A stretch of 64,000 bases of DNA from assembly GCA_003210775.1 (NCBI GenBank), contig QCUI01000005.1, forward strand, positions 1 through 64,000, in the 5' to 3' direction. A model generated the notes under the pieces. That model had not been told where the DNA came from. It saw only the letters and a program-made list of their open reading frames with translations, and searched no databases. Shown piece after piece: positions 1 to 64,000 of this stretch (its first letter is position 1; each line of letters starts with the position of its first letter). The stretch is from Synechococcus sp. AG-679-A04 (lineage in GTDB: Bacteria > Cyanobacteriota > Cyanobacteriia > PCC-6307 > Cyanobiaceae). A program made the position numbers and the translations under genes.

Positions 1-1140
1 GGTTTCTACCGGCGCTGGTTGGGGCCTGTGCTGGCTAAAGACGAAGGCGTGGATGCTGAACAGCTCAGCCATGCAGCCCTGCAGGCTCTGGGTCAGCTCA
101 GTCTTCGCCGTCAGTGGCCGGGTCTCTCCGGCGTCCTTGATGGTGTGGCGGCTGAACTGACTCGCCGGGACGTGCGCTTGGAGCAGGTGTTATTTGGATG
201 CCGTTTCAGCAATCCCCTGGGGCTGGCGGCTGGTTTTGATAAAAACGGTGTTGCCGCTGGGGTCTGGGATCGTTTTGGGTTCGGGTTTGCCGAAGTCGGC
301 ACCGTCACCTGGCATGGTCAGCCTGGCAATCCGCGGCCGCGGCTGTTTCGTCTGGCTCAGGAGCGCGCGGCACTGAACCGCATGGGTTTCAACAACAAAG
401 GTGCGGAGGAGCTGCGTCGCACCCTTGAGCGACAGGCGCTTCCGCCTCGCGGCCAGCGACCTGCCGTGCTGGGGATCAATCTCGGTAAATCGAAGGTGAC
501 GACGCTGGAGCTGGCGGCTGATGACTACGCCTCTTCGCTGGAAATGCTGGCGCCACTGGCCGACTATGCGGTGATTAATGTCAGTTCGCCGAACACGCCC
601 GGTCTTCGCGACCTGCAGGATGCCACTCAGTTACGACGGCTGGTGGAACGTTTGCGCAGGCTTCCGGGCTGTCCGCCACTGCTGGTGAAGATCGCACCGG
701 ATCTCGAAGATGAAGCTATCGATGGCATCGCCCGTTTGGCTTATGAGGAGGGGCTTGCCGGTGTGATCGCCGTCAACACAAGTCTCGATCGCCTTGGGCT
801 CGGTCAGCGGGTGCTGACTCAGACCGGCCGCAGCCTTGGCGAGGAGGCTGGGGGCCTCAGCGGTGATCCGTTGCGCCAGCGGGCTTTGGAGGTGACCAGG
901 CGGTTGCGTGCCACCGCTGGTCCGGCACTGCCGCTGGTGGGGGTCGGAGGGATCAGTACGCCCGAGGCCGCCTGGGAGCGGATCGCCGCTGGAGCCTCCT
1001 TGGTCCAGCTCTACACCGGTTGGATTTATGAAGGTCCGGATCTGGTGCCCCGGGTGTTGGAGGGGCTGATGGACCAGCTGGATCGTCACGGGATCCGTCA
1101 CATCAGTGAAGCGGTGGGAAGCGGCGCTCCCTGGCAGTAG
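1..1140 (+). CDS. pyrD: Dihydroorotate dehydrogenase (quinone), 5' end cut by window
   Basis: Class 2 dihydroorotate dehydrogenase, which oxidises dihydroorotate to orotate in pyrimidine synthesis and passes electrons to membrane quinone. The reading frame is open from base 1 ([16 protein letters not shown]), so the true start lies upstream; the TTG at 19 is not the start. Visible motifs are the FMN-binding [13 protein letters not shown] stretch, GINLGKSK, the catalytic loop [14 protein letters not shown] with the serine typical of class 2, VKIAPDLE, and GVGGIST near the FMN phosphate. The 379 visible residues are close to the full family length, so only a short N-terminus is missing. It is followed by the pilus locus, to which it has no functional link that I can see. 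Confidence 0.95.
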
Positions 1141-1187
1141 CCGATACCCTTCCGGAAGGGTCGCAGCACCCACTGGCTTGGAGTTTC

Positions 1188-2078
1188 ATGGTGGTGCTTG
1201 CTGAACTGCGTGATCGTTTCCCCGCCCTGGATGTTTGGTGGATGCAGGTGCAGGGTCTGCTGGATCCGCGCAGGGTGCTCCTGGTTCCGGAGGATGAAGC
1301 GCTCCATTTGGCCTGGCGGTCGCAGGATGGCTGGGAGACGTCGAATGTTGTGCTTCCGCCTGATTTATGCAGCTCTGGTCAGCCGCTGAATTCCGATGTT
1401 CTGGGGGAAACGATTGCTGATCTGTTGCTTGAACAGGGGCTGAGCCCACCCCAGGTAGAGATTGAGCTGTTGTTGCCTGTGGCCAGTTGTCAGTGGCGTT
1501 TGCTTGAGGGGCCTGCCGCGGTTGGGTTGACCTGTGGTGCTGATCTGCGAGTGCTGCAGCCCGAGCTGGGCTGGTCGCTGGCCTTACAGGACAGTTATTT
1601 GGATGTGATCCCTCAGACGCGAGAAGATCTCGCTCTCGTCGTGGGGACGGATCGTTTGTTGTTGCAGGCCTGGGTGAGCACCCTGGAGGCGGCGGATCTT
1701 TGCTTGCGGAGGGTTGAATGGCTGCTTTCGGCCGCCTGGCGTGGACTTTGTGATGCCCAGGCCGGTGCTGACGAGCCACTGGTCTGGTTGGTGGAGCACG
1801 GGGGCCACTGGCGACTGTTGTTGTCGAGTCATGGCTGTCCGGAGATTGATCTCAGCCTGCAGGCTTCGGAACACCCGGCGCTCAGGGCTGAGGTGCTGGG
1901 GCTGGTTGAAGCCTGGGCCCCATCCGGTTTGCCGGGATGGTGGGTCAGCGCCGCACCTCAGTGGCAGGGCTGCTGGGCTGCAGAGCATGATTCCCGCCAG
2001 GGTCCTCTGTGGTCGGATGCCGAAATGTCGTTGCTTGATTTGGCGTTGATGGCGTCTCGGGGGGCTGGCGATGTCTGA
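1188..2078 (+). CDS. PilM-like type IV pilus assembly protein (first set)
   Basis: This 296-residue protein occupies the pilM position: it overlaps the next gene (PilN-like) by 8 bases, and PilO-like and secretin genes follow. PilM proteins are cytoplasmic actin-fold ATPases that bind the PilN N-terminus. The usual opening motif of PilM (IDIGxxxxK-like) is not obvious, and no clear nucleotide-binding signature can be read, so the assignment rests mainly on gene order. The protein is shorter than usual PilM and much shorter than the second PilM-like protein at 10792. It could be a GspL-like or degenerate PilM. Start chosen at ATG 1188, 47 bases after pyrD. Confidence 0.55.
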   Translation: MVVLAELRDRFPALDVWWMQVQGLLDPRRVLLVPEDEALHLAWRSQDGWETSNVVLPPDLCSSGQPLNSDVLGETIADLLLEQGLSPPQVEIELLLPVASCQWRLLEGPAAVGLTCGADLRVLQPELGWSLALQDSYLDVIPQTREDLALVVGTDRLLLQAWVSTLEAADLCLRRVEWLLSAAWRGLCDAQAGADEPLVWLVEHGGHWRLLLSSHGCPEIDLSLQASEHPALRAEVLGLVEAWAPSGLPGWWVSAAPQWQGCWAAEHDSRQGPLWSDAEMSLLDLALMASRGAGDV

Positions 2079-2769
2079 CCGATCCGATCAGCAGCAACTG
2101 CCTGATCTCCTGCGGGAGCGCCGACTCGAGCTCGGGGTGCCGGATCATGCAAGCCCATGGCAACCCATTCGCCCGCTGCTGTTGCGTGGGGCCTTGTTCG
2201 GCGGTGTGGCGTTGCTCCTGTCTGTTGGTTCGATCGTTGTGATCGGGCGGATTGAAAGCGAGCAGCAGCAGCAGTTGCAGCTGCTTTCGCCTTTTGAGCA
2301 GCGGGTGAGATCGGCTGAAGGCCGCTTTCGCACTGCCAAGCAACAACTGGTCACTGTGCGTCAGGACAATCAGCAAATCACCGAACAGTTGTTGTCTGTC
2401 CCGGCCGGCTCACCTCTGTTGGAGCAGTTGCGCCGTGTCACGCCGGTGGGTATTCAGTTGGAGGATGTTTCGGTGCAGAACGACCAGATCAAAGTGTCTG
2501 GGAGGGTTGGTCTTGGTAGCACACCAGGCCCGCTCGAGCGGATCAATGCCCTCGTTCTCACCTTGCAGGGATTGCCTATCTCCCGTCCCAACGGCGTCAA
2601 GGTGCTGAAGGTCAACCGTGATGACGGCGAGGAGACATCGGTGAGCTTCAGCCTCGACTGGTCACTCGATCACAAGGCCCAACCCTCCATTCAGCAGCTT
2701 CAGCAGCTCGGTGCGACGGGCCTCGTGCAGCGCTATCGCTTGCTGGAGCAGCAGGGGGTCGCCCCTTGA
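2071..2769 (+). CDS. pilN: PilN-like pilus assembly protein (first set)
   Basis: Inner-membrane assembly protein of 232 residues that would link cytoplasmic PilM to PilO in the type IV pilus alignment subcomplex. A charged cytoplasmic N-terminus of about 40 residues is followed by one membrane helix at about residues 42-63, a glutamine-rich coiled coil at about 65-105, and a periplasmic ferredoxin-like C-terminal domain. The gene overlaps the preceding pilM-like gene and its stop overlaps the next start, so the genes are translationally coupled. A paralogue with the same architecture and a similar C-terminal ending lies at 8043. Confidence 0.8.
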   Translation: MSDRSDQQQLPDLLRERRLELGVPDHASPWQPIRPLLLRGALFGGVALLLSVGSIVVIGRIESEQQQQLQLLSPFEQRVRSAEGRFRTAKQQLVTVRQDNQQITEQLLSVPAGSPLLEQLRRVTPVGIQLEDVSVQNDQIKVSGRVGLGSTPGPLERINALVLTLQGLPISRPNGVKVLKVNRDDGEETSVSFSLDWSLDHKAQPSIQQLQQLGATGLVQRYRLLEQQGVAP

Positions 2770-3527
2770 CCAATCTCAGTCCTGGTCGTCCAGCCTGGCG
2801 GCATCAAATCACTAGAGAGCGGGCGCTGGTCATCGTTCCCGCCGTGCTTGGTCTGACGCTGGCGGCAGGGGTGTTCGCTGCAGTGGGTTGGCCGGCATTT
2901 GATCGGGTCGATCAGCAGCGGCAGCGGATCGCGGTACTCGAGAGCAAGAGAGACTCTCTGCCTCTCATGGAGGCTCAGCTCAAGCGGAGTGAAACAAGCC
3001 TCAGTGAAGCGATGCAGCAGCAAGCTTTGATAGTGGATCTGGTGGCAGGTCGCGGCCAGATTCAGACATTTCTGGCTCAGCTCAGCCGCATCTCCGCTGC
3101 AAGCGGGGTGCTGATCAACCTGTATGAACCGGTACCGGTGAGTTCATCCGAAGCCTCGAATCGCAGTGGCACCAAGGATCGGCGGAAAAAGCGTGCGGTC
3201 ACTGCCCAAGCCAGCAACGATCCTTTCCAGACACTGGGCTACCGGAAAAGCTCCGTGTTGCTGCAGGTGGAGGGTCCTTATCAGGGATTGCTGAAGTTCC
3301 TGAGAGAGATGGAGCAGCTAAAGCTGTTGGTTCAACCCAGTGAACTTGAGCTCACTGCTTTGGAGAATCCTGCCAACACTTCGGACCAGGGAGTGACCAG
3401 TGGGTCGCCTCGGACGCGATTGAAGCTGAAGCTGACCTTTTTTGATCAAGCTTCGAAGCCTGTCAACGGTGCTACCAGTTCTTCGGGGTCTACTGAGATG
3501 AAGGCCAAAGCAGACCCACCCTCGTAA
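2766..3527 (+). CDS. pilO: PilO-like pilus assembly protein (first set)
   Basis: PilO partners PilN in the periplasm and joins the inner-membrane platform to the secretin. The 253-residue product has a membrane helix at about residues 20-40, a coiled coil at about 55-85 and a C-terminal periplasmic domain. A basic low-complexity insert (SGTKDRRKKRA region) lies near residue 135. The start is TTG at 2766, overlapping the TGA stop of pilN. The paralogue at 8744 has the same layout, including coupling to an upstream pilN-like gene. Confidence 0.8.
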   Translation: MTNLSPGRPAWRHQITRERALVIVPAVLGLTLAAGVFAAVGWPAFDRVDQQRQRIAVLESKRDSLPLMEAQLKRSETSLSEAMQQQALIVDLVAGRGQIQTFLAQLSRISAASGVLINLYEPVPVSSSEASNRSGTKDRRKKRAVTAQASNDPFQTLGYRKSSVLLQVEGPYQGLLKFLREMEQLKLLVQPSELELTALENPANTSDQGVTSGSPRTRLKLKLTFFDQASKPVNGATSSSGSTEMKAKADPPS

Positions 3528-3629
3528 GGCGCAGTTCGGATTGGTTGATGGCTGCTGTTTCTCCAGGGCTGGCCCTGGTCTAATCCGATCGATACCATCC
3601 GCCCATGTTCACGGGGTTCAGACCCGGGT

Positions 3630-5975
3630 ATGCAGCTCACCCCTTCCCGATTCTCAGCACTCTTGCTCGTCGCTGGTCTCAGCGTTGTTGAGTTGGGCCT
3701 GCTGGATGCTGCTGTCCGATCAGGTTCTCGTGCGGCACTGGCTCAAGGGGCGATCTCCCTAGGTATTCGTCGCGCTGATGGCGGTGTGGAAGTGGTGGTT
3801 CAGGGCGTTGGTCCACAGCCTGTCTTGCAGCAACGTCTCAATGGCCAGGTGTGGGAAGCGAGGTTGCAAACGAATGACACTCTTGGGTTGAGCAATGGTC
3901 GTAATCAGTTGTCTGATCCCGCTTCAGGTTTGCAGCGTGTGGCCATCAGGGGGTCGGGTAATTCCTATCAGCTTGAGGTGGTTCCCCAACCGGGGATGAC
4001 CTTGCAAGAGCCTGTGGTGAGTGCCGATGGGCGCAACTTGATCCTGCAGTTTCCAGGTCTTGTTGCCGGCCCCGTGTTGCAGACCGGACGCTTGGATTTG
4101 AATACGCCTGGAGTCGTTCCCCAGGCTCGGTATGCCCCACCCCTTCGTCCAAGGGCTGTGGCACCACCGCTCGGCGATATGGCTGTGGGAACGATGGTGT
4201 TGCAAAACCGCAGCTTTGTGAATGTGAACGGGCCGCCGGTAACGCTCACACTCAACAATGCACCAGCCAAAGATGCATTAATGGCTTTGGCGAGATTGGG
4301 TGGCTATGGCTTCGTGTTCGTCGCTGACTCCTCCGCTAGCGGAACGTCTGGTGCGCCAGGCGTTGAGGAGGATCCTCAAGGAGGCACCGTTTCAATGGCC
4401 TTCCAGGGCGAAAGTTACGCGAGAGCTCTGAATGGTGTGTTGCTGGCATCGGGGCTGCAAGGCAAGCTCGACGGCCGCACAATTTTGGTCGGCAAGACAG
4501 CCGCTTCCAAAACTTTTGGACCTCAGATGTCCAAGGTGATCAGGCTGAATCAGGTCAGTGCGAGGGCAGCTGCGGAATATCTCGGCAACCTTGGCGCCAA
4601 CTTCAACCTCACCAACACGATCACGACAACGTCGGGTGAGATGTCACAGGCTGGCACTGCTCAGCTCAGTGACCAAACATCCCAATCGACGTCGACCACT
4701 CTCTACAGCGAAAGCTTTGGAGCATCGACCGGTCCGCTGCGAGGTTTGGTTGTGACGACAGATTCACGCTTGCAGACGCTCACACTGGTGGGTGATTCCA
4801 AGCTTGTATCAGTTGCCGAGGGCTACTTAAGGCAAGTCGACCTGCGACAGAGGCAAGTGGCATTGAGTGTTCGGATTCTTGATATTCAGTTGGATAATGA
4901 TTCCCAGATGAGTAACAGCTTTGCCTTCCGTTCCGGAAATGCATTCATTGTGAATGATGATGGAAGTCTGCTTGCAAATTTTGGCGCCTATAAGCCTCCT
5001 GGCAGTGAGGCTGGAGGACTGCCTGGGCGTTACAGCGCAGGTGAAAATTCAACCCCTCTGTTGGGTAGTGGCAGCCTCCCTGAATCTGGGAGTCCATTCT
5101 TTGATGTTCCTAATTCTTCCTATCCATACCCGGGAAGTGGTGCAAGTGTTCCAGGTTTCCCTAATGCCAATCAAGTGCGGCCTGACTATGGAACTTATTC
5201 GAACCCACTCCAGCCAGGCATTACAGATATCAGCGTGGATGATGAAGGCGGTGCTGTTGAGTATGAATATACTCAGCCAACAAAGTTTCAGTATCCTGCC
5301 AATCAGTTTTTTGACTTCTTAAGTGCACAAATTCAGTCTAGTTCAGCGAAGTTGCTTGCCAACCCGACTTTGATCATTCAAGAAGGTGGTGGCAAAATGT
5401 TGGGAAGTGATGGATCTCCTATTGCTTCTGACGGCAAGGTTGGCCGCGAGCGTGCCAATGAGGCTTTGGTGACTGTTGGTACTCGTCTGATTACTAAGTA
5501 TAAAGTTCGAGAGGGGGAAAATGGCAGTATTTTTTGCGAGCCCGAGCTGGAAACAGCAGGCCTCACATTCGGAGCCAGAGTTGACAAGATTGATGACAAC
5601 GGATTTGTCACATTTTCACTCTCTCCGCAAGTATCTGCCGAAGTGGGTCAGCAATTTATAGAGCGATGTGGCAACATCAGTATTATCAATAGCCGAGCTC
5701 TTGATACGGGAAAAATTCGCGTTCGTGATGGTCAGACTCTTGTGCTTACGGGTGTTATCTCTGATAGCGATGTGCAAGCTGTTACTAAGTGGCCCATTCT
5801 TGGAGATATCCCATTAATCGGTCAATTTTTTAGGTCATCGAATGGGAGTCGTGCGAAAAGAGAGTTAGTGATTCTTGTTACGCCTCGAGTTATTGATGAT
5901 ACTCAGGGTGGAACTTTTGGCTATGGTTATCGCCCCAGTCTCCCGGCAGCGCGACAGATCATGAGTGGATCTTGA
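3630..5975 (+). CDS. pilQ: Type IV pilus secretin
   Basis: Outer-membrane secretin of 781 residues that forms the pore through which the pilus fibre passes. The N-terminus is a signal peptide (hydrophobic core about residues 8-30, ending near AALAQG). An AMIN-type domain follows, then secretin N-domains, and the C-terminal secretin barrel with the family signature around LTGVISDSDVQAVTKWPILGD and IPLIGQFFRSS, ending in VILVTPRVI. A Gly/Pro/Ser-rich insert of about 100 residues between roughly 430 and 540 interrupts the secretin region. It sits about 100 bases after pilO, the usual pilMNOQ order. Bases from about 4850 on look more A+T-rich than the start of the gene. Confidence 0.93.
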   Translation: MQLTPSRFSALLLVAGLSVVELGLLDAAVRSGSRAALAQGAISLGIRRADGGVEVVVQGVGPQPVLQQRLNGQVWEARLQTNDTLGLSNGRNQLSDPASGLQRVAIRGSGNSYQLEVVPQPGMTLQEPVVSADGRNLILQFPGLVAGPVLQTGRLDLNTPGVVPQARYAPPLRPRAVAPPLGDMAVGTMVLQNRSFVNVNGPPVTLTLNNAPAKDALMALARLGGYGFVFVADSSASGTSGAPGVEEDPQGGTVSMAFQGESYARALNGVLLASGLQGKLDGRTILVGKTAASKTFGPQMSKVIRLNQVSARAAAEYLGNLGANFNLTNTITTTSGEMSQAGTAQLSDQTSQSTSTTLYSESFGASTGPLRGLVVTTDSRLQTLTLVGDSKLVSVAEGYLRQVDLRQRQVALSVRILDIQLDNDSQMSNSFAFRSGNAFIVNDDGSLLANFGAYKPPGSEAGGLPGRYSAGENSTPLLGSGSLPESGSPFFDVPNSSYPYPGSGASVPGFPNANQVRPDYGTYSNPLQPGITDISVDDEGGAVEYEYTQPTKFQYPANQFFDFLSAQIQSSSAKLLANPTLIIQEGGGKMLGSDGSPIASDGKVGRERANEALVTVGTRLITKYKVREGENGSIFCEPELETAGLTFGARVDKIDDNGFVTFSLSPQVSAEVGQQFIERCGNISIINSRALDTGKIRVRDGQTLVLTGVISDSDVQAVTKWPILGDIPLIGQFFRSSNGSRAKRELVILVTPRVIDDTQGGTFGYGYRPSLPAARQIMSGS

Positions 5976-5987
5976 TCGATTTCTGAT

Positions 5988-6797
5988 TTAAAAGCCAAGG
6001 CCAAAGGGGATTAAGGCTTTGGCAGCGATCGGAGCAATCATTCGCAGCCCTGTGATTGTGCTCTGTAGCAATTGTCCGCCAATTCCTTTGCCTTCTTGGG
6101 GCGATACATTTTCAAGTCGGCGTTGACTGATTAACTTGGCTGCCTGATTGAGCTGTTCGGCCCATTCTGTTGACCCTTGGGTGTTGTAGAGAGACGCTGC
6201 GTAGAGGAAATCTGCTGCTGCGAGTTCATCCTTTGCCTGCTCGCTGCGGCTGATGCCTCTGGCGACCCAGCTCAGCGGCTCTTGAGGTTGGCTTTGAATC
6301 GCATCGCCAAATAACTGCTCAGCCACCAACCATTGGCCAGTCTGGAATGCTTCGACGCCAGCGTTGTGTAGTTGCGCGTGACTTCGGATTCCTTGTGCAA
6401 TGCCCCGAGCCCCACGCCAGTGCGCCTCAGTGAGAGCATCAGTATCAAGTTGTGCACCTGTGAGGTCCGCGTCCCGCAGATCCGTGCCATACAAGCGACT
6501 CCCAGTGAGATCGGCACCCCGCAGAGAAGCTCCGCGCAAGCTTGTGAAACTGAGATCAGCATCTCTGAGGTTGGCTCCATCCAGTTGAGCCTGACCGAGA
6601 TTGGCTCTCATTAATTGAGCTTCACTGAGATCAGCATCACGCAGGTCAGCGTGGACAAGGTCGGCGTCTGCAAGCCTGCAGCCGGGACAACTGCGCTCTT
6701 GCAGAACCTTGAGTAAAGCCTCATTGGCTTGTACAGGGGTTGCAATCAGCCCATTGCTGATCAAGAGCAGCACTATGGGCAGTTTTCGTCCAACCAT
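5988..6797 (-). CDS. Exported pentapeptide-repeat protein
   Basis: A 269-residue protein with a signal peptide (about residues 1-24, ending PVQA), a short CPGC motif at about 37-40, then roughly 15 tandem pentapeptide repeats of the A(D/N)Lxx type to about residue 115. Pentapeptide repeats fold as a right-handed beta helix. The rest is helical and resembles tetratricopeptide-type repeats, with a hydrophobic tail (PIAAKALIPFGLGF). It is convergent with pilQ, ending 12 bases from it. No enzymatic motif is visible. Function unknown; location suggests only an envelope protein near the pilus genes. Confidence 0.8.
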   Translation of the reverse strand: MVGRKLPIVLLLISNGLIATPVQANEALLKVLQERSCPGCRLADADLVHADLRDADLSEAQLMRANLGQAQLDGANLRDADLSFTSLRGASLRGADLTGSRLYGTDLRDADLTGAQLDTDALTEAHWRGARGIAQGIRSHAQLHNAGVEAFQTGQWLVAEQLFGDAIQSQPQEPLSWVARGISRSEQAKDELAAADFLYAASLYNTQGSTEWAEQLNQAAKLISQRRLENVSPQEGKGIGGQLLQSTITGLRMIAPIAAKALIPFGLGF

Positions 6798-6863
6798 GAC
6801 TAAGCCCTAGGTGTCTGCTTTGTATCAACCTTCGGAGTACCTGTCGATGCCATGGCTTGATGA

Positions 6864-7247
6864 TCAGGCTGCATCCCAACCACAGCTCATTGCTTCAGCC
6901 ATTAAGGCCTGGTCTAGGAGTTCCGAAGCGACTTCCTGAATGAGTTCCTCTCGTGCCTTGACCCGCTGATCGGCGCGATGAAGGGGGATTGTTTGCATCC
7001 TCAGCCTGAGACGTGTTCCATCTTCGCTGGCATTGCAATCTCGCAGTAGCTGAAGGATGTCAACAACCGCTACCCAGCTGAGGCGCACCCTATCCGTTGT
7101 GCAGAAGCTTGGTACAAACACCGGAGCCTGCTGGCTTTGGGCAATCAGCGTCGCAAATTCTTCAGCGTGCTGCCTGCGAAAACGCACAATCGCGAAGGGA
7201 TCCCTATCGAACCAGAGGCGATCGTTGATCAGAATATCTCTGGTCAT
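6864..7247 (-). CDS. Hypothetical protein coupled to DsbA-like gene
   Basis: A 127-residue protein that I do not recognise. It has no signal peptide or membrane segment and is rich in Arg, Leu and Gln. Its start overlaps the stop of the DsbA-like gene by 4 bases, so the two are transcribed together and probably translationally coupled. The only cysteines are in VPSFCTTDR, RDCNAS and MSCGWD. Being in a two-gene unit inside the pilus locus suggests, but does not show, a role in pilus biogenesis. Confidence 0.65.
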   Translation of the reverse strand: MTRDILINDRLWFDRDPFAIVRFRRQHAEEFATLIAQSQQAPVFVPSFCTTDRVRLSWVAVVDILQLLRDCNASEDGTRLRLRMQTIPLHRADQRVKAREELIQEVASELLDQALMAEAMSCGWDAA

Positions 7248-7990
7248 GGTCGACTGCTTGCTTGGATTTGGTGCAATTCGTCTTCAATGATGCGGCGAAA
7301 TTGTGGCCAAGGCAATGCTCCTTCCACAACAAGGCCGCGATGTCGCTCTGGGGCGATGGTTGGTCCGATCACAAAGGTTGGCGTGGCATTGATGTTGTGT
7401 AAACCAGCTTCAGATTGGTTGCTGCGAACGACATTGGGAATTGCTGGGTCTTGCAGGCACTGGTCAAGCTCTTGCTCACTGAGCCCTGCCTCTACAGCGA
7501 TGGATCTTGGTCCTTTGCATGCAAGACAGTTTTGTTGGTCGTATAGCGCCTGATGGGTGATCCAGAAAGCATTTTGACGCTGCGCGCAGCGTGCAACCGC
7601 AGCACTCTCTTCGGCTTGATTGTGGAAAGGTAGTGGAAGGTCCTTATGGATGAATCGAACCAGTCCCTGATCAATGAACTCTTGCTTCAGCTTTGGGAAG
7701 ATACTGTTCTGGAATTGACTGCAATATGGGCATTGGTAATCACTGAATTCCACGATCGTCAATGGTGCGCTGCTTTGTCCAAGCACAGGTTCCTCTTTCA
7801 CCATTAGGTCAAATGTCAAACGTGTCGGATTGCTTGGCTCCGTTTGGGTGATTCGTTCTTGTTTGACATGGTCTAGGTTTTGAAAAAAAGCGATTCCGCC
7901 CCCTCCAATCACCGAACCGAGAGCAATTAGTGCCAAATCCCTGAGGTATGAGGCCTTCAGTAAGAAAAGGAGGGGTTGCGGCAGTTTCAA
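7244..7990 (-). CDS. DsbA-like thiol:disulfide oxidoreductase
   Basis: Thioredoxin-fold protein of 248 residues that would introduce or shuffle disulfides in exported proteins. An N-terminal hydrophobic segment (about residues 16-36) anchors it or directs it to the periplasm. The active site is CPYC at residues 87-90, in the context EFSDYQCPYC, and the cis-proline loop is NATPTFVIG near residue 205. Two further cysteines (NCLAC) lie in the helical insertion. It is divergent from the second pilN gene and is flanked by genes for pilins with several cysteines, which are plausible substrates. Confidence 0.88.
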   Translation of the reverse strand: MKLPQPLLFLLKASYLRDLALIALGSVIGGGGIAFFQNLDHVKQERITQTEPSNPTRLTFDLMVKEEPVLGQSSAPLTIVEFSDYQCPYCSQFQNSIFPKLKQEFIDQGLVRFIHKDLPLPFHNQAEESAAVARCAQRQNAFWITHQALYDQQNCLACKGPRSIAVEAGLSEQELDQCLQDPAIPNVVRSNQSEAGLHNINATPTFVIGPTIAPERHRGLVVEGALPWPQFRRIIEDELHQIQASSRP

Positions 7991-8042
7991 GATTGCATCT
8001 GCATCTGTTCTTAATGGACCTGACCCGGTTAAATGGAACTAA

Positions 8043-8747
8043 GTGATTGCTGTGTTTGTGGGAGCCGGTGCAGGTGCCTGGTTAGATCTTGATCTGCTCC
8101 GACAGCGTCGCAAAGTTTATGGGCAGATACGGCCGCAGGTTGTCCCTACTCGTAGCTTGCTTCGTCGTGGCGCCTTGTTAGGGGCAGTGGTGCCCTCGGT
8201 GGTTTTGCTAATAGGGGGCTGGTTGGTTTTGAACGATCGTTTGCTCGCCAATGAGCTCAATGCTCTGCAGTCAGCCGCAGAGGAGCACCGGCAAACTGAT
8301 ACCTCACTGCGTGCCGTGCGCGCTGAGATTGAGCGAGTGTCGAGCGAAAACAGTGATGTCGCGAAGGCGATGGCTGATGTTCGATCGAGCTCTGCCTTTC
8401 TGACTGAGTTGCAGCGCGTCATTCCCAGCCAGGTGAAATTGAACAGCGTGGAGGTCAGTAGTGACTCCTTGATGCTGCAAGGAGAAGCAGAGCCTTTGAC
8501 TGGGTTCAAGGCTCTGAACGCTTTTCTCCTCAAACTTCAGGGCTCGTCATTTCTTGTATCGGGTTCTGTTGGCTTGGTGCAAGGTCTTCTGGAAGAGAGT
8601 GATGACATCACTCGCGTTAACTTCGACATCGAGGGTCGATTTGCTGATGACGCAGCAATGATCAGTTCATCACGCTTGATCTCCTTGGGAGCGAGGGGCA
8701 TGGCAATGCGTTTGGACGCGATGCGTCAGATCGGGGTCTTGCCGTGA
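8043..8747 (+). CDS. PilN-like pilus assembly protein (second set)
   Basis: A 234-residue paralogue of the PilN-like protein at 2071. It has a basic N-terminus, a membrane helix at about residues 44-66 (LLGAVVPSVVLLIGGWLVL), a coiled coil at about 70-115 and a periplasmic domain. Both copies end in a similar way (LDAMRQIGVLP here, LLEQQGVAP there). The start is GTG at 8043, 52 bases from the divergent DsbA-like gene, and the stop overlaps the GTG of the next gene. It could form an alternative alignment complex or act with the first set. Confidence 0.75.
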   Translation: MIAVFVGAGAGAWLDLDLLRQRRKVYGQIRPQVVPTRSLLRRGALLGAVVPSVVLLIGGWLVLNDRLLANELNALQSAAEEHRQTDTSLRAVRAEIERVSSENSDVAKAMADVRSSSAFLTELQRVIPSQVKLNSVEVSSDSLMLQGEAEPLTGFKALNAFLLKLQGSSFLVSGSVGLVQGLLEESDDITRVNFDIEGRFADDAAMISSSRLISLGARGMAMRLDAMRQIGVLP

Positions 8748-9469
8748 CCAACTTTCAAGCCAAGCCTGATTCATCCAGGTTTCGATGGCTGACGCCTGAG
8801 CGAGCAGTGTTGGTGTTGCCGATTGCTGCTGGTTTGGTGGCAGCAGTCGCTCTGTCTTCATTGGTGCTGGCGCCTTTGTCGTTGAGTGTGCAACAGAAGC
8901 GCCAGCAGGTTTCAGGGCTGCGCATACTGCGTGATGAGTTGCCGCTTTTGAAGGCCCAGCTTCTGTCTTCGAGCAGACAGCTGGAGCAGCGTCGTCAACA
9001 ACAGACGTCTTTGTTGCAGTTGGTGGCTGGTGTCGCTGAGTTGGACACACTTCTGGCAGAGCTCAATGATCTTGCTGATCGGGTCGGTGTGACTCTCACA
9101 AAGGCGGTGCCTGGTGAGGTGCAGATATACCAAGTTCCAGTTGAAGCTGTAGATGCTGAGGAGTCACCCCCACCTCCGGCTGCAGGGGGAGACGGCGCAG
9201 AGCCATTGGATCCTTTGTTGAGAGAGGGACTTGAACGCCGTTCGGCTGAGATCGGAGTTTCAGGTTCGTTCAATCAGCTTTTAGCCTTCATGCGTGCCGT
9301 GGAAAGTCTGCAGGTCTTTGTGGAGATCAGCGATCTTGTTTTGACTCAGCCTTCTCAGAGCAGCTCGAAGGATGAGGTTGTGCCTAATCCTATTTTAGAG
9401 CTGGCGCTCACACTCAGTGCCTATGGTCGTCAGGCTGAAGAACCAAGCAACGCAGCTAACGTTGAATAA
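8744..9469 (+). CDS. PilO-like pilus assembly protein (second set)
   Basis: A 241-residue paralogue of the PilO-like protein at 2766. It has a membrane helix at about residues 22-44 (VLVLPIAAGLVAAVALSSLVL), a coiled coil at about 45-90 and a periplasmic domain carrying a short proline/glycine-rich acidic insert near residue 140 (ESPPPPAAGGDG). The GTG start overlaps the upstream stop by 4 bases. With the gene at 8043 it makes a second pilN-pilO pair in one locus. Confidence 0.75.
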   Translation: MTNFQAKPDSSRFRWLTPERAVLVLPIAAGLVAAVALSSLVLAPLSLSVQQKRQQVSGLRILRDELPLLKAQLLSSSRQLEQRRQQQTSLLQLVAGVAELDTLLAELNDLADRVGVTLTKAVPGEVQIYQVPVEAVDAEESPPPPAAGGDGAEPLDPLLREGLERRSAEIGVSGSFNQLLAFMRAVESLQVFVEISDLVLTQPSQSSSKDEVVPNPILELALTLSAYGRQAEEPSNAANVE

Positions 9470-9508
9470 GCTGATAAAGCAAAGGTTCTGGCTTATCTTT
9501 ACGCAGGC

Positions 9509-9976
9509 TTGGGTGTCGCCATGTTGGCTGCAACCATGGCGATGTTTGAATTCGGTGTTTCATTGACGGGGCAGCAGGGTCAGATGAGCCCCCCTCGCAG
9601 TTTGTATACCGGTGGAACGTCTGAGCAATATTCAGATCAGCTTTGGCTGAAACTTCTTAACGATACTCAATTCATTGATGTCATCGGTAGCGACCTCGCG
9701 TCGCAGTCATTGTGTGACCAGTTGATGTGTCGTATTAATGGGCTCGATCGTTCACGTTGCATTGGTAAGAATGCTTATCAGGAAGGATTTGATGAGCTTT
9801 CTGAATTTCAAGACACCTTGGTTGATGATTTAAGTCATCCCTTCCCGTCCGCATGTGTACTCAATAAGGGAGATCATCGTGTTCTAGTGGTGCCCAATCA
9901 AGATGAGCCGGCATCTCCCTATGGGCTTTATTCTTGCTTGACAACGAAAGGGCCTCTCTGTTCATTTGAGCAATGA
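9509..9976 (+). CDS. Small membrane-anchored pilus-locus protein
   Basis: A protein of about 155 residues with an N-terminal hydrophobic helix (GLGVAMLAATMAMFEFGVSL) and a polar exported domain containing several cysteines (SLCDQLMC, RCIGK, SACV, YSCLT, LCSFEQ). The frame is open from 9470, directly after the previous stop, so the start is uncertain: TTG 9509 or ATG 9521 are the likely choices. Its position between pilO-like and pilin-like genes and the single N-terminal helix suggest a minor-pilin or pilus-accessory role, but there is no clear prepilin cleavage motif. Confidence 0.55.
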   Translation: MGVAMLAATMAMFEFGVSLTGQQGQMSPPRSLYTGGTSEQYSDQLWLKLLNDTQFIDVIGSDLASQSLCDQLMCRINGLDRSRCIGKNAYQEGFDELSEFQDTLVDDLSHPFPSACVLNKGDHRVLVVPNQDEPASPYGLYSCLTTKGPLCSFEQ

Positions 9977-9991
9977 CTGGTAATTTGAATC

Positions 9992-10210
9992 ATGCTTGAT
10001 GCTGTGGTGGGTGCTGTTATTGCTGTTACTGCAACGACAGCATTGTTGTTGGCTCTTCAAGTCTCGGAGGAATCCTTGCAGCAAGCTGGGCGTCTGCCAT
10101 TGAATGCTGGAGAAATTGGTATCCTTCGCGATGCCGGTTATAACGTCGATGTGGATTCAGAAGATCGACTTGTGTTGGATTCTGATCTACGACAATTGCC
10201 TTCACAGTGA
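9992..10210 (+). CDS. Small pilin-like protein
   Basis: A 72-residue protein made of one long hydrophobic helix (about residues 3-24, MLDAVVGAVIAVTATTALLL) and a short acidic tail. The sequence resembles the mature N-terminal helix of a type IV pilin but starts almost at the cleavage point and lacks a leader with the G-F/M-xxxE motif; an in-frame stop at 9986 prevents extension. Its stop overlaps the start of the next gene. It may be a leaderless or truncated minor pilin. Confidence 0.5.
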   Translation: MLDAVVGAVIAVTATTALLLALQVSEESLQQAGRLPLNAGEIGILRDAGYNVDVDSEDRLVLDSDLRQLPSQ

Positions 10211-10788
10211 TGAAAAAGATGTCGACAATTTCAGTTTCATCCCAGGGAATGTCGCTGTTAGAGATGGTGGTAGCGATGTTGATGTTGGTGATGTTTACGG
10301 GTGTGGTTGTCGCAGTTTTAGGGGTCACTGCACGATTTGCTGGTGAAATAGAAAGTGGTGAGAAGGGATCCAATGGTGTTTTGATTAATCATCAGGAGAT
10401 TCAGATAGGCTTTGATCAACTCGCTCAAGTCCTGAGTCAGCCAGGTATCACGAAAGAGAGGTTGATGGGTATGAATCCAAAGAGTGGACAAAAACGGATT
10501 GCTTTCAGCTCTACTGCGGACCCTGATAATGCGTGTGCTCCTGCTGGTTCTGATCCACTCGCGTATTGGGGGTTGCCTGGACCTTCTTTGATATTCCCCT
10601 CTAATTACAGAATCTGTGTCTGGCAAACTGGATTGGTTGAGGCATCAATCAAGGATTTAGCGACTGATGGATGGCCTCAGAACAATGCAAAAGCTGGGAT
10701 TTATGTGCTTCAGGCCTTGCCCGAACGTTCCGATGCCGCCAATCTGCCTACAAGGCGTTTGTTTTGCCGACCGCGACCGTACTGCTGA
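10207..10788 (+). CDS. Minor pilin (prepilin-type N-terminus)
   Basis: A 193-residue prepilin. The leader ends at glycine in SVSSQG, followed by MSLLEMVVAMLMLVMF: cleavage after Gly with glutamate at mature position 5, the type III/IV pilin signature recognised by the prepilin peptidase PilD. The exported domain has cysteines at NACAPAG, RICVWQ, LFCRPRPYC. The GTG at 10207 or ATG at 10210 can be the start; either overlaps the upstream stop. Minor pilins prime assembly or sit at the pilus tip. Confidence 0.8.
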   Translation: MMKKMSTISVSSQGMSLLEMVVAMLMLVMFTGVVVAVLGVTARFAGEIESGEKGSNGVLINHQEIQIGFDQLAQVLSQPGITKERLMGMNPKSGQKRIAFSSTADPDNACAPAGSDPLAYWGLPGPSLIFPSNYRICVWQTGLVEASIKDLATDGWPQNNAKAGIYVLQALPERSDAANLPTRRLFCRPRPYC

Positions 10789-10791
10789 GCC

Positions 10792-12717
10792 ATGACGTCT
10801 GCATCTTTTGTTGGCAGTACTTTTTTCGGAATCGATCTCCGCAAGGTTTCAGAGCGCTTACAGGGAATGCGCCGTCAGGTCTCGAAGAGAGTGTTACTGC
10901 TTGAGTTTGATCGCTCTTCTCTCCGTCTGGCGGAAGCACGGTTTTTGGGCGGTGGTCTCCAGGTCGATCACCTGACCCGTTTTGATTTGCCCGAGGACGC
11001 ACTCGAACGAGGTGTTCCCCACGATCCAGTCAAGATGGGAGGCTTGATTAAGCAGCTATGTCGCGAGAAGCAGATCTCTGTGCATCGCTCTGCAGTTGTT
11101 CTACCCACGGAGGTGGCTTTTCAGCTTTTGATCGATTTACCAGCTGAATTACTTCCAGATCAAGCACGTGATTATTTGCTTGACCCTACGAATGGCCTGC
11201 AGATTCCTATTGCTTTAGGCCAGGCTGATTTTGATCTGCAGCCCACAATGTTGCCTGTTCTTCAGTCTGGCGATAAGCGGATGCAGACCTATCTGCTCAC
11301 TGCAATTCCCAGCAACCTTCTGGATCGGGTGATGGAGACTTTGCAGGTTGCTGAACTCGAACTTCAGGCTCTGGAAATTGGGGGAGTCAGTCAACTGCGC
11401 CTCATTGCAGCGGATTTACTGTTGATGAAGCAATCAGAAGTGCGGCTTGTCCTAGAGCTGAAGACCGAATGTACGCATTTCACCCTGGTGAGTTCTGCAG
11501 GCCCATTGTGTTTCGAACGACTTGCTGCAATCCGTGAGTTTCCTGATCCAGTCTTAACACAGGAACAGACCATTTCTGCTCTTGAAGAAGGTGTTCTTGC
11601 TGAGCAGATCAGTATCAATCAGGAGAACTATTTGGCAATCGGTGATCTTGATTTACGTGTTTTGGTTTCAGAGGTTAGTGATGCTTTGAAACGCTTCTCG
11701 AGTAATTGGTCAGGTTTTCGCTTGGTGGATATCATTCTTACTGGACGTAATAGTGCACACCCGTTTCTGCCAGCCTTATTGAAGGAAGAGTTTAATTGCT
11801 CAGTTCGTGCTTTGGAACCAAGTCTGTCTGCAGGGATTGAAGGCTTGCAATTTGACAATATTCTTGTCCAGAAAAGTTTGAATCGTCTTCTGGGCCTCGG
11901 CCTTGGTTTACTACCTTCTGATTACCTGCTGATGAGTCATGACTCTGAAGTCTCTGGAAATAGCGAATCAACTGAGGCTATTCCACTCGTTGATGTGACT
12001 CCAGGCTTAGTTAGTGTGCCTCGAGATCAGCAAACTGATGAGCACAAAATGTTTGATATTATGAAAGAAGAAATAGAGGATTCACACTTATCTAATTCTA
12101 GATTGGAAGGTGTTGTTGATGCAGGCCAGGAGCCTGATATGAGTCAGGCGATTACGAATGTTTCTCCAGCTGATGTTCCAGAGCAATGGTCCAATGTGAA
12201 TGTGAACTTATCCGCTGAATCAGCTTTGTCTGAGCCTTCTCAGGTTTTGCTAGATCCTGTGTTGATTCGGTCTTATTCTTTAGAGACTGACTCGGTTGAA
12301 TGGCCAACGATTCATGATTCTGATGCTGACGTGAGGGAGGAATCTCTGTCTCTAGTTCAAAGCTCAGAACACGATGATGCTTCTGACTCTGATGTATCGA
12401 GTGATGCTTTAGCCTCTTCCAGAACTAATCAATTAAATCTTAGTGCTCAGCAGTTACCCTCGAATGAAGCTTTAGAAAAAATCAGTCAGGACTCAATTGA
12501 TGTTCAAAATCCATTGAAACTTGAACAGGAGATGCAATGGCCCTCGATTGGCGATATTGGCATGAGTGATGATCTCCTCCAAGAGGCTCAACCGGTCAAT
12601 AGTCCTTCAGGGCCATTGCCTGGTCATGAAGAAGAAGCAAGTGAATCCCCCAATAGTAAGAAAGATGAAGGTAGAGAAACACTGCTAGGCGAATTGAAAT
12701 TTAGTGATGAAGCCTGA
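10792..12717 (+). CDS. PilM-like protein with long acidic C-terminal extension (second set)
   Basis: A 641-residue protein. Residues about 30-380 read as a PilM-type actin-fold ATPase: KRVLLLEFDRSSLRLAEA matches the opening strand motif, and the conserved C-terminal subdomain with RFSSNWSGFRLVDIILTGR is present. From about residue 385 there is a roughly 255-residue tail rich in Ser, Asp and Glu with no predicted fold. PilM proteins are usually about 350 residues, so the tail is an unusual addition. It starts 4 bases after the minor pilin gene and ends convergent with pilC, completing a second M/N/O set. Confidence 0.75.
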   Translation: MTSASFVGSTFFGIDLRKVSERLQGMRRQVSKRVLLLEFDRSSLRLAEARFLGGGLQVDHLTRFDLPEDALERGVPHDPVKMGGLIKQLCREKQISVHRSAVVLPTEVAFQLLIDLPAELLPDQARDYLLDPTNGLQIPIALGQADFDLQPTMLPVLQSGDKRMQTYLLTAIPSNLLDRVMETLQVAELELQALEIGGVSQLRLIAADLLLMKQSEVRLVLELKTECTHFTLVSSAGPLCFERLAAIREFPDPVLTQEQTISALEEGVLAEQISINQENYLAIGDLDLRVLVSEVSDALKRFSSNWSGFRLVDIILTGRNSAHPFLPALLKEEFNCSVRALEPSLSAGIEGLQFDNILVQKSLNRLLGLGLGLLPSDYLLMSHDSEVSGNSESTEAIPLVDVTPGLVSVPRDQQTDEHKMFDIMKEEIEDSHLSNSRLEGVVDAGQEPDMSQAITNVSPADVPEQWSNVNVNLSAESALSEPSQVLLDPVLIRSYSLETDSVEWPTIHDSDADVREESLSLVQSSEHDDASDSDVSSDALASSRTNQLNLSAQQLPSNEALEKISQDSIDVQNPLKLEQEMQWPSIGDIGMSDDLLQEAQPVNSPSGPLPGHEEEASESPNSKKDEGRETLLGELKFSDEA

Positions 12718-12733
12718 CAGGTTGGCAATTCAT

Positions 12734-13909
12734 TTATTTCCCGAAATTTTTAATGAGACCGAACATCGGCAAGTAGAGAGAGATAACGATCGTCCCAACA
12801 ATACCTGCAACCACAAAAATAACAGCAGGCTCCATAGCTTTGGTTAGTGAGCTAACCGTTGATTCGACCTCTCTCTTGTAGAAAATTGCCAGCTTTTCAA
12901 GCATGAAACTGAGCTGCCCAGTCTCCTCGCCAATTTTGATCATTGAAATGACAAGTTTTGGGAAGACCTGACTTTGTGCTAATGAATAATTGAGTTCTTG
13001 TCCTTGGATCACAAGGTTAATGCCACGACGAATTGTTGTACGAATGCGTTCGTTGGAGCTGGCTGAGATACATCGCTCTAAGCCATCTACAACAGGAATT
13101 CCTGAATTCACTAGAGTAGCTAAAGTGTCGCACATTCCTGCCATTTCTGAGCGCAGAATTAGATCACCGAAGAGCGGAACTTTAAAGACTGCTGTATCGA
13201 TCCATAGCCGCCCAGCTTTGCTGGAATAAATACTGCGAAAGCCAAAGAAAAGAGCCATCAGAACTACAGGAGCTCCAATGGCAAACTGTATTGAGGTCAC
13301 CAATTGAGACAGGTTGAGCATGAATGAGGTTAATGCCGGAAGATCCGCTCCCATGCCATCAAACATATTCTTGAATCTCGGCACGACGAAGATCAGCAGA
13401 GCAAGACTGACTGAACTGGCCAGCAGGAAGACCAAGCCTGGATAAACCAGTGCACCGATGATCTGACCACGAATCTTTGCTTGCTCTTCCATGAGCAGAG
13501 CGATTCTTTCCAGCACTTGATCAAGGATTCCCCCTGTCTCGCCTGCTTCAATCAGGCCTACGGTGATTGGTGCGAAGACTTTCGGGTATTGGCGAAGTGA
13601 GAGTGATAGTTCTTCACCAGCACTGAGTCTTGCGGAAATACGCATCACACAATTCGCAAGTTTTTTGTTGCTCATGTTTTCAGCGATGAGCGTCATGCCT
13701 TGGGCAAGTGAGACTCCACTTTGGAGAATCACAGCCAGTTGGCGAAAAAAAACAAGCAGGTCCTTTTGTGGAACTTTCAGGTTTTGTGGTGCTGGTTGTC
13801 CCCCAAGCAGATTGTTGAGTAATCCTTCCTTTCCAGGATTTTTCGTCGTTTTGGTAATGCTTTTCTCTTGTGTAGAGATCTTCGCTGGATGGTCTCCGTA
13901 GCTTGCCAT
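12734..13909 (-). CDS. pilC: Type IV pilus inner-membrane platform protein
   Basis: GspF/PilC family platform protein of 391 residues, on which the PilB and PilT motors act. Two repeated cytoplasmic helical domains are visible (LLVFFRQLAVILQSGVSLAQG near residue 50 and SEMAGMCDTLATLVNSGIPV near 255), each followed by hydrophobic segments, with a final helix at about 360-385. GETGGILDQVLERIA and GEETGQLSFMLEKLA are the matched conserved motifs of the two repeats. It is the last gene of the pilA-pilin-pilB-pilT-pilC unit, 3 bases after pilT. Confidence 0.93.
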   Translation of the reverse strand: MASYGDHPAKISTQEKSITKTTKNPGKEGLLNNLLGGQPAPQNLKVPQKDLLVFFRQLAVILQSGVSLAQGMTLIAENMSNKKLANCVMRISARLSAGEELSLSLRQYPKVFAPITVGLIEAGETGGILDQVLERIALLMEEQAKIRGQIIGALVYPGLVFLLASSVSLALLIFVVPRFKNMFDGMGADLPALTSFMLNLSQLVTSIQFAIGAPVVLMALFFGFRSIYSSKAGRLWIDTAVFKVPLFGDLILRSEMAGMCDTLATLVNSGIPVVDGLERCISASSNERIRTTIRRGINLVIQGQELNYSLAQSQVFPKLVISMIKIGEETGQLSFMLEKLAIFYKREVESTVSSLTKAMEPAVIFVVAGIVGTIVISLYLPMFGLIKNFGK

Positions 13910-13912
13910 CGA

Positions 13913-14977
13913 TTATTGCTCTGCTTGAAGTAGTGCCTTGGGGTTGGATGCCTTGCTGATGGCTTCCTGTTGAGTAATCGTTTCATTCTCTACGAGTTTC
14001 TGTAAGCATTGTTCCAGTGTGTTCATTCCTTCCTTGCTCCCCGTTTGAAGTTGGGAATAGATCTGACTGACTTTTCGCTCTCTGATCAAATTTGCGATGG
14101 CCGGTGTATTAATCAGGAGTTCATAGGCAAGTGAACGTTTGCCTGAGGTGTTTTTACACAGTGTTTGAGACATGATTCCCACAAGTGATGTGGAAACCTG
14201 AAGCCGTGCTTGCTCCTGTTGTTCACCTGGGAATACATCAACGATTCGTTCAACTGTTTTTGCTGCTGATGCTGTGTGCAACGTGCCAAGCACTAGGTGA
14301 CCTGTCTCAGCTGCAGTGATGGCAAGCTGGATCGTCTCCAGATCTCTCATCTCACCGATGTAGATAACATCAGGGTCTTCTCGTAGTGCTGCTCGTAACG
14401 CTGAAGCAAAGGATTGCGTATCGCGCTTGACCTCGCGCTGGTGAATAATTGAATGCTTGGAGTGGGTAAATTCAAATTCAATTGGATCTTCAATCGTGAG
14501 GATATGGCGTTTCTGTGTTTCGAGGATGCAGTTGATGAATGCTGCCAAGGTGGTCGATTTCCCTGATCCAGTTGGTCCAGTGCAAAGCACCAGACCTCTG
14601 TTTTTGCTCGTCAGGTCAATCAATGGTTGAGGTAGTCCAAGATCTTCCCACCGCGGCAAGTCGTCTGGAAGAATACGGAGTGTCAGGCAGCGCTTGTTGT
14701 TCGCTACATAGACATTGATGCGGATTCTTGATAACCCCTCCAGTCCTATTGATGTGTCGAGATCACCGCTTTTCTTGTAGGCCTCAAGTTTTTCGTCACT
14801 GAGAAGTTCGCTCAGGAGTTGATCCATCGCCTGCTGGCTGAGCACATTGTCCAGAATGCGAATATCGGAGTTCACCCGGATCGCAATTGGCGATCCTTCT
14901 TCCAGGTGAATATCGGACGAGCCCGCCTGGATGGCAAATTGAACAATCTGTCGTGCCAGTTGCATAATAATTCTCAA
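13913..14977 (-). CDS. pilT: Type IV pilus retraction ATPase
   Basis: Hexameric AAA-like ATPase of 354 residues that powers pilus retraction. Visible motifs are Walker A GPTGSGKSTT near residue 135, the Asp box LTIEDPIEFEF, Walker B EDPDVIYIGEMRD, the His box GHLVLGTLHTASA, and AIANLIRE, close to the AIRNLIRE motif specific to PilT. Lies between pilB and pilC on the same strand with 2-3 base gaps, so it is in the pilin operon. A retraction motor is expected for DNA uptake pili and twitching. Confidence 0.95.
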   Translation of the reverse strand: MRIIMQLARQIVQFAIQAGSSDIHLEEGSPIAIRVNSDIRILDNVLSQQAMDQLLSELLSDEKLEAYKKSGDLDTSIGLEGLSRIRINVYVANNKRCLTLRILPDDLPRWEDLGLPQPLIDLTSKNRGLVLCTGPTGSGKSTTLAAFINCILETQKRHILTIEDPIEFEFTHSKHSIIHQREVKRDTQSFASALRAALREDPDVIYIGEMRDLETIQLAITAAETGHLVLGTLHTASAAKTVERIVDVFPGEQQEQARLQVSTSLVGIMSQTLCKNTSGKRSLAYELLINTPAIANLIRERKVSQIYSQLQTGSKEGMNTLEQCLQKLVENETITQQEAISKASNPKALLQAEQ

Positions 14978-14979
14978 TA

Positions 14980-16620
14980 CTATTTCTTGTTTTCAGTATT
15001 GCATATTTTTTTCAATTCAGAAACAGTTGTGAGTTCTTTTTTGATCAAATCAACTGCATATGCTTTAAGAGTTATCATTCCGTTTAGTACCGCTATTTCT
15101 TCGATTTCTCTAGTGGTTTTGCCTTTCTTGATGGCGTCTTGTACATAGTCGCCTACATGCATTAATTCATAAGTGCCAATTCGGCCTTTGTAGCCACTGC
15201 CCTCGCAACGCGTGCAGAGTGATCCATCTTCTTTCCGTTTCTGTTTTTCATCACTGTTCAGCACTGTGGCTTCACGAACAGTAGTCCCTTGTCTGATGCC
15301 TGTGAACAGACTCTCAGACTCATTAATCGGGCGATTTGTGCTGCACTCGGGACAGACTTTTCTTAGTAATCGTTGTGCTAAAACCCCTCGAAGTGAGGAA
15401 TTGAGTTTATAGCTGGGAACTTCCATATCCATCAATCGCGTCAGTGAACTTGAAGCCGTGTTTGCGTGTAATGTCGTGAAAACAAGGTGACCGGTTTCAG
15501 CTGCATCCATTGATGCATCTGCAGTCTCAGGGTCTCGTGTTTCGCCAATCAATATTACATCAGGGTCCGAACGAAGAAAAGTCCTCAAGAGTGTGGCGAA
15601 AGTCTGCCCCTTTGCGCGTACAACCTCGGTTTGTTGAATATTACCGCCCAAATCATATTCAATTGGATCTTCTGCGGTTAATATTTTTGCCTCGCCTGTA
15701 TCTTTTTCACGCAACGCTGATGCAATAGTTGTTGATTTCCCTGACCCAGTCGGGCCCGATACAATAACGATGCCATTCGGTTCGTTAATTATTTTGCGAA
15801 GACCATCTCGTACGTTCTCATTATTTATTAAGTAGTCAAGGCTGAGCATGTCTGTGCTGCTATTCAATATTCTCATGACCATCATTTCTCCATACTTGCC
15901 GGGCACTGTTACGCAGCGGAATTCCATTGCCTGTCCCTCAAAGCGTCGTTTGATTTTTCCATCCTGTGAAGCGCGTCGTTCTGCAATATCCATGCGCGCC
16001 ATGTTCTTGAGGCAAGCTATTAATTTCTTTCCTGCAGATCGCTGTATCGTCACGTATTTCTGCATAACTCCATCCCGTCTGAGCCGAATGTTGTAATTAT
16101 CCTGTCTCGGTTCAATGTGGATGTCCGACACGTCAGATCGGCAGGAGTGAATCAGTATTTTGGCCGCTGCCTGTTGAATTTTGCTGCCTAGCATTTCAGT
16201 CGATAAGTCTTCTGTTTGCTCTTCAGCGATCTCTTCTTCACTATCATCAAAGTCAAAGTTAAACCCGTTGCCGTCTTCGTCGGCTTTGTTGAGTGCATCT
16301 AAAATCTCATCATCGCTGAAATCCGTTGTTGAAATGCTGTCGCCGCTAATCAGCCGTTCTTGAGCCGCTTGGTCGAGCAGTGCCTGGATTTCATCTGCAG
16401 GTTTTTCAACAAGCTGGCATTCAAATCCATTCTCGGAAACACGCTTTTTGATGAAATCTCCAATGGTTGCCAGATATCTGAAGCTGCCGATTGCGATAAT
16501 TAGCTTTGTAGGGCTCGGCGGAAGACTTGCTTCTGTTTGTATAGGTACAACAAGATTTTCTCTACACCACTGAAGAGAAAAAATTTGATCAACGAGTTGT
16601 CTGGTTTGGCTTGAGTTCAT
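14980..16620 (-). CDS. pilB: Type IV pilus extension ATPase
   Basis: GspE/PilB family extension motor of 546 residues. An N-terminal domain contains a very acidic stretch (residues about 115-140). The ATPase core has Walker A GPTGSGKSTTIA, Walker B SDPDVILIGETRD and His box GHLVFTTLHANTA. A zinc-binding tetracysteine unit is present (CPEC near residue 425 and CTRC near 470), as in PilB and not PilT. It begins 14 bases after the large pilin gene. Confidence 0.95.
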   Translation of the reverse strand: MNSSQTRQLVDQIFSLQWCRENLVVPIQTEASLPPSPTKLIIAIGSFRYLATIGDFIKKRVSENGFECQLVEKPADEIQALLDQAAQERLISGDSISTTDFSDDEILDALNKADEDGNGFNFDFDDSEEEIAEEQTEDLSTEMLGSKIQQAAAKILIHSCRSDVSDIHIEPRQDNYNIRLRRDGVMQKYVTIQRSAGKKLIACLKNMARMDIAERRASQDGKIKRRFEGQAMEFRCVTVPGKYGEMMVMRILNSSTDMLSLDYLINNENVRDGLRKIINEPNGIVIVSGPTGSGKSTTIASALREKDTGEAKILTAEDPIEYDLGGNIQQTEVVRAKGQTFATLLRTFLRSDPDVILIGETRDPETADASMDAAETGHLVFTTLHANTASSSLTRLMDMEVPSYKLNSSLRGVLAQRLLRKVCPECSTNRPINESESLFTGIRQGTTVREATVLNSDEKQKRKEDGSLCTRCEGSGYKGRIGTYELMHVGDYVQDAIKKGKTTREIEEIAVLNGMITLKAYAVDLIKKELTTVSELKKICNTENKK

Positions 16621-16634
16621 TTTGAGTTAATCCA

Positions 16635-17897
16635 TCAAACGCATTCGCACCAAAAGTCTGTTCCGCTGGAATCGCAAAGATTCTTACTCCTCGGTCTGCA
16701 TGGAGGCGTCCCGCAGTCAGTGCCTTGATAATCAGCTTCCGAAGTAAGAATTTTTTGACTGCACATCCAAACTGTTTCCCCACATTTTCCGGGTCCAGCA
16801 ACCCCAGAATATTCCCCTTTGTGATTGTTTTTTCTAGCATTTTCCCTGTCGGCCAAGCACCTTGCCTCTGCATTATTGGCGACACAAGTATCCCAATTGT
16901 CCTGCGAGAGTTGATCTTTGCCTCCGCAGAAATAGTGATTTTTGTCGCCGCAGTAAGGCAGCTTTGTGACTTTCACCTCGTTAATACTTTTATTGACTTC
17001 GTCGCTGCACATCAGCCCTCGCCATTCGGTGGCTGATGCAACTTCTGTTCCTTTATGGAACCAGAATTCTTGAGACCCACATTCTGTGAAGGTGATTGGG
17101 CTTTCCTCTGGATTGGTGAAGGGCGGTGACTGTTGTCTCAAGCCCTCAACCTTTTCGGTGCAGATCCTTCCGTATTTCGCTTCCAGTGCTTTGTTGTAAT
17201 CCTCTTTTGTGTAGCCAACAATCGTGCCGTCGAGGGCGTAGACCTTGCGACTGCAGCCGTTGGTTGTACATGTTGAACTCACCACCTTTGGCGGCCTAGA
17301 GGGGCACGCGCTGTCAGCCGATGGATTCCATCGGTTGACGGGACCATTGCCGTTGGAATTCATCCATTTGCTGTAATCATCCTCGCATTTTGTTTTGGCA
17401 TCCTGAATTTTCTTGTTATAAGCAACAAGTTCTTTTAGCTCTTCGTCTTGTTTGCAATTATCACCTGCCCAATTTTCGCAGGAATTAAGGCTGCCTTCGT
17501 CACTTGTGGTTGGCGTTGCGATTTTGGTCACCCGACCTTTTGTAATAGCGAAGCCAATTGGAAAACGAAGTTCGTCTTTTCCGTTTGTGGGGGTTAGCTG
17601 CAAATAGGAGCAATTTTTTGCGCCTGGATCAATCTTGTAGCCAATTGAACTGAGTTTTTTGTCAGAAAGGATATTGGTGTCGATCTCGTCTTTGTTTGAG
17701 CTCTCCAGCCTACTTTTTTGCAGGCAGTCTGCCGCGGCTGTATTCAATAGCGCCTTGACCTCATCAATATTGTTGAAGTCAAAAATTCTCATCACATTGG
17801 GAATGGCCAGGCTTGAGAGAATGCTCAGCCCGGCCAGGACAACGATCAATTCAAGTATTGTGAATCCGTCGGTTGATTTTCTCGTTGAAGGACTCAC
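16635..17897 (-). CDS. Very large cysteine-rich type IV pilin
   Basis: A prepilin of about 420 residues, roughly two to three times the size of ordinary pilins. The leader ends KSTDG and the mature helix begins FTILELIVVLAGLSILSSL, with Glu at position 5. The exported domain has about 22 cysteines, an even number, clustered in the last 250 residues and continuing to the very C-terminus (FWCECV). It is translationally coupled to pilA: GTG at 17897 overlaps the pilA TGA by 4 bases; a TTG at 17900 is also possible. It may be a second structural subunit or a tip adhesin. Neighbouring DsbA-like oxidase could form its disulfides. Confidence 0.88.
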   Translation of the reverse strand: MSPSTRKSTDGFTILELIVVLAGLSILSSLAIPNVMRIFDFNNIDEVKALLNTAAADCLQKSRLESSNKDEIDTNILSDKKLSSIGYKIDPGAKNCSYLQLTPTNGKDELRFPIGFAITKGRVTKIATPTTSDEGSLNSCENWAGDNCKQDEELKELVAYNKKIQDAKTKCEDDYSKWMNSNGNGPVNRWNPSADSACPSRPPKVVSSTCTTNGCSRKVYALDGTIVGYTKEDYNKALEAKYGRICTEKVEGLRQQSPPFTNPEESPITFTECGSQEFWFHKGTEVASATEWRGLMCSDEVNKSINEVKVTKLPYCGDKNHYFCGGKDQLSQDNWDTCVANNAEARCLADRENARKNNHKGEYSGVAGPGKCGETVWMCSQKILTSEADYQGTDCGTPPCRPRSKNLCDSSGTDFWCECV

Positions 17898-18349
17898 CAA
17901 ACAGAGCCTTTGCAGCCGTATTCGCCGTCATTTGCTTTGCGCTTATCACAGGTTTTTTCTCCTGAATAAGTATCAATCGTGTATGTGGGAATGGTGTCTG
18001 CGGCTGGTGTGAACTTTAAAAGTAGAGAGCCTGATGTGGTCGGGCAAGTTTGTTTGCTTGTTTTATCAAAAACCCCACCATTAATGTTGGGAGGTGTGAA
18101 TTCGCCCGTTTTCCCACGTGTCCTGGCGACCGCGCATTCTGTGGTCGCGTCCACTAAGTACTTTTTACCCGCTCCAGCTGCGGCATCATCTGTCACACCT
18201 TGGAAATTCGGCAGCGCTACAACGATCAAAACAGCAAGAACTGCAACCACAACGACCAGCTCGATCAGCGAGAACCCTTTTTCGCCTAGTTTGCGGCTAA
18301 GGGCTCGCTGGGTGCGGGGTTTGCGGAGGTAGGCCTGAAGGAGGCTCAT
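17894..18349 (-). CDS. pilA: Major type IV pilin
   Basis: A 151-residue prepilin with a 25-residue basic leader ending GEKG, cleavage before FSLIELVVVVAVLAVLIVVALP, and Glu at mature position 5. The globular domain has four cysteines (TECAV, QTCPT, KTCDK, YGCKG) that can make two disulfides. It is the first gene of the minus-strand pilus unit (pilA, large pilin, pilB, pilT, pilC), and the promoter must lie in the 90-base gap to the divergent aminotransferase gene. Size and position indicate the main fibre subunit. Confidence 0.93.
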   Translation of the reverse strand: MSLLQAYLRKPRTQRALSRKLGEKGFSLIELVVVVAVLAVLIVVALPNFQGVTDDAAAGAGKKYLVDATTECAVARTRGKTGEFTPPNINGGVFDKTSKQTCPTTSGSLLLKFTPAADTIPTYTIDTYSGEKTCDKRKANDGEYGCKGSVW

Positions 18350-18439
18350 AGCAAAAAAATCGTTACCTCGTCATTTTGATGTGCTAACGCTCTTTCAAGC
18401 AACCATCTCGGTTGTTTTCGCGTAACTATTTGTCGAACG

Positions 18440-19498
18440 ATGCAATCGGTGCATGGGGGCGACCTTGCTAGGGCAGCTAAGCGCTTAGGCGTTCCTCCGG
18501 GCCAACTGTTGGACGCCAGCGCGTCTCTTGTGCCTTTCATGCCGCGCCTGTCTTGGCGCAATCTTCAGCGTGGATTACGCGACTACCCCGATCGCTCTCA
18601 ATCCAGCGTTCGTAAGGGTTTGGCGGCGATTCATCAATTGGATCCGCAATCGCTTTTGCCTGGTAATGGTGCTGCTGAGCTATTCACTTGGGCGGCGCGT
18701 GATGCTTCTGCCCTTGGCTTAAACGTTTCTGCATCGCCCTGTTTTGCCGACTATCAGCGTGCGCTTGCTTGCTGGGATGCATCGTTGAACGGGTTCCCTT
18801 TGCGCTTGAGCTGGGATGAGGTCTTTCCCCAGCGTTTCGCCCCACCTCAACAAGGTTCCGTTCTCTGGATCTGTAACCCCCACAACCCCACGGGTCAGCT
18901 CTGGAGTCGTGAGTCGCTGGAGCCATTACTGCATCAATTTGAGCTGGTGATTTGTGATGAGGCGTTTCTTTCGCTTGTGCCGCATGGAGAGTCTCAGTCC
19001 TTGATCCCTTTGGTGGCGGACCACTCCAATCTGGTGGTGGTGCGCAGCCTCACCAAGCTCTATGCGATTGCTGGTTTGAGGCTGGGCTATGCCGTGGCTC
19101 ATCCCGATCGGCTGGCTCGTTGGGCTGCCTGGCGTGATCCCTGGCCTGTGAATGGGATCGCGTTGGCTGCTGCTGATCAGTTGCTAAGCAGTTCAGAGCG
19201 TTACCAGAAGTGGTGTCAGCGTGTGCACCACTGGCTGGAGCGAGAGGGGGCCTGGATGCAACAACGTGTTTCGGAGCTGCCGGGGATCACCCCAATGCCG
19301 TCTGCGGTCAATTTTTTCTTGATTCGCGGACAACAAAGCCTGGTCTCTTTGCGAGAGCGGGTTGAACGTCATCACGGTGTGCTTTTGCGTGATTGCCGTT
19401 CGTTTGAAGGCTTGGGGGAAAACTGGCTGCGCATCGGACTGCAGGATCGACGCGGCAACCGGCGCATCCTCAAAGCTTTGAAGCAGGAGCTGCACTGA
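18440..19498 (+). CDS. cobD: CobD-like class I/II aminotransferase
   Basis: PLP-dependent enzyme of 352 residues, closest in appearance to threonine-phosphate decarboxylase CobD, which supplies aminopropanol phosphate for cobalamin; marine cyanobacteria make a pseudocobalamin form. Visible are LLPGNGAAELF, the conserved ICNPHNPTGQLW, the ICDEAFLSL strand and the PLP lysine in VRSLTKLYAIAGLRLGY. It differs from the second aminotransferase in this window (48544), which looks like HisC. Distinguishing CobD from histidinol-phosphate transferase by sequence alone is not certain. Confidence 0.75.
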   Translation: MQSVHGGDLARAAKRLGVPPGQLLDASASLVPFMPRLSWRNLQRGLRDYPDRSQSSVRKGLAAIHQLDPQSLLPGNGAAELFTWAARDASALGLNVSASPCFADYQRALACWDASLNGFPLRLSWDEVFPQRFAPPQQGSVLWICNPHNPTGQLWSRESLEPLLHQFELVICDEAFLSLVPHGESQSLIPLVADHSNLVVVRSLTKLYAIAGLRLGYAVAHPDRLARWAAWRDPWPVNGIALAAADQLLSSSERYQKWCQRVHHWLEREGAWMQQRVSELPGITPMPSAVNFFLIRGQQSLVSLRERVERHHGVLLRDCRSFEGLGENWLRIGLQDRRGNRRILKALKQELH

Positions 19499-19507
19499 CG
19501 CTTTGCC

Positions 19508-20584
19508 TTATGGAACCAATACGATCAGCAGTTTTGCCAGTTGCTGATCAGCGTCGCGCACCGCCAGCTGCTGCATGGCTTGTTTCATCCCGGGCAGAGG
19601 GCTCTCAGTGGCTTCACTGCCGCCGAGTCTTGTACCGAGTAGACGCCAGAGCGTTTCGCGCAGGGTGGGATGGTTCGGGTCGTGCTGATGCACGATCACG
19701 GCGGCTCCTAGGGCTGCGGCACAGGCCGCATTGGCGTCTTGATGCTGATCGGCTGCCTGCGGAAAAGGCACCAGCACGCAGGGAGTCCCGCTCACGGCCA
19801 GTTCGCTGAGGCTGCCTGCCCCTGCCCTGCTGATTGCTAGATCAGCGTGTTGCAGCAGTCCTGGGATGTCGTCGCTGAAGGGCCGCTCCACCAGGGCGGC
19901 GTGCTCGATGCTGTTTACATCCGGGTCGTTGCTGCCGGTGAGGTGCACCACACGGCAGCCGTTGCTGAGCAGTTCCGGCAGCAGCACGCGCACCATTCGA
20001 TTCAGGCCAAGAGCGCCCTGGCTGCCGCCAATCACCACGAGCAAGGGACCCGGGCCCTCCGGGACCCAGTCCGGTAGTGGCTGGGGTCGAAGAAAAGCGT
20101 CCCGTACCGGTGTGCCCGTAACCACGGCCGTACATCCGGGGATGCGACTTGCTGCTGCATCAAGACCGACGGCAACGCGGGTGCTGAAGCGCCCCAGCAG
20201 CCTGGTCACTCGACCAGGAATGGCGTTGGATTCGTGCAAGACAACGGGAACTCCGCACCACCGGGCTCCGAGAATGGCCGGGGCGGCGATGTAACCACCG
20301 GTGGTGAACACCGCATCGATCTGCTCCCTGCGGATCAGCCGGCGCACATCGCGGCTGGCTCCCAGCAGCCGTAGCAACTGAATCAGTTTGCGCAGGCCTC
20401 GGCCCTGGAGACCTCCGGCTTTCACGGTGACCAGTCCGTACTGCTCAGGCACCAAAGTCGTTTCCAGGCGATCTGGAACACCCAGCCAGCGCACGCTCCA
20501 GTCGGCTGGAAGTGCTTCGGCTACCGACAGCGCAGGAAACAGATGGCCACCAGTGCCACTGGCGGCGATGAGAAGCCGGGGCAT
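19508..20584 (-). CDS. murG: UDP-GlcNAc:undecaprenyl-PP-MurNAc-pentapeptide transferase
   Basis: Peripheral membrane glycosyltransferase of 358 residues that makes lipid II from lipid I. Glycine-rich loops [17 protein letters not shown] at the N-terminus and [13 protein letters not shown] in the middle are the two MurG G-loops, and [32 protein letters not shown] is the C-terminal UDP-GlcNAc site. Convergent with the CobD-like gene, 9 bases apart, and divergent from the exported protein gene at 20639. Confidence 0.95.
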
Positions 20585-20638
20585 GGGAGCGGACTACGAA
20601 AACGCGGCCTAACTTAGTTCGACTGCTGAGGCTGATTC

Positions 20639-21388
20639 ATGGTTCCGCTCCTGAGAGCCTCTTTGGCGACTGTGCTCTCGGGCGCGGCGGTTATCAGCGC
20701 CTTGCCGGCACTGGCGGCCAGTGGGGATGCCGTTGATCTCAGTGCCCGCTTGCAGCTGGCACTCAATGCGGAAGAGCGTGTTCAGGCCCTGTCCGCCTTG
20801 ATGGCACCGGACCAGGCAACGACCCTGATGGAGAGCTTTCGTCGCTTCAGCATGCGTTTTCCGGAAACTCGCTGGGCCGTCACGCCAGGTCAGCCTCTCG
20901 CCGATGGTCGCTCCACAGTGAAGCTGGCCGTGAGCGGTACCCGCCAGCAGGACGGTCTCAGCTATTCCTTCAAAGCCAACCAGCGGCTTGCCTTTTCCAC
21001 TGAAGCAGGCCTGATTACTGCTCAGGAAGTTCTCAGTGATCAATCGGTGCTGACCAGCGCTCGCAAGTCATTGCCGATCTCGCTGCTGATTCCCGACACG
21101 GTGCTCACCGGTAGCCGTTACGACGTGGATGTGGTGGTGGATCAACCCCTGGGCAAGGCCATGCTGGCCGGAGGTCTCACCCCGGTGACTGCCCAGCAGG
21201 TTCTTCTGCAGGAGAGCCCGGATGTTCAGCTCGAGCCGCTCGGTGGTGGCGGGTTGTTCAAGTCGGTTCAGGCTCCCTTTCAGCCTGGGATTCAGACCTG
21301 GGCAGCCCTGCTGGTGCATCCCGATGGGGTGATCACGGTGAGTAAACGCGTTCAGGTTGTCAACGATCAGGCCAAGCTCAATCCTTGA
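20639..21388 (+). CDS. Exported protein of unknown function
   Basis: A 249-residue protein with a clear signal peptide (SLATVLSGAAVISALPALAASG). The mature part has no cysteine or catalytic motif and looks all-beta, with a helix rich in Leu at residues 30-65. I do not recognise a named family beyond similarity in kind to cyanobacterial conserved periplasmic proteins. Its 3' end overlaps the convergent dehydrogenase gene by 11 bases. Confidence 0.7.
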   Translation: MVPLLRASLATVLSGAAVISALPALAASGDAVDLSARLQLALNAEERVQALSALMAPDQATTLMESFRRFSMRFPETRWAVTPGQPLADGRSTVKLAVSGTRQQDGLSYSFKANQRLAFSTEAGLITAQEVLSDQSVLTSARKSLPISLLIPDTVLTGSRYDVDVVVDQPLGKAMLAGGLTPVTAQQVLLQESPDVQLEPLGGGGLFKSVQAPFQPGIQTWAALLVHPDGVITVSKRVQVVNDQAKLNP

Positions 21389-22277
21389 GCTGCTGAGCTC
21401 GGTGGGGGTTCGCAGGCAGACTTCGGCGCAGTGCTGACACATCCGCATTCCCGAGCCCAGCGTCCATCAGGGCCTGCTCTTGGTCGTGCACAGCCTTGGT
21501 AATCGGCAGCTTCAGTCCTGTCTGACGCGCTGCATCGAGTGCAATGCCGAGATCCTTGTGATGCAGTGCCAGCTTGAAGCCGAGTGGGTAGTCGTCGTTG
21601 AGCATGGCCTGGGACCGATGCTCTAGTGCCCAGGAGCCGGCAGCTCCCTGGCGCAATGCATCCACCACCTGCTGCATCGGCAGCTGCAGGTGCTGTCCCA
21701 GGGTGATGGCTTCCGCCACTGCGGCGTAACTACCGGCCACCAGCACCTGGTTGATCGCTTTGACCTGCTGTCCGCTGCCCACGTCGCCGAAATGGTGGAT
21801 TGAGCCGCCGATGACCTCCAGCAGCGGTCGCGCCTTGTCCACTGCAGCGGTCTCTCCACCGCAAAGCACGGTAAGTGTGCCGGCCTTCGCGCCTTCCGTA
21901 CCGCCGGTCACGGGAGCATCGATATAGGCAATGTCTCGTTTGGCGAGACGTTCAGCCATGGCTTTGGCGGTGGATGGGCTGATGGTCGAGCAGTCGATCA
22001 CGAGGCTGCCCTTCTCCAGAGCGTGCCCTGCACCCTGTTCGCCCCAAAGCACTGACTCCACGGCAGCGTCGTCGCTGACGCAGAGCAGCAGTGCAGAACA
22101 GTCACTCACTGCTGCGGCTGGGCTTGCTGCGGGCATGGCTCCGGCCAGCCCGGGGTCAGATTCCGCCAGCCGACTGCGGGTGTGAACCTGAAGTGGATAG
22201 CCGGCGGCCTGAAGGTTCACCGCCATCGGTAATCCCAGGGCTCCCAGGCCGATGAAGGCCAGTCGGCTCTTGGGCAT
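21378..22277 (-). CDS. 3-hydroxyisobutyrate / tartronate-semialdehyde type dehydrogenase
   Basis: Beta-hydroxyacid dehydrogenase of 299 residues (GarR/MmsB/GlyR family). The Rossmann motif is IGLGALGLPMAVNLQAAGY; the substrate-binding signature DAPVTGGTEGAKAGTL and the catalytic lysine region GSGQQVKAINQVL are intact. Members reduce tartronate or succinate semialdehyde or glyoxylate with NAD(P)H; in cyanobacteria a role in the glycerate branch of photorespiration is plausible. ATG 22277 (MPKSRLAFIG) is preferred over 22295. Confidence 0.88.
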   Translation of the reverse strand: MPKSRLAFIGLGALGLPMAVNLQAAGYPLQVHTRSRLAESDPGLAGAMPAASPAAAVSDCSALLLCVSDDAAVESVLWGEQGAGHALEKGSLVIDCSTISPSTAKAMAERLAKRDIAYIDAPVTGGTEGAKAGTLTVLCGGETAAVDKARPLLEVIGGSIHHFGDVGSGQQVKAINQVLVAGSYAAVAEAITLGQHLQLPMQQVVDALRQGAAGSWALEHRSQAMLNDDYPLGFKLALHHKDLGIALDAARQTGLKLPITKAVHDQEQALMDAGLGNADVSALRRSLPANPHRAQQLKD

Positions 22278-22361
22278 GAGATCACATCCGGTCATGGTTG
22301 CAGGCCATTTGAGTCAGATCCTGGCCCGGCACTCGCAGCAACCTGAGTGCGTTCATTGTTG

Positions 22362-22769
22362 ATGGTCTTCATGGCGTTCACCAACCGCTGGCGACGAGCA
22401 CTCCTGATTCCCTGCGTTGCCCTCACTGCTGCTGCTCTGCAGCAGTCCGGCGGGCTGGCGGAAGCGGCTCCAGGCCGAAGGATGCCTGAGCCTCAGCTCA
22501 CGCAAAGCCAGATGCAGCAGCTGTTCCAGGCTCGCCGCAACTGGGGTCTGAGCAGCTATGACCAACGGCTTGCGCTGCTCAAGTCCGGCCAGAGCTGCCT
22601 TCAGCGTGCTCAGACCCCTGAGGCTGGCAAGACGTGCATGAAGCAACAGAAGCAGGCTCGCCGGCGTCTGATGCAGCAGGGGCGAGAGGTCGTGAATGCC
22701 GAGCGTCGCCGCTTGGGTCTTACGCCTTTGCGCGAGTTTCGCGGGCAAGGCCGGGGGAGGAGGGGCTGA
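22362..22769 (+). CDS. Small exported basic protein
   Basis: About 135 residues with a signal peptide (RRALLIPCVALTAAALQQ, ending near AEAAPG). The mature part is helical, Gln/Arg-rich, with two cysteines (SCLQRA and KTCMKQ) that could pair, and a very basic C-terminus ending RGQGRGRRG. Function unknown. The start is ambiguous among GTG 22347, ATG 22362 and ATG 22371. It is convergent with pgk. Confidence 0.6.
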   Translation: MVFMAFTNRWRRALLIPCVALTAAALQQSGGLAEAAPGRRMPEPQLTQSQMQQLFQARRNWGLSSYDQRLALLKSGQSCLQRAQTPEAGKTCMKQQKQARRRLMQQGREVVNAERRRLGLTPLREFRGQGRGRRG

Positions 22770-22798
22770 GGCTCCTCCCGTTGTTCGGATTTTGTGAA

Positions 22799-24004
22799 TC
22801 AGGCAGCGTCGAGGGCGGAGACGCCTGGCAGCACCTTGCCTTCCAGCAGTTCCAGGCTGGCGCCACCGCCGGTGGAGATGTGCGACATCTTCTCGGCCAG
22901 ACCAGCCTTCTCCACAGCAGCCACGGAGTCGCCGCCGCCAATGATCGTGCAGCAGCCTTTGCCGCTCAGTTCAGCCAGCGTGGTGGCAATGGCGTTGGTA
23001 CCGGCTGCGAACTTGTCGAACTCGAACACGCCCATGGGGCCATTCCAGATCACGGTCTTGCAGTCGGCGAGTGCGTCCTGGAACACCTTGATGGAGTCAG
23101 GACCGATGTCCAGACCCATCCAGCCGTCGGGGATGGCGTTGATGTCAGCGATCTGACTGTTGGCGTCGGGAGCGAAGTTGTCGGCCAGCAGCACATCCGT
23201 GGGCAGCAGCAGCTGAACCCCCTTGGCCTTGGCTTTGGCTTCCAGCTCCTTGGCCAGTTCGAGCTTGTCTTCTTCCACCAGGCTCTTGCCCACCGACAGA
23301 CCGCGCGCTTTGTAGAAGGTGAAGATCATGCCGCCGCCGATCAGCACCTTGTCGCACTTGTCAATCAGGGCCTCGAGCACGCCGATCTTGGAGCTCACCT
23401 TGGAGCCACCCACGATGGCGGCGAGGGGGCGCTTGGGGTCGTCAACAGCACCCTGCAAGTACTGAAGCTCCTTCTCCATCAGGAAGCCCGCCACGGAGGG
23501 CTTGAGGAATTTGGTCACGCCTTCGGTGGAAGCGTGAGCACGGTGGGCGGCGCCGAAGGCGTCGTTCACGTACACCTCAGCCAGTCCGGCCAGCTTTTCG
23601 GCGAAACCAGCCTCATTCTTCTCTTCTTCCGCGAAGAAACGCACGTTCTCCAGCAGAACCACATCGCCGTCAGCCATGGCGTTCACCTTGGCTTCGGCGT
23701 CAGGTCCGATGCAGCTGTCGGTCTTGGAGACAGGCTTGCCGAGCAGTTCGCTCAGACGGGCGGCAACGGGGGTGAGACGCATGGCGTCATTCACCTGACC
23801 CTTGGGCCGTCCGAAGTGGGCGGACAGGATCACCTTGGCGCCCTTGTCGATCAGGTCCTTCACGGTGGGCAGCGCGGCACGGATGCGGGTGTCATCGGTG
23901 ATCGCACCGGCATCGTTCAGGGGTACGTTGAAATCGACCCGCACGAGAACACGTTTTCCGCTGAGGTCGGCGCCGGAGAGGCTGGCCAGGGAACGCTTCG
24001 CCAT
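22799..24004 (-). CDS. pgk: Phosphoglycerate kinase
   Basis: A 401-residue enzyme converting 3-phosphoglycerate and ATP to 1,3-bisphosphoglycerate, used in the Calvin cycle and glycolysis. The signature [11 protein letters not shown] near residue 20, the HFGRPKG loop, the GGSKVSSKI hinge and the ATP site [11 protein letters not shown] and [15 protein letters not shown] are all intact. Full family length. It is divergent from uspA across about 100 bases that must carry both promoters. A 463-residue open frame on the opposite strand is an artefact of its codon usage. Confidence 0.97.
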
Positions 24005-24102
24005 GGGGGTTGTGTGGTGCGGTAAGAAAACGGGGAGAGATTAACCCGAGTTCTGTAGGCCCAGCGCTAAGACTGGCTTAATGGGGGGCGGAGGCCCTCT
24101 GA

Positions 24103-24486
24103 ATGTTCGAGACCGTGCTGTTCCCGATCGATCTGAGCGTTGAGGCCCTGGAGCCTTCGGGCAAGGCCCTGGAGCTCGCTTGTCGTGATGGCAGTCGTCT
24201 AGTGCTGCTGTCGGTTCTGCCGCCTATGAGTGGCGAGAAGCATGACCACGAAGCAGTGGCAGGGGTGCTCAGCCAGGCCCGCAAATGTTGTGAACTGTCC
24301 GGTGTCATCTGTCAGGAGGTCGAGCGCAGTGGCAAGCCGGCCTCGGTGATCTGTGATGTGGCTGATGAGTTGAATGTGGATGTGATCGTGATGGGAACCA
24401 GGGGTGTGAATTTGGAATCCGACAGCGGCAGCACCGCCGCACAGGTGCTCCAGCTGGCTCCCTGTCCTGTGTTGGTGGTGCCGTGA
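24103..24486 (+). CDS. Universal stress protein A family
   Basis: A 127-residue single-domain Usp protein. It begins MFETVLFPIDLS, as the family does, and has the nucleotide-binding end motif VMGTRGVNLESDSGSTAAQVLQLAPCPVLVVP, in which the usual GxxG-9x-G(S/T) is modified to GTRG followed by GSTAAQ. It heads an apparent three-gene operon: the next gene starts within its stop codon. Confidence 0.88.
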   Translation: MFETVLFPIDLSVEALEPSGKALELACRDGSRLVLLSVLPPMSGEKHDHEAVAGVLSQARKCCELSGVICQEVERSGKPASVICDVADELNVDVIVMGTRGVNLESDSGSTAAQVLQLAPCPVLVVP

Positions 24487-25349
24487 GTTCACCACCGATT
24501 CAGTGGTATCCAGGCCACATTGCTAAGGCGGAGCAGCAACTCCGGCGCAATCTCGACAAGGTTGATCTGGTGATCGAGGTGCGTGACGCACGCATCCCTC
24601 TGGCTACAGGTCATCCCCACCTCAGCCGTTGGATCAAGGGTAAGCAGCACTTGCTGGTGATCAACCGCCGAGACATGGTCACTGCTGAGGCGCGAACCGC
24701 CTGGGAGGCGTGGTTCAAGGGCCAGGGGCAGCGCACGGTTTGGTGTGATGCCAAGGCTGGTACTGGGGTCAAGCAAGTGCAGCAGGCGGCTATTCGCGCC
24801 GGCGATCAGCTGAATGAACGCAGGCGTAATAGGGATATGCGCCCTAGGCCCGTACGAGCACTCACACTGGGATTTCCCAACGTGGGTAAATCAGCACTGA
24901 TCAACAGGCTGGTGAGGCAGAAGGTCGTGGCCAGTGCCCGTCGGGCTGGCGTCACTCGCACCCTGCGTTGGGTGCGCCTTGGCCAAGACATTGACCTGTT
25001 GGATGCGCCGGGAGTACTGCCGCCACGACTGGACGACCAGCAGGCTGCGTTGCATCTGGCCCTTTGTGATGACATCGGTCAGGCCGCTTATGACGGTGAA
25101 CTTGTTGCTCAGGCGTTTTTGCGGTTGCTGATGGGTTTGCAGCAGCAACAGTTCTCCGGCGTGTCGCTTGCTGTACTGGAAGGGCGTTATGGAACGCCTC
25201 TGTCTGGTGAGACCGAAGACCCGGCCCTGTGGCTTCAGGCAGTTGCACAGCGCCATACCTCTTCAGACACGGCGCGTATGGCCCAGCGCTTACTGGACGA
25301 TTTTCGTAAGTCAGCGCTGGGCAGCATCGCTTTGGAGTTGCCGGCATGA
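24483..25349 (+). CDS. ylqF: Ribosome biogenesis GTPase YlqF/RbgA
   Basis: Circularly permuted GTPase of 288 residues that aids late assembly of the 50S subunit. It opens IQWYPGHIAKAEQQLRRNL as in RbgA; the G motifs occur in permuted order: G4 NRRDM, then G1 GFPNVGKSALIN, then G3 DAPGVL. GTG start at 24483 overlaps the uspA stop, and its stop overlaps the rluD start, so the three genes form an operon joined by ribosome-related function in two of them. Confidence 0.93.
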   Translation: MSSPPIQWYPGHIAKAEQQLRRNLDKVDLVIEVRDARIPLATGHPHLSRWIKGKQHLLVINRRDMVTAEARTAWEAWFKGQGQRTVWCDAKAGTGVKQVQQAAIRAGDQLNERRRNRDMRPRPVRALTLGFPNVGKSALINRLVRQKVVASARRAGVTRTLRWVRLGQDIDLLDAPGVLPPRLDDQQAALHLALCDDIGQAAYDGELVAQAFLRLLMGLQQQQFSGVSLAVLEGRYGTPLSGETEDPALWLQAVAQRHTSSDTARMAQRLLDDFRKSALGSIALELPA

Positions 25350-26338
25350 GTCGTGCCTGGAGTCGCCCTCCGCTGCCGGAAGAAACGTTCACCGTCGGGT
25401 TCGGCGAGGGCGAGGGGGAGTTGCTGTCGCTCACCTATCCCAAGCCGTTGCCGATGCGGCTGGACCGTTGGCTGGTGAGTCAGCGCACCGAGCAGAGTCG
25501 TGCCCGCATTCAGAAGTTCATTGATGCTGGGTATGTGCGTGTGAACGGCAAGACCGGCAAGGCCAAGACACCCCTGCGCGAGGGCGATGAGGTCCAGCTC
25601 TGGATGCCACCGCCGGAGCCGCTTCCCTATCTCAAGCCGCAGCCGATGGATCTCGATGTGCTCTTTGAGGATGAGCATCTGATCGTGATCAACAAACCTG
25701 CAGGTCTCACAGTGCATCCGGCGCCTGGCAACAAAGACGGAACTCTTGTGAACGGTTTGCTGCATCACTGCCCCGATCTGCCCGGCATCAGCGGCAAGCT
25801 GCGGCCTGGAATCGTGCACCGGCTTGATAAGGACACCACCGGTTGCATCGTGATTGCCAAAAGCCAGGAGGCTCTGGTGCGCCTCCAGACCCAAATCCAG
25901 AAACGCATCGCCTCACGGGAATATCTGGCGGTGGTGCATGGTGTGCCCGCTGGAGACAGCGGCACGATTGTGGGAGCGATCGGCCGTCACCCGGTGGATC
26001 GCAAGAAATATGCGGTTGTCAGTGGAGATAATGGCCGTCATGCCCGCACGCATTGGAGCCTGGAGGAGCGACTCGGTGATTATTCGCTGCTCCGTTTCAA
26101 GCTTGATACCGGCCGCACCCATCAGATCCGAGTGCACTGCGCGCACATGAATCACCCGGTCGTAGGCGATCCCACCTACAGCCGCTGCCGCAAATTGCCG
26201 ATTGAACTGCCGGGCCAGGCCCTGCATGCCTTTCAGCTGGGTTTGGATCACCCGATCAGCTGCGAGCGGATGGTGTTTGAATCTCCACTTCCGCCGGTGA
26301 TGGAGAAGTTATTGACGTTGCTCAGGAGACGCGTCTGA
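25346..26338 (+). CDS. rluD: 23S rRNA pseudouridine synthase, RluD family
   Basis: A 330-residue RluA/RluD-type pseudouridine synthase. An S4 RNA-binding domain lies at about residues 30-85, followed by the catalytic domain with RPGIVHRLDKDTTGCIVIAK, which contains the catalytic aspartate in the HRLDKDTTG motif. RTHQIRVHCAHMNHPVVGDPTY is the conserved C-terminal motif. Overlaps ylqF by 4 bases. After it comes an A+T-rich gap of about 170 bases in which I see no gene. Confidence 0.93.
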   Translation: MSRAWSRPPLPEETFTVGFGEGEGELLSLTYPKPLPMRLDRWLVSQRTEQSRARIQKFIDAGYVRVNGKTGKAKTPLREGDEVQLWMPPPEPLPYLKPQPMDLDVLFEDEHLIVINKPAGLTVHPAPGNKDGTLVNGLLHHCPDLPGISGKLRPGIVHRLDKDTTGCIVIAKSQEALVRLQTQIQKRIASREYLAVVHGVPAGDSGTIVGAIGRHPVDRKKYAVVSGDNGRHARTHWSLEERLGDYSLLRFKLDTGRTHQIRVHCAHMNHPVVGDPTYSRCRKLPIELPGQALHAFQLGLDHPISCERMVFESPLPPVMEKLLTLLRRRV

Positions 26339-26510
26339 TTGAAGGTTCTTCGCCAAAGTAACAGTTTTGTCGCTAAATAAGTGAACTTTATTGCTGTCAA
26401 TTGAGATGAATAAGCTATGGGTTTGAGAGTTTATTGAGAGGATTTTGACTGCTTCTGGTTGAGCGTGAGATGGTGCATCGGCACTGCCCTGAGTGGCTCA
26501 ATGGATCGGG

Positions 26511-27635
26511 CTATTCCAGTAGCCAGATTCGGCTGAGTTTGGCGTGGCTTCCGTCGTAATAGCTGCGCGCAATACCATCGTTGATCTCACGGGATCGTGG
26601 ATCCTTGCCGAATTGATCGGAGATGGCGAAGGCCATGAATAGGGTCATCAGTTTTTCTGATGCCGCTGTCACCTTCGGCTCTGCAGGCATGGTTTTCAAG
26701 ACTGAACGCATCGTCAACATGTCGTCAAGAATGGCATCGGCCTTCCCAGACTGCAGAAGCTTGATGCAGGTTTCCGCAACGTCGCAATCCACTGTTTTTG
26801 CACCACTGCTTTTCAGGATTGACGTCTGGATGTATCCAGGGATGGCAGCAAATGTGTTGTTCTTCAGGATCTCGAGGTTCAGGTCTTCCATCTGATCTCC
26901 GCTGTTGGCATTCGTTTCGTTGGTGGCGACTTTGAGGATGAATGACGTGAAATAGGCCGTGAGCAGAACTCTTGCGAACAGGGAGCCGATAGAGATCAAG
27001 CGGGTGCGGGTATGTCGTGTGTGATCAGTTGATAGCAGCAGGGTCTTTTGAAGGATGAAGATCAGTTGGTGTCGCTTGCGCTTATCCGCAAGATCAGGTC
27101 TTTTCCGCTCTACGAACCAAACCGGTAGGGCGAAGATGCAGGCGATTAGTGCTAGTCCCAGGAAGATCAACAGCACCTGTTGTGATAACAAAATGCGCAA
27201 CATTTTGATGGCGGTTGGCTCCTGGTTATCCAGGGTGTAGATCTTCAGGTCGCTGCTGGCAGTGGGAAAGGAAAACCGAAATTGTTTGCTGCGATTTTCG
27301 TTAATCAGTACACCGGAAATGGCCAGATCGGCTTGGTTGGTTTGGATGGCTGTCAGCAGTTCTTCAAAGCTGTCTGCCTTGCGAATGCGGTAGGGAATCT
27401 GGCGTGTTTCGGCGATCATGCGCCAAAGATCAATCTCAAACCCTGCAGGAACGCCTTTGCGGTTGACGGCATAGGGAGGATTGGGAAACCAGATCACGTC
27501 CACAGGATCCTGAGCATCCGTGATCTCGTTGTTGGCGTGGGACGGGTGCTGCAGACCGCCCATCGCACAACCCCAGAGAGTACCCAGGCTCAGTATCAGG
27601 ACGGTTCTTAGTCGTCTCGACATCAAAGGCCACAT
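26511..27635 (-). CDS. GluR0-like ligand-gated receptor/channel
   Basis: A 374-residue protein with the layout of bacterial ionotropic glutamate receptors: a signal peptide or lipoprotein-like N-terminus (LWGCAMGG), solute-binding lobe 1 (about residues 45-140, with GVPAGFEIDLWRMIAE and DLAISGVLINENR), a membrane segment at about 147-170, a pore-like region, a second helix at about 215-240, then lobe 2. In GluR0 the pore loop carries TVGYGD; here that motif is absent (LLLSTDHTRHTRTR), so potassium selectivity is not expected. It may be a ligand sensor or a differently selective channel. A simple amino-acid ABC binding protein would lack the internal helices. Confidence 0.75.
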   Translation of the reverse strand: MWPLMSRRLRTVLILSLGTLWGCAMGGLQHPSHANNEITDAQDPVDVIWFPNPPYAVNRKGVPAGFEIDLWRMIAETRQIPYRIRKADSFEELLTAIQTNQADLAISGVLINENRSKQFRFSFPTASSDLKIYTLDNQEPTAIKMLRILLSQQVLLIFLGLALIACIFALPVWFVERKRPDLADKRKRHQLIFILQKTLLLSTDHTRHTRTRLISIGSLFARVLLTAYFTSFILKVATNETNANSGDQMEDLNLEILKNNTFAAIPGYIQTSILKSSGAKTVDCDVAETCIKLLQSGKADAILDDMLTMRSVLKTMPAEPKVTAASEKLMTLFMAFAISDQFGKDPRSREINDGIARSYYDGSHAKLSRIWLLE

Positions 27636-27695
27636 TGCACTGGTGACTAGTCAAAACCACGATGCGCTTTTTGCTCTGTTTGCCTTTGCCCAGTG

Positions 27696-27736
27696 GTCTG
27701 AATCATCCATTAGGCACGGCCAAGGATGATTCAGAC
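27696..27736. repeat. Perfect 13-bp inverted repeat (hairpin or operator)
   Basis: GTCTGAATCATCC at 27696-27708 is followed after 15 bases by its exact reverse complement at 27724-27736. It lies 31 bases past the stop of the CBM2 protein gene and 61 bases before the start of the GluR0-like gene, both on the minus strand. There is no clear U-tract after the stem on the minus strand, so it may act as a terminator helped by other factors or as a binding site for a dimeric regulator. Confidence 0.7.
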
Positions 27737-27766
27737 GCCCGACTCTTTGCCGTTTGGCCGTCTTGC

Positions 27767-29389
27767 TCAGATCTGTGTGATTTCGCTACCTGCAGCCAGC
27801 AGCATGGCTTCGTTGAGCGCTCCGTCACGTCCCAGCTCCGTGCCTGCGAGGGCATTGAATCCAACGGTCATGGACTGGCCTGCACCAATGGACGAGCCCC
27901 AATCCGCTCCGGACAGTTCGTAGCGATAGAGCTCTCCATCCAACTGCTCAGTTGCCACGTCGACTCCCCAGGATTCGCCATAGAACCTGTGGTTGCTGTT
28001 GAAATTCACCGACCAGTTATCAAGTTGCTGCTCGCTCGGATTCGTCACCGTGAGGGAGGCTGTGAATCCACCCCACCAAAGATCGCCACTCACTTCAACA
28101 CCGAGAGCTTTGCCTGTTAAAAGATCGGTCTCTTCTGGTTGTATTTCGGGGAGAATTGGTCCTTGGGAAGGAACGGGTTGTGGCTCTGTGCTGATGACAC
28201 CAGGGCTGGACAACGCTTCGAGATTCTGCGCTAGTGGATCACCTAGAGAGACAATTCCCTGGTAGTAGTTGATCACCGTGGGGTCAGAAACATCCAGTGC
28301 TGGCCATTGCGGCCAATCAAAGGTGTCATTCATGAAGGGTTGGTCCTGATCCCATCCCAGAACAGTGAGGTGATTGATGTCGTGGGCAATCGCCACACCT
28401 TCAATGTCTAAAAATCCATGGGTGCGGCCATGCATCCATCCCCCGTAATGGGGCTCCATTTTTAAGGTACTGATGAAAGCTTCCTTCAGCCCGGTCTGCT
28501 CGATGTAGTCGGCAAATCCCTCGTGGCCAAACTCACGAACCATTCCCATGACGTCGTCTTGGGATCCCAGTCGTGCTGTTCGTTGGATGTCCGCGAGGAT
28601 CTGAGGGTTATAGGCCTGATCTGCAATCCAGCCCACCTTGGCTCCCTGCATGGCATACCAAAGGCCGACCCCCTTGGTGTCATTGCCCCAGGCCTGAGAA
28701 TTGTTGGTCAGGCCGTTGGCAAAAGCCCATTCGCCAACGGCTTCAATCTCCACAGATTCAAGTCCTGCGAAAGCACGTAAGCCGTTGTAGGCCTCCAAGG
28801 CTTCGGTCGTGATGGCTGTGCGGCCTCCGACCAGTTCGTTGTGCTCGGAATTGTGATTGGAGCCGTGGAAGTTTCCCCAGCTGTTGATATCGGTGTAATT
28901 CCCTGCTGTGGTGGCGTGCTTATGCATGGAGTGATCGTGGCCGGCCTGGTCGTCCATTCCGGCCGCGTTCATCGACATTTCGCTCATCGACATTCCGTCC
29001 ATGGTCATGGAGGAGTCGGGATTGGAGTCTGCGCTGGTGCTGGAGTTCAAGCCAGCCTCTGAAACCAGCATCTGTTCGGTCAGGCTGCCATCGCTTCCAA
29101 GGTCAATGCCCTGCGTTCCGTTGAAGCCAACATTGATGGTTCCGCCTGCTGGAATGCCACTGCCCCAATCCGCTCCTGTGAGGGTGTAGCGGGTCAGTCC
29201 ATTCTCCAAGGTTTCGCTTTCGAGAGCGACTCCCCAGGCATTGGGATCGAGTTGATGGCGACTGGTGAAGCTGATGGTCCAGTCTTCAAGAGCCTGATCG
29301 CTTGAATTGGTGATGGCCAGGTCGGCAGTGAAGCCGCCCCACCAAATGTCCCCACCGATTGATACCTGCAGTGACTCAGATGGTGTCAT
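27767..29389 (-). CDS. CBM2-unknown-CBM2 carbohydrate-binding protein
   Basis: A 540-residue protein. Residues about 8-107 and 430-535 are related beta-sandwich domains of the CBM2 type: both have a WWGGFTA motif, a buried Trp-containing strand (LEDWTISF and LDNWSVNF), and GADWGSxIxAGxxxxVGFN. CBM2 domains bind cellulose, and some bind chitin. Between them are a Met/His-rich linker (residues 127-158, eight Met and four His) and an unrecognised central domain (about 165-385) with many His, including HGRTHGFLD and AHDINHL. There is no N-terminal signal peptide, so secretion would need another route such as type I. No glycoside hydrolase signature is evident to me. Confidence 0.78.
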   Translation of the reverse strand: MTPSESLQVSIGGDIWWGGFTADLAITNSSDQALEDWTISFTSRHQLDPNAWGVALESETLENGLTRYTLTGADWGSGIPAGGTINVGFNGTQGIDLGSDGSLTEQMLVSEAGLNSSTSADSNPDSSMTMDGMSMSEMSMNAAGMDDQAGHDHSMHKHATTAGNYTDINSWGNFHGSNHNSEHNELVGGRTAITTEALEAYNGLRAFAGLESVEIEAVGEWAFANGLTNNSQAWGNDTKGVGLWYAMQGAKVGWIADQAYNPQILADIQRTARLGSQDDVMGMVREFGHEGFADYIEQTGLKEAFISTLKMEPHYGGWMHGRTHGFLDIEGVAIAHDINHLTVLGWDQDQPFMNDTFDWPQWPALDVSDPTVINYYQGIVSLGDPLAQNLEALSSPGVISTEPQPVPSQGPILPEIQPEETDLLTGKALGVEVSGDLWWGGFTASLTVTNPSEQQLDNWSVNFNSNHRFYGESWGVDVATEQLDGELYRYELSGADWGSSIGAGQSMTVGFNALAGTELGRDGALNEAMLLAAGSEITQI

Positions 29390-29579
29390 GTCATGAATGA
29401 GAGGTACAGATCCAGTGCAGCGACGAGATGTGATTCAGATCTGTCTCACGAAAGTCGGGATATGTCCGAATCATTTCGTGTTGAGGGAAAGCAGGTCGGT
29501 CGCTGCCTTGGTTGTTCCATTCACGGCTGAAACCGTATGCACGCCAATCCTGCAAATGGGGGGTTTTCCGGAGCGCGGG

Positions 29580-30275
29580 TTAGGAAATGAGCCCGAGCCT
29601 TAATGCTGCGGAGACGGCACTGGCTCTGTTGCTGACTTCCAGGCGCGTGAGGATCTCACTGAAGTGATCGCGAGCAGTGTTGACGGAGATGTTGAGCTGA
29701 TCAGCGATTTGACGATTGCTCAGCCCTTCGGCGACCAAGGCGAGAATTTCAAGCTGGCGTTCTGAAAGCACTTTGGCCTTCTCCCGGGCAAGAATTCCTT
29801 CCCCCTTAAGGAGACTTGGATCCTCATAATGTTTGCCTTGTTTCATGGAAGTCAGAGCGTTTATCAACGCTCCGGAGCGTTGTTCCACACTCCGTTCATT
29901 CAGGATTGCATCCACGTTCAGTCCTCGGGCAATTCGCAAGCTGCTTTTGCCTTGACGGTTGATGAGGAGCAGTGTGCGATGGCTGATATGGAAGCGTTTG
30001 CAGTCACGCAGCAAGTCCAGTCCGCTTCCGTCACTGAGTTGTTCGGACACGAGAAGCCAGTGAGGGGACTTGACGTTCTTCAGATAAATCATCGCTTCAG
30101 CTCTGGAGTTATAAAAGCGCCTGATTTTTTTGCTTTGCATCCCTGAAAGTCGCAGCATTTGCTCAACTGCAAAAAGATGTGGGTAGAGGCAGATGAGTAA
30201 ATCTTGATCGTGGATCAGTGAACGAATCCTGCGTGCTTTTTCAAGATCACTGGTTTCACTTCCGTTTTGGGGCAT
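29580..30275 (-). CDS. LuxR/NarL-type regulator with degenerate receiver
   Basis: A 231-residue protein from ATG 30275; a longer frame from 30356 would run into the ABC gene. The N-terminal half has the receiver fold spacing, but the phosphoacceptor aspartate is replaced by serine (LLVSEQLSDGSGLDLLR in place of the usual LLDxxLPDxxGLxLL) and the acidic pair is missing. The C-terminal half is a typical LuxR helix-turn-helix: LSERQLEILALVAEGLSNRQIADQLNISVNTARDHFSEIL. It would bind DNA without phosphorylation control. Its neighbour downstream is the CBM2 gene, on the same strand, 190 bases away. Confidence 0.85.
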   Translation of the reverse strand: MPQNGSETSDLEKARRIRSLIHDQDLLICLYPHLFAVEQMLRLSGMQSKKIRRFYNSRAEAMIYLKNVKSPHWLLVSEQLSDGSGLDLLRDCKRFHISHRTLLLINRQGKSSLRIARGLNVDAILNERSVEQRSGALINALTSMKQGKHYEDPSLLKGEGILAREKAKVLSERQLEILALVAEGLSNRQIADQLNISVNTARDHFSEILTRLEVSNRASAVSAALRLGLIS

Positions 30276-30279
30276 AACA

Positions 30280-31884
30280 TCAACTTGGCAATCGAGGACA
30301 GGCTTCAACGAGTGTTCGCGTGATCTCGGCCTGCGGTTGATGCAGCAGTTGGTCACCGGGCCCTTCTTCCACGACGTGCCCCTTGTTGAGCACGATCAGT
30401 CGATGGCAGAAGCCACTGGCCACTGAAAGGTCATGGGTGATGAAAATCATGGCCAGCCCGAGTTCATGCTGCAGCTGGCGAAGCAGTGCCAGAACCTCAG
30501 CTTGGATTTCGGCATCAAGCATGCTCACGCTTTCATCACAGATCAGCACCTTCGGTTTCAGCGCCAGAGCGCGGGCAATGGCCACCCGTTGCTGCTGGCC
30601 TCCGGAAAGCTGTCGGGGAAGACGGTTTTGGTAACGATCTGCTGGTCCAAGACCGACTCGCTCCATCAGCTGACGGCCCTGTTCACGAGCTGCTGCTGGT
30701 GAGGCCAGATTGTGGATAAGCAGTGGATCGACGATGGCATCCAGCACCGACATGGCTGGATTCAGGCAGGCCAGGGGGTCTTGGAACACCATCTGAATGG
30801 TTCGTCGCACTTGACGAGCCTCACGTCCCCGCAGCTTCAGTAGGTCCTTACCGAGTAGCTGTACCCTGCCGCCACGTATCGGCGTGAGTCCCATCAGGGC
30901 TCGGCAAAGGGTGCTTTTGCCACAGCCAGAACCTCCCACCACTCCCAGGGTTTCGCCAGCTCGCAACTGGAAGCTGATGCCATCAACCGCCTTCAGCCAG
31001 GTTGGATTCCAGGGTGGACCACCCAGGTTGTGCCAGCAGCGCAGTTCCTGCACAGCCAGCACCGTGTCGGCGTCGGGTGCTTCAGGTGTGCTGCCCCCCT
31101 CTCTTGCTCGTGCAGCCGCAAGCAGCCGTTGTCCCACTCTGGAGCTGGGATAGGTCAGAACCACATCGCTGCGGTTGATCTCCACGACGCGACCGCCGTC
31201 CAGCACAGCCATGCGTTCGCACCAGCGATGGGCCATGGCCAGATCGTGGGTGATCAGCAACAAAGCGCTGCCAAGTTCCTCGCACAGCGTTCTTAGAGCA
31301 GCCATCACCTGACCTGCCACGGCCACATCCAGGCTTGTGGTGGGTTCGTCAGCGATCACCAGCGGAGGGCTGAGGGCGATGGCCAGTGCGATGGCCAGGC
31401 GCTGGCGCATGCCGCCGCTGAACTCGTGTGGGTAGGCGCGGAAGCGAGTGGCGCCGATGCCCACCTGCTCCAGCAACTCTTCGGCTCGCTGGAGACGTTC
31501 TGCATCGTTCATGTCTGGCCTGTGGGCACGCAGGGTGTCCAGTAGGTGACCTCCCACGGTCATCAGTGGATTCAGGCGTGTCATCGGATCCTGAAACACC
31601 AGTCCCACCGATTCACCGCGCAATCTCCTCAGATCGGCAAGGGTCAGGCTGCGGGGATCGTGACCGTTCAGGGTGAGTCCTCCTTCGCAACTGCTGCCTG
31701 GGGGCAGCAGTTGCAGCGCTGCCCTGGCCACCGTGCTCTTGCCGCAGCCGGAGGGCCCCACCAAGGCCAGGCGTTCGCCCGGGCGCAAACGCAGGTCAAG
31801 CCCATCAAGAGTCCACACCTGGCTGCCGGGGTAACGCAGCCGGAACTGGTCGAGTTCCAGCACAGTCCCTGGCGCAGTTGTCAT
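30280..31884 (-). CDS. Fused double ABC ATPase, oligopeptide/dipeptide type
   Basis: A 534-residue protein with two complete ATPase domains of the DppD/DppF type. First domain: Walker A GPSGCGKSTVAR, signature FSGGMRQRLAIA, Walker B LVIADEPTTSLD. Second: GGSGCGKSTLCR, LSGGQQQRVAIARAL, VLICDESVSMLD, where Pro of the usual DEPxSxLD is Ser. These energise import of peptides or related compounds; no permease or binding-protein gene is adjacent, so partners are elsewhere. ATG 31884 (MTTAPGTVLELDQF) is preferred; ATG 31908 is possible. Divergent from rel across about 60 bases. Confidence 0.9.
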   Translation of the reverse strand: MTTAPGTVLELDQFRLRYPGSQVWTLDGLDLRLRPGERLALVGPSGCGKSTVARAALQLLPPGSSCEGGLTLNGHDPRSLTLADLRRLRGESVGLVFQDPMTRLNPLMTVGGHLLDTLRAHRPDMNDAERLQRAEELLEQVGIGATRFRAYPHEFSGGMRQRLAIALAIALSPPLVIADEPTTSLDVAVAGQVMAALRTLCEELGSALLLITHDLAMAHRWCERMAVLDGGRVVEINRSDVVLTYPSSRVGQRLLAAARAREGGSTPEAPDADTVLAVQELRCWHNLGGPPWNPTWLKAVDGISFQLRAGETLGVVGGSGCGKSTLCRALMGLTPIRGGRVQLLGKDLLKLRGREARQVRRTIQMVFQDPLACLNPAMSVLDAIVDPLLIHNLASPAAAREQGRQLMERVGLGPADRYQNRLPRQLSGGQQQRVAIARALALKPKVLICDESVSMLDAEIQAEVLALLRQLQHELGLAMIFITHDLSVASGFCHRLIVLNKGHVVEEGPGDQLLHQPQAEITRTLVEACPRLPS

Positions 31885-31941
31885 GGCAATCGAAGCGCAG
31901 GCGCTCATGGCTACATACCATGGATTCACCTGTTGGGTCGG

Positions 31942-34272
31942 ATGCTCAACGCCACCTCCGAGACGGTTGCAGTGCAGATCCGGAACGGATCTGCTGCACC
32001 GGCTTGTGGTCTTGTGGCTTTGAGGGACCGTCCCATCCGCACAGCGGACGACTACGGCATTGATCTGCCTCCCTGGTTGCGTGAGTGCATCGATCACGTG
32101 CCACCAGGGATCGGTCACAGCTGCCCCACCGATTCAGAGGCTCTGCTGGCGGCGGCGTTTGATTTCGCTTTTCAGCTGCACGAGGGCCAGTTCCGAGCCA
32201 GCGGGGACCCCTACATCGTCCATCCGGTGGCGGTGGCCGATCTGCTCAGGGATATTGGTGCCAGCGCCAGTGTGATCGCTGCCGGATTCCTCCACGACGT
32301 GGTGGAGGACACGGATGTCACCCCAGAGCAGCTGGAGAGTCATTTCGGACCGGAGGTCCGGGAACTGGTGGAGGGGGTCACCAAGCTTGGGGGTCTTCAC
32401 TTCACTAATCGCACCGAGGCTCAGGCTGAAAACCTGCGCAAGATGTTTCTGGCGATGGCCAGTGATATCCGAGTCGTGCTGGTGAAGCTTGCGGATCGGT
32501 TGCACAACATGCGCACGCTTGGGGCGTTGCGGGAGGAAAAGCGTCAGCGCATTGCCCGGGAAACGCGGGAGATTTATGCACCTTTGGCCAATCGGCTTGG
32601 CATCGGCCGCTTCAAATGGGAGCTGGAGGATCTGTCCTTCAAATTGCTCGAGCCGGATGCCTTCAGGGAGATTCAGCAGGAAGTTGCGACCAAGCGCAGC
32701 GAGCGTGAGGATCGTTTAGGGGTCACCGTTCAGTTGCTCAGTGATCGACTGGCGGCTGTCGGGCTTGAGAACTGTGAGGTCAGCGGCCGGCCCAAGCATC
32801 TCTTTGGCATCTGGACCAAGATGCAGCGACAGCAAAAAGCCTTCCACGAGATCTACGACGTGGCGGCCCTGAGAATCCTTACCCCCAGCGTTGAGGCCTG
32901 CTACAGGGCTCTTGCGGTTGTCCACGACACCTTCCGTCCCATTCCCGGTCGCTTTAAGGACTACATCGGCCTGCCCAAGCCCAATGGCTATCAGTCGTTG
33001 CATACGGCTGTGATCGGACGCCATCGTCCGATCGAAGTGCAGATCCGAACGCTTGAAATGCACCGGGTGGCGGAGTTCGGAATTGCCGCGCATTGGAAAT
33101 ACAAGGAGGGTGGCTCCCCAGCCGCCGGTGGAGATATGGAACGCTTCAACTGGTTGCGGCAGCTTGTTGACTGGCAGCAGGAGGGGGGAGCTGACGACCA
33201 CAATGACTACCTCGCCTCAATCAAGGAAGATCTCTTCGATGAAGAGGTGTTCGTCTTCACCCCCAAAGGCGACGTACTGGGTTTGCGCAAGGGTTCGACG
33301 GCCGTGGATTTTGCCTATCGCATCCACTCGGAAGTGGGTAATCACTGCCATGGCGTGCGCATTAACGATCGGCTCTCTCCTCTGTCGACGCCGCTCCAGA
33401 ACGGTGACTTTGTGAATGTGCTCATGAGCAAGACGGCACACCCCAGCCTTGATTGGCTCAATTTTGTGGCGACACCCACGGCGCGCAATCGCATCCGCCA
33501 GTGGTACAAACGCAGCCATCGGGATGAAACGATCGAGCGCGGCAAGGATCTGCTCGAACGGGAGCTGGGCCGCAGCGGTTTTGATGCTCTGCTCAGCAGT
33601 GATGCGATGACGCGTGTGGCCGAGCGTTGCAATCTGCTCAGCACCGAGGATCTGCTCGCGGCCCTCGGCTTCGGAGCTGTCACCCTGCATCAGGTGCTCA
33701 ACCGGCTGCGAGAGGAGATTCGTCTGCAGGCCACCATCACGGAGCCACCGCTCAGTAACGAAGACGTCGCCCGCCAGCTTGTGCAGCAGGCGGAAACCGG
33801 CACTCCACGTCCTAGCCATGATCAGCAGGATCCAATCCTTGGTGTGGAGGGCCTCGACTACCGCCTTGGTGGTTGTTGCAGCCCTCTCCCCGGTGAGGCG
33901 ATTCTGGGTACGGTTGCCCTCGGCAACCATGGCATCACCGTGCATCGCCAGGACTGCTCCAATGTGGAGGCGATTCCAAGTGAACGGCGATTGCCTGTGC
34001 GCTGGAATCCGGCCTTGGCGACCAGAAGCCAACGCTTCCCCGCTCAGCTGCGTATTGAGGTCATCGATCGTGTCGGGATTCTCAAGGACATCCTGATGCG
34101 GCTTTCCGATGGACGCATCAATGTCAGTGATGCCCGCGTCAAAACTAGCTATGGAAAGCCGGCACGCATTGATCTGCTTCTGGAGCTGGCCAGTGCCGAG
34201 CAGTTGCAGCGCACCATGCACCAGATCCGTTCGATGGCGGATGTGATCGACATTGCACGAACCGGTCAGTGA
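31942..34272 (+). CDS. spoT: Bifunctional (p)ppGpp synthetase/hydrolase
   Basis: RelA/SpoT homologue of 776 residues that makes and degrades the stringent-response alarmone. Hydrolase HD domain: the HPVAVADLL region and AAGFLHDVVEDT, which carries the HD pair, so hydrolysis should be intact. Synthetase: DVAALRILTP, RFKDYIGLPKPNGYQSLHT and EVQIRTLEMHRVAEFGIAAHW. TGS domain VFVFTPKGDVLGLRKGST, then the zinc-finger-like GGCCSPLPGEAILG and a C-terminal ACT domain (RIEVIDRVGILKDIL). ATG 31942 (MLNATSETV) is the likely start; the open frame extends further upstream without homology. Confidence 0.95.
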   Translation: MLNATSETVAVQIRNGSAAPACGLVALRDRPIRTADDYGIDLPPWLRECIDHVPPGIGHSCPTDSEALLAAAFDFAFQLHEGQFRASGDPYIVHPVAVADLLRDIGASASVIAAGFLHDVVEDTDVTPEQLESHFGPEVRELVEGVTKLGGLHFTNRTEAQAENLRKMFLAMASDIRVVLVKLADRLHNMRTLGALREEKRQRIARETREIYAPLANRLGIGRFKWELEDLSFKLLEPDAFREIQQEVATKRSEREDRLGVTVQLLSDRLAAVGLENCEVSGRPKHLFGIWTKMQRQQKAFHEIYDVAALRILTPSVEACYRALAVVHDTFRPIPGRFKDYIGLPKPNGYQSLHTAVIGRHRPIEVQIRTLEMHRVAEFGIAAHWKYKEGGSPAAGGDMERFNWLRQLVDWQQEGGADDHNDYLASIKEDLFDEEVFVFTPKGDVLGLRKGSTAVDFAYRIHSEVGNHCHGVRINDRLSPLSTPLQNGDFVNVLMSKTAHPSLDWLNFVATPTARNRIRQWYKRSHRDETIERGKDLLERELGRSGFDALLSSDAMTRVAERCNLLSTEDLLAALGFGAVTLHQVLNRLREEIRLQATITEPPLSNEDVARQLVQQAETGTPRPSHDQQDPILGVEGLDYRLGGCCSPLPGEAILGTVALGNHGITVHRQDCSNVEAIPSERRLPVRWNPALATRSQRFPAQLRIEVIDRVGILKDILMRLSDGRINVSDARVKTSYGKPARIDLLLELASAEQLQRTMHQIRSMADVIDIARTGQ

Positions 34273-34285
34273 AGACCGCGAGGCC

Positions 34286-35455
34286 ATGAACGACCCTGGG
34301 AAGGTCCGTGTCGTGTTGGCGCAGTCTCAGGAGGAGCGGGAAGAGATTTTCGCGTTGCGATATGAAATTTATGTGGAGGAGATGGGAAAGTCTCCGCCGG
34401 AAGCGGATCATTGCCATCGCTTGATTCGCGATTCTCTCGATCCAGCGGCTCGCTTGTATGGCCTTCGCAATTCTGAGGGCAAGTTGGTTGGCACGCTGCG
34501 GCTGAATCTGCTTGGTGATCTCGATGATCCCGACAGTCAGCTTGGAGTGATGGCCAAGGCTTTGCTGCCTGTGCTCGAGCATGTCTCTTGGAAGTCGATC
34601 TCCTACACCTCGAGATTGATGCTTCAGGCGGCATGTCGGGGTGGAACGGCGCTGGGATTGCTCTTCAATCGCTGTTATGGAGATGCCATCCAGGAGGGAA
34701 TCCGTTTGGATGCCTGTCACGCCAATCCAGGCTTGGTGGAGTTGTATGAGCAATTGGGGTACCGGCGTTTCTGCTCAGGGGCTGATTGGCCAGGGATTGG
34801 CTATCAGGTGCCGATGTTGCTGGCTCTCAACGATGTCTCACACCTGAAGATCAGTCGCTCTCCTCTGATGCGTCATCCCCATGCTCGAGTTGCTGATGAT
34901 CGCTGGGGTGATGGGGTCTTCTTATCGAGGCTTTGTGCGACGTATCCGGGGTTGAATCACCGGTTGGTGGAGCCGAAGCAATTCTGGGGTGATGTGGGCG
35001 CCGCTCTGTGCGATCAGAACCAGGAGATTGCTCTTTTTCAGGGTATGCAGGATGAACAGGTCAGAGCCCTGTTGAAAACGGGCACTGTTTTGTCATGCCA
35101 GGCCGGTGATCATTTAGTGAGGCAGGGAGATCCCCATCAGGATTTATTCGTTGTGTTGGATGGGGTCGCTGAGGTCTGGCGTCAGAAGGACAACGGGGAG
35201 CGCCTTTCACTTGCTCTGATTCGGACCGGTTCAGTCTTTGGGGAGATGGGTTTTCTCGGCCGTCAGCGTCGCAGTGCTGATGTCGTGGCAGTCACTTCAC
35301 TGCGGGTCTTGGTGCTGACTCAGCCCTTTCTGCGTCGTGCAATCAGATCACATCCCGAGACGGCAGCGTTGATGCTGCGTAATTTGTCGATAGTGCTTTC
35401 AGAGCGTCTGTCGACAACGACAGATCGTTTATGGCAGCTCAGTCAATCCCTCTGA
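34286..35455 (+). CDS. GNAT-type acyltransferase fused to cyclic-nucleotide-binding domain
   Basis: A 389-residue fusion. Residues about 5-175 form an N-acyltransferase-like domain with FALRYEIYVEEMGK, an opening seen in autoinducer synthases and N-acyl amino acid synthases (FeeM type), and GLRNSEGKLVGTLRLNLLG and LDACHANPGLVELYEQLGYRR typical of GNAT folds. Residues about 250-375 are a cNMP-binding domain (DHLVRQGDPHQDLFVVLDGVAEV, GSVFGEMGFLGRQRRSADVVA). The phosphate-binding cassette FGEMGFLxxQRRSADV keeps the expected Arg. There is no helix-turn-helix, so this is not a Crp-type regulator. The acceptor and acyl donor are unknown. It is adjacent to a methyltransferase gene 8 bases downstream. 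Confidence 0.8.
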   Translation: MNDPGKVRVVLAQSQEEREEIFALRYEIYVEEMGKSPPEADHCHRLIRDSLDPAARLYGLRNSEGKLVGTLRLNLLGDLDDPDSQLGVMAKALLPVLEHVSWKSISYTSRLMLQAACRGGTALGLLFNRCYGDAIQEGIRLDACHANPGLVELYEQLGYRRFCSGADWPGIGYQVPMLLALNDVSHLKISRSPLMRHPHARVADDRWGDGVFLSRLCATYPGLNHRLVEPKQFWGDVGAALCDQNQEIALFQGMQDEQVRALLKTGTVLSCQAGDHLVRQGDPHQDLFVVLDGVAEVWRQKDNGERLSLALIRTGSVFGEMGFLGRQRRSADVVAVTSLRVLVLTQPFLRRAIRSHPETAALMLRNLSIVLSERLSTTTDRLWQLSQSL

Positions 35456-35463
35456 GTTCATGT

Positions 35464-36288
35464 ATGGCGATGAGTTCTGATTCCTCCGCTGGTTCCTACG
35501 ACTTCGCTTCACTGGGAGTGGAAAGTGGAGAACTCGAGCGCTTGCAGTTGCAGGCTCGGCGATCGGCTGAGCTTGAGCTTCAGCTGCTTCGCCGCATGGG
35601 CTTAAAGGACGGTCTTGATGTGCTCGATCTTGCCTGTGGCCCTGGAGTGATTACGCGTTTGATCGCTGAGAGTCACCCATCCTGTCGTGTCACCGCCATG
35701 GATCTCAATGAGGCACTGCTGGAACAAGCCAAGACTGAAGCAGCTGCCGTTGGCTTGAAGGCCATTGATTTTGTGCGGGGTGATGTCTATCAACCTCCGC
35801 TGCCAGCAGCCAGTTTCGATTTCATCTATGCCCGGCTGCTGTTTCAGCATCTTGATCAACCGATCAGGGCACTCGATCAGGTGCGGAGACTGCTGAAACC
35901 CGGGGGTCGCCTTTGCATCATGGATATCGATGATGATTGGCTCACTTTGGTCCCGGAACCTGACGGTTTTCCTGCTTTCACCCAAGCTGCCGCTCGAGCT
36001 CAGGCCGCACTGGGAGGGAACAGACGCATCGGCCGCGAGCTCGGATTGTTGATGGAGCAGTCTGGATTCGTCAATGTTCAACTGAATGTCGAGACGATCT
36101 CCTCGCGTCAGTTGGGGATGCGGGCATTCCTCGAGATCACTCTTGGTTTCAAGCGACTTCTCCTTCAAGGTGATGAACTCGATGCTGCTCTGAGAACACT
36201 CGCGAATGCTGATGCCCTCATTAATGATCCCGATGCCTGGGCGTTGGTTGGCGTGTTTCTCGCAACTGGTGAAGTCAGTTCTGAATGA
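35464..36288 (+). CDS. SAM-dependent class I methyltransferase
   Basis: A methyltransferase of about 274 residues. Motif I is VLDLACGPGVITRLIAE, followed by the acidic residue of motif II in VTAMDLNEALLEQAK, FVRGDVYQPPLP and the post-motif region RLLKPGGRLCIMDID. The substrate cannot be inferred. ATG 35464 or 35470 (MSSDSSAG) fits best; an upstream ATG at 35431 would overlap the preceding gene by 25 bases. Proximity to the acyltransferase-cNMP fusion suggests that the two may act on the same small molecule, which is inference only. Confidence 0.82.
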   Translation: MAMSSDSSAGSYDFASLGVESGELERLQLQARRSAELELQLLRRMGLKDGLDVLDLACGPGVITRLIAESHPSCRVTAMDLNEALLEQAKTEAAAVGLKAIDFVRGDVYQPPLPAASFDFIYARLLFQHLDQPIRALDQVRRLLKPGGRLCIMDIDDDWLTLVPEPDGFPAFTQAAARAQAALGGNRRIGRELGLLMEQSGFVNVQLNVETISSRQLGMRAFLEITLGFKRLLLQGDELDAALRTLANADALINDPDAWALVGVFLATGEVSSE

Positions 36289-36422
36289 TTAGTTCTTTGA
36301 GCCGTTGACTTAGATGTTCGGAACCTGGGTATGACCCCAGTGATCGCGTCCACGAATTGGATGACCTTGAAACTGTTGCTGACCGGGCGTGATCGTGTTT
36401 TTGATGATTCAACGGACAAGAT

Positions 36423-36878
36423 TCAGGATTTGCGCTCTTGCTGTAGGAGCCAACTCAGGCTGAGCCACCAGCCCAGTGCCGCGCAGACCGCCCCCGTGAT
36501 GCTGGAGCCCAGCAGCAAACGGCTGATCACGCTCCAGCCCAACTGGCTGAAGCCATCGAGGTGAAGGGCATCGAAGCCTGGCCATTCGCGACCCGGGCCG
36601 AGCAGCAGTGCCCCGATCCGGTAGTTGAACCAGTAGAGCGGTAGATAGGTGAAGGGATTGCTGATCCAGGTGCCGGCGGCTGCCAGCAAATGGTTCCCGC
36701 GCACCACACTGGCCAGTGCGATTCCCACCAGTGTCTGCAAACCGAAGATTGGAAAGCAGCCACAGAAGATGCCGGCTGCAAGCCCACGGGCGCGCTGTCC
36801 TGGAGTGCCTTCCTGTTGCCAGATCCATTGCAGACTTCTCTGCAGGCGTCGATGTGCCTTCCTCAGCATCCGGCCCAT
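36423..36878 (-). CDS. DUF2062-type membrane protein
   Basis: A 151-residue membrane protein from ATG 36878. The signature GQRARGLAAGIFCGCFPIFGLQTLVGIALA followed by GTWISNPFTYLPLYWFNYRIG matches the DUF2062 family. Three or four hydrophobic segments. Function unknown in the family. Frames extending upstream to 37082 run through the mnmE start and lack homology. It is divergent from mnmE across 76 bases. Confidence 0.85.
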   Translation of the reverse strand: MGRMLRKAHRRLQRSLQWIWQQEGTPGQRARGLAAGIFCGCFPIFGLQTLVGIALASVVRGNHLLAAAGTWISNPFTYLPLYWFNYRIGALLLGPGREWPGFDALHLDGFSQLGWSVISRLLLGSSITGAVCAALGWWLSLSWLLQQERKS

Positions 36879-36954
36879 GGGAGTGTCGGCGGTTCTCGCA
36901 TGGCATTGAAGATGTGATCGTAGGGACTGGGGTAGGGGCTGTTGCAGCACTGCG

Positions 36955-38316
36955 ATGCAGGAGATCAACCTGGAGAGGCAAACGATTGCTGCCGTGGCCA
37001 CGGCAGTGGCACCCGGGCAGGGCGGCATCGCGGTGATCCGCCTGTCAGGCCCTGATGCGCAACAGGCTGTGCGTGAGGTCACCTGCTTTCCTGGTGAACA
37101 GCTGTGGGAGAGCCATCGAGTGCTCTACGGCCACGTGATGGCAGCCGATGGAGTGGAGCGCCTCGATGAAGTGCTGGTGCTGTTGATGTTGGCGCCGCGT
37201 AGTTTCACCGCTGAAGATGTGGTGGAAATCCATTGCCATGGCGGCGTGATGGCTGTGCAGCGGGTGATGGCCCGTGTGCTCGAGCAGCCTGGAATTCGCC
37301 GAGCATTGGCCGGTGAATTCAGTCAGAGAGCCGTCCTGAACGGGCGCCTCGATCTCACGCGTGCTGAGGCCATCGGTGATCTGGTGGCTGCTCGCAGTCA
37401 GCGTGCTGCCCAGCTGGCGATGACAGGGGTGGATGGTGGCATCCAGCGCCGAATCCAGCTGTTGCGCGAACGACTGCTGGATCAGCTCAGTGAGCTGGAG
37501 GCCCGGGTGGATTTCGAAGATGATCTCCCAGTTCTCGATGGCCCGGCCTTGCTGAAGGCTTTGCAGTCGGTTCGAGACGATCTGCTGCAACTTGTGGCGG
37601 ATGGGGAGCGCACTGTCGCCCTGCGTCAGGGGCTGCGGGTGGCGCTCGTCGGCAGGCCCAACGTCGGCAAGAGCTCACTTCTGAATCTGCTGAGTCGGCG
37701 GGAGCGAGCCATCGTCACCGATTTACCTGGCACCACAAGAGATCTGCTGGAAAGCGAAATCGTGCTGGAGGGTGTTCCGATCACCCTGCTCGACACCGCC
37801 GGCATCCGCAGCACCAATGATGCCGTGGAGCAGTTGGGCATCGCCCGAAGCCACGACGCTTTGGCCAGTGCCGACCTGGTCGTGCTGTTGTTTGATCTCG
37901 CTGATGGTTGGACCGCTGAGGATCAGCTGCTGCGTGAGCAGATCCCAGCTGATGTGCCCCATCTGCTGGTCGGAAATAAGGCTGATCTCAGCAATGCTGA
38001 GGCTCCCGCCGATGTGCATTTGTCGGCGGTCACTGGGGCTGGGGAAGCGCAGCTCGTCCAGGCTCTTCTGGAGCGTTGCGGCGCCGTTAGCGACGGCTCC
38101 CTGCTGCTGGCTCTCAATCAACGACAGGCTGACCTGGCACGGCTGGCGGCCGCTGCCCTTGATCGCAGTGAGCAGGTTGCCGCCGATGGATTGCCCTGGG
38201 ATTTTTGGACGATTGACCTGCGTGAGGCCATTCACAGCCTTGGCGAGATCACGGGAGAAGAGCTCACGGAATCGGTGCTGGATCGTATTTTTTCCCGCTT
38301 TTGCATTGGCAAATGA
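36955..38316 (+). CDS. mnmE: tRNA uridine-5-carboxymethylaminomethyl GTPase
   Basis: MnmE/TrmE of 453 residues, which with MnmG modifies the wobble uridine of certain tRNAs. N-terminal domain opens TIAAVATAVAPGQGGIAVIRLSG; the inserted G domain has GRPNVGKSSLLN, TTRD, DTAGI and NKAD; the C-terminal catalytic tail is FCIGK, whose cysteine is conserved. Complete and of normal length. Followed by nadC, argS and asparaginase on the same strand. Confidence 0.97.
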   Translation: MQEINLERQTIAAVATAVAPGQGGIAVIRLSGPDAQQAVREVTCFPGEQLWESHRVLYGHVMAADGVERLDEVLVLLMLAPRSFTAEDVVEIHCHGGVMAVQRVMARVLEQPGIRRALAGEFSQRAVLNGRLDLTRAEAIGDLVAARSQRAAQLAMTGVDGGIQRRIQLLRERLLDQLSELEARVDFEDDLPVLDGPALLKALQSVRDDLLQLVADGERTVALRQGLRVALVGRPNVGKSSLLNLLSRRERAIVTDLPGTTRDLLESEIVLEGVPITLLDTAGIRSTNDAVEQLGIARSHDALASADLVVLLFDLADGWTAEDQLLREQIPADVPHLLVGNKADLSNAEAPADVHLSAVTGAGEAQLVQALLERCGAVSDGSLLLALNQRQADLARLAAAALDRSEQVAADGLPWDFWTIDLREAIHSLGEITGEELTESVLDRIFSRFCIGK

Positions 38317-38403
38317 CGTTGGCAAATGAAGCGCTGTGGGTCTCGTCCGAACAGTCGTGCCCGCATGATGGATCTAGGCCTATGAGCGGGCGGTTCCGCA
38401 GTG

Positions 38404-39282
38404 ATGAACGTTGAGCAGCCCCTAACGACCCCACGGCTTCAGGCGCAACTTCAGCACTGGCTGGCAGAGGATCTTGGCCGCGGCGATCTCACCGCACCGT
38501 CCCTCAGCGGACGGCGTGCTCAGGCGAGCTGGATCGCGAAGCAAGAGGGTGTGTTCTGTGGTGGCAGCCTTGCTCTGCAGTTATTTCGCCTGTTGGATCC
38601 CCAGCTCGAGGCGGAGTGTCTGATTGTCGATGGTGCTGTGGTGCAACCCGGTGACACCCTGTTACGTCTCGACGGTCAGGCCACTGCCCTGGTGGGTGCT
38701 GAACGGACGGCGCTGAATCTGGCGATGCGTCTCTCCGGTATCGCCACGGCCACAGCGGCCCTGGTGAGAGAACTGCAGGGAAGCGGAGTGCGCCTGGCCG
38801 ACACGCGCAAGACCACGCCAGGACTGCGTGAACTTGAGAAGTACGCCGTACGCATCGGTGGGGGCGTCAATCACCGACTCGGTCTGGATGATGCCGCCAT
38901 GCTCAAGGAAAACCATCTGGCCTGGGCGGGTGGCATTGAAGCGGCGATTGCTGCTGTGCGGGCTTCAGCTCCATGGCCGGCGAGGGTGATTGTGGAAGCG
39001 GAAACCGAGCAGGAAGCCTCGAAGGCCGTGATTGCCGGAGCTGATGCTGTGCTGCTGGATGAGTTCACGCCTGAGCAGCTCAGCAGCCTGGTGCCCAGGT
39101 TGCGCCAGCTGGCGGTGGAGCGGACTGCTTCCGGGGCTGTGATTCTGGAAGCCTCTGGAATCCAGCCCGGGGATTTGCGTGCCTATGCCACCACAGGCAT
39201 TGATTTGATCTCCACCAGCGCTCCGGTTACGCGGAGTCGCTGGCTGGATTTGAGTATGCGTTTCGCACCTGCCGGGAGATGA
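38404..39282 (+). CDS. nadC: Nicotinate-nucleotide pyrophosphorylase (carboxylating)
   Basis: Quinolinate phosphoribosyltransferase, the third step of de novo NAD synthesis. About 292 residues with the conserved DTRKTTPGLRELEKYAVRIGGGVNHRLGL and MLKENHL for quinolinate and PRPP binding, EAETEQEA and the ILEASGIQ C-terminal motif. ATG 38404; a GTG lies just ahead at 38401. Confidence 0.95.
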   Translation: MNVEQPLTTPRLQAQLQHWLAEDLGRGDLTAPSLSGRRAQASWIAKQEGVFCGGSLALQLFRLLDPQLEAECLIVDGAVVQPGDTLLRLDGQATALVGAERTALNLAMRLSGIATATAALVRELQGSGVRLADTRKTTPGLRELEKYAVRIGGGVNHRLGLDDAAMLKENHLAWAGGIEAAIAAVRASAPWPARVIVEAETEQEASKAVIAGADAVLLDEFTPEQLSSLVPRLRQLAVERTASGAVILEASGIQPGDLRAYATTGIDLISTSAPVTRSRWLDLSMRFAPAGR

Positions 39283-39312
39283 TCAGGGCTTGCCAAGCTC
39301 GTTGATCCGTCC

Positions 39313-41100
39313 ATGCTCCGCATTGCCAACGCCCTTGAAACACAGTTGCGCGGTGCGATGCAACGGGCGTTCCCCGAGGCCTGGACTGAAGCGGGGGAGG
39401 CTGGCTTGGATCCCCAGTTGGCGCCAGCGAGCAAGCCGGAATTCGGCGACTTTCAGGCCAACGGTGCTCTGCCACTGGCCAAGCCGCTGAAGCAGGCGCC
39501 GCGTCAGATCGCGACGGCCATCGTTGAGCAGCTGCAGAACGACCCTACTTTCACTGAGCTTTGCCTCGAGCCCCAGATTGCCGGTCCTGGTTTCATCAAC
39601 CTCACCATCCGAGCGGAGCGTCTTGCTGCTGAGGTGGCCTCCCGGCTGGGTGATGAGCGGCTTGGCGTTCCGCCCGTCAAGGATTCAGCGCCGGTGGTGG
39701 TGGACTTCTCCAGTCCCAACATCGCCAAGGAGATGCATGTGGGCCATCTGCGCTCCACGATCATCGGTGACTCGTTAGCGCGAGTGCTGGAGTTCCGTGG
39801 GCACCCGGTGCTACGGCTGAACCATGTAGGCGACTGGGGAACCCAGTTCGGGATGCTGATCACCCATCTCAAGCAGGTGGCCCCCGATGCTCTCGAGACC
39901 GCCGATGCCATCGACCTCGGTGATCTCGTTGCCTTCTACAGGGAGGCCAAAAAACGCTTTGATGATGACGAGGCGTTTCAGACCACATCCCGCGAGGAAG
40001 TGGTGAAGCTGCAGGGAGGCGATCCTCTGTCGCTCAAAGCCTGGGGGCTCCTGTGTGACCAGTCGCGGCGCGAGTTCCAGAAGATCTACGACCGGCTCGA
40101 CATCCGCCTCAGCGAACGAGGTGAGTCGTTCTACAACCCCTTCCTGCCTGCGGTGATCGATGGGCTGAAGCAGGTCGGTCTGCTGGTCACCGACGACGGG
40201 GCAGAGTGCGTCTTCCTGGAAGGGGTCAGCGGCAAGGACGGCAAGCCGCTGCCGGTGATTGTGCAAAAGAGTGATGGGGGCTTCAATTACGCCACCACCG
40301 ATCTCGCGGCGATTCGTTACCGGTTCGCGGCGGCTCCCGATGGTGATGCAGCCCGCCGGGTGATCTACGTGACCGATTCCGGTCAGGCCAATCACTTTGC
40401 GGGAGTGTTCCAGGTGGCCGAGCGGGCCGGTTGGATTCCCGACGGCTCTCGACTGGAGCATGTGCCCTTCGGGTTGGTGCAGGGAGAAGACGGCAAGAAG
40501 CTCAAGACCCGGGCCGGTGACACCGTGCGTCTTCGCGATCTGCTGGATGAGGCGGAAGAGCGCGCTGAAGCGGACCTGCGTTCGCGCCTCCAGGAGGAAG
40601 AGCGCAGTGAACCTGAAGACTTCATCAACCATGTGGCCAGCACCGTCGGCCTGGCAGCGGTGAAATATGCCGACCTCAGTCAGAACCGGATTACCAACTA
40701 CCAGTTCTCGTTTGATCGCATGCTGGCCCTCCAGGGCAACACAGCTCCCTACCTTCTCTATGCGCTGGTGCGGATTGCCGGCATCGCCCGCAAGGGTGGT
40801 GATCTGGATGTCTCAACGGCTCAGCTGCAGTTCAGTGAGCCTCAGGAGTGGGCGCTGGTGCGTGAACTCCTCAAGTTCGATGCTGTGATCGCCGAGGTGG
40901 AGGAGGAGTTGCTCCCCAATCGTCTCTGCAGCTATCTGTTTGAGCTCAGCCAGGTGTTCAATCGTTTTTATGACCAGGTGCCGGTGCTCAAGGCAGGCCC
41001 AGACGCTTTGCCGTCACGGCTGGCCCTCTGTCGCCTCACTGCCGACACTCTGAAAACAGGGCTCGGCCTGCTCGGGATTGCCACTCTGGAGCGGATGTGA
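39313..41100 (+). CDS. argS: Arginyl-tRNA synthetase
   Basis: Class I aminoacyl-tRNA synthetase of 595 residues. The HIGH motif is in [21 protein letters not shown], the KMSK-equivalent is [10 protein letters not shown], and the anticodon-binding DALR-type C-terminus ends [12 protein letters not shown]. An N-terminal Add-1 domain is present. Its TGA overlaps the GTG of the asparaginase gene. Confidence 0.97.
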
Positions 41101-42104
41101 GCGGATCTGGCTTACCCCGGTTGTTGCTGCTCGCCACCGGTGGCACCATCGCCGGACGTGCGAGTGACGTGACCTCCCTGAATCACTACTCAGCAGGCGT
41201 CATTGCTGCTGAGGACATGCTGCAGTCCGTTCCGCAGCTGCAGCAGCTTGCTGAGATTGAGGTGGAGCAGATCGCCAACGTCGACAGTGCTGATCTGACG
41301 TTCGATCACTGGCACCGATTGGTGGCGCGCATCCGCGAGGCGTTGACCGTCGATCCCGATCTGGCGGGGGTGGTGATCACCCATGGCACCAACACGCTGG
41401 AGGAAACAGCCTGGCTGTTGCAGCTGCTGATCGATGACCCGCGGCCGGTGGTGCTGGTGGGGGCGATGCGGCCTGCAACGGCGCTGAGTGCTGATGGTCC
41501 GCTCAATCTGTTTCAGGCCATGCAGGTGGCCAGAGCGCCGGAGTCCCGTGGGCACGGGGTGCTTGTGGTGATGGATGGCTGGATCCATGCAGCTCGCGAG
41601 GTCACAAAGGTCGCCACTCAGGGGGTTGGTGCCTTTGAAAGCCCTGGTTTTGGCCCCTTGGGTTGGGTGGATGATGCGGGCGTGCACTTGCCTCCAGCGC
41701 AGCCAGCACGTCCTGTTCCTTTCTCAGGCCTTCAGCTTGACGAGCCCTGGCCCCAGGTGGCGATCCTGCATGGTTGCGTCGAGCCTCCGTCGGCCCTGAT
41801 TCCTGCCCTGCTTTCGGCCGGAATACGGGGTCTGGTGTTCACGGGCACTGGGGCTGGCCAGCTGTCGGCGCTTGAACGCTGCGCTCTTGAAAACTGGCCA
41901 GGGCCGCTGCCGCTCATGCTCAGGGCGAATCGCTGTGGTTCTGGGCCCGTGCATCGTGATGAGCAATTTGCCCGCCTTGGCCTTTTGCCCGCCGGGCGGC
42001 TCAGCCCCCAGAAAGCGCGAGTGCTGTTATTGCTGGCTCTGATGGCTGGATTAGATCGCGCAGAGTTGGGAGCATTGATCTCACAACGCGAGCACGTCAG
42101 CTGA
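41097..42104 (+). CDS. ansA: L-asparaginase (type II family)
   Basis: A 335-residue asparaginase hydrolysing asparagine to aspartate and ammonia. Catalytic threonines are in [13 protein letters not shown] and [12 protein letters not shown], the two signature motifs; the [16 protein letters not shown] stretch is also characteristic. No signal peptide, so probably cytoplasmic. It is coupled to argS by a 4-base overlap, and the next (HprK-like) gene starts at its stop codon, so an unusual accessory operon follows directly. Confidence 0.92.
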
Positions 42105-43126
42105 TGCCTGCAGCGTCTCCTGAGGCCTATCAAGCTTTCGGCATGCTGCTGTCGTCGTCGTTGGCATTGCCGGAGTTGATGCCAGCCGATGCAGTTCTCA
42201 CCGAACGTGAACCGCTGGTGGAACTGGTGGAAGCTGATCACCGGCAGTGGCCAGCTCTACAGCCCAGCCCTCACAGCACGCCAATGTTGCAGTTGGCGCC
42301 TCAGGAATGGCGTCTGGAATTTGAAGGGATTGGTTGGTTTCGTGCCACTGGCGGTGAGCGTTTGGAATGGCAGCGCTGGGACGACAGCGTCAGCGATCGC
42401 GACATCCGCACGTTTGCTGTCACCAGTGGTCTTGGCGCTTTAGCAATTCAGCGTGGTGGTTTGGTTTTGCATGGAACAGCGCTCGAGCGGGATGGTGAGG
42501 CAATCCTGCTTTTAGGCCATCCAGCTGCTGGTAAGTCCACCCTGGCCTGGTGCTTGCTTCAAGAAGGTTGGCGTTTACTTAGCAGTGAGCTCGTTGCCGT
42601 GAGCTCTGATGGGTTGGTTCAGCCAGGGATACATCAACTCAAGCTTTGGCATGACGCAGCTGTGGCTGTGGATTTGAATTGGGCGCAGTTACCACCTGTA
42701 CGAAAGGGACTCAAGCGATATGCATTAATGGCGCAAGATTTGACTTGCATGCCACAGCCAACACCATTAAGGCTGATCTATAGCTTAAATCGCGCCAAAG
42801 AGGATTCGGGTAAAGAAAATGATATTGAGGTAGGAGATGACAAGGAGAAAATCTCTCTCAAGGCTTCACGCAATTTTTCACAAACAAATGCCTTATTGCG
42901 CCTGCGCAACCAAGCCTTTCACGCCAGGATGTATCGAGGTATGGATGCAGAAGCGCAGATGTTTATGCAGGCAGCTGGACTGGCTCGAACGGTGCCGTTG
43001 CATGCCTTGATCGTTCCAGATGGAATCAGAGCGATGGCCGAAAGCCTGAAGAAGGTGAATCTGATGCAACCCGAATCAATGCAACAGCGCAAAGAAGCTA
43101 TAGAAGAGGACGCAAGCAATGACTGA
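42104..43126 (+). CDS. HPr kinase-like P-loop protein
   Basis: A 340-residue protein with the P-loop GHPAAGKSTLAWCLL near residue 145, in the context LVLHGTALERDGEAILLLGHP, which resembles HPr kinase/phosphorylase-like proteins that accompany PqqD-like and sulfotransferase genes in peptide clusters. In lasso-peptide clusters such kinases phosphorylate the precursor C-terminus. A charged low-complexity insert (about residues 228-250, rich in Lys, Asp and Glu) and a helical tail follow. The gene overlaps asparaginase by one base and the sulfotransferase by 8. Its 3' half is A+T-richer than its 5' half. No HPr gene is near, so a role in sugar regulation is unlikely. Confidence 0.68.
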   Translation: MPAASPEAYQAFGMLLSSSLALPELMPADAVLTEREPLVELVEADHRQWPALQPSPHSTPMLQLAPQEWRLEFEGIGWFRATGGERLEWQRWDDSVSDRDIRTFAVTSGLGALAIQRGGLVLHGTALERDGEAILLLGHPAAGKSTLAWCLLQEGWRLLSSELVAVSSDGLVQPGIHQLKLWHDAAVAVDLNWAQLPPVRKGLKRYALMAQDLTCMPQPTPLRLIYSLNRAKEDSGKENDIEVGDDKEKISLKASRNFSQTNALLRLRNQAFHARMYRGMDAEAQMFMQAAGLARTVPLHALIVPDGIRAMAESLKKVNLMQPESMQQRKEAIEEDASND

Positions 43127-44000
43127 AGATCACAGCTACTGGTATCTAGCCTCGTATCCAAAATCAGGCAACACCTGGTGTCGGGTTTTTATTACTGAAT
43201 TGATGAGGCTGGCAGGAGACAATCTTAGAGAAGAATTAAACCTTAATCAAGATATTGAAACTGGAGCGATTGCCTCATCCAGGCTCTGGCTGGATGATCA
43301 ATTAGGAGTTAACAGTTGTGATCTGAGTTTTTGCGAACTCGATCCCTTGCGCGGACGTGCTGGCGCCAGTGCATGGCTATTCGCAGAAGGGGAGCGCTTT
43401 CACAAAGTGCATGATGCATTCCAGTCTCGCGATTCCCGTGGACGTCCGGTGGTGAGTACGACAGGTTGCTCAGGAGTTGTTTATATCCTGCGCCACCCAG
43501 AGGATGTGGCCGTATCACTCGGCCACTTCTTCTCATGGCCTCTGGATCGATGTGTTGATTTTTTGCTGGATCCAAGTGCAGCGCTGATGCCAGGTGAACA
43601 CTTTGGCGGCCATCAAGTACGCCAGCACATGGGCCGCTGGGATCAACATGTGCGCTCATGGGTCGATCAAACTCAACTACCAGTTTTGATAATGCGCTAT
43701 GAGGATATGTTGGCAAAAGGGTCAGAAACATTTACAGAATTAGCAACCTTTCTGGGCCTGCCTAGCGAGGCTCATCTTATTGATCAAGCACTAGAAAACA
43801 CCTCTATTGAGAAACTCAAGAAACTTGAGGAAGATCTGGATGGCTTTGCAGAAAAGCCTGCCGGTTGTGAGCGTTTCTTTCGCTCAGGTCGGACAGGAGA
43901 AGGCGCAGATCGGCTTTCAAATGTGCAGCGACAACGACTCGTAAAGGGATTGTCTGAGGTGATGAAGCGCTTTCAATATGAGGGTCCAGAAGTTGACTAA
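43119..44000 (+). CDS. Sulfotransferase
   Basis: A 293-residue PAPS-dependent sulfotransferase. The 5'-phosphosulfate loop is LASYPKSGNTWCRVFI at the N-terminus and the 3'-phosphate-binding region is VYILRHPEDVAVSLGHFF; VLIMRYEDML follows as in the family. The substrate is unknown. It overlaps the HprK-like gene upstream and the acyltransferase gene downstream (23 bases), so the three are one transcriptional unit. Composition is A+T-rich compared with argS and asparaginase. Confidence 0.88.
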   Translation: MTEDHSYWYLASYPKSGNTWCRVFITELMRLAGDNLREELNLNQDIETGAIASSRLWLDDQLGVNSCDLSFCELDPLRGRAGASAWLFAEGERFHKVHDAFQSRDSRGRPVVSTTGCSGVVYILRHPEDVAVSLGHFFSWPLDRCVDFLLDPSAALMPGEHFGGHQVRQHMGRWDQHVRSWVDQTQLPVLIMRYEDMLAKGSETFTELATFLGLPSEAHLIDQALENTSIEKLKKLEEDLDGFAEKPAGCERFFRSGRTGEGADRLSNVQRQRLVKGLSEVMKRFQYEGPEVD

Positions 44001-44544
44001 TCTTCGTATTGAATTTGTATTTGGAGAGGTGAATGATCAGCTAAGGCGCGAGTTGAGAGCTTTCTGGGGCCTGTATACTAATGCATATCAAGAAGAATTG
44101 AGTTCGTTCAGAGTTGCATCAAGAAACAGCCATGGCTTAAAGCAAATGGATCTATTTAAAAAGCCTATATCGCGTCAGCCAGCTGCACTTTCACGTGATC
44201 AATCAGGCGCGATTAATGGCATTGTGTTTGTTGTGTTAAGAGAGCTAGATGGCTCGCTAGAGCTCGGAACCCACGCCTACTTTCAACGCATGTATATCGT
44301 CCCAGAATCCAGGCAGCCACGTTTAGCGAATCAACTGTTTAGAGCGTTTCTTCACGGGTTTGATCGTGATGCAGGGAAACGTGATCATCGAGCAAAAGTA
44401 TTGCTGGCTGAAAACATTAATCCTGGCTTACAAAAGGCCTTCATGCGGCGTTATTTTGCACGCCTTGGGTTCCAAATGCTTGGAGGAAATCAACTCGGTG
44501 GTGAAATTTGGGTTAGAAAGCTCAAAACATACTTCTCATTTTAA
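43978..44544 (+). CDS. N-acyltransferase-like (GNAT fold) protein
   Basis: A 188-residue protein resembling the GNAT/N-acyl amino acid synthase fold: FWGLYTNAYQEELSSFR near the N-terminus, GIVFVVLRELDGSLELGTHAYFQRMYIVPESRQPRLANQLF (acyl-CoA or acyl-ACP binding-like strand and loop), and ARLGFQMLGGNQLGGEIWVRK at the end. The match is moderate. Last gene of the operon starting at asparaginase or the HprK-like gene; its 3' end meets the convergent PqqD-like gene with a 4-base overlap. Confidence 0.6.
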   Translation: MRVQKLTNLRIEFVFGEVNDQLRRELRAFWGLYTNAYQEELSSFRVASRNSHGLKQMDLFKKPISRQPAALSRDQSGAINGIVFVVLRELDGSLELGTHAYFQRMYIVPESRQPRLANQLFRAFLHGFDRDAGKRDHRAKVLLAENINPGLQKAFMRRYFARLGFQMLGGNQLGGEIWVRKLKTYFSF

Positions 44545-44822
44545 TCATCAACTACGGCAATCACTTTCTTTTCCAAGGCAGCTTCCAGCCATGCTTCAAC
44601 AGAGGTCTTGCATTCATCCGGAGTGACTTCATATTCACCCTCTAAATGCTTGCAGAGTTCAACCAGCGTTGGCTGAACTTTCAGTGCATTCCAAATGGCT
44701 GAACCTGTCTCGTTGAGAACAAGATACTCGCAGGTGTTGCTTTGAAATAAAGCCACTTCGCCATCAAGTTCAGTGCAGGCAGCTTGGTGATGCTGCTTAA
44801 AACGTCTGGTGTTACCAACCAT
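44541..44822 (-). CDS. PqqD-like peptide-binding (RRE) protein
   Basis: A 93-residue protein of the PqqD family, winged-helix domains that bind leader peptides of ribosomally made peptides (RiPP recognition element). The pattern ELDGEVALFQSNTCEYLVLNETGSAIWNAL, with LVxLCKHLEGEYEVTPDEC later, is the typical PqqD-like strand-helix layout (xxNxxGxxIWxxL). It is encoded opposite the HprK/sulfotransferase/acyltransferase operon and on the same strand as the precursor peptide at 45205. Adjacent to such tailoring enzymes it suggests a peptide substrate. Confidence 0.8.
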   Translation of the reverse strand: MVGNTRRFKQHHQAACTELDGEVALFQSNTCEYLVLNETGSAIWNALKVQPTLVELCKHLEGEYEVTPDECKTSVEAWLEAALEKKVIAVVDD

Positions 44823-44882
44823 CTAACTTTTAAATGCATCATTGGCGTCTAGTGCATGATCGCATAGACCCTTGGTCTAGGT

Positions 44883-44993
44883 ATGGCATCTCAACCGCGC
44901 TATTTGCCAGCAGGCCATAACGATTCACTGGTGCTCAGCGTCCCGGTGGATCGGGCTGCCGCTGAACGAGTATTGGCCGGATCTGCCGTTTAA
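44883..44993 (+). CDS. Possible 36-residue peptide or gene remnant
   Basis: ATG 44883 to TAA 44993 encodes MASQPRYLPAGHNDSLVLSV and a short helical tail ending AAAERVLAGSAV. No ribosome-binding site stands out. It could be a small peptide or the start of a gene lost by deletion. Only the open frame and its more G+C-rich composition than its surroundings support it. Confidence 0.25.
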   Translation: MASQPRYLPAGHNDSLVLSVPVDRAAAERVLAGSAV

Positions 44994-45100
44994 TTGCAGG
45001 ATGGATTGAGAATTAAGTCCTGGCTGTCTCTGCTCAGCTTCGCTCAAACGTGCCAGGCATTGAAGGCTTATTTATGAGCTTTTAGGGGTGATTGAAGCAA

Positions 45101-45128
45101 TAAAAAGCCCCTGTCAATGCAGGGGCCT
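45101..45128 (-). terminator. Rho-independent terminator for precursor peptide gene
   Basis: On the minus strand the stem GCCCCTG/CAGGGGC (45126-45120 with 45113-45107) encloses a six-base loop and is followed by five U residues (45106-45102). It is about 80 bases after the stop of the Nif11/prochlorosin-type gene and would end its transcript before the PqqD-like gene. Confidence 0.85.
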
Positions 45129-45204
45129 TGAGCATGTCGCAAAACAGATATCAAGCCAAAAGATTATTCTGGGTGTTGGCTGCATCTAAGTTTTGAGTAA
45201 TAGT

Positions 45205-45450
45205 TTAGAGCGTACATTCGACATCCATTGAAGTCGTTTCGTTGCATATACCTTTTACGCCAACACCACCGGCTACACTTTCTAGATCCACCTCACTGAG
45301 ACTGTTGAACTTATCAGGAGTGAATTCATGGCCATGTTCTCTAGCAATGGCTATAACATCGTCAGGTGACTTAGCTGCTTTTAGTTTCTGCTGAAGACTG
45401 TTATTGCCTTGGATTTTGACAAGAAATGCCTTGAGTTGTTCTAGGGACAT
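45205..45450 (-). CDS. Nif11/prochlorosin-type RiPP precursor peptide
   Basis: An 81-residue precursor. The leader (residues 1-62) is of the Nif11 type used by prochlorosins: MSLEQLKAFLVKIQGNNSLQ, KLKAAKSPDDVIAIAREHGH, then LSEVDLESVAGG. The double glycine at 61-62 is the expected peptidase/export cleavage site. The 19-residue core is VGVKGICNETTSMDVECTL, with two Cys and Thr/Thr/Ser between them plus a final Thr, suited to one or two lanthionine rings. No LanM synthetase gene is in the window; in prochlorosin producers one enzyme acts on many precursors at unlinked loci. Confidence 0.85.
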   Translation of the reverse strand: MSLEQLKAFLVKIQGNNSLQQKLKAAKSPDDVIAIAREHGHEFTPDKFNSLSEVDLESVAGGVGVKGICNETTSMDVECTL

Positions 45451-45610
45451 GGGTCTGAGGTCTGTTCAGCAGTCATAGCAATGGTAAGCAAGGCGCGCCA
45501 TATCAGTAGGGATGGCAATAAAAACCTGCACTTGGAAGGGCCAAGTAATAATCAGAGAAAGCAATTACGTGCGAGCCAGGAAAACAACTTCGAGTAAAAT
45601 ATTGATAAGC

Positions 45611-46648
45611 TTAACATGCTTGATCATCGCAAAATGGGACACACACAAAGAGGTTGCAGGCAAATGTTGGGCATCCGCATTGACCTAAATTCCTGCACTC
45701 CCCAGGCTGCATGTAGCATCCATCCGCAACTTTTATATCTCGATTAGCAATAGAACCTGTCAGTGATTGAATCACTGGTGTTTGCCAAGTTTTCTTCTCT
45801 ACTGTTGTTGCATTACCCGTACCAAAGCGATATTTAACATTGCCTGACACTCTGGTCTCAAAGATATCATCATGACTAGCCTGTAGCCCAAATATAAGAC
45901 TGTCAGATGCTTCGTATTCGAGTGCAACTTGCCCTCCTGATGAGCTCTCAGTTACGTAACAATCGGTATCTTGATAATAGTATCCAGCTTTTAACTTCAA
46001 GTTAGGTCTCAAGTAATAGCTTGCATCTAATCCATAAAGATCAAGCGCGCCGCCATTGTAGTTAGAATTTAGCCGTTGAAATGTATTTCCTACTGGAATG
46101 TTGGTATAAGCATTTAACCCAAGGCCACTTTCATGTACTGCTTCTGCATTGAAGGCAATTTGCTGGAAAAGGACTGTCCTCTTATCCCTAACACTCACTC
46201 CTGTATCTGCATTGCCTGAAGCGAGAGGACGGCTGTCATAACCAGCATTCAGCCCATACATCCAGGAGCGATCGTTATTCAGCCAGCGGTAGCCCAGTCT
46301 GGAGGAGGTGCTGATGGTGGTACCAGCAACATCGGTGTTGCTAATGCTGCTCTCGCCTGCTCGATCAGCGAAGTTCACATTCGCCAATGCATCAAAGAAG
46401 AAGACGCTGTTCTCGCCCACAGACAGCGGCAGGAACCCGCCAATACCGGCTTGGTTGGGTGTTCCTGCCCCTTGCAGTGCTCCCTGGAACCCCCAGTTGA
46501 AATTGATGGCGTCTTTGAGGTTGATCTCCATCACCCCGAGATCATCTGCACTGCCCTCTTGAGCAACGGCAGGCAGCAGAGCACTATTAGCGAGTGCCAG
46601 TGCAGCAACACCGCTCAGTGATAGCGACAGGTGCAGGGAACGCTGCAT
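45611..46648 (-). CDS. Outer-membrane barrel-like protein with Cys-rich tail
   Basis: A 345-residue exported protein with a signal peptide (about residues 1-29, ending PAVAQE). Residues about 40-275 have alternating aromatic/polar strands ending in Asn/Gly turns (SSRLGYRWLNNDRSWMYGLNAGYDSR, LDLYGLDASYYLRPNLKLKAGYY, NVKYRFG), like the beta domain of inverse autotransporters. A linker leads to a C-terminal tail at about residues 311-345 with eight cysteines (motifs CYMQPGEC, QCGC, FVCVPFC). The tail looks like a small disulfide-stabilised surface module. It lies 160 bases upstream of the precursor peptide gene on the same strand. Confidence 0.7.
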   Translation of the reverse strand: MQRSLHLSLSLSGVAALALANSALLPAVAQEGSADDLGVMEINLKDAINFNWGFQGALQGAGTPNQAGIGGFLPLSVGENSVFFFDALANVNFADRAGESSISNTDVAGTTISTSSRLGYRWLNNDRSWMYGLNAGYDSRPLASGNADTGVSVRDKRTVLFQQIAFNAEAVHESGLGLNAYTNIPVGNTFQRLNSNYNGGALDLYGLDASYYLRPNLKLKAGYYYQDTDCYVTESSSGGQVALEYEASDSLIFGLQASHDDIFETRVSGNVKYRFGTGNATTVEKKTWQTPVIQSLTGSIANRDIKVADGCYMQPGECRNLGQCGCPTFACNLFVCVPFCDDQAC

Positions 46649-46767
46649 TGAACTCGACAGTTAATTACTCAGTACATTGCTCTGCTTTTGCTGCTGCTGC
46701 GAGCTGCAGTAGGCAGTTTCAGCTTTGATTGATGTTAGTTTTTGATGACTATCTTCATCGGCCTGGC

Positions 46768-48477
46768 TTAAGACGAGCAGCTGTAGTGCGAGATGCCTCC
46801 GGCGCCGAAGAACTCCCGTGGTTTCAGTTGGTCGTAGCGAGCGGCGAGTTCGGGTGAGAGCGGTTCGTAGGGGTTGCGGAACACTGTCTGAAGTTCGTGC
46901 ACCAGGCTGTAGTCACCGCGAGCCGCCTGCTCATAGGCCGGTGCAATCAGCCATTCGCGCCAGGTGATGGCGGGATTGGTGCGTTGCATCGCAGCGGTGA
47001 TTTCTTCGGGCTCTCCGCTGCCGCTGAGCTGTTGGTGCCAACGCGTTAGCCAGGCGTTCCATTGCGCCTCAAGCTGTGCATCGCCGGGCACGTAGAAACC
47101 CCGCTTCAGCGGCGTGATCTCCTTCGGCAGTGATGCCAGTTCACGGAAAACAAGCGTGTAATCCGCCTTCGACGCCACCATCAGCTGCAGTAGATCGCCG
47201 ATCAGCTCCGCAGCAACGCTGGCCAGGCCGAGCTTGCGAGCCCACATGGCCTCCAGTTCGGCCTGCATGGCACCGCTGAACGACTCATGCAGCGCGTCGA
47301 GTTCGGCCGTTTCGGCTGGGTGATCCTTCAGCAGCGTTTTGAGCGCTGACCAGAACATCCTGTAGTTGGTTTCAGCAGCTTTGGGTTGATTTAAAAAGGA
47401 AAAATGAATCCCGCCGCCGGTCCAGGGTTGAAAGCGCGGGTCGAACAGTTCGCAGAAGCCGAATGGTCCGTAGTCGAGGGTGAAGCCGCCGGCGGCGCAG
47501 TTGTCGCTGTTGAAGTTGCCCTGGCAGTAGCCCACCCGCATCCAGTGGCACACCAGGTTGATTAAGCGCTCCCGGAACAGCCGCGCCAGCTGCACCACTT
47601 GTGCCGTGAATGGCAGGGAGTGATCAATGTCTTCGCGGTAATTCCGCTCGATCAGATGCTGCACGATCATCTGCAGCTCCTGATGGGCCTTAGGGTGAGC
47701 TTCGCGACGGGCGCGTCGTGCGAACAGCTCCAGCTGGCCCACTCGCAGAAAGGATGGCGCCACGCGCGTGGTGATCGCGGCTGGATTGTCGACCAGGATG
47801 TCGGGATCCATCGATGGCGAGGCGTCCGAATACCAGGGGCGACGCACGTTCTCTTCCTGGGAGACATAGAGCGTCAGCGAGCGAGACGTGGGAACCCCCA
47901 GGGCATGCATGAACTCTTGGGCCAGGAATTCCCGCACGCTGGAGCGCAGCACGGCCCGTCCATCGGCCCCTCGGCAATAGGGCGTCGGTCCACCGCCCTT
48001 CAGCTGCATCTCCCAGCGTTGCCCCTCGAAGAGGCCTTCGAAGATGGAGATCGCCCGACCGTCGCCGTAGCCGTTGCCGTTACCGAACGGACATTGCTGA
48101 TCGTATTCAGTGCCATAGATCGAGAGCGCATAACCAGTCGCCCAGCCATAGGGACGCATCGGTGCTCTGGCCACACTGATGTCGCCGGAGAACAGCCGCA
48201 GGAAGCTCTCATCCGCCACCAGCTCATGGCTGAGGCCAAGCTCGCTGAACAGGCTGTCGCTGTGCGCGACGTACTGCGGTTCCGCAAGAGGCGTTGGTGT
48301 GACCGGCACGTAATGGCCAGAGGTCACCTGGCGCGCCAGGTGATCATCCCCGGTGGCGGTGGACTCAGGATCGGGATGGAGAGTCTCAATCAGGGAGTAA
48401 TCGACGTGCCCCGCGAATTCGCAGAATGTCTGTGTTGAGGTGGATGCGCTCGAGCTGGCAGGCATCGGACCGGTCAT
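46768..48477 (-). CDS. selO: SelO/YdiU protein adenylyltransferase (pseudokinase)
   Basis: SelO family protein of 569 residues that transfers AMP to hydroxyl groups of proteins and is linked to redox stress. Conserved stretches seen include LRLFSGD, YGWATGYALSIYGTEYDQQCPFGNGNGYGDGRAISIFE, LKGGGPTPYCRGADGRAVLRSSVREFLAQEFMHALGVPTSRSLTLY and GNFNSDNCAAGGFTLDYGPFGFCELF. Full family length. It ends CSS, a variation of the cysteine tail of the bacterial family. Divergent from the HisC-like gene. Confidence 0.93.
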   Translation of the reverse strand: MTGPMPASSSASTSTQTFCEFAGHVDYSLIETLHPDPESTATGDDHLARQVTSGHYVPVTPTPLAEPQYVAHSDSLFSELGLSHELVADESFLRLFSGDISVARAPMRPYGWATGYALSIYGTEYDQQCPFGNGNGYGDGRAISIFEGLFEGQRWEMQLKGGGPTPYCRGADGRAVLRSSVREFLAQEFMHALGVPTSRSLTLYVSQEENVRRPWYSDASPSMDPDILVDNPAAITTRVAPSFLRVGQLELFARRARREAHPKAHQELQMIVQHLIERNYREDIDHSLPFTAQVVQLARLFRERLINLVCHWMRVGYCQGNFNSDNCAAGGFTLDYGPFGFCELFDPRFQPWTGGGIHFSFLNQPKAAETNYRMFWSALKTLLKDHPAETAELDALHESFSGAMQAELEAMWARKLGLASVAAELIGDLLQLMVASKADYTLVFRELASLPKEITPLKRGFYVPGDAQLEAQWNAWLTRWHQQLSGSGEPEEITAAMQRTNPAITWREWLIAPAYEQAARGDYSLVHELQTVFRNPYEPLSPELAARYDQLKPREFFGAGGISHYSCSS

Positions 48478-48543
48478 GGCAGTTCCCCCATCATCGGCGT
48501 GATCGACAGGACTGGTTGGGTTGTCAGGGATGTCGATAGCTTG

Positions 48544-49653
48544 ATGGCCATGACCGCACCCACTCCCTCGCCTTCAGCACGCCCTGACGTTGAGAGTCTC
48601 AGGGGTTACAGCGCGCCTCTGGAGGGGCGCCGTGGCCTGCTTCGTCTTGATTTCAACGAGAACACCCTTGGTCCCAGTCCGGCTGTTGCGGAGGCGATTC
48701 GCTCCTTTCCGGCTGATCAGATTGCGGTCTATCCCGAGTACGACGGACTGCGGGAGGCGCTGATCCGCAATCTGCAGGCTTCACCCGCTGGCTTGGCGCA
48801 TGAACTGTTGCCGCAGCAGGTGGGGCTGTTCAACGGGGTGGATGCTGCGATTCATGCGGTGATTCACGCCTATGGAGCAGCGGGCGACACCCTGCTCACC
48901 ACCAGTCCCACTTTTGGTTACTACGCCCCTTGCGCTGGGATGCAGGGGATGGTTGTCGAAGCAGTGCCCCATCTCCTGCCAGGTTTTCGCTTTCCGCTGG
49001 AGGCGATGCGCGCGGCCTTGCAGCGTGGGCCGAAGATCCTGATGCTCTGCAATCCCAACAACCCCACCGGTACGCGCTTGTCGGTGGAGCATGTGCTGCA
49101 GTTGGCTGCGTCCGCCCCCGACACGCTTGTGGTGGTGGATGAGCTCTATGAGGCCTTCACAGGAGACAGCGTGTTGCCGACGGTCGATTTCGGGCTGCAT
49201 TCCAATCTGTTGGTGCTGCGCTCCCTGGCCAAGACCGCCGGTCTGGCCGGTCTGCGCATGGGATTTGCGATCGGTTCGACGGAGGTGGTCGATCGGGTCT
49301 GCCGGGTGACCGGTCCTTACGACGTGAACAGCTTCGCGGTGACAGCGGCGTTCGCGGCTCTGAGCGATCAGGATTACACCGACAGCTATGTGGCTGAGGT
49401 GTTACGAGCGCGTGACTATTTGGTAGCGGAACTGACGCGATCCAGTGCCGTATTCCATTTCGACGGAGGGAACTATCTCCTGGTCTGGCCCCGTTCCCCC
49501 GCTCAGCAGGTGGAGCAGCAATTGAGGGATGCCGGGATCCTGGTGCGCTCCATGTCCGGCAAGCCACAGATCGACGGATCTCTGCGCGTGAGCATCGGCA
49601 CCCAGGCGCAGATGCAGAGGTTCTGGGAGTGTTATCGACAGCTTGAGTGCTGA
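48544..49653 (+). CDS. hisC: Histidinol-phosphate aminotransferase-like
   Basis: PLP enzyme of about 369 residues from ATG 48544 (or 48550). It has LDFNENTLGPSP, a typical HisC opening, LLTTSPTFGYYAPCAG, CNPNNPTGTRL, VVVDELYEAF and the PLP lysine in LRSLAKTAGLAGLRMGFAIGS. A second aminotransferase of this class (18440) looks like CobD. The open frame extends upstream to 48499 without homology. Confidence 0.85.
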   Translation: MAMTAPTPSPSARPDVESLRGYSAPLEGRRGLLRLDFNENTLGPSPAVAEAIRSFPADQIAVYPEYDGLREALIRNLQASPAGLAHELLPQQVGLFNGVDAAIHAVIHAYGAAGDTLLTTSPTFGYYAPCAGMQGMVVEAVPHLLPGFRFPLEAMRAALQRGPKILMLCNPNNPTGTRLSVEHVLQLAASAPDTLVVVDELYEAFTGDSVLPTVDFGLHSNLLVLRSLAKTAGLAGLRMGFAIGSTEVVDRVCRVTGPYDVNSFAVTAAFAALSDQDYTDSYVAEVLRARDYLVAELTRSSAVFHFDGGNYLLVWPRSPAQQVEQQLRDAGILVRSMSGKPQIDGSLRVSIGTQAQMQRFWECYRQLEC

Positions 49654-49661
49654 GCGGACAC

Positions 49662-50405
49662 TCAGCGCATCACCTCGATCACTGTGCTGTCGTTCAGGCT
49701 GCCTGGCAGGGAGAGGGTGGGTCCAACCTTTCGAACCTGTGTACCGCTCATTGCATCCAGAAAGGGCTGAACCCCGCCTTGATCGCAGCCGCTCGGAGCC
49801 TCACCATTCACGTATTGCACAGGAATCACCCGGCGTGGATTGAGCTGCCTCACCACATCGGCGGCTTCTTCGCCGCTGTATACCTTTCCTCCGCCTCCAA
49901 CGCCGATGATCAACACGTCAGGGCGACCCAGCAGCACCCTGTCTTCACCGCTGAGCGGCGCAGCTGTTCCTCCCAGATGGGCGAAGTTCAGGCCTCCTTG
50001 CTGCCAGCGCCAGATCGTGGCGTTACCGAAACGACGTCCACCCATTCGGTCATGCGGAGCGGAAAATCCTTCCAGGTCCATGCCACCAACGCGATAGGCC
50101 CCCGGCTTGGAGAGGTAGGTCCCACCGCCAATCCGTGCTCCTTCATCCGGGAGTTCGGAGCTGGCCAGGGTCACGTTGGCGCTGACGCGTGGTTCGCTGA
50201 GCCCCGCGGCGCAGCCCACGGCCCGGAAGGGGTTCACCAGCACCGACTGGCCGCCGCCACGTATCAGCAGAGCACTGTGCCCGTAGCTGGTGATTGAGAC
50301 ACCTGCCGCCTGCACGCCGGTGCCGCTGAATCCGGCCAGCATCGTGGATGCGGCCAGGGAGAGGATGGCCCGCCCAGGAGCCTGGCGTTTCAGGAAGACT
50401 GTCAT
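49662..50405 (-). CDS. Exported metallo-beta-lactamase-fold protein lacking the metal motif
   Basis: A 247-residue protein with a signal peptide (ILSLAASTMLAGFSGTGVQAA). The strand-turn pattern SITSYGHSALLIRGGGQSVLVNPF is that of UlaG-type metal-dependent hydrolases, but the metal-binding HxHxDH motif is replaced by LASSELPDEG; some other histidines remain (SAPHDR, NFAHLGG). If this assignment holds it is a catalytically altered member. Function unknown. It lies between hisC (convergent, 8 bases apart) and trpG. Confidence 0.72.
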   Translation of the reverse strand: MTVFLKRQAPGRAILSLAASTMLAGFSGTGVQAAGVSITSYGHSALLIRGGGQSVLVNPFRAVGCAAGLSEPRVSANVTLASSELPDEGARIGGGTYLSKPGAYRVGGMDLEGFSAPHDRMGGRRFGNATIWRWQQGGLNFAHLGGTAAPLSGEDRVLLGRPDVLIIGVGGGGKVYSGEEAADVVRQLNPRRVIPVQYVNGEAPSGCDQGGVQPFLDAMSGTQVRKVGPTLSLPGSLNDSTVIEVMR

Positions 50406-50431
50406 GGGGGGATGCCTGCTGGCACAGGAAG

Positions 50432-51040
50432 CTAGCAGTGCTGAATGCGCCCTTCAGCCACTCGAAGGAAGTTGGCCAACAGGTTGTGCCCGGCTTCCGT
50501 CAGCACGCTTTCCGGGTGGAACTGCACGCCCTGGAGATGGTGATGCTCACGATGACGCAGTCCCATCACGGTGTCGTCCTCTAGCCATGCAGTGACTTCC
50601 AGGCAGTCCGGAAGACTGTTGCGATCAGCGATCAAGCTGTGATAGCGGGTGGCGGTGAGGGGCTGGGGCAGACCCGCGAAGACGCCTTCGCCGCGATGCA
50701 ACACCGGAGAGGTTTTGCCATGCATCAGTTGTGCGGCCCGCACGACTTTGCCTCCGTACGCCTGCGCCAGAGCCTGATGGCCCAGACAGACACCCAGGGT
50801 GGGAATATTTGGTGATAATTCCTTCAGTACCTCCAGGCAGACCCCCGCCTGATCGGGATCTCCGGGCCCAGGAGAGAGCAGGATGGCATCGGGGCTGAGG
50901 TCGCGGATCTGGGCAACGCTGAGCGAATCATTGCGCTCCACTCGCAGATCTTGGGCCAGAGGGTGCTGAGCGGCTAATTCCCCGAAGTACTGCACCAGGT
51001 TGAAGGTGAAGCTGTCGTAGTTGTCGATGACAAGCAGCAT
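50432..51040 (-). CDS. trpG: Anthranilate/aminodeoxychorismate synthase glutaminase
   Basis: Class I glutamine amidotransferase of 202 residues supplying ammonia to TrpE or PabB. Catalytic Cys in [10 protein letters not shown], His/Glu in [24 protein letters not shown] is the oxyanion-loop motif. TrpG and PabA cannot be separated by sequence alone; many bacteria use one for both. Followed upstream by dgkA with a 3-base gap on the same strand. Confidence 0.92.
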
Positions 51041-51043
51041 CGC

Positions 51044-51517
51044 TTAGAGGCCGAGGCGAAGAATCAAGGGCGGCAGCACCAGCAGCAGGGCAATGACCAG
51101 AGAACTGATGGCCGCCACCAGAACCGCTGCTGCTGCGCAGTCCTTGGCGACTTTGGCCAGAGGGTGAAAGCGCCGCCCGATGGCCAGATCCACCACAGAT
51201 TCAATGGCTGTATTGAGCAGCTCAAGCACCAGTACGGCCGCCACGGTCAAGACCAGCACGGCCAACTGAATCGCTGGCAGCCCGAGCCACAGACCCAGGA
51301 AGAACACGACGCTGCCGATCCCCAGGTGGATGCGGAAGTTGCGTTGGCTGATGAAGCCGTAACCCAGTCCCTGAGCTGCGTAGCGGAAGCTGGACGGCAG
51401 GTCGCCGGCGATTTTCCAGGCTCCTCGATGGGCAGCGTGGTGGGCACGTCGGGTACTGCGCTGGCTGATCTCCTCGGTCAACGGAGCTCCATCGTCAGGG
51501 TTCCTTAGTGATTTCAT
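51044..51517 (-). CDS. dgkA: Diacylglycerol/undecaprenol kinase
   Basis: Small integral membrane kinase of about 157 residues from ATG 51517. Signature motifs: SFRYAAQGLGYGFISQRNFRIH near the middle and LELLNTAIESVVDLAIGRRFHPLAKVAKDCAAAAVLVAA with the catalytic glutamate in ELLNTAIE. Three hydrophobic helices follow the family layout. The N-terminal 45 residues are a variable hydrophilic extension. It overlaps ybeY by 23 bases if this start is right. Confidence 0.9.
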   Translation of the reverse strand: MKSLRNPDDGAPLTEEISQRSTRRAHHAAHRGAWKIAGDLPSSFRYAAQGLGYGFISQRNFRIHLGIGSVVFFLGLWLGLPAIQLAVLVLTVAAVLVLELLNTAIESVVDLAIGRRFHPLAKVAKDCAAAAVLVAAISSLVIALLLVLPPLILRLGL

Positions 51518-52091
51518 CTGCTGATTCACAGTTGATCTCACCGTGGGATTGAACGATACCGGCCATGGCAACCAGTTGCTCCTGGCATTGCAGCATCGCT
51601 TCCAGCTTCGAATCATTGGGATGATCCCATCCCAGCAGATGCAGCAGCCCGTGGCTCACCAGCCAGCAGAGCTCTTGTTCAAGGCTGTGCTCCTGCTCGA
51701 GAGCCTGACGTTCAGCAGTCGGCACTGACACGATGATGTCTCCCAGCTCAACGCTGGGGCTGCTGTCCGGGGGCATGTCCGCTTCCAGTGCTGAAAAAGA
51801 CAACACATCCGTGGCCCTGGGCTTGTCTCTCCAGCGTTCGTTCAAAGCAGTGATCTGGGCATCATCCACAAACTGCAGGCCGAGACAAATTTCCTCGCAG
51901 TCCAATAGCTGTTTGGGAGTTGTGTCGCCGCCTGTGGTGATGAGGTGTTGCAACCAGAGATCCAGGGTCGCGGCCCAGGTGTCTCCTTGGCTGAGACGTC
52001 GATGGGCTTCCGTCCCTTCTGCGGCCTGGATCAGTTGTTGTTCCGCTGGGGTGAAAGCCAGATCAATGGCAAAAGCCCTTGCGCTGCTCAC
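51495..52091 (-). CDS. ybeY: Endoribonuclease YbeY
   Basis: Single-strand endoribonuclease used in 16S rRNA 3' maturation, about 198 residues. The zinc-binding motif SHGLLHLLGWDH (H3xH5xH-type) and RATDVLSFS are clear. GTG 52091 is chosen because it overlaps the stop of the upstream DUF3285-type gene by 4 bases (GTGA); the longer open frame to 52325 has no similarity. Confidence 0.93.
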   Translation of the reverse strand: MSSARAFAIDLAFTPAEQQLIQAAEGTEAHRRLSQGDTWAATLDLWLQHLITTGGDTTPKQLLDCEEICLGLQFVDDAQITALNERWRDKPRATDVLSFSALEADMPPDSSPSVELGDIIVSVPTAERQALEQEHSLEQELCWLVSHGLLHLLGWDHPNDSKLEAMLQCQEQLVAMAGIVQSHGEINCESADEITKEP

Positions 52092-52288
52092 TGAGGCAGC
52101 GTTGGACGCCCTAGCCAGGCGACCACAAGGATGAAGCCGATGAACCCTGCGGCCGTGAGTCCGAGATGAAACAGGCTCTTGCTGCCCTTGCGGACCATGT
52201 TGCGCATGGCCTGCTTCACGAAGCTGGGCGGTGGTGTGGTCGGGGTGCTGTCGGTCGAAGTCTCGATGCCGTCGGCCTTTGAGCTCAT
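52088..52288 (-). CDS. DUF3285-type small membrane protein
   Basis: A 66-residue protein with a Thr/Pro-rich N-terminus, a basic stretch (SFVKQAMRNMVRKGSKSLFH) and one membrane helix (LGLTAAGFIGFILVVAWLG). It matches the small cyanobacterial family DUF3285, usually next to ybeY and prfB, as here: 2 bases after prfB and overlapping ybeY. Function unknown. Confidence 0.85.
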   Translation of the reverse strand: MSSKADGIETSTDSTPTTPPPSFVKQAMRNMVRKGSKSLFHLGLTAAGFIGFILVVAWLGRPTLPQ

Positions 52289-52290
52289 GG

Positions 52291-53419
52291 TCAGCTGTCC
52301 TCATCCTGTCCGGGGCTATCAACACCCTGGCGCAGCAGCGCCTGGATGAAGGGGTCGAGATCGCCGTTCATCACACCCTGCACATCGTTGGTTTCCTCCT
52401 GGGTGCGCAGGTCCTTGACCATCTGATACGGGTGAAAGACATAGTTGCGGATCTGATTGCCCCAGGCGGCCTCCACGATGTCGCCTCGAATGTCGGCGAT
52501 CTCTGCGGCCCGTTGTTCTTGGGCGATCACAAGCAGCTTGGCCTTGAGCTGGGCCATGGCCTTCTCTTTGTTCTGCAGCTGGGAGCGCTCCTGGGTGCAG
52601 CGCACAGCTAGTCCTGTGGGGACGTGCAGGATGCGTACCGCGGTTTCCACCTTGTTGACGTTCTGTCCACCGGCTCCGCCCGAGCGGCTGGTGGTTACTT
52701 CCAGGTCTTTCTCGGGAATATCGAGCTCAACTTCCTCCTCGAGTTTCGGCATTACCTCGATGCCTGTGAAACTGGTCTGGCGCTTGTCGTTGGCGTTGAA
52801 GGGAGAGATGCGCACTAGGCGATGGGTGCCTTTCTCATTGCGCAGGTACCCATACGCATAGCGCCCTTCGATTTCGATCGTGGCGCTCTTGATTCCTGCT
52901 TCCTCCCCCTCGCTGAGTTCATTCACCGTGACCTTCATGTCATGGTCTTCGGCCCAGCGGGTGTACATGCGCAGCAGCATCTGGGCCCAGTCCTGAGCAT
53001 CTGTTCCACCGGCTCCGGCATTGATCGAGAGCACAGCTCCTTCTTTGTCGTACTCACCGCTGAGCAGGCGCTCCAGCTCCCAGCGATCCAGTTCCTTGCG
53101 CAGTTGATCCAATCCGCCCTGGGCCTCGGCGAGCATGTCGTCGTCGGGTTCCAGGTCGTAAAGCTCGAGCGTGGCCTGGGCATCACCCACAGCTCCTTGC
53201 CAGGTCTTGAGCTGCAGCAGCTGTGCCTTCACCTCATCGAGGCGACGCATTTGCTTCTGGGCATTCTGTTGGTCGTTCCAGAAGTCAGGCTGGGCTGCGA
53301 GTTGTTCGAGGTCCTTCTGTCTGGCGTTTAGTGCAGGTACGTCAAAGACAGTCCTGGGCATTGCCCAGGCGATCAGTGAGCTCGGAGAGGTCGCGCTTGA
53401 AGTCGGTGAGGTCGAGCAA
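52291..53419 (-). CDS. prfB: Peptide chain release factor 2 with programmed +1 frameshift
   Basis: RF2 of about 375 residues that ends translation at UGA and UAA. The frame from TTG 53419 ([20 protein letters not shown]) reads to an in-frame TGA at 53344-53342 in the sequence CTTTGAC; a +1 shift skips base 53344 and continues as [15 protein letters not shown] to 52291. This is the classical autoregulatory site: scarce RF2 allows the shift. The recognition tripeptide SPF ([10 protein letters not shown]) and the peptidyl-hydrolysis GGQ ([11 protein letters not shown]) are intact. Any annotation starting at ATG 53361 would miss the N-terminus. Confidence 0.95.
53341..53350 (-). promoter_or_regulatory. 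RF2 programmed frameshift site
   Basis: The minus strand reads TGT CTT TGA C: slippery CTT followed by a stop TGA and C, the conserved CUUUGAC element. An AGG lies 6 bases upstream of the CTT, which may pair with the ribosome as in other bacteria. Confidence 0.95.
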
Positions 53420-53550
53420 CGGTGGGCGTTGAACGGATTTCGCGACCTTATCAGTGCGGAATCTCCGTGCTGTTGGTCGGGATGCTCAGGTTGCCCACCG
53501 ATCGCAGGCTCAATGCCTGCATAAGATCAACGTCCCGTCATGAGGGATCC

Positions 53551-53805
53551 ATGCCGAGCGTCGAGATCTATACCTGGCGCACCTGCCCCTTCTGCATCCG
53601 AGCCAAACAGCTGTTGGATCGCAAAGGCGTCGCCTACACGGAGTTTTCCGTTGATGGCGATGAACCTGCTCGCGATGCCATGGCAGCCCGAGGTGATGGC
53701 CGCCGCAGCGTTCCTCAGATCTTCATCAACGACCAACACATCGGTGGTTGTGATGAATTGCACGCCCTCGAGCGCGGCGGTGAACTGGATGGGCTGCTCT
53801 CCTGA
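53551..53805 (+). CDS. grxC: Glutaredoxin 3
   Basis: An 84-residue dithiol glutaredoxin with the active site CPFC ([16 protein letters not shown]), cis-proline TVP-like RSVPQIFI and the glutathione-binding GGCDEL. ATG 53551 begins MPSVEIYTW; the frame open further upstream to 53422 is noncoding or belongs to the prfB leader region. It is paired with gshB, 23 bases downstream. Confidence 0.94.
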
Positions 53806-53828
53806 GTTCACTGACACGGCCGTTGCTC

Positions 53829-54752
53829 ATGCGTCATCTGTTCGTGCTGGATCCGCTGGATCGGATCAATCCAGCCAAGGATTCCACCGCTGCTCTGATG
53901 CAGGCTGCTGCCAGATCTGAACTGGAGGTCTGGGCGTGCACTCCGGCTGATCTGATCGCGCTTGGCGATGAACCTCTCGCGATGGCCATGCCGGTTCAGC
54001 CTGAGCCCTGGATCACCGCCGGTGAGCGTGAACGGCTGCCGCTTGCCACATTCCAGGTGATCTGGATGCGCAAGGACCCTCCAGTTGACGAGGCCTATCT
54101 CTATGCCACCCATCTTCTTGATGTCGCCGAACGGGCCGGTGTTCGTGTTCTGAATCGTCCCGATTCACTGCGCACCTGGAATGAAAAGCTCGGGGCATTG
54201 CGTTTCAGTCGATGGATGGCACCCACGCTCGTTTCCGGAAGGGTGAGTGAGCTGAAGTCCTTTGCCCAAGCGCATAGCGAGATCGTGCTTAAGCCTCTGG
54301 GAGGCCGTGCAGGGCTTGGAGTGATCCGTGTGTCATCTCAGGCACCTGGCCTCAAGGCGCTTCTGGAATTAGTCACAGAGCAGGAACGACTGCCCGTGAT
54401 GGCTCAGTGTTTCCTCCCTTCGGTGAGTGAGGGCGACAAGCGCATCCTGCTGGTGGATGGTGAGCCGCTGGGTGCCATCAACCGCCGGCCAGCCGCTGGA
54501 GAATTCCGCAGCAATCTGGCGGTTGGTGGTCAAGCGGAAGCAACGCAACTCAGTGAGCGGGAACGCCAGATCTGTGTGGCCCTGGCGCCTGCTCTGAGGG
54601 CCGAAGGCTTGTTTTTTGTCGGTATCGATGTGATCGGCGGCATGCTCAGCGAGATCAACGTCACCAGTCCCACCGGCATCCGTGAGGTGGAACGACTGAT
54701 GAATCAGCCCCTTGCTGACCAGGTGATCGCTCGTCTGCGTGATCTGCTCTGA
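53829..54752 (+). CDS. gshB: Glutathione synthetase
   Basis: ATP-grasp ligase of about 307 residues joining glycine to gamma-glutamylcysteine. Motifs: [94 protein letters not shown]. Start ATG 53829 ([14 protein letters not shown]), with TTG 53823 just ahead. Neighbour of grxC, giving a glutathione-centred pair. Confidence 0.96.
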
Positions 54753-54773
54753 GCGATCACAATTGGAGGCTGA

Positions 54774-56798
54774 ATGCCGGTCCAGGTTGTGTTGATTCAA
54801 GGATTGCGCTGCGGGGCAGCTCTTCTGATTTGTCTTGCGGGAAGTTTGACGATCTCCGGGCGCCCGGTTCAGGGGAGCTCGTTACCGCCGCTCATTCCGC
54901 GTGAGGTGTTGTTCGGGAACCCGGAAATCGTCGGGGTTGATCTCAGCCCCGACGGCACTCGCATCTCTTACCTCGCTCCTTACCAAGGAGTCCTCAACCT
55001 CTGGGTCCGTGATCTGGCTGGGAGTGAAGAGCCCCGTCTGCTGACCCGGAAGACGGATCGGCCGCAACAGAGTGCTACCTGGACGCATGATGGCCGCTTT
55101 TTGATTTCTGGCCGAGATGCACAGGGGGATGAAAACACTGTGCTGGTCCGAATTGACCCGCAAACAGGGGAGACGGTTGATCTCACGCCACCATCTGGTG
55201 TCTTTGCGCGTGTCATTGCTTTAGATCGCGATGTGCCTGGCGAATGGGTGATTGGCCTCAATGATCGTGATCCTCGTTATTTCGATCTTTATGTGCTCGA
55301 TATTGCAAGTGGAGAGCGCAAACTCCTTCATCAAGTTGATGACGGTCGACCTGTTGGAGTGGATCGCCTCAATGGTGAGTGGCATCCCTATCTGCGTACC
55401 GAGGAATTGCCCGATGGCGGCGCGACCTATGAGCTTCGTTTGCCTGGTGAGAAGGAGTGGCGCCCCTTTCTTCAATTCGATTTCAAAGATGTTCGCTTGT
55501 CTGGGCTCGCAGGGTTCACCCGTGATGGTCAGTGGCTGTATGGGCAACTGAGCAAGGGGGAAGACAAACCTCGCCTTGTGCGTTGGAGTCGTGAGGAGCT
55601 GGAACGCTGCACGACCGACTGCCGTTTTGAAGTGGTGCACCGTGCAACGAGTGGAGCGTTGGGCATCGCAATGAGCACGATTGAGAATGGCGTGCCCTCG
55701 GTGCTGGTCGAAACGGATCTGCGCAGTCAGCGATTCATTTTAGATCCATCGCTGCGCTCCGATTACGACGCCTTAGAACGTTTGGTTGGCTCCAATGAGT
55801 TCACGGTCCTCGATCGCGACAGGAAAGATCGACTCTGGCTGGTTCTGGTCGGTTCCGATCGTCAGGGCGAGCAATTCTGGCTCTGGGATCGAGATCGCCG
55901 TCAGCATCAACGGCTGTTTTCAGTTCAGCCAAAACTGGACGATTACACCCTGGCGTCGATGGAAAGCCTCGACCTCAAGGCCCGGGATGGCCGTCGGATT
56001 CCTGCCTATCTAACGCGCACGCCCCTCGCCAGTGATGGGCCGCAGCCCCTTGTGCTGGTCGTGCATGGTGGCCCTCAGGCCAGAGACTATTGGGGTTTGA
56101 ACCGTACCCATCAATGGCTTGCTAATCGGGGCTATCACGTGATGAGTGTGAACTATCGCGGCAGCACTGGTTTCGGAAAGGCGCATCTGCTGGCAGGAGA
56201 AGGTGAGTGGTACGCCAAGATGCAGGATGATCTGGTCGACGCCGTTGGCTGGGCGGTGGATCAGGGCATTGCTGACCCTGACAAACTGGTGATCAAGGGC
56301 GCGTCCTATGGCGGCTATGCAGCTTTGGCAGGATTGACGCGCGATCCAACGCTGTTTGCCGCAGCGGTTTCAGAAGTTGGACCCTCTAATCTCCGCACAT
56401 TGTTGGCAGCGATTCCTCCTTATTGGGCATCAACTCGCATCAATTTCGATCGCATGATTGGTGTCGGCAATGTAGACCTCGATGCCATTTCTCCGATCAA
56501 TCATGTGGATCAGATTCAACGCCCTCTTTTATTGGGTCACGGTGCCAATGATCCGCGGGTCAGCTTGCAAGAGAGTGAATCCATCGCAGCTGCAATGACG
56601 GCTCGCAAACTGCCGATTGATTTTGTTGTGTTTCCTGATGAGGGGCATGGCTGGGCCAATCCCCGGAATGCGTTGGCCTGGGCAGCGTTAGAGGAGCACT
56701 TTCTTCATCAACACATCGGTGGGCGCGTGGAGCCATTCGGTGATGTGCTCAAGCAGTCATCAATGGATTGGCGACTGCGCTCCTCACCGACCCCCTGA
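54774..56798 (+). CDS. Exported prolyl oligopeptidase family (S9) peptidase
   Basis: A 674-residue S9C-type peptidase with a signal-like N-terminus (CGAALLICLAGSLTISG). An N-terminal beta-propeller (repeats such as VDLSPDGTRISYLAP, RLSGLAGFTRDGQWLYG) precedes the alpha/beta-hydrolase domain at about residues 390-650. Catalytic triad: Ser in KGASYGGYAAL, Asp in GANDPRVSLQE, His in DEGHGWANP. It cleaves peptides or acyl-peptides; substrate unknown. Its 3' end overlaps menF, convergent, by 15 bases. Confidence 0.9.
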   Translation: MPVQVVLIQGLRCGAALLICLAGSLTISGRPVQGSSLPPLIPREVLFGNPEIVGVDLSPDGTRISYLAPYQGVLNLWVRDLAGSEEPRLLTRKTDRPQQSATWTHDGRFLISGRDAQGDENTVLVRIDPQTGETVDLTPPSGVFARVIALDRDVPGEWVIGLNDRDPRYFDLYVLDIASGERKLLHQVDDGRPVGVDRLNGEWHPYLRTEELPDGGATYELRLPGEKEWRPFLQFDFKDVRLSGLAGFTRDGQWLYGQLSKGEDKPRLVRWSREELERCTTDCRFEVVHRATSGALGIAMSTIENGVPSVLVETDLRSQRFILDPSLRSDYDALERLVGSNEFTVLDRDRKDRLWLVLVGSDRQGEQFWLWDRDRRQHQRLFSVQPKLDDYTLASMESLDLKARDGRRIPAYLTRTPLASDGPQPLVLVVHGGPQARDYWGLNRTHQWLANRGYHVMSVNYRGSTGFGKAHLLAGEGEWYAKMQDDLVDAVGWAVDQGIADPDKLVIKGASYGGYAALAGLTRDPTLFAAAVSEVGPSNLRTLLAAIPPYWASTRINFDRMIGVGNVDLDAISPINHVDQIQRPLLLGHGANDPRVSLQESESIAAAMTARKLPIDFVVFPDEGHGWANPRNALAWAALEEHFLHQHIGGRVEPFGDVLKQSSMDWRLRSSPTP

Positions 56799-58190
56799 CA
56801 CCAGATCCAGCTGATCGGCAAGGACGGTGAGCTTGAGCCCCACTTCCTGAAGTTCACGTTCGGCCACCGAGCCGCGCACCAGTCCAGCTCCGGCCGTGAG
56901 GTCGAGCTGGGTGCCGCGGGCGTGGCCGCAGCGAATGGCAACTCGCAGTTCCGAGTCGCCCGCGCTGTCGATCCAGCCGATTGGTGCTGCATAGCCATCG
57001 CGATCGAATGGCTCAAGACTGCGCAGCCAGCTCATCGCTTCTCGTCTGGGCAGCCCTGCCACTGCCGGAGTGGGATGGAGCACTCCAGCCAGCGCAAGGG
57101 GTGATTGGCCCGGAGCTGGAGTCGTGATCGGGGTATGCAGATGGATCAGTTGGCCGTGTCTGGCCAGTTGCGGACTGCGCGGCCGTCGTGGCTGCAGTCC
57201 CTGGGCACTGAGATGCTCGGTGATTGCCTGCACCACCAGTTCATGCTCGCGCCGATCTTTGTCGGAGTTGAGTAGAGAGGTGGCGTGGTCGTTGCGACCG
57301 GCAGTGCCGGCAAGCGCATCGCAACGCAGCTGCCCGTTACGCAAGCTCAGTAGTCGCTCAGGTGAAGCGCCGAAGAAGCTGTCCTGCTGGTTGCGCTGCC
57401 AGAGGAACCGGCAGCTGCCTGCTTGCTGATAGCGCAGGCGTTTCAGCAACAGCAATGGATCCAGAGGTGAGGTCAGGCTAACCGAGTGGCGCACAGCGAG
57501 AACCAGCTTGTGCAGTTCACCACCATTCACCAGTTCCAGGCCTCGCTGCAGCGCCGTGGTGTAACGCCGCTCCCAGTCGCCTGGTGTAATCCTGCCACTC
57601 AGATTGCCTGAGTTCTGGCCTGGCCAGCTCCTCCAAGACTGCAGCTTCTCCGCCATTAGCCAGAGCGACTCCGTCAGTGAGCGCACATCACTCGCCTGTT
57701 GCGCGATGCCGTGCAGACGCAGCCAGCCGTGGCGTCCATGACGACTGAGTTGCCAGCGAGGCAGAACGGCCTGGACCGAGGGCATGCTGCCCTGGGGTTG
57801 GAGTTCTCCGCTTGGCTCAAAGAAGGAGAAGGCCAGCAGGATCCGGGAGCGGGCCTGAGCCGGTGCTTCGGGTGTGCCCTCGAGGATGCGTCCGAGCGTG
57901 ATATCACTAAAACGCTGAGCCAGCTCGAAACGTCGGGGACCTGAAAGCTCCAGTTGATGGCAGCGGCCGGCTGCTGCAAGACAGAGTCCTGGGGCTCCAT
58001 CCCAGAGGAAACGGAATGGGTCGGCATCCTCAAGATCAGCGAGTTGAAGCAGTGGATCCAGGCCCTGCAGTGGCAGTGCCAAGCCGACAACGCCGTCGTC
58101 CATCTGGCGCTGATCCCAGACGCGCATTGCACGCTCCAGCAGATCGCTGAAGGGCACCGCAGGTGAACTGTCGTGGGGTGCGGCCGACAT
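56784..58190 (-). CDS. menF: Isochorismate synthase
   Basis: Chorismate-binding enzyme of 468 residues that makes isochorismate, the first committed step towards phylloquinone (needed in photosystem I). The conserved regions KLVLAVRHSVSL, FFGASPERLLSLRNGQLRCDALAGTAGRN, the helix HELVVQAITEHL and HLHTPITTPAPGQSPLALAGVLHPTPAVAGLPRREA are present. Divergent from menA, to which it is functionally linked. Confidence 0.93.
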   Translation of the reverse strand: MSAAPHDSSPAVPFSDLLERAMRVWDQRQMDDGVVGLALPLQGLDPLLQLADLEDADPFRFLWDGAPGLCLAAAGRCHQLELSGPRRFELAQRFSDITLGRILEGTPEAPAQARSRILLAFSFFEPSGELQPQGSMPSVQAVLPRWQLSRHGRHGWLRLHGIAQQASDVRSLTESLWLMAEKLQSWRSWPGQNSGNLSGRITPGDWERRYTTALQRGLELVNGGELHKLVLAVRHSVSLTSPLDPLLLLKRLRYQQAGSCRFLWQRNQQDSFFGASPERLLSLRNGQLRCDALAGTAGRNDHATSLLNSDKDRREHELVVQAITEHLSAQGLQPRRPRSPQLARHGQLIHLHTPITTPAPGQSPLALAGVLHPTPAVAGLPRREAMSWLRSLEPFDRDGYAAPIGWIDSAGDSELRVAIRCGHARGTQLDLTAGAGLVRGSVAERELQEVGLKLTVLADQLDLVSGGR

Positions 58191-58232
58191 CTTGACGGCA
58201 GGAGGAAGGATTACTGCTCAAATGTATGAGTC

Positions 58233-59225
58233 TTGAAGAGGGCTCCACGAGTCCAGTCCATGCCAGATCAACAGGCTGTTGCAACCCTTCACTCCCACGG
58301 CGATGCTCGGCGGCGTCTCTGGAAGGCAGCGATCAAGTGGCCGATGTACTCCGTTGCGGTGATGCCCGTGCTGCTTGCGGCCGGATGGCGCCTTGGTTCA
58401 GGCTTGCCGGTGCGCTGGGTCCAGGGCTTCGTTTTTCTGCTGGCAGCGGTGCTGCTGCTGATCTGGGAGAACCTCAGCAACGACCTCTTTGATGCCGAGA
58501 CCGGCATCGATGACGAGGGCAAGCCCCATTCGGTCGTGGCGCTGGTCGGAAGGCCACGTCCTGTGCAGCAGCTGGCCACAATTGCTTTGCTGATGGGACT
58601 GATGCTGATGCTGTGGATTGCGCTCCGCAGCAGCCTTGCAGTCCTGCTGCTGGTGCTGGTGAGTTGTGGTCTCGGCTACCTCTACCAAGGACCTCCATTT
58701 CGACTTGGGTACCAGGGGCTGGGTGAACCGCTGTGTTGGCTCGCTTTTGGTCCTTTCGCCACCGCAGCTGCGTTGTTGGTTATCGCCCCTGCGACGGATG
58801 TCGTGCCTTGGGAGACCGCTCTGGTCCTTGGCTCCGGCCCTGCTCTGGCGACCACGCTGGTGTTGTTCTGTTCGCATTTTCATCAGGTTGAGCAGGATGC
58901 GGCGCATGGCAAGCGGTCTCCAGTGGTGCGCCTGGGTACTGCGCGGGCAGCGTCCTTGGTGCCGTGGTTCGTTGCAGGCACCCTCGCTCTGGAATGGGCA
59001 CCTGTGCTGCATGGCGACTGGCCACTCACCGCTTTTTTGGGAGCCTTGGGGTTACCTGCGGCCTCCTCGTTGATCCGCTTGCTTCGCATGCATCATCACG
59101 AGCCTGAACGCATCACAGGCAGCAAGTTCCTCGCATTGCGATTTCAGGCGCTGAATGGCCTCGGCCTGACCATCGGTCTAGGTCTGGGTCCATGGTTCGG
59201 CTCCCCTGATCTGTTGCCCGGCTGA
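58233..59225 (+). CDS. menA: 1,4-dihydroxy-2-naphthoate phytyltransferase
   Basis: UbiA-family prenyltransferase of 330 residues that attaches phytyl to DHNA. About eight membrane helices; the first Asp-rich motif is ENLSNDLFDAETGIDDEGK and the second is in FCSHFHQVEQDAAHGKRSPVVRLG, with one Asp fewer than textbook DxxxD. Starts the plus-strand menA-menC-menE group. In cyanobacteria the donor is phytyl-diphosphate. Confidence 0.93.
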   Translation: MKRAPRVQSMPDQQAVATLHSHGDARRRLWKAAIKWPMYSVAVMPVLLAAGWRLGSGLPVRWVQGFVFLLAAVLLLIWENLSNDLFDAETGIDDEGKPHSVVALVGRPRPVQQLATIALLMGLMLMLWIALRSSLAVLLLVLVSCGLGYLYQGPPFRLGYQGLGEPLCWLAFGPFATAAALLVIAPATDVVPWETALVLGSGPALATTLVLFCSHFHQVEQDAAHGKRSPVVRLGTARAASLVPWFVAGTLALEWAPVLHGDWPLTAFLGALGLPAASSLIRLLRMHHHEPERITGSKFLALRFQALNGLGLTIGLGLGPWFGSPDLLPG

Positions 59226-59229
59226 GTCC

Positions 59230-60207
59230 ATGACGCTGCAACTGGCCATCCGCTCCTATGCCTATTCCCTCTCGCGTCCGCTACGGACTGCTTCAGGTGC
59301 GTGGCAGCAGCGTGAGGGGTGGTTGTTGCGTCTGACTTGTGCGATCTCCGGCCGGGTGGGCTGGGGCGAGGTGGCTCCGCTTGATCCAGAACACCGTCCT
59401 CCCTGTGAACAGGCTTTATCGCGATGGCAGAAGTCTGGGGGTGTGGAGTGCAAGCGAGACCAGCTCGAGGCACTGCTACCGAAGCTGCCGGCTGAAGTCG
59501 GCTTTGCGCTCGGTGCTTCGCTGGCGGAGCTGGATGGTGTGGTTCAGTCCTGGCTCCCTGCCCCGAGCTCGGCCTGTCTGCTGCCCGCTGGTCCGGCCAT
59601 GCTGCCAATGCTGGACCAACTGCTGGCGACTCATCCAGCGGGTGAGCCCATCACTGTGAAGTGGAAAGTTGCAGCGACGGACTTGGATCAGGAATGGACG
59701 TTGTTCTCCAGGCTTCTGGACCGGCTGCCGCCCGAGGTGCGTCTGCGTTTGGACGCCAATGCCGGCTGGGATCGGATCGAGGCGGATCGATGGGCTGGAG
59801 TCCTGGAGGGCGATCCCCGCTTGGATTGGCTGGAGCAGCCACTTGCAGTTGACGATCTGCAAGGCCTGCAAGATTTGGCGAAGCGGGTTCCTGTCGCCCT
59901 GGATGAGTCGCTGCTGAAGCATCCTGCTCTGCGGGAGCAGTGGCAGGGTTGGCAGGTGCGGCGCCCCCTGCTGGAGGGAGATCCGAGACTCCTACTGCGC
60001 CAGTTGCAGGAAGGCCGGCCGCGGCTGATGCTCAGCACCGTCTTCGAAACCGGTATCGGCTTTCGCTGGCTGGCGTTGATGGCAGGGCTTCAGCAGCGAG
60101 GCCCCACTCCAGTGGCTCCTGGACTGGCTCCAGGGTGGTGCCCTAAAGGTCGCCTGTTCAGCTCTGATCCTGCGCAGGTGTGGGCTGCCGCCGAGCGTGG
60201 CCACTGA
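59230..60207 (+). CDS. menC: o-Succinylbenzoate synthase
   Basis: Enolase-superfamily enzyme of 325 residues that dehydrates SHCHC to o-succinylbenzoate. Catalytic lysine in TVKWKVA, metal ligands in LRLDANAGWD, WLEQPL and VALDESLL, all recognisable. Starts 4 bases after menA and ends overlapping the menE start (TGATG). Confidence 0.94.
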   Translation: MTLQLAIRSYAYSLSRPLRTASGAWQQREGWLLRLTCAISGRVGWGEVAPLDPEHRPPCEQALSRWQKSGGVECKRDQLEALLPKLPAEVGFALGASLAELDGVVQSWLPAPSSACLLPAGPAMLPMLDQLLATHPAGEPITVKWKVAATDLDQEWTLFSRLLDRLPPEVRLRLDANAGWDRIEADRWAGVLEGDPRLDWLEQPLAVDDLQGLQDLAKRVPVALDESLLKHPALREQWQGWQVRRPLLEGDPRLLLRQLQEGRPRLMLSTVFETGIGFRWLALMAGLQQRGPTPVAPGLAPGWCPKGRLFSSDPAQVWAAAERGH

Positions 60208-61454
60208 TGAGTCGCTTGAGGGATCTGCACTGTGACCCTGCTCTGCCTGGTCAGGCTGCTGCGACCCTCGAGTCGGATCTTGCCGATCGCGTTTGGGTGC
60301 GTCTGCTCGGTTCTGGAGTTCAGCCGGAGCGGCAAATCCTCGATGTTGATGGTCTGGATTGGCCTCCGGGACCAGGACTGGTGCTGTCAACAGGTGGCAG
60401 CAGTGGTGGCCGACAGCTCTGCCTCCATCCTTTGTCGAATCTGGATCGCTCTGCCCAGGCCTGCGGGTCGTGGCTGGAGACGATCGGCTTGGAGCCAGCC
60501 TCAACGCTGGTTTGGAATCCCCTGCCGTTTCAGCATGTGAGCGGTCTGATGCCTTGGTGGCGTGCCCGTCAGTGGGGCGCAGATCACGCCTGGATCTCCC
60601 CCGCTGTGATCAAACAGCCGGCTCTGCTTTTCGAACACAGCCTTCGCCATCCAGGCTGGCAGCGACGTCCGATGGTGCTCTCGCTGGTGCCCACCCAATT
60701 GCGGCGGCTTCTGGCCGATCCCTGTGGACGCTCCTGGTTGGGTGAGATGGCGGTGATCTGGGTTGGTGGTGCAGCATTGCCAGCCGATCTGGCCGATCAA
60801 TCCCGGGACCTGGGCCTCAGGCTTGCCCCCTGTTATGGCGCGACGGAGACTGCCGCCATGGTGACGGCCCAGGCGCCGCTTGATTTTCTGGCGGGGACGA
60901 GTGGTTGTGGACGATCCCTTGACGGTGTGCGTCTGCGACTGAATCAGCGGGGAGCTCTGGCGGTGCATTGCGACCGGTTGGCTGTGGCCAGGCTTGATGG
61001 CTCAGGAAGACTTTGCGCTCTGTCGGACGCGACTGGTTGGTGGCATTCAGCTGATCTGGCGGAATTAGAAGGCTCAGCAACGGATCCCCAGCTGCGTCTT
61101 GTGGGGCGAATCGACGACGCCATCCATTCAGGTGGAGTCACGGTGTTTCCTTCTCAACTGGAACAGCGGCTGCTGACGGAGGCCCGCAAGCAAGGGCTGC
61201 CGCTCGACGCCGTGCTGTTGCTGGGGTTGGTGAACCGTGAGTGGGGTGAACGACTGGTGGCTCTTGTTCGCTGGTCGTCGATTGACGTGTCCTCGGACGG
61301 TTTCGACCGCTTGCGCAGCTTGGTGTCCGACTGGCCCGCACCCGAACGCCCTCTGCATTGGGTTCAGTGTCAGGAACTGGAATGCTCTGCGGCAGGGAAG
61401 TGGGAGCGTGCGCGTTGGCAGAACTGGTTGGAAGCTCAACAACTAACTCGGTAA
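60207..61454 (+). CDS. menE: o-Succinylbenzoyl-CoA ligase
   Basis: AMP-forming acyl-CoA ligase of about 415 residues from ATG 60207. P-loop LSTGGSSGGRQLCLHP, adenylate motif LAPCYGATETAAM, GRIDDAIHSGGVTVFPSQLE. Shorter than typical MenE proteins, as is common in cyanobacteria. Follows menC with overlap; the pathway gap genes menD and menB are not in the window. Confidence 0.93.
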   Translation: MSRLRDLHCDPALPGQAAATLESDLADRVWVRLLGSGVQPERQILDVDGLDWPPGPGLVLSTGGSSGGRQLCLHPLSNLDRSAQACGSWLETIGLEPASTLVWNPLPFQHVSGLMPWWRARQWGADHAWISPAVIKQPALLFEHSLRHPGWQRRPMVLSLVPTQLRRLLADPCGRSWLGEMAVIWVGGAALPADLADQSRDLGLRLAPCYGATETAAMVTAQAPLDFLAGTSGCGRSLDGVRLRLNQRGALAVHCDRLAVARLDGSGRLCALSDATGWWHSADLAELEGSATDPQLRLVGRIDDAIHSGGVTVFPSQLEQRLLTEARKQGLPLDAVLLLGLVNREWGERLVALVRWSSIDVSSDGFDRLRSLVSDWPAPERPLHWVQCQELECSAAGKWERARWQNWLEAQQLTR

Positions 61455-61942
61455 TCAGCTCAGTCATCAACTCAGCCGCTCTGAATCTTTGCTTCAGCCA
61501 TTGATCCCAGGTCCACCCAAAAGCTTCGCTTTGAGATGTATTGGCCTGTTCAATCGTTGTATTTTAAATATCAATCTTTGCTGAATCTGTTGCATTCCAT
61601 CCACTGGAAGCTGCCGCATTTGTGATCTGGTTTGAAGCGGCGTACTTATCCGAATAACTGACGGATCTGTCTGTTGAACCTTTTGAGGTTGTGGGGCAAA
61701 CGGCCTAGGTCTTGTCAGTGGTCTGGGCAATCACCATGTGCTGATGCCTTGGCCTTGTTCGCCAGGCCCCCGCTCAGCACGAAACCAGTAAAAGGGGCAC
61801 GTTCCCTTTGCCACGGAGTCGCGTATCAATTTAATTCCAATACCCTCAGTCAACGTCTGAATTGTGAATTAGTTTGCGGTTTGACCCCCGGTATATCGAC
61901 GAACTCTTAAGGTAATTCTCTGAGTCTTACTGGGTTTCTTCG
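61455..61942. other. 488-base intergenic stretch before the cpcL-type gene
   Basis: A+T-rich near 61540-61700, then a more G+C-rich portion. I see no convincing gene. Weak open frames (plus 61674-61910, minus 61494-61730) have no recognisable sequence and no homology that I know. It must hold the promoter of the linker gene. Confidence 0.5.
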
Positions 61943-62677
61943 TTGCCAGTTCCCCTTCGGTCCTTTCGGCCTGCCTCTCAAAACATACGTGTGAGCACGA
62001 TCGCTGCTCCCTCGATTGAAGGGGATGTTATTGATAATGCTGGTGATGTTATTAACCGTTGCTATCGACAGATCTATTTTCATGCGATGAGTAGCGATAA
62101 GGATCGCTATCTAGAGTCGCAGCTTAGAAATGGATCAATCACGGTAAGAGATTTTATTCGCGGTCTTTTGCTTTCAGACCGTTTTATGCGTGGTTATGTT
62201 GCTTGCAATAGTAATTATCGCCTTGTTGAGCAGGTGATCGGCAGGGCTTTGGGTCGTAAGGTGCGAGACAACTCCGAAAAATTAACTTACTCGATTGTTA
62301 TCGCTGAGAAAGGATTCGAGGCTTTTGTTGATCTGGTCCTCGACAGTGAGGAGTACATGCAGAGGTTTGGTTACGACACTGTGCCTCTAGAGATGTCAAG
62401 AGTATTGCCAGGCCGTGCGGTTGGTGAAGCTCCTGTGTATCAGGAATTCCCGCGATACTCTTACGATTGGCAAGAGAAGTTGATTTCAAAAGACATGATG
62501 ATGTCGATTGAAGATCACCTGAACTTCGGTCCTACCAAATCGTTCGCGGAGAAAGTTCTGTATGAACGTCCATCTGACAAAGCGTTCCGTTATATCATCC
62601 CCTCTTTTGTGATTCTTTCGGGATTAACTGTAGTTGGGATTGTGAAAGTCTTTACGAGTGTTTTTGTGGTGGGCTGA
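61943..62677 (+). CDS. cpcL: Membrane-anchored phycobilisome rod linker (CpcL/CpcG2-type)
   Basis: A 244-residue linker. The pfam00427-type linker domain covers residues about 20-190 (INRCYRQIYFHAMSSDKDRYLESQL, LLLSDRFMRGYVACNSNYRLVEQVIGRALGR, FVDLVLDSEEYMQRFGYDTVP). The N-terminus LPVPLRSFRPASQNIRV matches CpcG, so the TTG at 61943 is the start. The C-terminal 28 residues are a hydrophobic helix (YIIPSFVILSGLTVVGIVKV), the hallmark of CpcL, which anchors rods to the membrane near photosystem I instead of the phycobilisome core. It is not followed by other phycobilisome genes. Confidence 0.85.
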   Translation: MPVPLRSFRPASQNIRVSTIAAPSIEGDVIDNAGDVINRCYRQIYFHAMSSDKDRYLESQLRNGSITVRDFIRGLLLSDRFMRGYVACNSNYRLVEQVIGRALGRKVRDNSEKLTYSIVIAEKGFEAFVDLVLDSEEYMQRFGYDTVPLEMSRVLPGRAVGEAPVYQEFPRYSYDWQEKLISKDMMMSIEDHLNFGPTKSFAEKVLYERPSDKAFRYIIPSFVILSGLTVVGIVKVFTSVFVVG

Positions 62678-62681
62678 CGCT

Positions 62682-63074
62682 TTAATAAGAGGCTCTCGCC
62701 ATTTCTTCCCTTTTCTTTGCAATCAATTCCTCGAAGCTAATCCAATGAATGCAGTCCACTGGGCAGGTGTCGATTGCTTCGTTGATCACCATTGTTGAAT
62801 CGCCGTCCTGGCGAATTGCCCGGCACTTGCCTGACGCTTGATCCATCAGGAAGGTGTTCGTTGCCACGTGGGCACAATATCGACATCCGACGCAGATTTT
62901 CTCATCCACCCAGATTGCTTGAAGTCTCAGTTCGCCGCCCAGGCAAGGTTCCAACCCTGACGGTGATGGGATGTCATGAGACGGTGCAGTAAAGGCGGCC
63001 GAGCTTTCAAAGCTCGTTTCAAACGTCGTTTCGGCGTCTGAAGGTGCTGTAAATGCCGCAGAAGTGTCGAACAT
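62682..63074 (-). CDS. Ferredoxin-like 4Fe-4S protein
   Basis: A 130-residue protein with one iron-sulphur cluster: CVGCRYC (CxxCxxC) at about residues 62-68 and TCPVDC near 104-108. The first 45 residues are a repeated acidic Ala/Phe/Thr-rich segment (SAAFTAPS appears twice, imperfectly), unlike the usual short ferredoxins. Electron carrier for photosynthetic or NDH-related reactions is likely; the exact partner is unknown. Convergent with cpcL, 4 bases apart. Confidence 0.82.
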   Translation of the reverse strand: MFDTSAAFTAPSDAETTFETSFESSAAFTAPSHDIPSPSGLEPCLGGELRLQAIWVDEKICVGCRYCAHVATNTFLMDQASGKCRAIRQDGDSTMVINEAIDTCPVDCIHWISFEELIAKKREEMARASY

Positions 63075-63221
63075 CGTGGTTGACTTGTATCACTTGCGAA
63101 ACGAGAATCTGCGCAATCTCTGCTCAATATTGAGGTTTGAGACTTTCAAAATGCTGCAGAAGAATTCCAATGGTTATAGAGGTGATGAATGGTTTGCTCG
63201 GACGCAGGAGTTAAATTCTTT

Positions 63222-63356
63222 TTAGGCGGTTTGATTGGTTTTGTATTGCTTGAGCGCAACCTGAAGCTGGCCAATCGCAGCTCTGCCAATGTTGTAGCCG
63301 GCCCAGCTCAGAGCAAGAAGAATCGGCAATGCAACAATCAGAATCCTCAAATCCAT
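63222..63356 (-). CDS. psbY: Photosystem II protein Y
   Basis: A 44-residue membrane protein beginning [20 protein letters not shown] and continuing [12 protein letters not shown], the typical PsbY pattern: a single helix followed by the [10 protein letters not shown] motif. PsbY is a small peripheral subunit of photosystem II near cytochrome b559. Start ATG 63356, stop TAA ending at 63222. It lies upstream of the ferredoxin-like gene on the same strand, about 150 bases away. Confidence 0.93.
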
Positions 63357-63423
63357 CGGAATTTAGGAAATGAATTACAAATTAGCTTTGACGCAAATTT
63401 TTTCGGTGTTCTTTGATGGCTGC

Positions 63424-63540
63424 ATGCGTTGTGAATGGAGGATTGGCGTGCAGGCTCTTGAACTAATCGATGTCACAATTGTGTCGCCGTCGGTCTGGGG
63501 ATCTGAGCTTGATCCGGAGCTGCGGCGGGCAGGAGGTTGA
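63424..63540 (+). CDS. Possible 38-residue peptide
   Basis: ATG 63424 to TGA 63540 reads MRCEWRIGVQALELIDVTIV and SPSVWGSELDPELRRAGG. No family recognised and no clear ribosome-binding site. It lies between psbY (divergent) and the thioesterase gene (convergent). Listed only because the frame is open; it may be noncoding. Confidence 0.2.
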   Translation: MRCEWRIGVQALELIDVTIVSPSVWGSELDPELRRAGG

Positions 63541-63553
63541 GTCGGTTGCTGGC

Positions 63554-64000
63554 TCAGAGTTCCCTGATTTGTCCGATCTGTGCAGCCTCGATCCAGCGTG
63601 AGATTGCATCTGGTAACGGGCAGCGTCGACGCGTTTGTGTACTGATGGCCAGCTGTCTGATCAAGCCACTGGCGACTTCCTGTTCTTTCAGCAGAAATTG
63701 ACTGCGAACCTCAAAACACCCCTGATCAATCCGTTGTGGCGTTAGTCGTACGACCAGTTGATCTCCCCCGTGCACCGCTTTGTTGAAGTTGGCGCTGCAA
63801 TGCACCACAGGCAGTGCAGTGTCAGGCCAGCGTTCCTGCTCACGACATCCAGGAAAAATCGTTTTGGCTTCAATGCCATAGAGATCCAGGCTCTCTTCCC
63901 ATGCCTCGTGGCACCAGCGCAACAGCTGATGAAAATGCATCACGCCAGCGGCATCCGTATCGCCGAAGCGCACGGTCCTGGTCAGGTTGAGCCATGGGAG
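63554..64000 (-). CDS. menI: 1,4-dihydroxy-2-naphthoyl-CoA thioesterase, 5' end cut by window
   Basis: Hot-dog-fold 4HBT thioesterase that releases DHNA from its CoA ester, between MenB and MenA in the phylloquinone pathway. The visible 148 residues begin PWLNLTRTVRFGDTDAAGVMHF; the catalytic aspartate is in FGDTDAAG. The frame stays open to base 64000, so the true start lies beyond the window (GTG 63973 is not the start). Grouped with menF/A/C/E in this segment of the chromosome. Confidence 0.9.
   Translation of the reverse strand, partial: LPWLNLTRTVRFGDTDAAGVMHFHQLLRWCHEAWEESLDLYGIEAKTIFPGCREQERWPDTALPVVHCSANFNKAVHGGDQLVVRLTPQRIDQGCFEVRSQFLLKEQEVASGLIRQLAISTQTRRRCPLPDAISRWIEAAQIGQIREL

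Follow-up and report, generated by a model that had tools for sequence, protein, structure and literature searches.

What might a marine picocyanobacterium do with a protein that combines two predicted polysaccharide-binding modules with a domain that databases do not recognize? Such a protein, 540 amino acids long, is encoded from an ATG start at 27767-29389 on the minus strand of the window, the whole 64,000-nucleotide stretch of Synechococcus DNA analysed here. Between its two bounding stops the frame spans 555 codons, which leaves room for no more than 15 further codons upstream of the ATG. The domains run in the order CBM2, Met/His-rich tract, core of about 240 residues and CBM2, and the features discussed below are located as follows.

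27767..29389, minus strand: whole gene, orthologue of WH7803_2345, 540 aa (open reading frame; locus and sequence comparison)
29108..29368, minus strand: N-terminal CBM2, residues 8-94 (Pfam PF00553 and alignment to 1EXG)
28913..29011, minus strand: Met/His-rich tract, residues 127-159 (composition against the rest of the ORFs, 62 copies)
28190..28912, minus strand: core domain, residues 160-400 (alignment A1 of 55 sequences; unmatched in Pfam, NCBIfam and PDB)
28370..28459, minus strand: invariant His cluster, residues 311-340 (His 314, 320, 324, 336 and 340; invariant in 55/55 copies)
27854..28090, minus strand: C-terminal CBM2, residues 434-512 (Pfam PF00553 and alignment to 1EXG)
29580..30356, minus strand: LuxR/GerE-type regulator next to the core gene (homologous to the regulator beside chiA, L059 2895-3599, plus strand, E ~1e-23)

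A sequence-only reading had described two CBM2 modules around a new central domain, with no signal peptide and no glycosidase or LPMO signature. The two modules were confirmed with Pfam CBM_2 (PF00553), which matched two stretches, residues ~16-94 and ~444-511, above its curated cut-off (protein-level E 3.9e-19; single-copy scores of 44.6 and 38.8 bits). Alignment to the CBM2a of Cex (1EXG) revealed that both copies keep W17, W54 and W72. These three exposed tryptophans are surface residues of CBM2a, a type A module that binds crystalline polysaccharide, and the pair is predicted to dock on crystalline cellulose or chitin. Direct reading of the N-terminus, MTPSESLQVSIGGDIWWGG, bore out the lack of a signal peptide; it begins MTPSES, without the N-terminal His brace of AA10 enzymes. 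Neither the core nor the full protein contains a GH18, GH9, GH5 or other glycosidase catalytic domain by Pfam and NCBIfam, and the LPMO_10 profile (PF03067) matched nothing in the protein or in this genome, which is 74% complete. As had been proposed, the protein is most likely secreted, since non-cyanobacterial relatives have signal peptides or secreted enzymes. Type I secretion may be the export route: a HlyB-type ABC exporter is present in the genome, on a different contig from the gene.

The core matched no Pfam or NCBIfam profile and no PDB sequence, in line with its description as new, and despite this it is a real family. When one genome per species was scanned, 54 core loci were found in marine Synechococcus, Planctomycetota (Pirellulaceae-type and Phycisphaerae), Pseudomonadota (Halieaceae and Methyloprofundus) and Myxococcota bins, together with a few further bins labelled Spirochaeta, Micrococcales and Dehalococcoidia, labels that may be wrong. 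One tailed phage carries the core as well. The 55 aligned copies were 61-94% identical to the window core, with 75 of 243 columns invariant. The invariant residues include five histidines in the motif M-E-P-H-x5-H-x3-H-x11-H-D-x-N-H (His 314, 320, 324, 336 and 340) and the acidic residues E312, E330, D337, D355 and D358. All five histidines fall within 27 residues, which random draws from the invariant columns reproduced in 0.2% of cases (p 0.002). They form a putative metal site, the basis on which a metalloenzyme is suggested below.

In the core tree the cyanobacterial sequences formed one clade (100/98), and at least four label changes were required for Planctomycetota, which suggests that the core has been transferred between lineages. 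The family is rare, because a search of 391 other planctomycete-phylum genomes yielded just one more true member. In the class of the gammaproteobacterial relative, 368 further genomes yielded a single weak match (L087, E 7e-4), to a phosphoserine-phosphatase-like ORF that was rejected as chance, and no core was present in 50,697 phage or 72,556 plasmid records. Hits of the core to DUF6600 (E 0.2), cytochrome P450 fragments and ORF1ab polyprotein chains (E 0.1) were discarded as search noise, and kinship with tyrosinase/hemocyanin, considered for the two HxxxH motifs in the core, was dropped for want of a profile match. Two ORFs carry tandem cores (L011 4555-7179, from RCC307, and L014 5806-8736), and the two in L014 are identical in sequence. 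AlphaFold models of the core from two different family members (pLDDT 75 and 78, pTM 0.81) were mostly helical and weak over the second half of the His cluster and the stretch that follows. A structure search of the core, as the sequence-only reading had suggested, was made with these models (pLDDT only 75-78) and returned nothing among PDB folds at E ≤ 0.001, with TM scores to the query of 0.2 or below; the first model also had no match among viral folds. It is possible that the core fold is new, with part of the models being weakly supported.

The partners of the core were examined in the other family members. We found the core joined in a single polypeptide to GH18 (L024, L027, L029 and, from the phage, L068), with GH5 (L036), with GH9 (L010, L018 and L056), with an AA10 LPMO and CBM2 (L043 and L050) and with a chitin-type CBM5/12 (L045); most other copies are joined to CBM2. 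The partnership of the core with polysaccharide enzymes is well supported. L068 and the planctomycete protein L029 each unite a CBM2 pair, a module like the N-terminus of ChiA, a His/Met tract, the core and GH18. This genome encodes its own ChiA (GH18 with two CBM2) on C14, whose N-terminus is 47% identical to the module of L068 and L029, while their cores are 68-70% identical to the window core. The GH18 of L068 is a full domain, 44% identical to this ChiA, and that of L029 is a partial match at a contig edge, 35% identical. By these comparisons, Synechococcus seems to have an L068/L029-like protein split over two genes, one for ChiA and one for the window protein. The ChiA N-terminal module, about 230 residues (L059 3783-7352, plus strand), has no Pfam match itself and is common to the planctomycete and phage fusions.

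The phage protein deserves separate mention, as a phage-borne chitinase of this type would be notable. L068 (IMG/VR 3300025120_013924, 3186-7166, plus strand) is 1326 aa long and comprises two CBM2, the ChiA N-terminal module, the tract, the core and GH18. PHROG and Pfam scans confirmed that its 62.8 kb contig, the rest of which is covered by L097-L099, belongs to a tailed phage, with tape measure, baseplate wedge and Tail_P2_I genes, and a DUF1559 gene on it suggests a planctomycete host. The GH9-fused cores lie at the same Synechococcus locus as the window gene (L010 5986-9171, L018 2683-5760 and L056 5950-8124), suggesting cellulose-type substrates in a picocyanobacterium.

These fusions to GH18, GH5, GH9 and AA10 enzymes and the five invariant histidines lay beyond what the sequence-only reading, partly supported as a whole, could see. 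The core is probably an undescribed polysaccharide-acting module, perhaps a metal-dependent one. The best explanation, to which we give slightly less than an even chance, is that of a secreted, substrate-docked auxiliary module that aids the breakdown of crystalline chitin or cellulose and is probably a metalloenzyme, metal and catalysis both being predicted from sequence.

The tract before the core may serve as a source of metal. It had been likened to copper-binding sequences for eight Met and four His in residues 127-158; the counts are correct, and this metal-binding-like character is retained from phylum to phylum. Across 62 distinct copies, His makes up 9.7% and Met 6.8% of the 39-residue stretch preceding the core; elsewhere in these ORFs the figures are 2.3% and 2.0%, and directly behind the core His accounts for 1.0%. 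At least three His occur in 44 of the 62 pre-core 39-mers versus 8.9% of random 39-mers, with the small caveat that the stretch takes in signal-peptide residues in those planctomycete proteins whose core almost directly follows a putative signal peptide. This enrichment indicates that the tract is not due to chance. The sequence itself varies (19-23% identity between the window and more distant Synechococcus orthologues) and the composition persists, even in the planctomycete proteins just mentioned, for example ...TASAQHNHHPAMDSEF in L019. In such Pirellulaceae-type proteins (L019-L023, L054 and L057) the mature N-terminus would therefore be approximately QHNHH or QDDHH and might act as a tail that binds metal. 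A Met-rich tract, MDSMPMDMQMPMDM, is likewise present in this genome's ChiA. A few cores lack the tract (L036/L081, L047 and L056), and their existence makes it an accessory of the core, neither fixed nor essential.

Conserved HDH/Met-rich tracts that resemble metal-binding tails could also mean that tract and core together capture or detoxify metal at the cell surface or on particles, with the CBM2s as mere anchors. We regard this as very improbable: it is the core that is invariant rather than the tract, which some cores do without, the fusions are with polysaccharide enzymes and not with metal-handling proteins, and the knock-out phenotype lies in chitinase activity (PMC10651935).

That knock-out concerns the orthologue of the window gene in strain WH7803. 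A chitin-binding protein in a picocyanobacterium had been called notable, but it is no surprise as such: marine Synechococcus has already been published to use chitin and to secrete chitinase, and WH7803_2345 has been knocked out (PMC10651935). In a WH7803-like genome we found exactly five CBM2 domains, of which the core ORF and ChiA have two each and the gene next to chiA has the fifth; the same arrangement is described for WH7803 in PMC10651935, and on this agreement the orthologue is identified as WH7803_2345. It has the architecture CBM2, core, CBM2 in a 537-codon frame and the same neighbourhood, with an ABC transporter and LuxR upstream and a solute-binding protein and RluD downstream. 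Identity between the window protein and this orthologue is 76% in the core, 61% in each CBM2 and 19% in the linker, making the core more conserved than the CBM2s. The protein is already known as a CBM2 protein. PMC10651935 gives it just the two CBM2 domains, and no account of the core or its relatives, nor of the tract or the His cluster, was found there. The core family, its fusions and its His cluster were likewise not found described in the searchable literature.

According to the same paper, loss of 2345 in WH7803 significantly lowered endochitinase and chitobiosidase activity, although chiA expression rose, and left attachment to chitin unchanged; chiA and 2345 compensate for each other in expression, and the genes resisted cloning in E. 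coli (PMC10651935). WH7803 without ChiA is reported there to have no chitinase activity on fluorogenic oligomer substrates (PMC10651935), and the core is therefore not an ordinary chitobiosidase or endochitinase. This bears on the proposal that the core is a new non-redox glycoside hydrolase or polysaccharide deacetylase, in which Glu/Asp 312, 330, 337, 355 and 358 would be catalytic and the histidines would bind zinc or substrate. Such an enzyme would suit the acidic residues adjoining the His cluster, the mostly helical core model and fusion partners that are all polysaccharide enzymes. It is unlikely, given that ChiA loss alone abolishes measurable chitinase activity with the core protein still there (PMC10651935), that the fold search linked the core to neither lysozyme-like nor (alpha/alpha)6 enzymes and that His/Met tracts are unusual in hydrolases.

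Apart from WH7803_2345, three known systems come closest to the window protein. ChiA of marine Synechococcus shares with the window protein the genome, a CBM2 pair, a Met-rich tract (in this strain) and the lack of a signal peptide, and is joined to the core in one protein in other organisms, but it has a GH18 catalytic domain where the window protein has none. AA10 LPMOs and the copper oxidase CelOCE (PMC13353379) would be alike as auxiliary proteins with clustered histidines that boost hydrolases, a hypothetical likeness, and core and AA10 share one chain in L043 and L050. In contrast to these enzymes, the core has no sequence or fold similarity to them and is predicted to be helical rather than a beta-sandwich or jelly-roll, the 540-residue protein has no N-terminal His brace and no AA10 was found in this 74% complete genome. 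Chitin-binding proteins of Vibrio and Serratia, cited in PMC10651935, are also linked to chitin, have no GH domain and alter chitinase expression when lost. They are likened by description; the core matches no named family.

We compared the occurrence of the core and of ChiA in 250 genomes of the host's taxonomic family. The core was found in 26 and ChiA-type GH18 in 36, with both in 19, the core only in 7, GH18 only in 17 and neither in 207 (Fisher p 2e-13, uncorrected for phylogeny). The 7 genomes with the core only have no GH18 whatsoever by Pfam search, and in both of those checked the core protein is the sole CBM2 protein, indicating that the core has a job of its own and is not merely an accessory of ChiA. 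The core gene lies between the ABC transporter and RluD in nearly all Synechococcus loci where this is visible, including those of the GH9-fused forms, and a LuxR-type regulator adjoins it here and in several relatives. Homologous LuxR-type regulators beside the two genes may be behind the mutual compensation of chiA and 2345 in the mutants, a presumed regulatory link.

This arrangement, with LuxR-type regulators beside both the core gene and chiA, would also suit a core that is a non-catalytic helper, structural, scaffolding or regulatory; jointly with the CBM2s it would open up the surface, place ChiA or signal the presence of chitin, as the Vibrio and Serratia proteins may do. The authors of PMC10651935 favour an indirect role, read as indirect regulation, the mutual compensation of chiA and 2345 points the same way, and the fusions are also compatible with a helper domain. 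Against it, 75 of 243 invariant columns across phyla and a five-His cluster exceed the usual demands of binding or scaffolding, the 7 genomes mentioned above keep the core without a GH18 to help, and the knock-out did not alter chitin attachment (PMC10651935). We judge a helper rather improbable, though better placed than a hydrolase.

If the core is an auxiliary metalloenzyme, as we prefer, the gene product would be a secreted protein for the breakdown of crystalline beta-1,4 glycans, presumably chitin and perhaps cellulose. The two CBM2s would dock it on the polysaccharide surface, and the metal site would most likely be built from His 314, 320, 324, 336 and 340 with nearby Glu/Asp, fed by the flexible His/Met-rich tract, which would gather or deliver the metal. 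A metal site is proposed, with copper as the best guess, because of the clustered invariant histidines and the His/Met tail. The core would loosen or cleave the surface and render the separate GH18 ChiA more effective, and in other lineages it would do so while fused in one chain to its working partner, a chitinase, cellulase or LPMO. Architecture, conservation, fusions, isolation of the family and co-occurrence are direct observations of this work. The wider proposal is a doubtful one, if a little less so than the helper: that the core founds a new metal-dependent, probably copper, family of polysaccharide-active enzymes whose fold the PDB does not yet contain, a His/Met-fed oxidative booster beside GH18, GH5, GH9 and AA10, employed by marine Synechococcus, Planctomycetota and gammaproteobacteria, with one phage bearing it too.

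Interest in how picocyanobacteria use chitin is recent, and in the literature searched the central domain of the ChiA-boosting protein is undescribed. Fusions to chitinase, cellulase and LPMO place the protein in a cross-phylum family and yield the prediction that the core uses its His cluster to act on crystalline chitin or cellulose. A metal-dependent enzyme, if that is what it is, would be a new biomass-breaking family of relevance to the marine carbon and nitrogen cycle and to biotechnology.

The neighbouring gene at 26511-27635 of the window (minus strand) encodes a family 3 solute-binding protein that resembles 2PYY, a bacterial homologue of ionotropic glutamate receptors. A membrane-like insert lies between the halves of its binding domain, seemingly without a K+ channel selectivity filter. 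In several Synechococcus this gene adjoins that of the core, and in WH7803 it is read in two frames.
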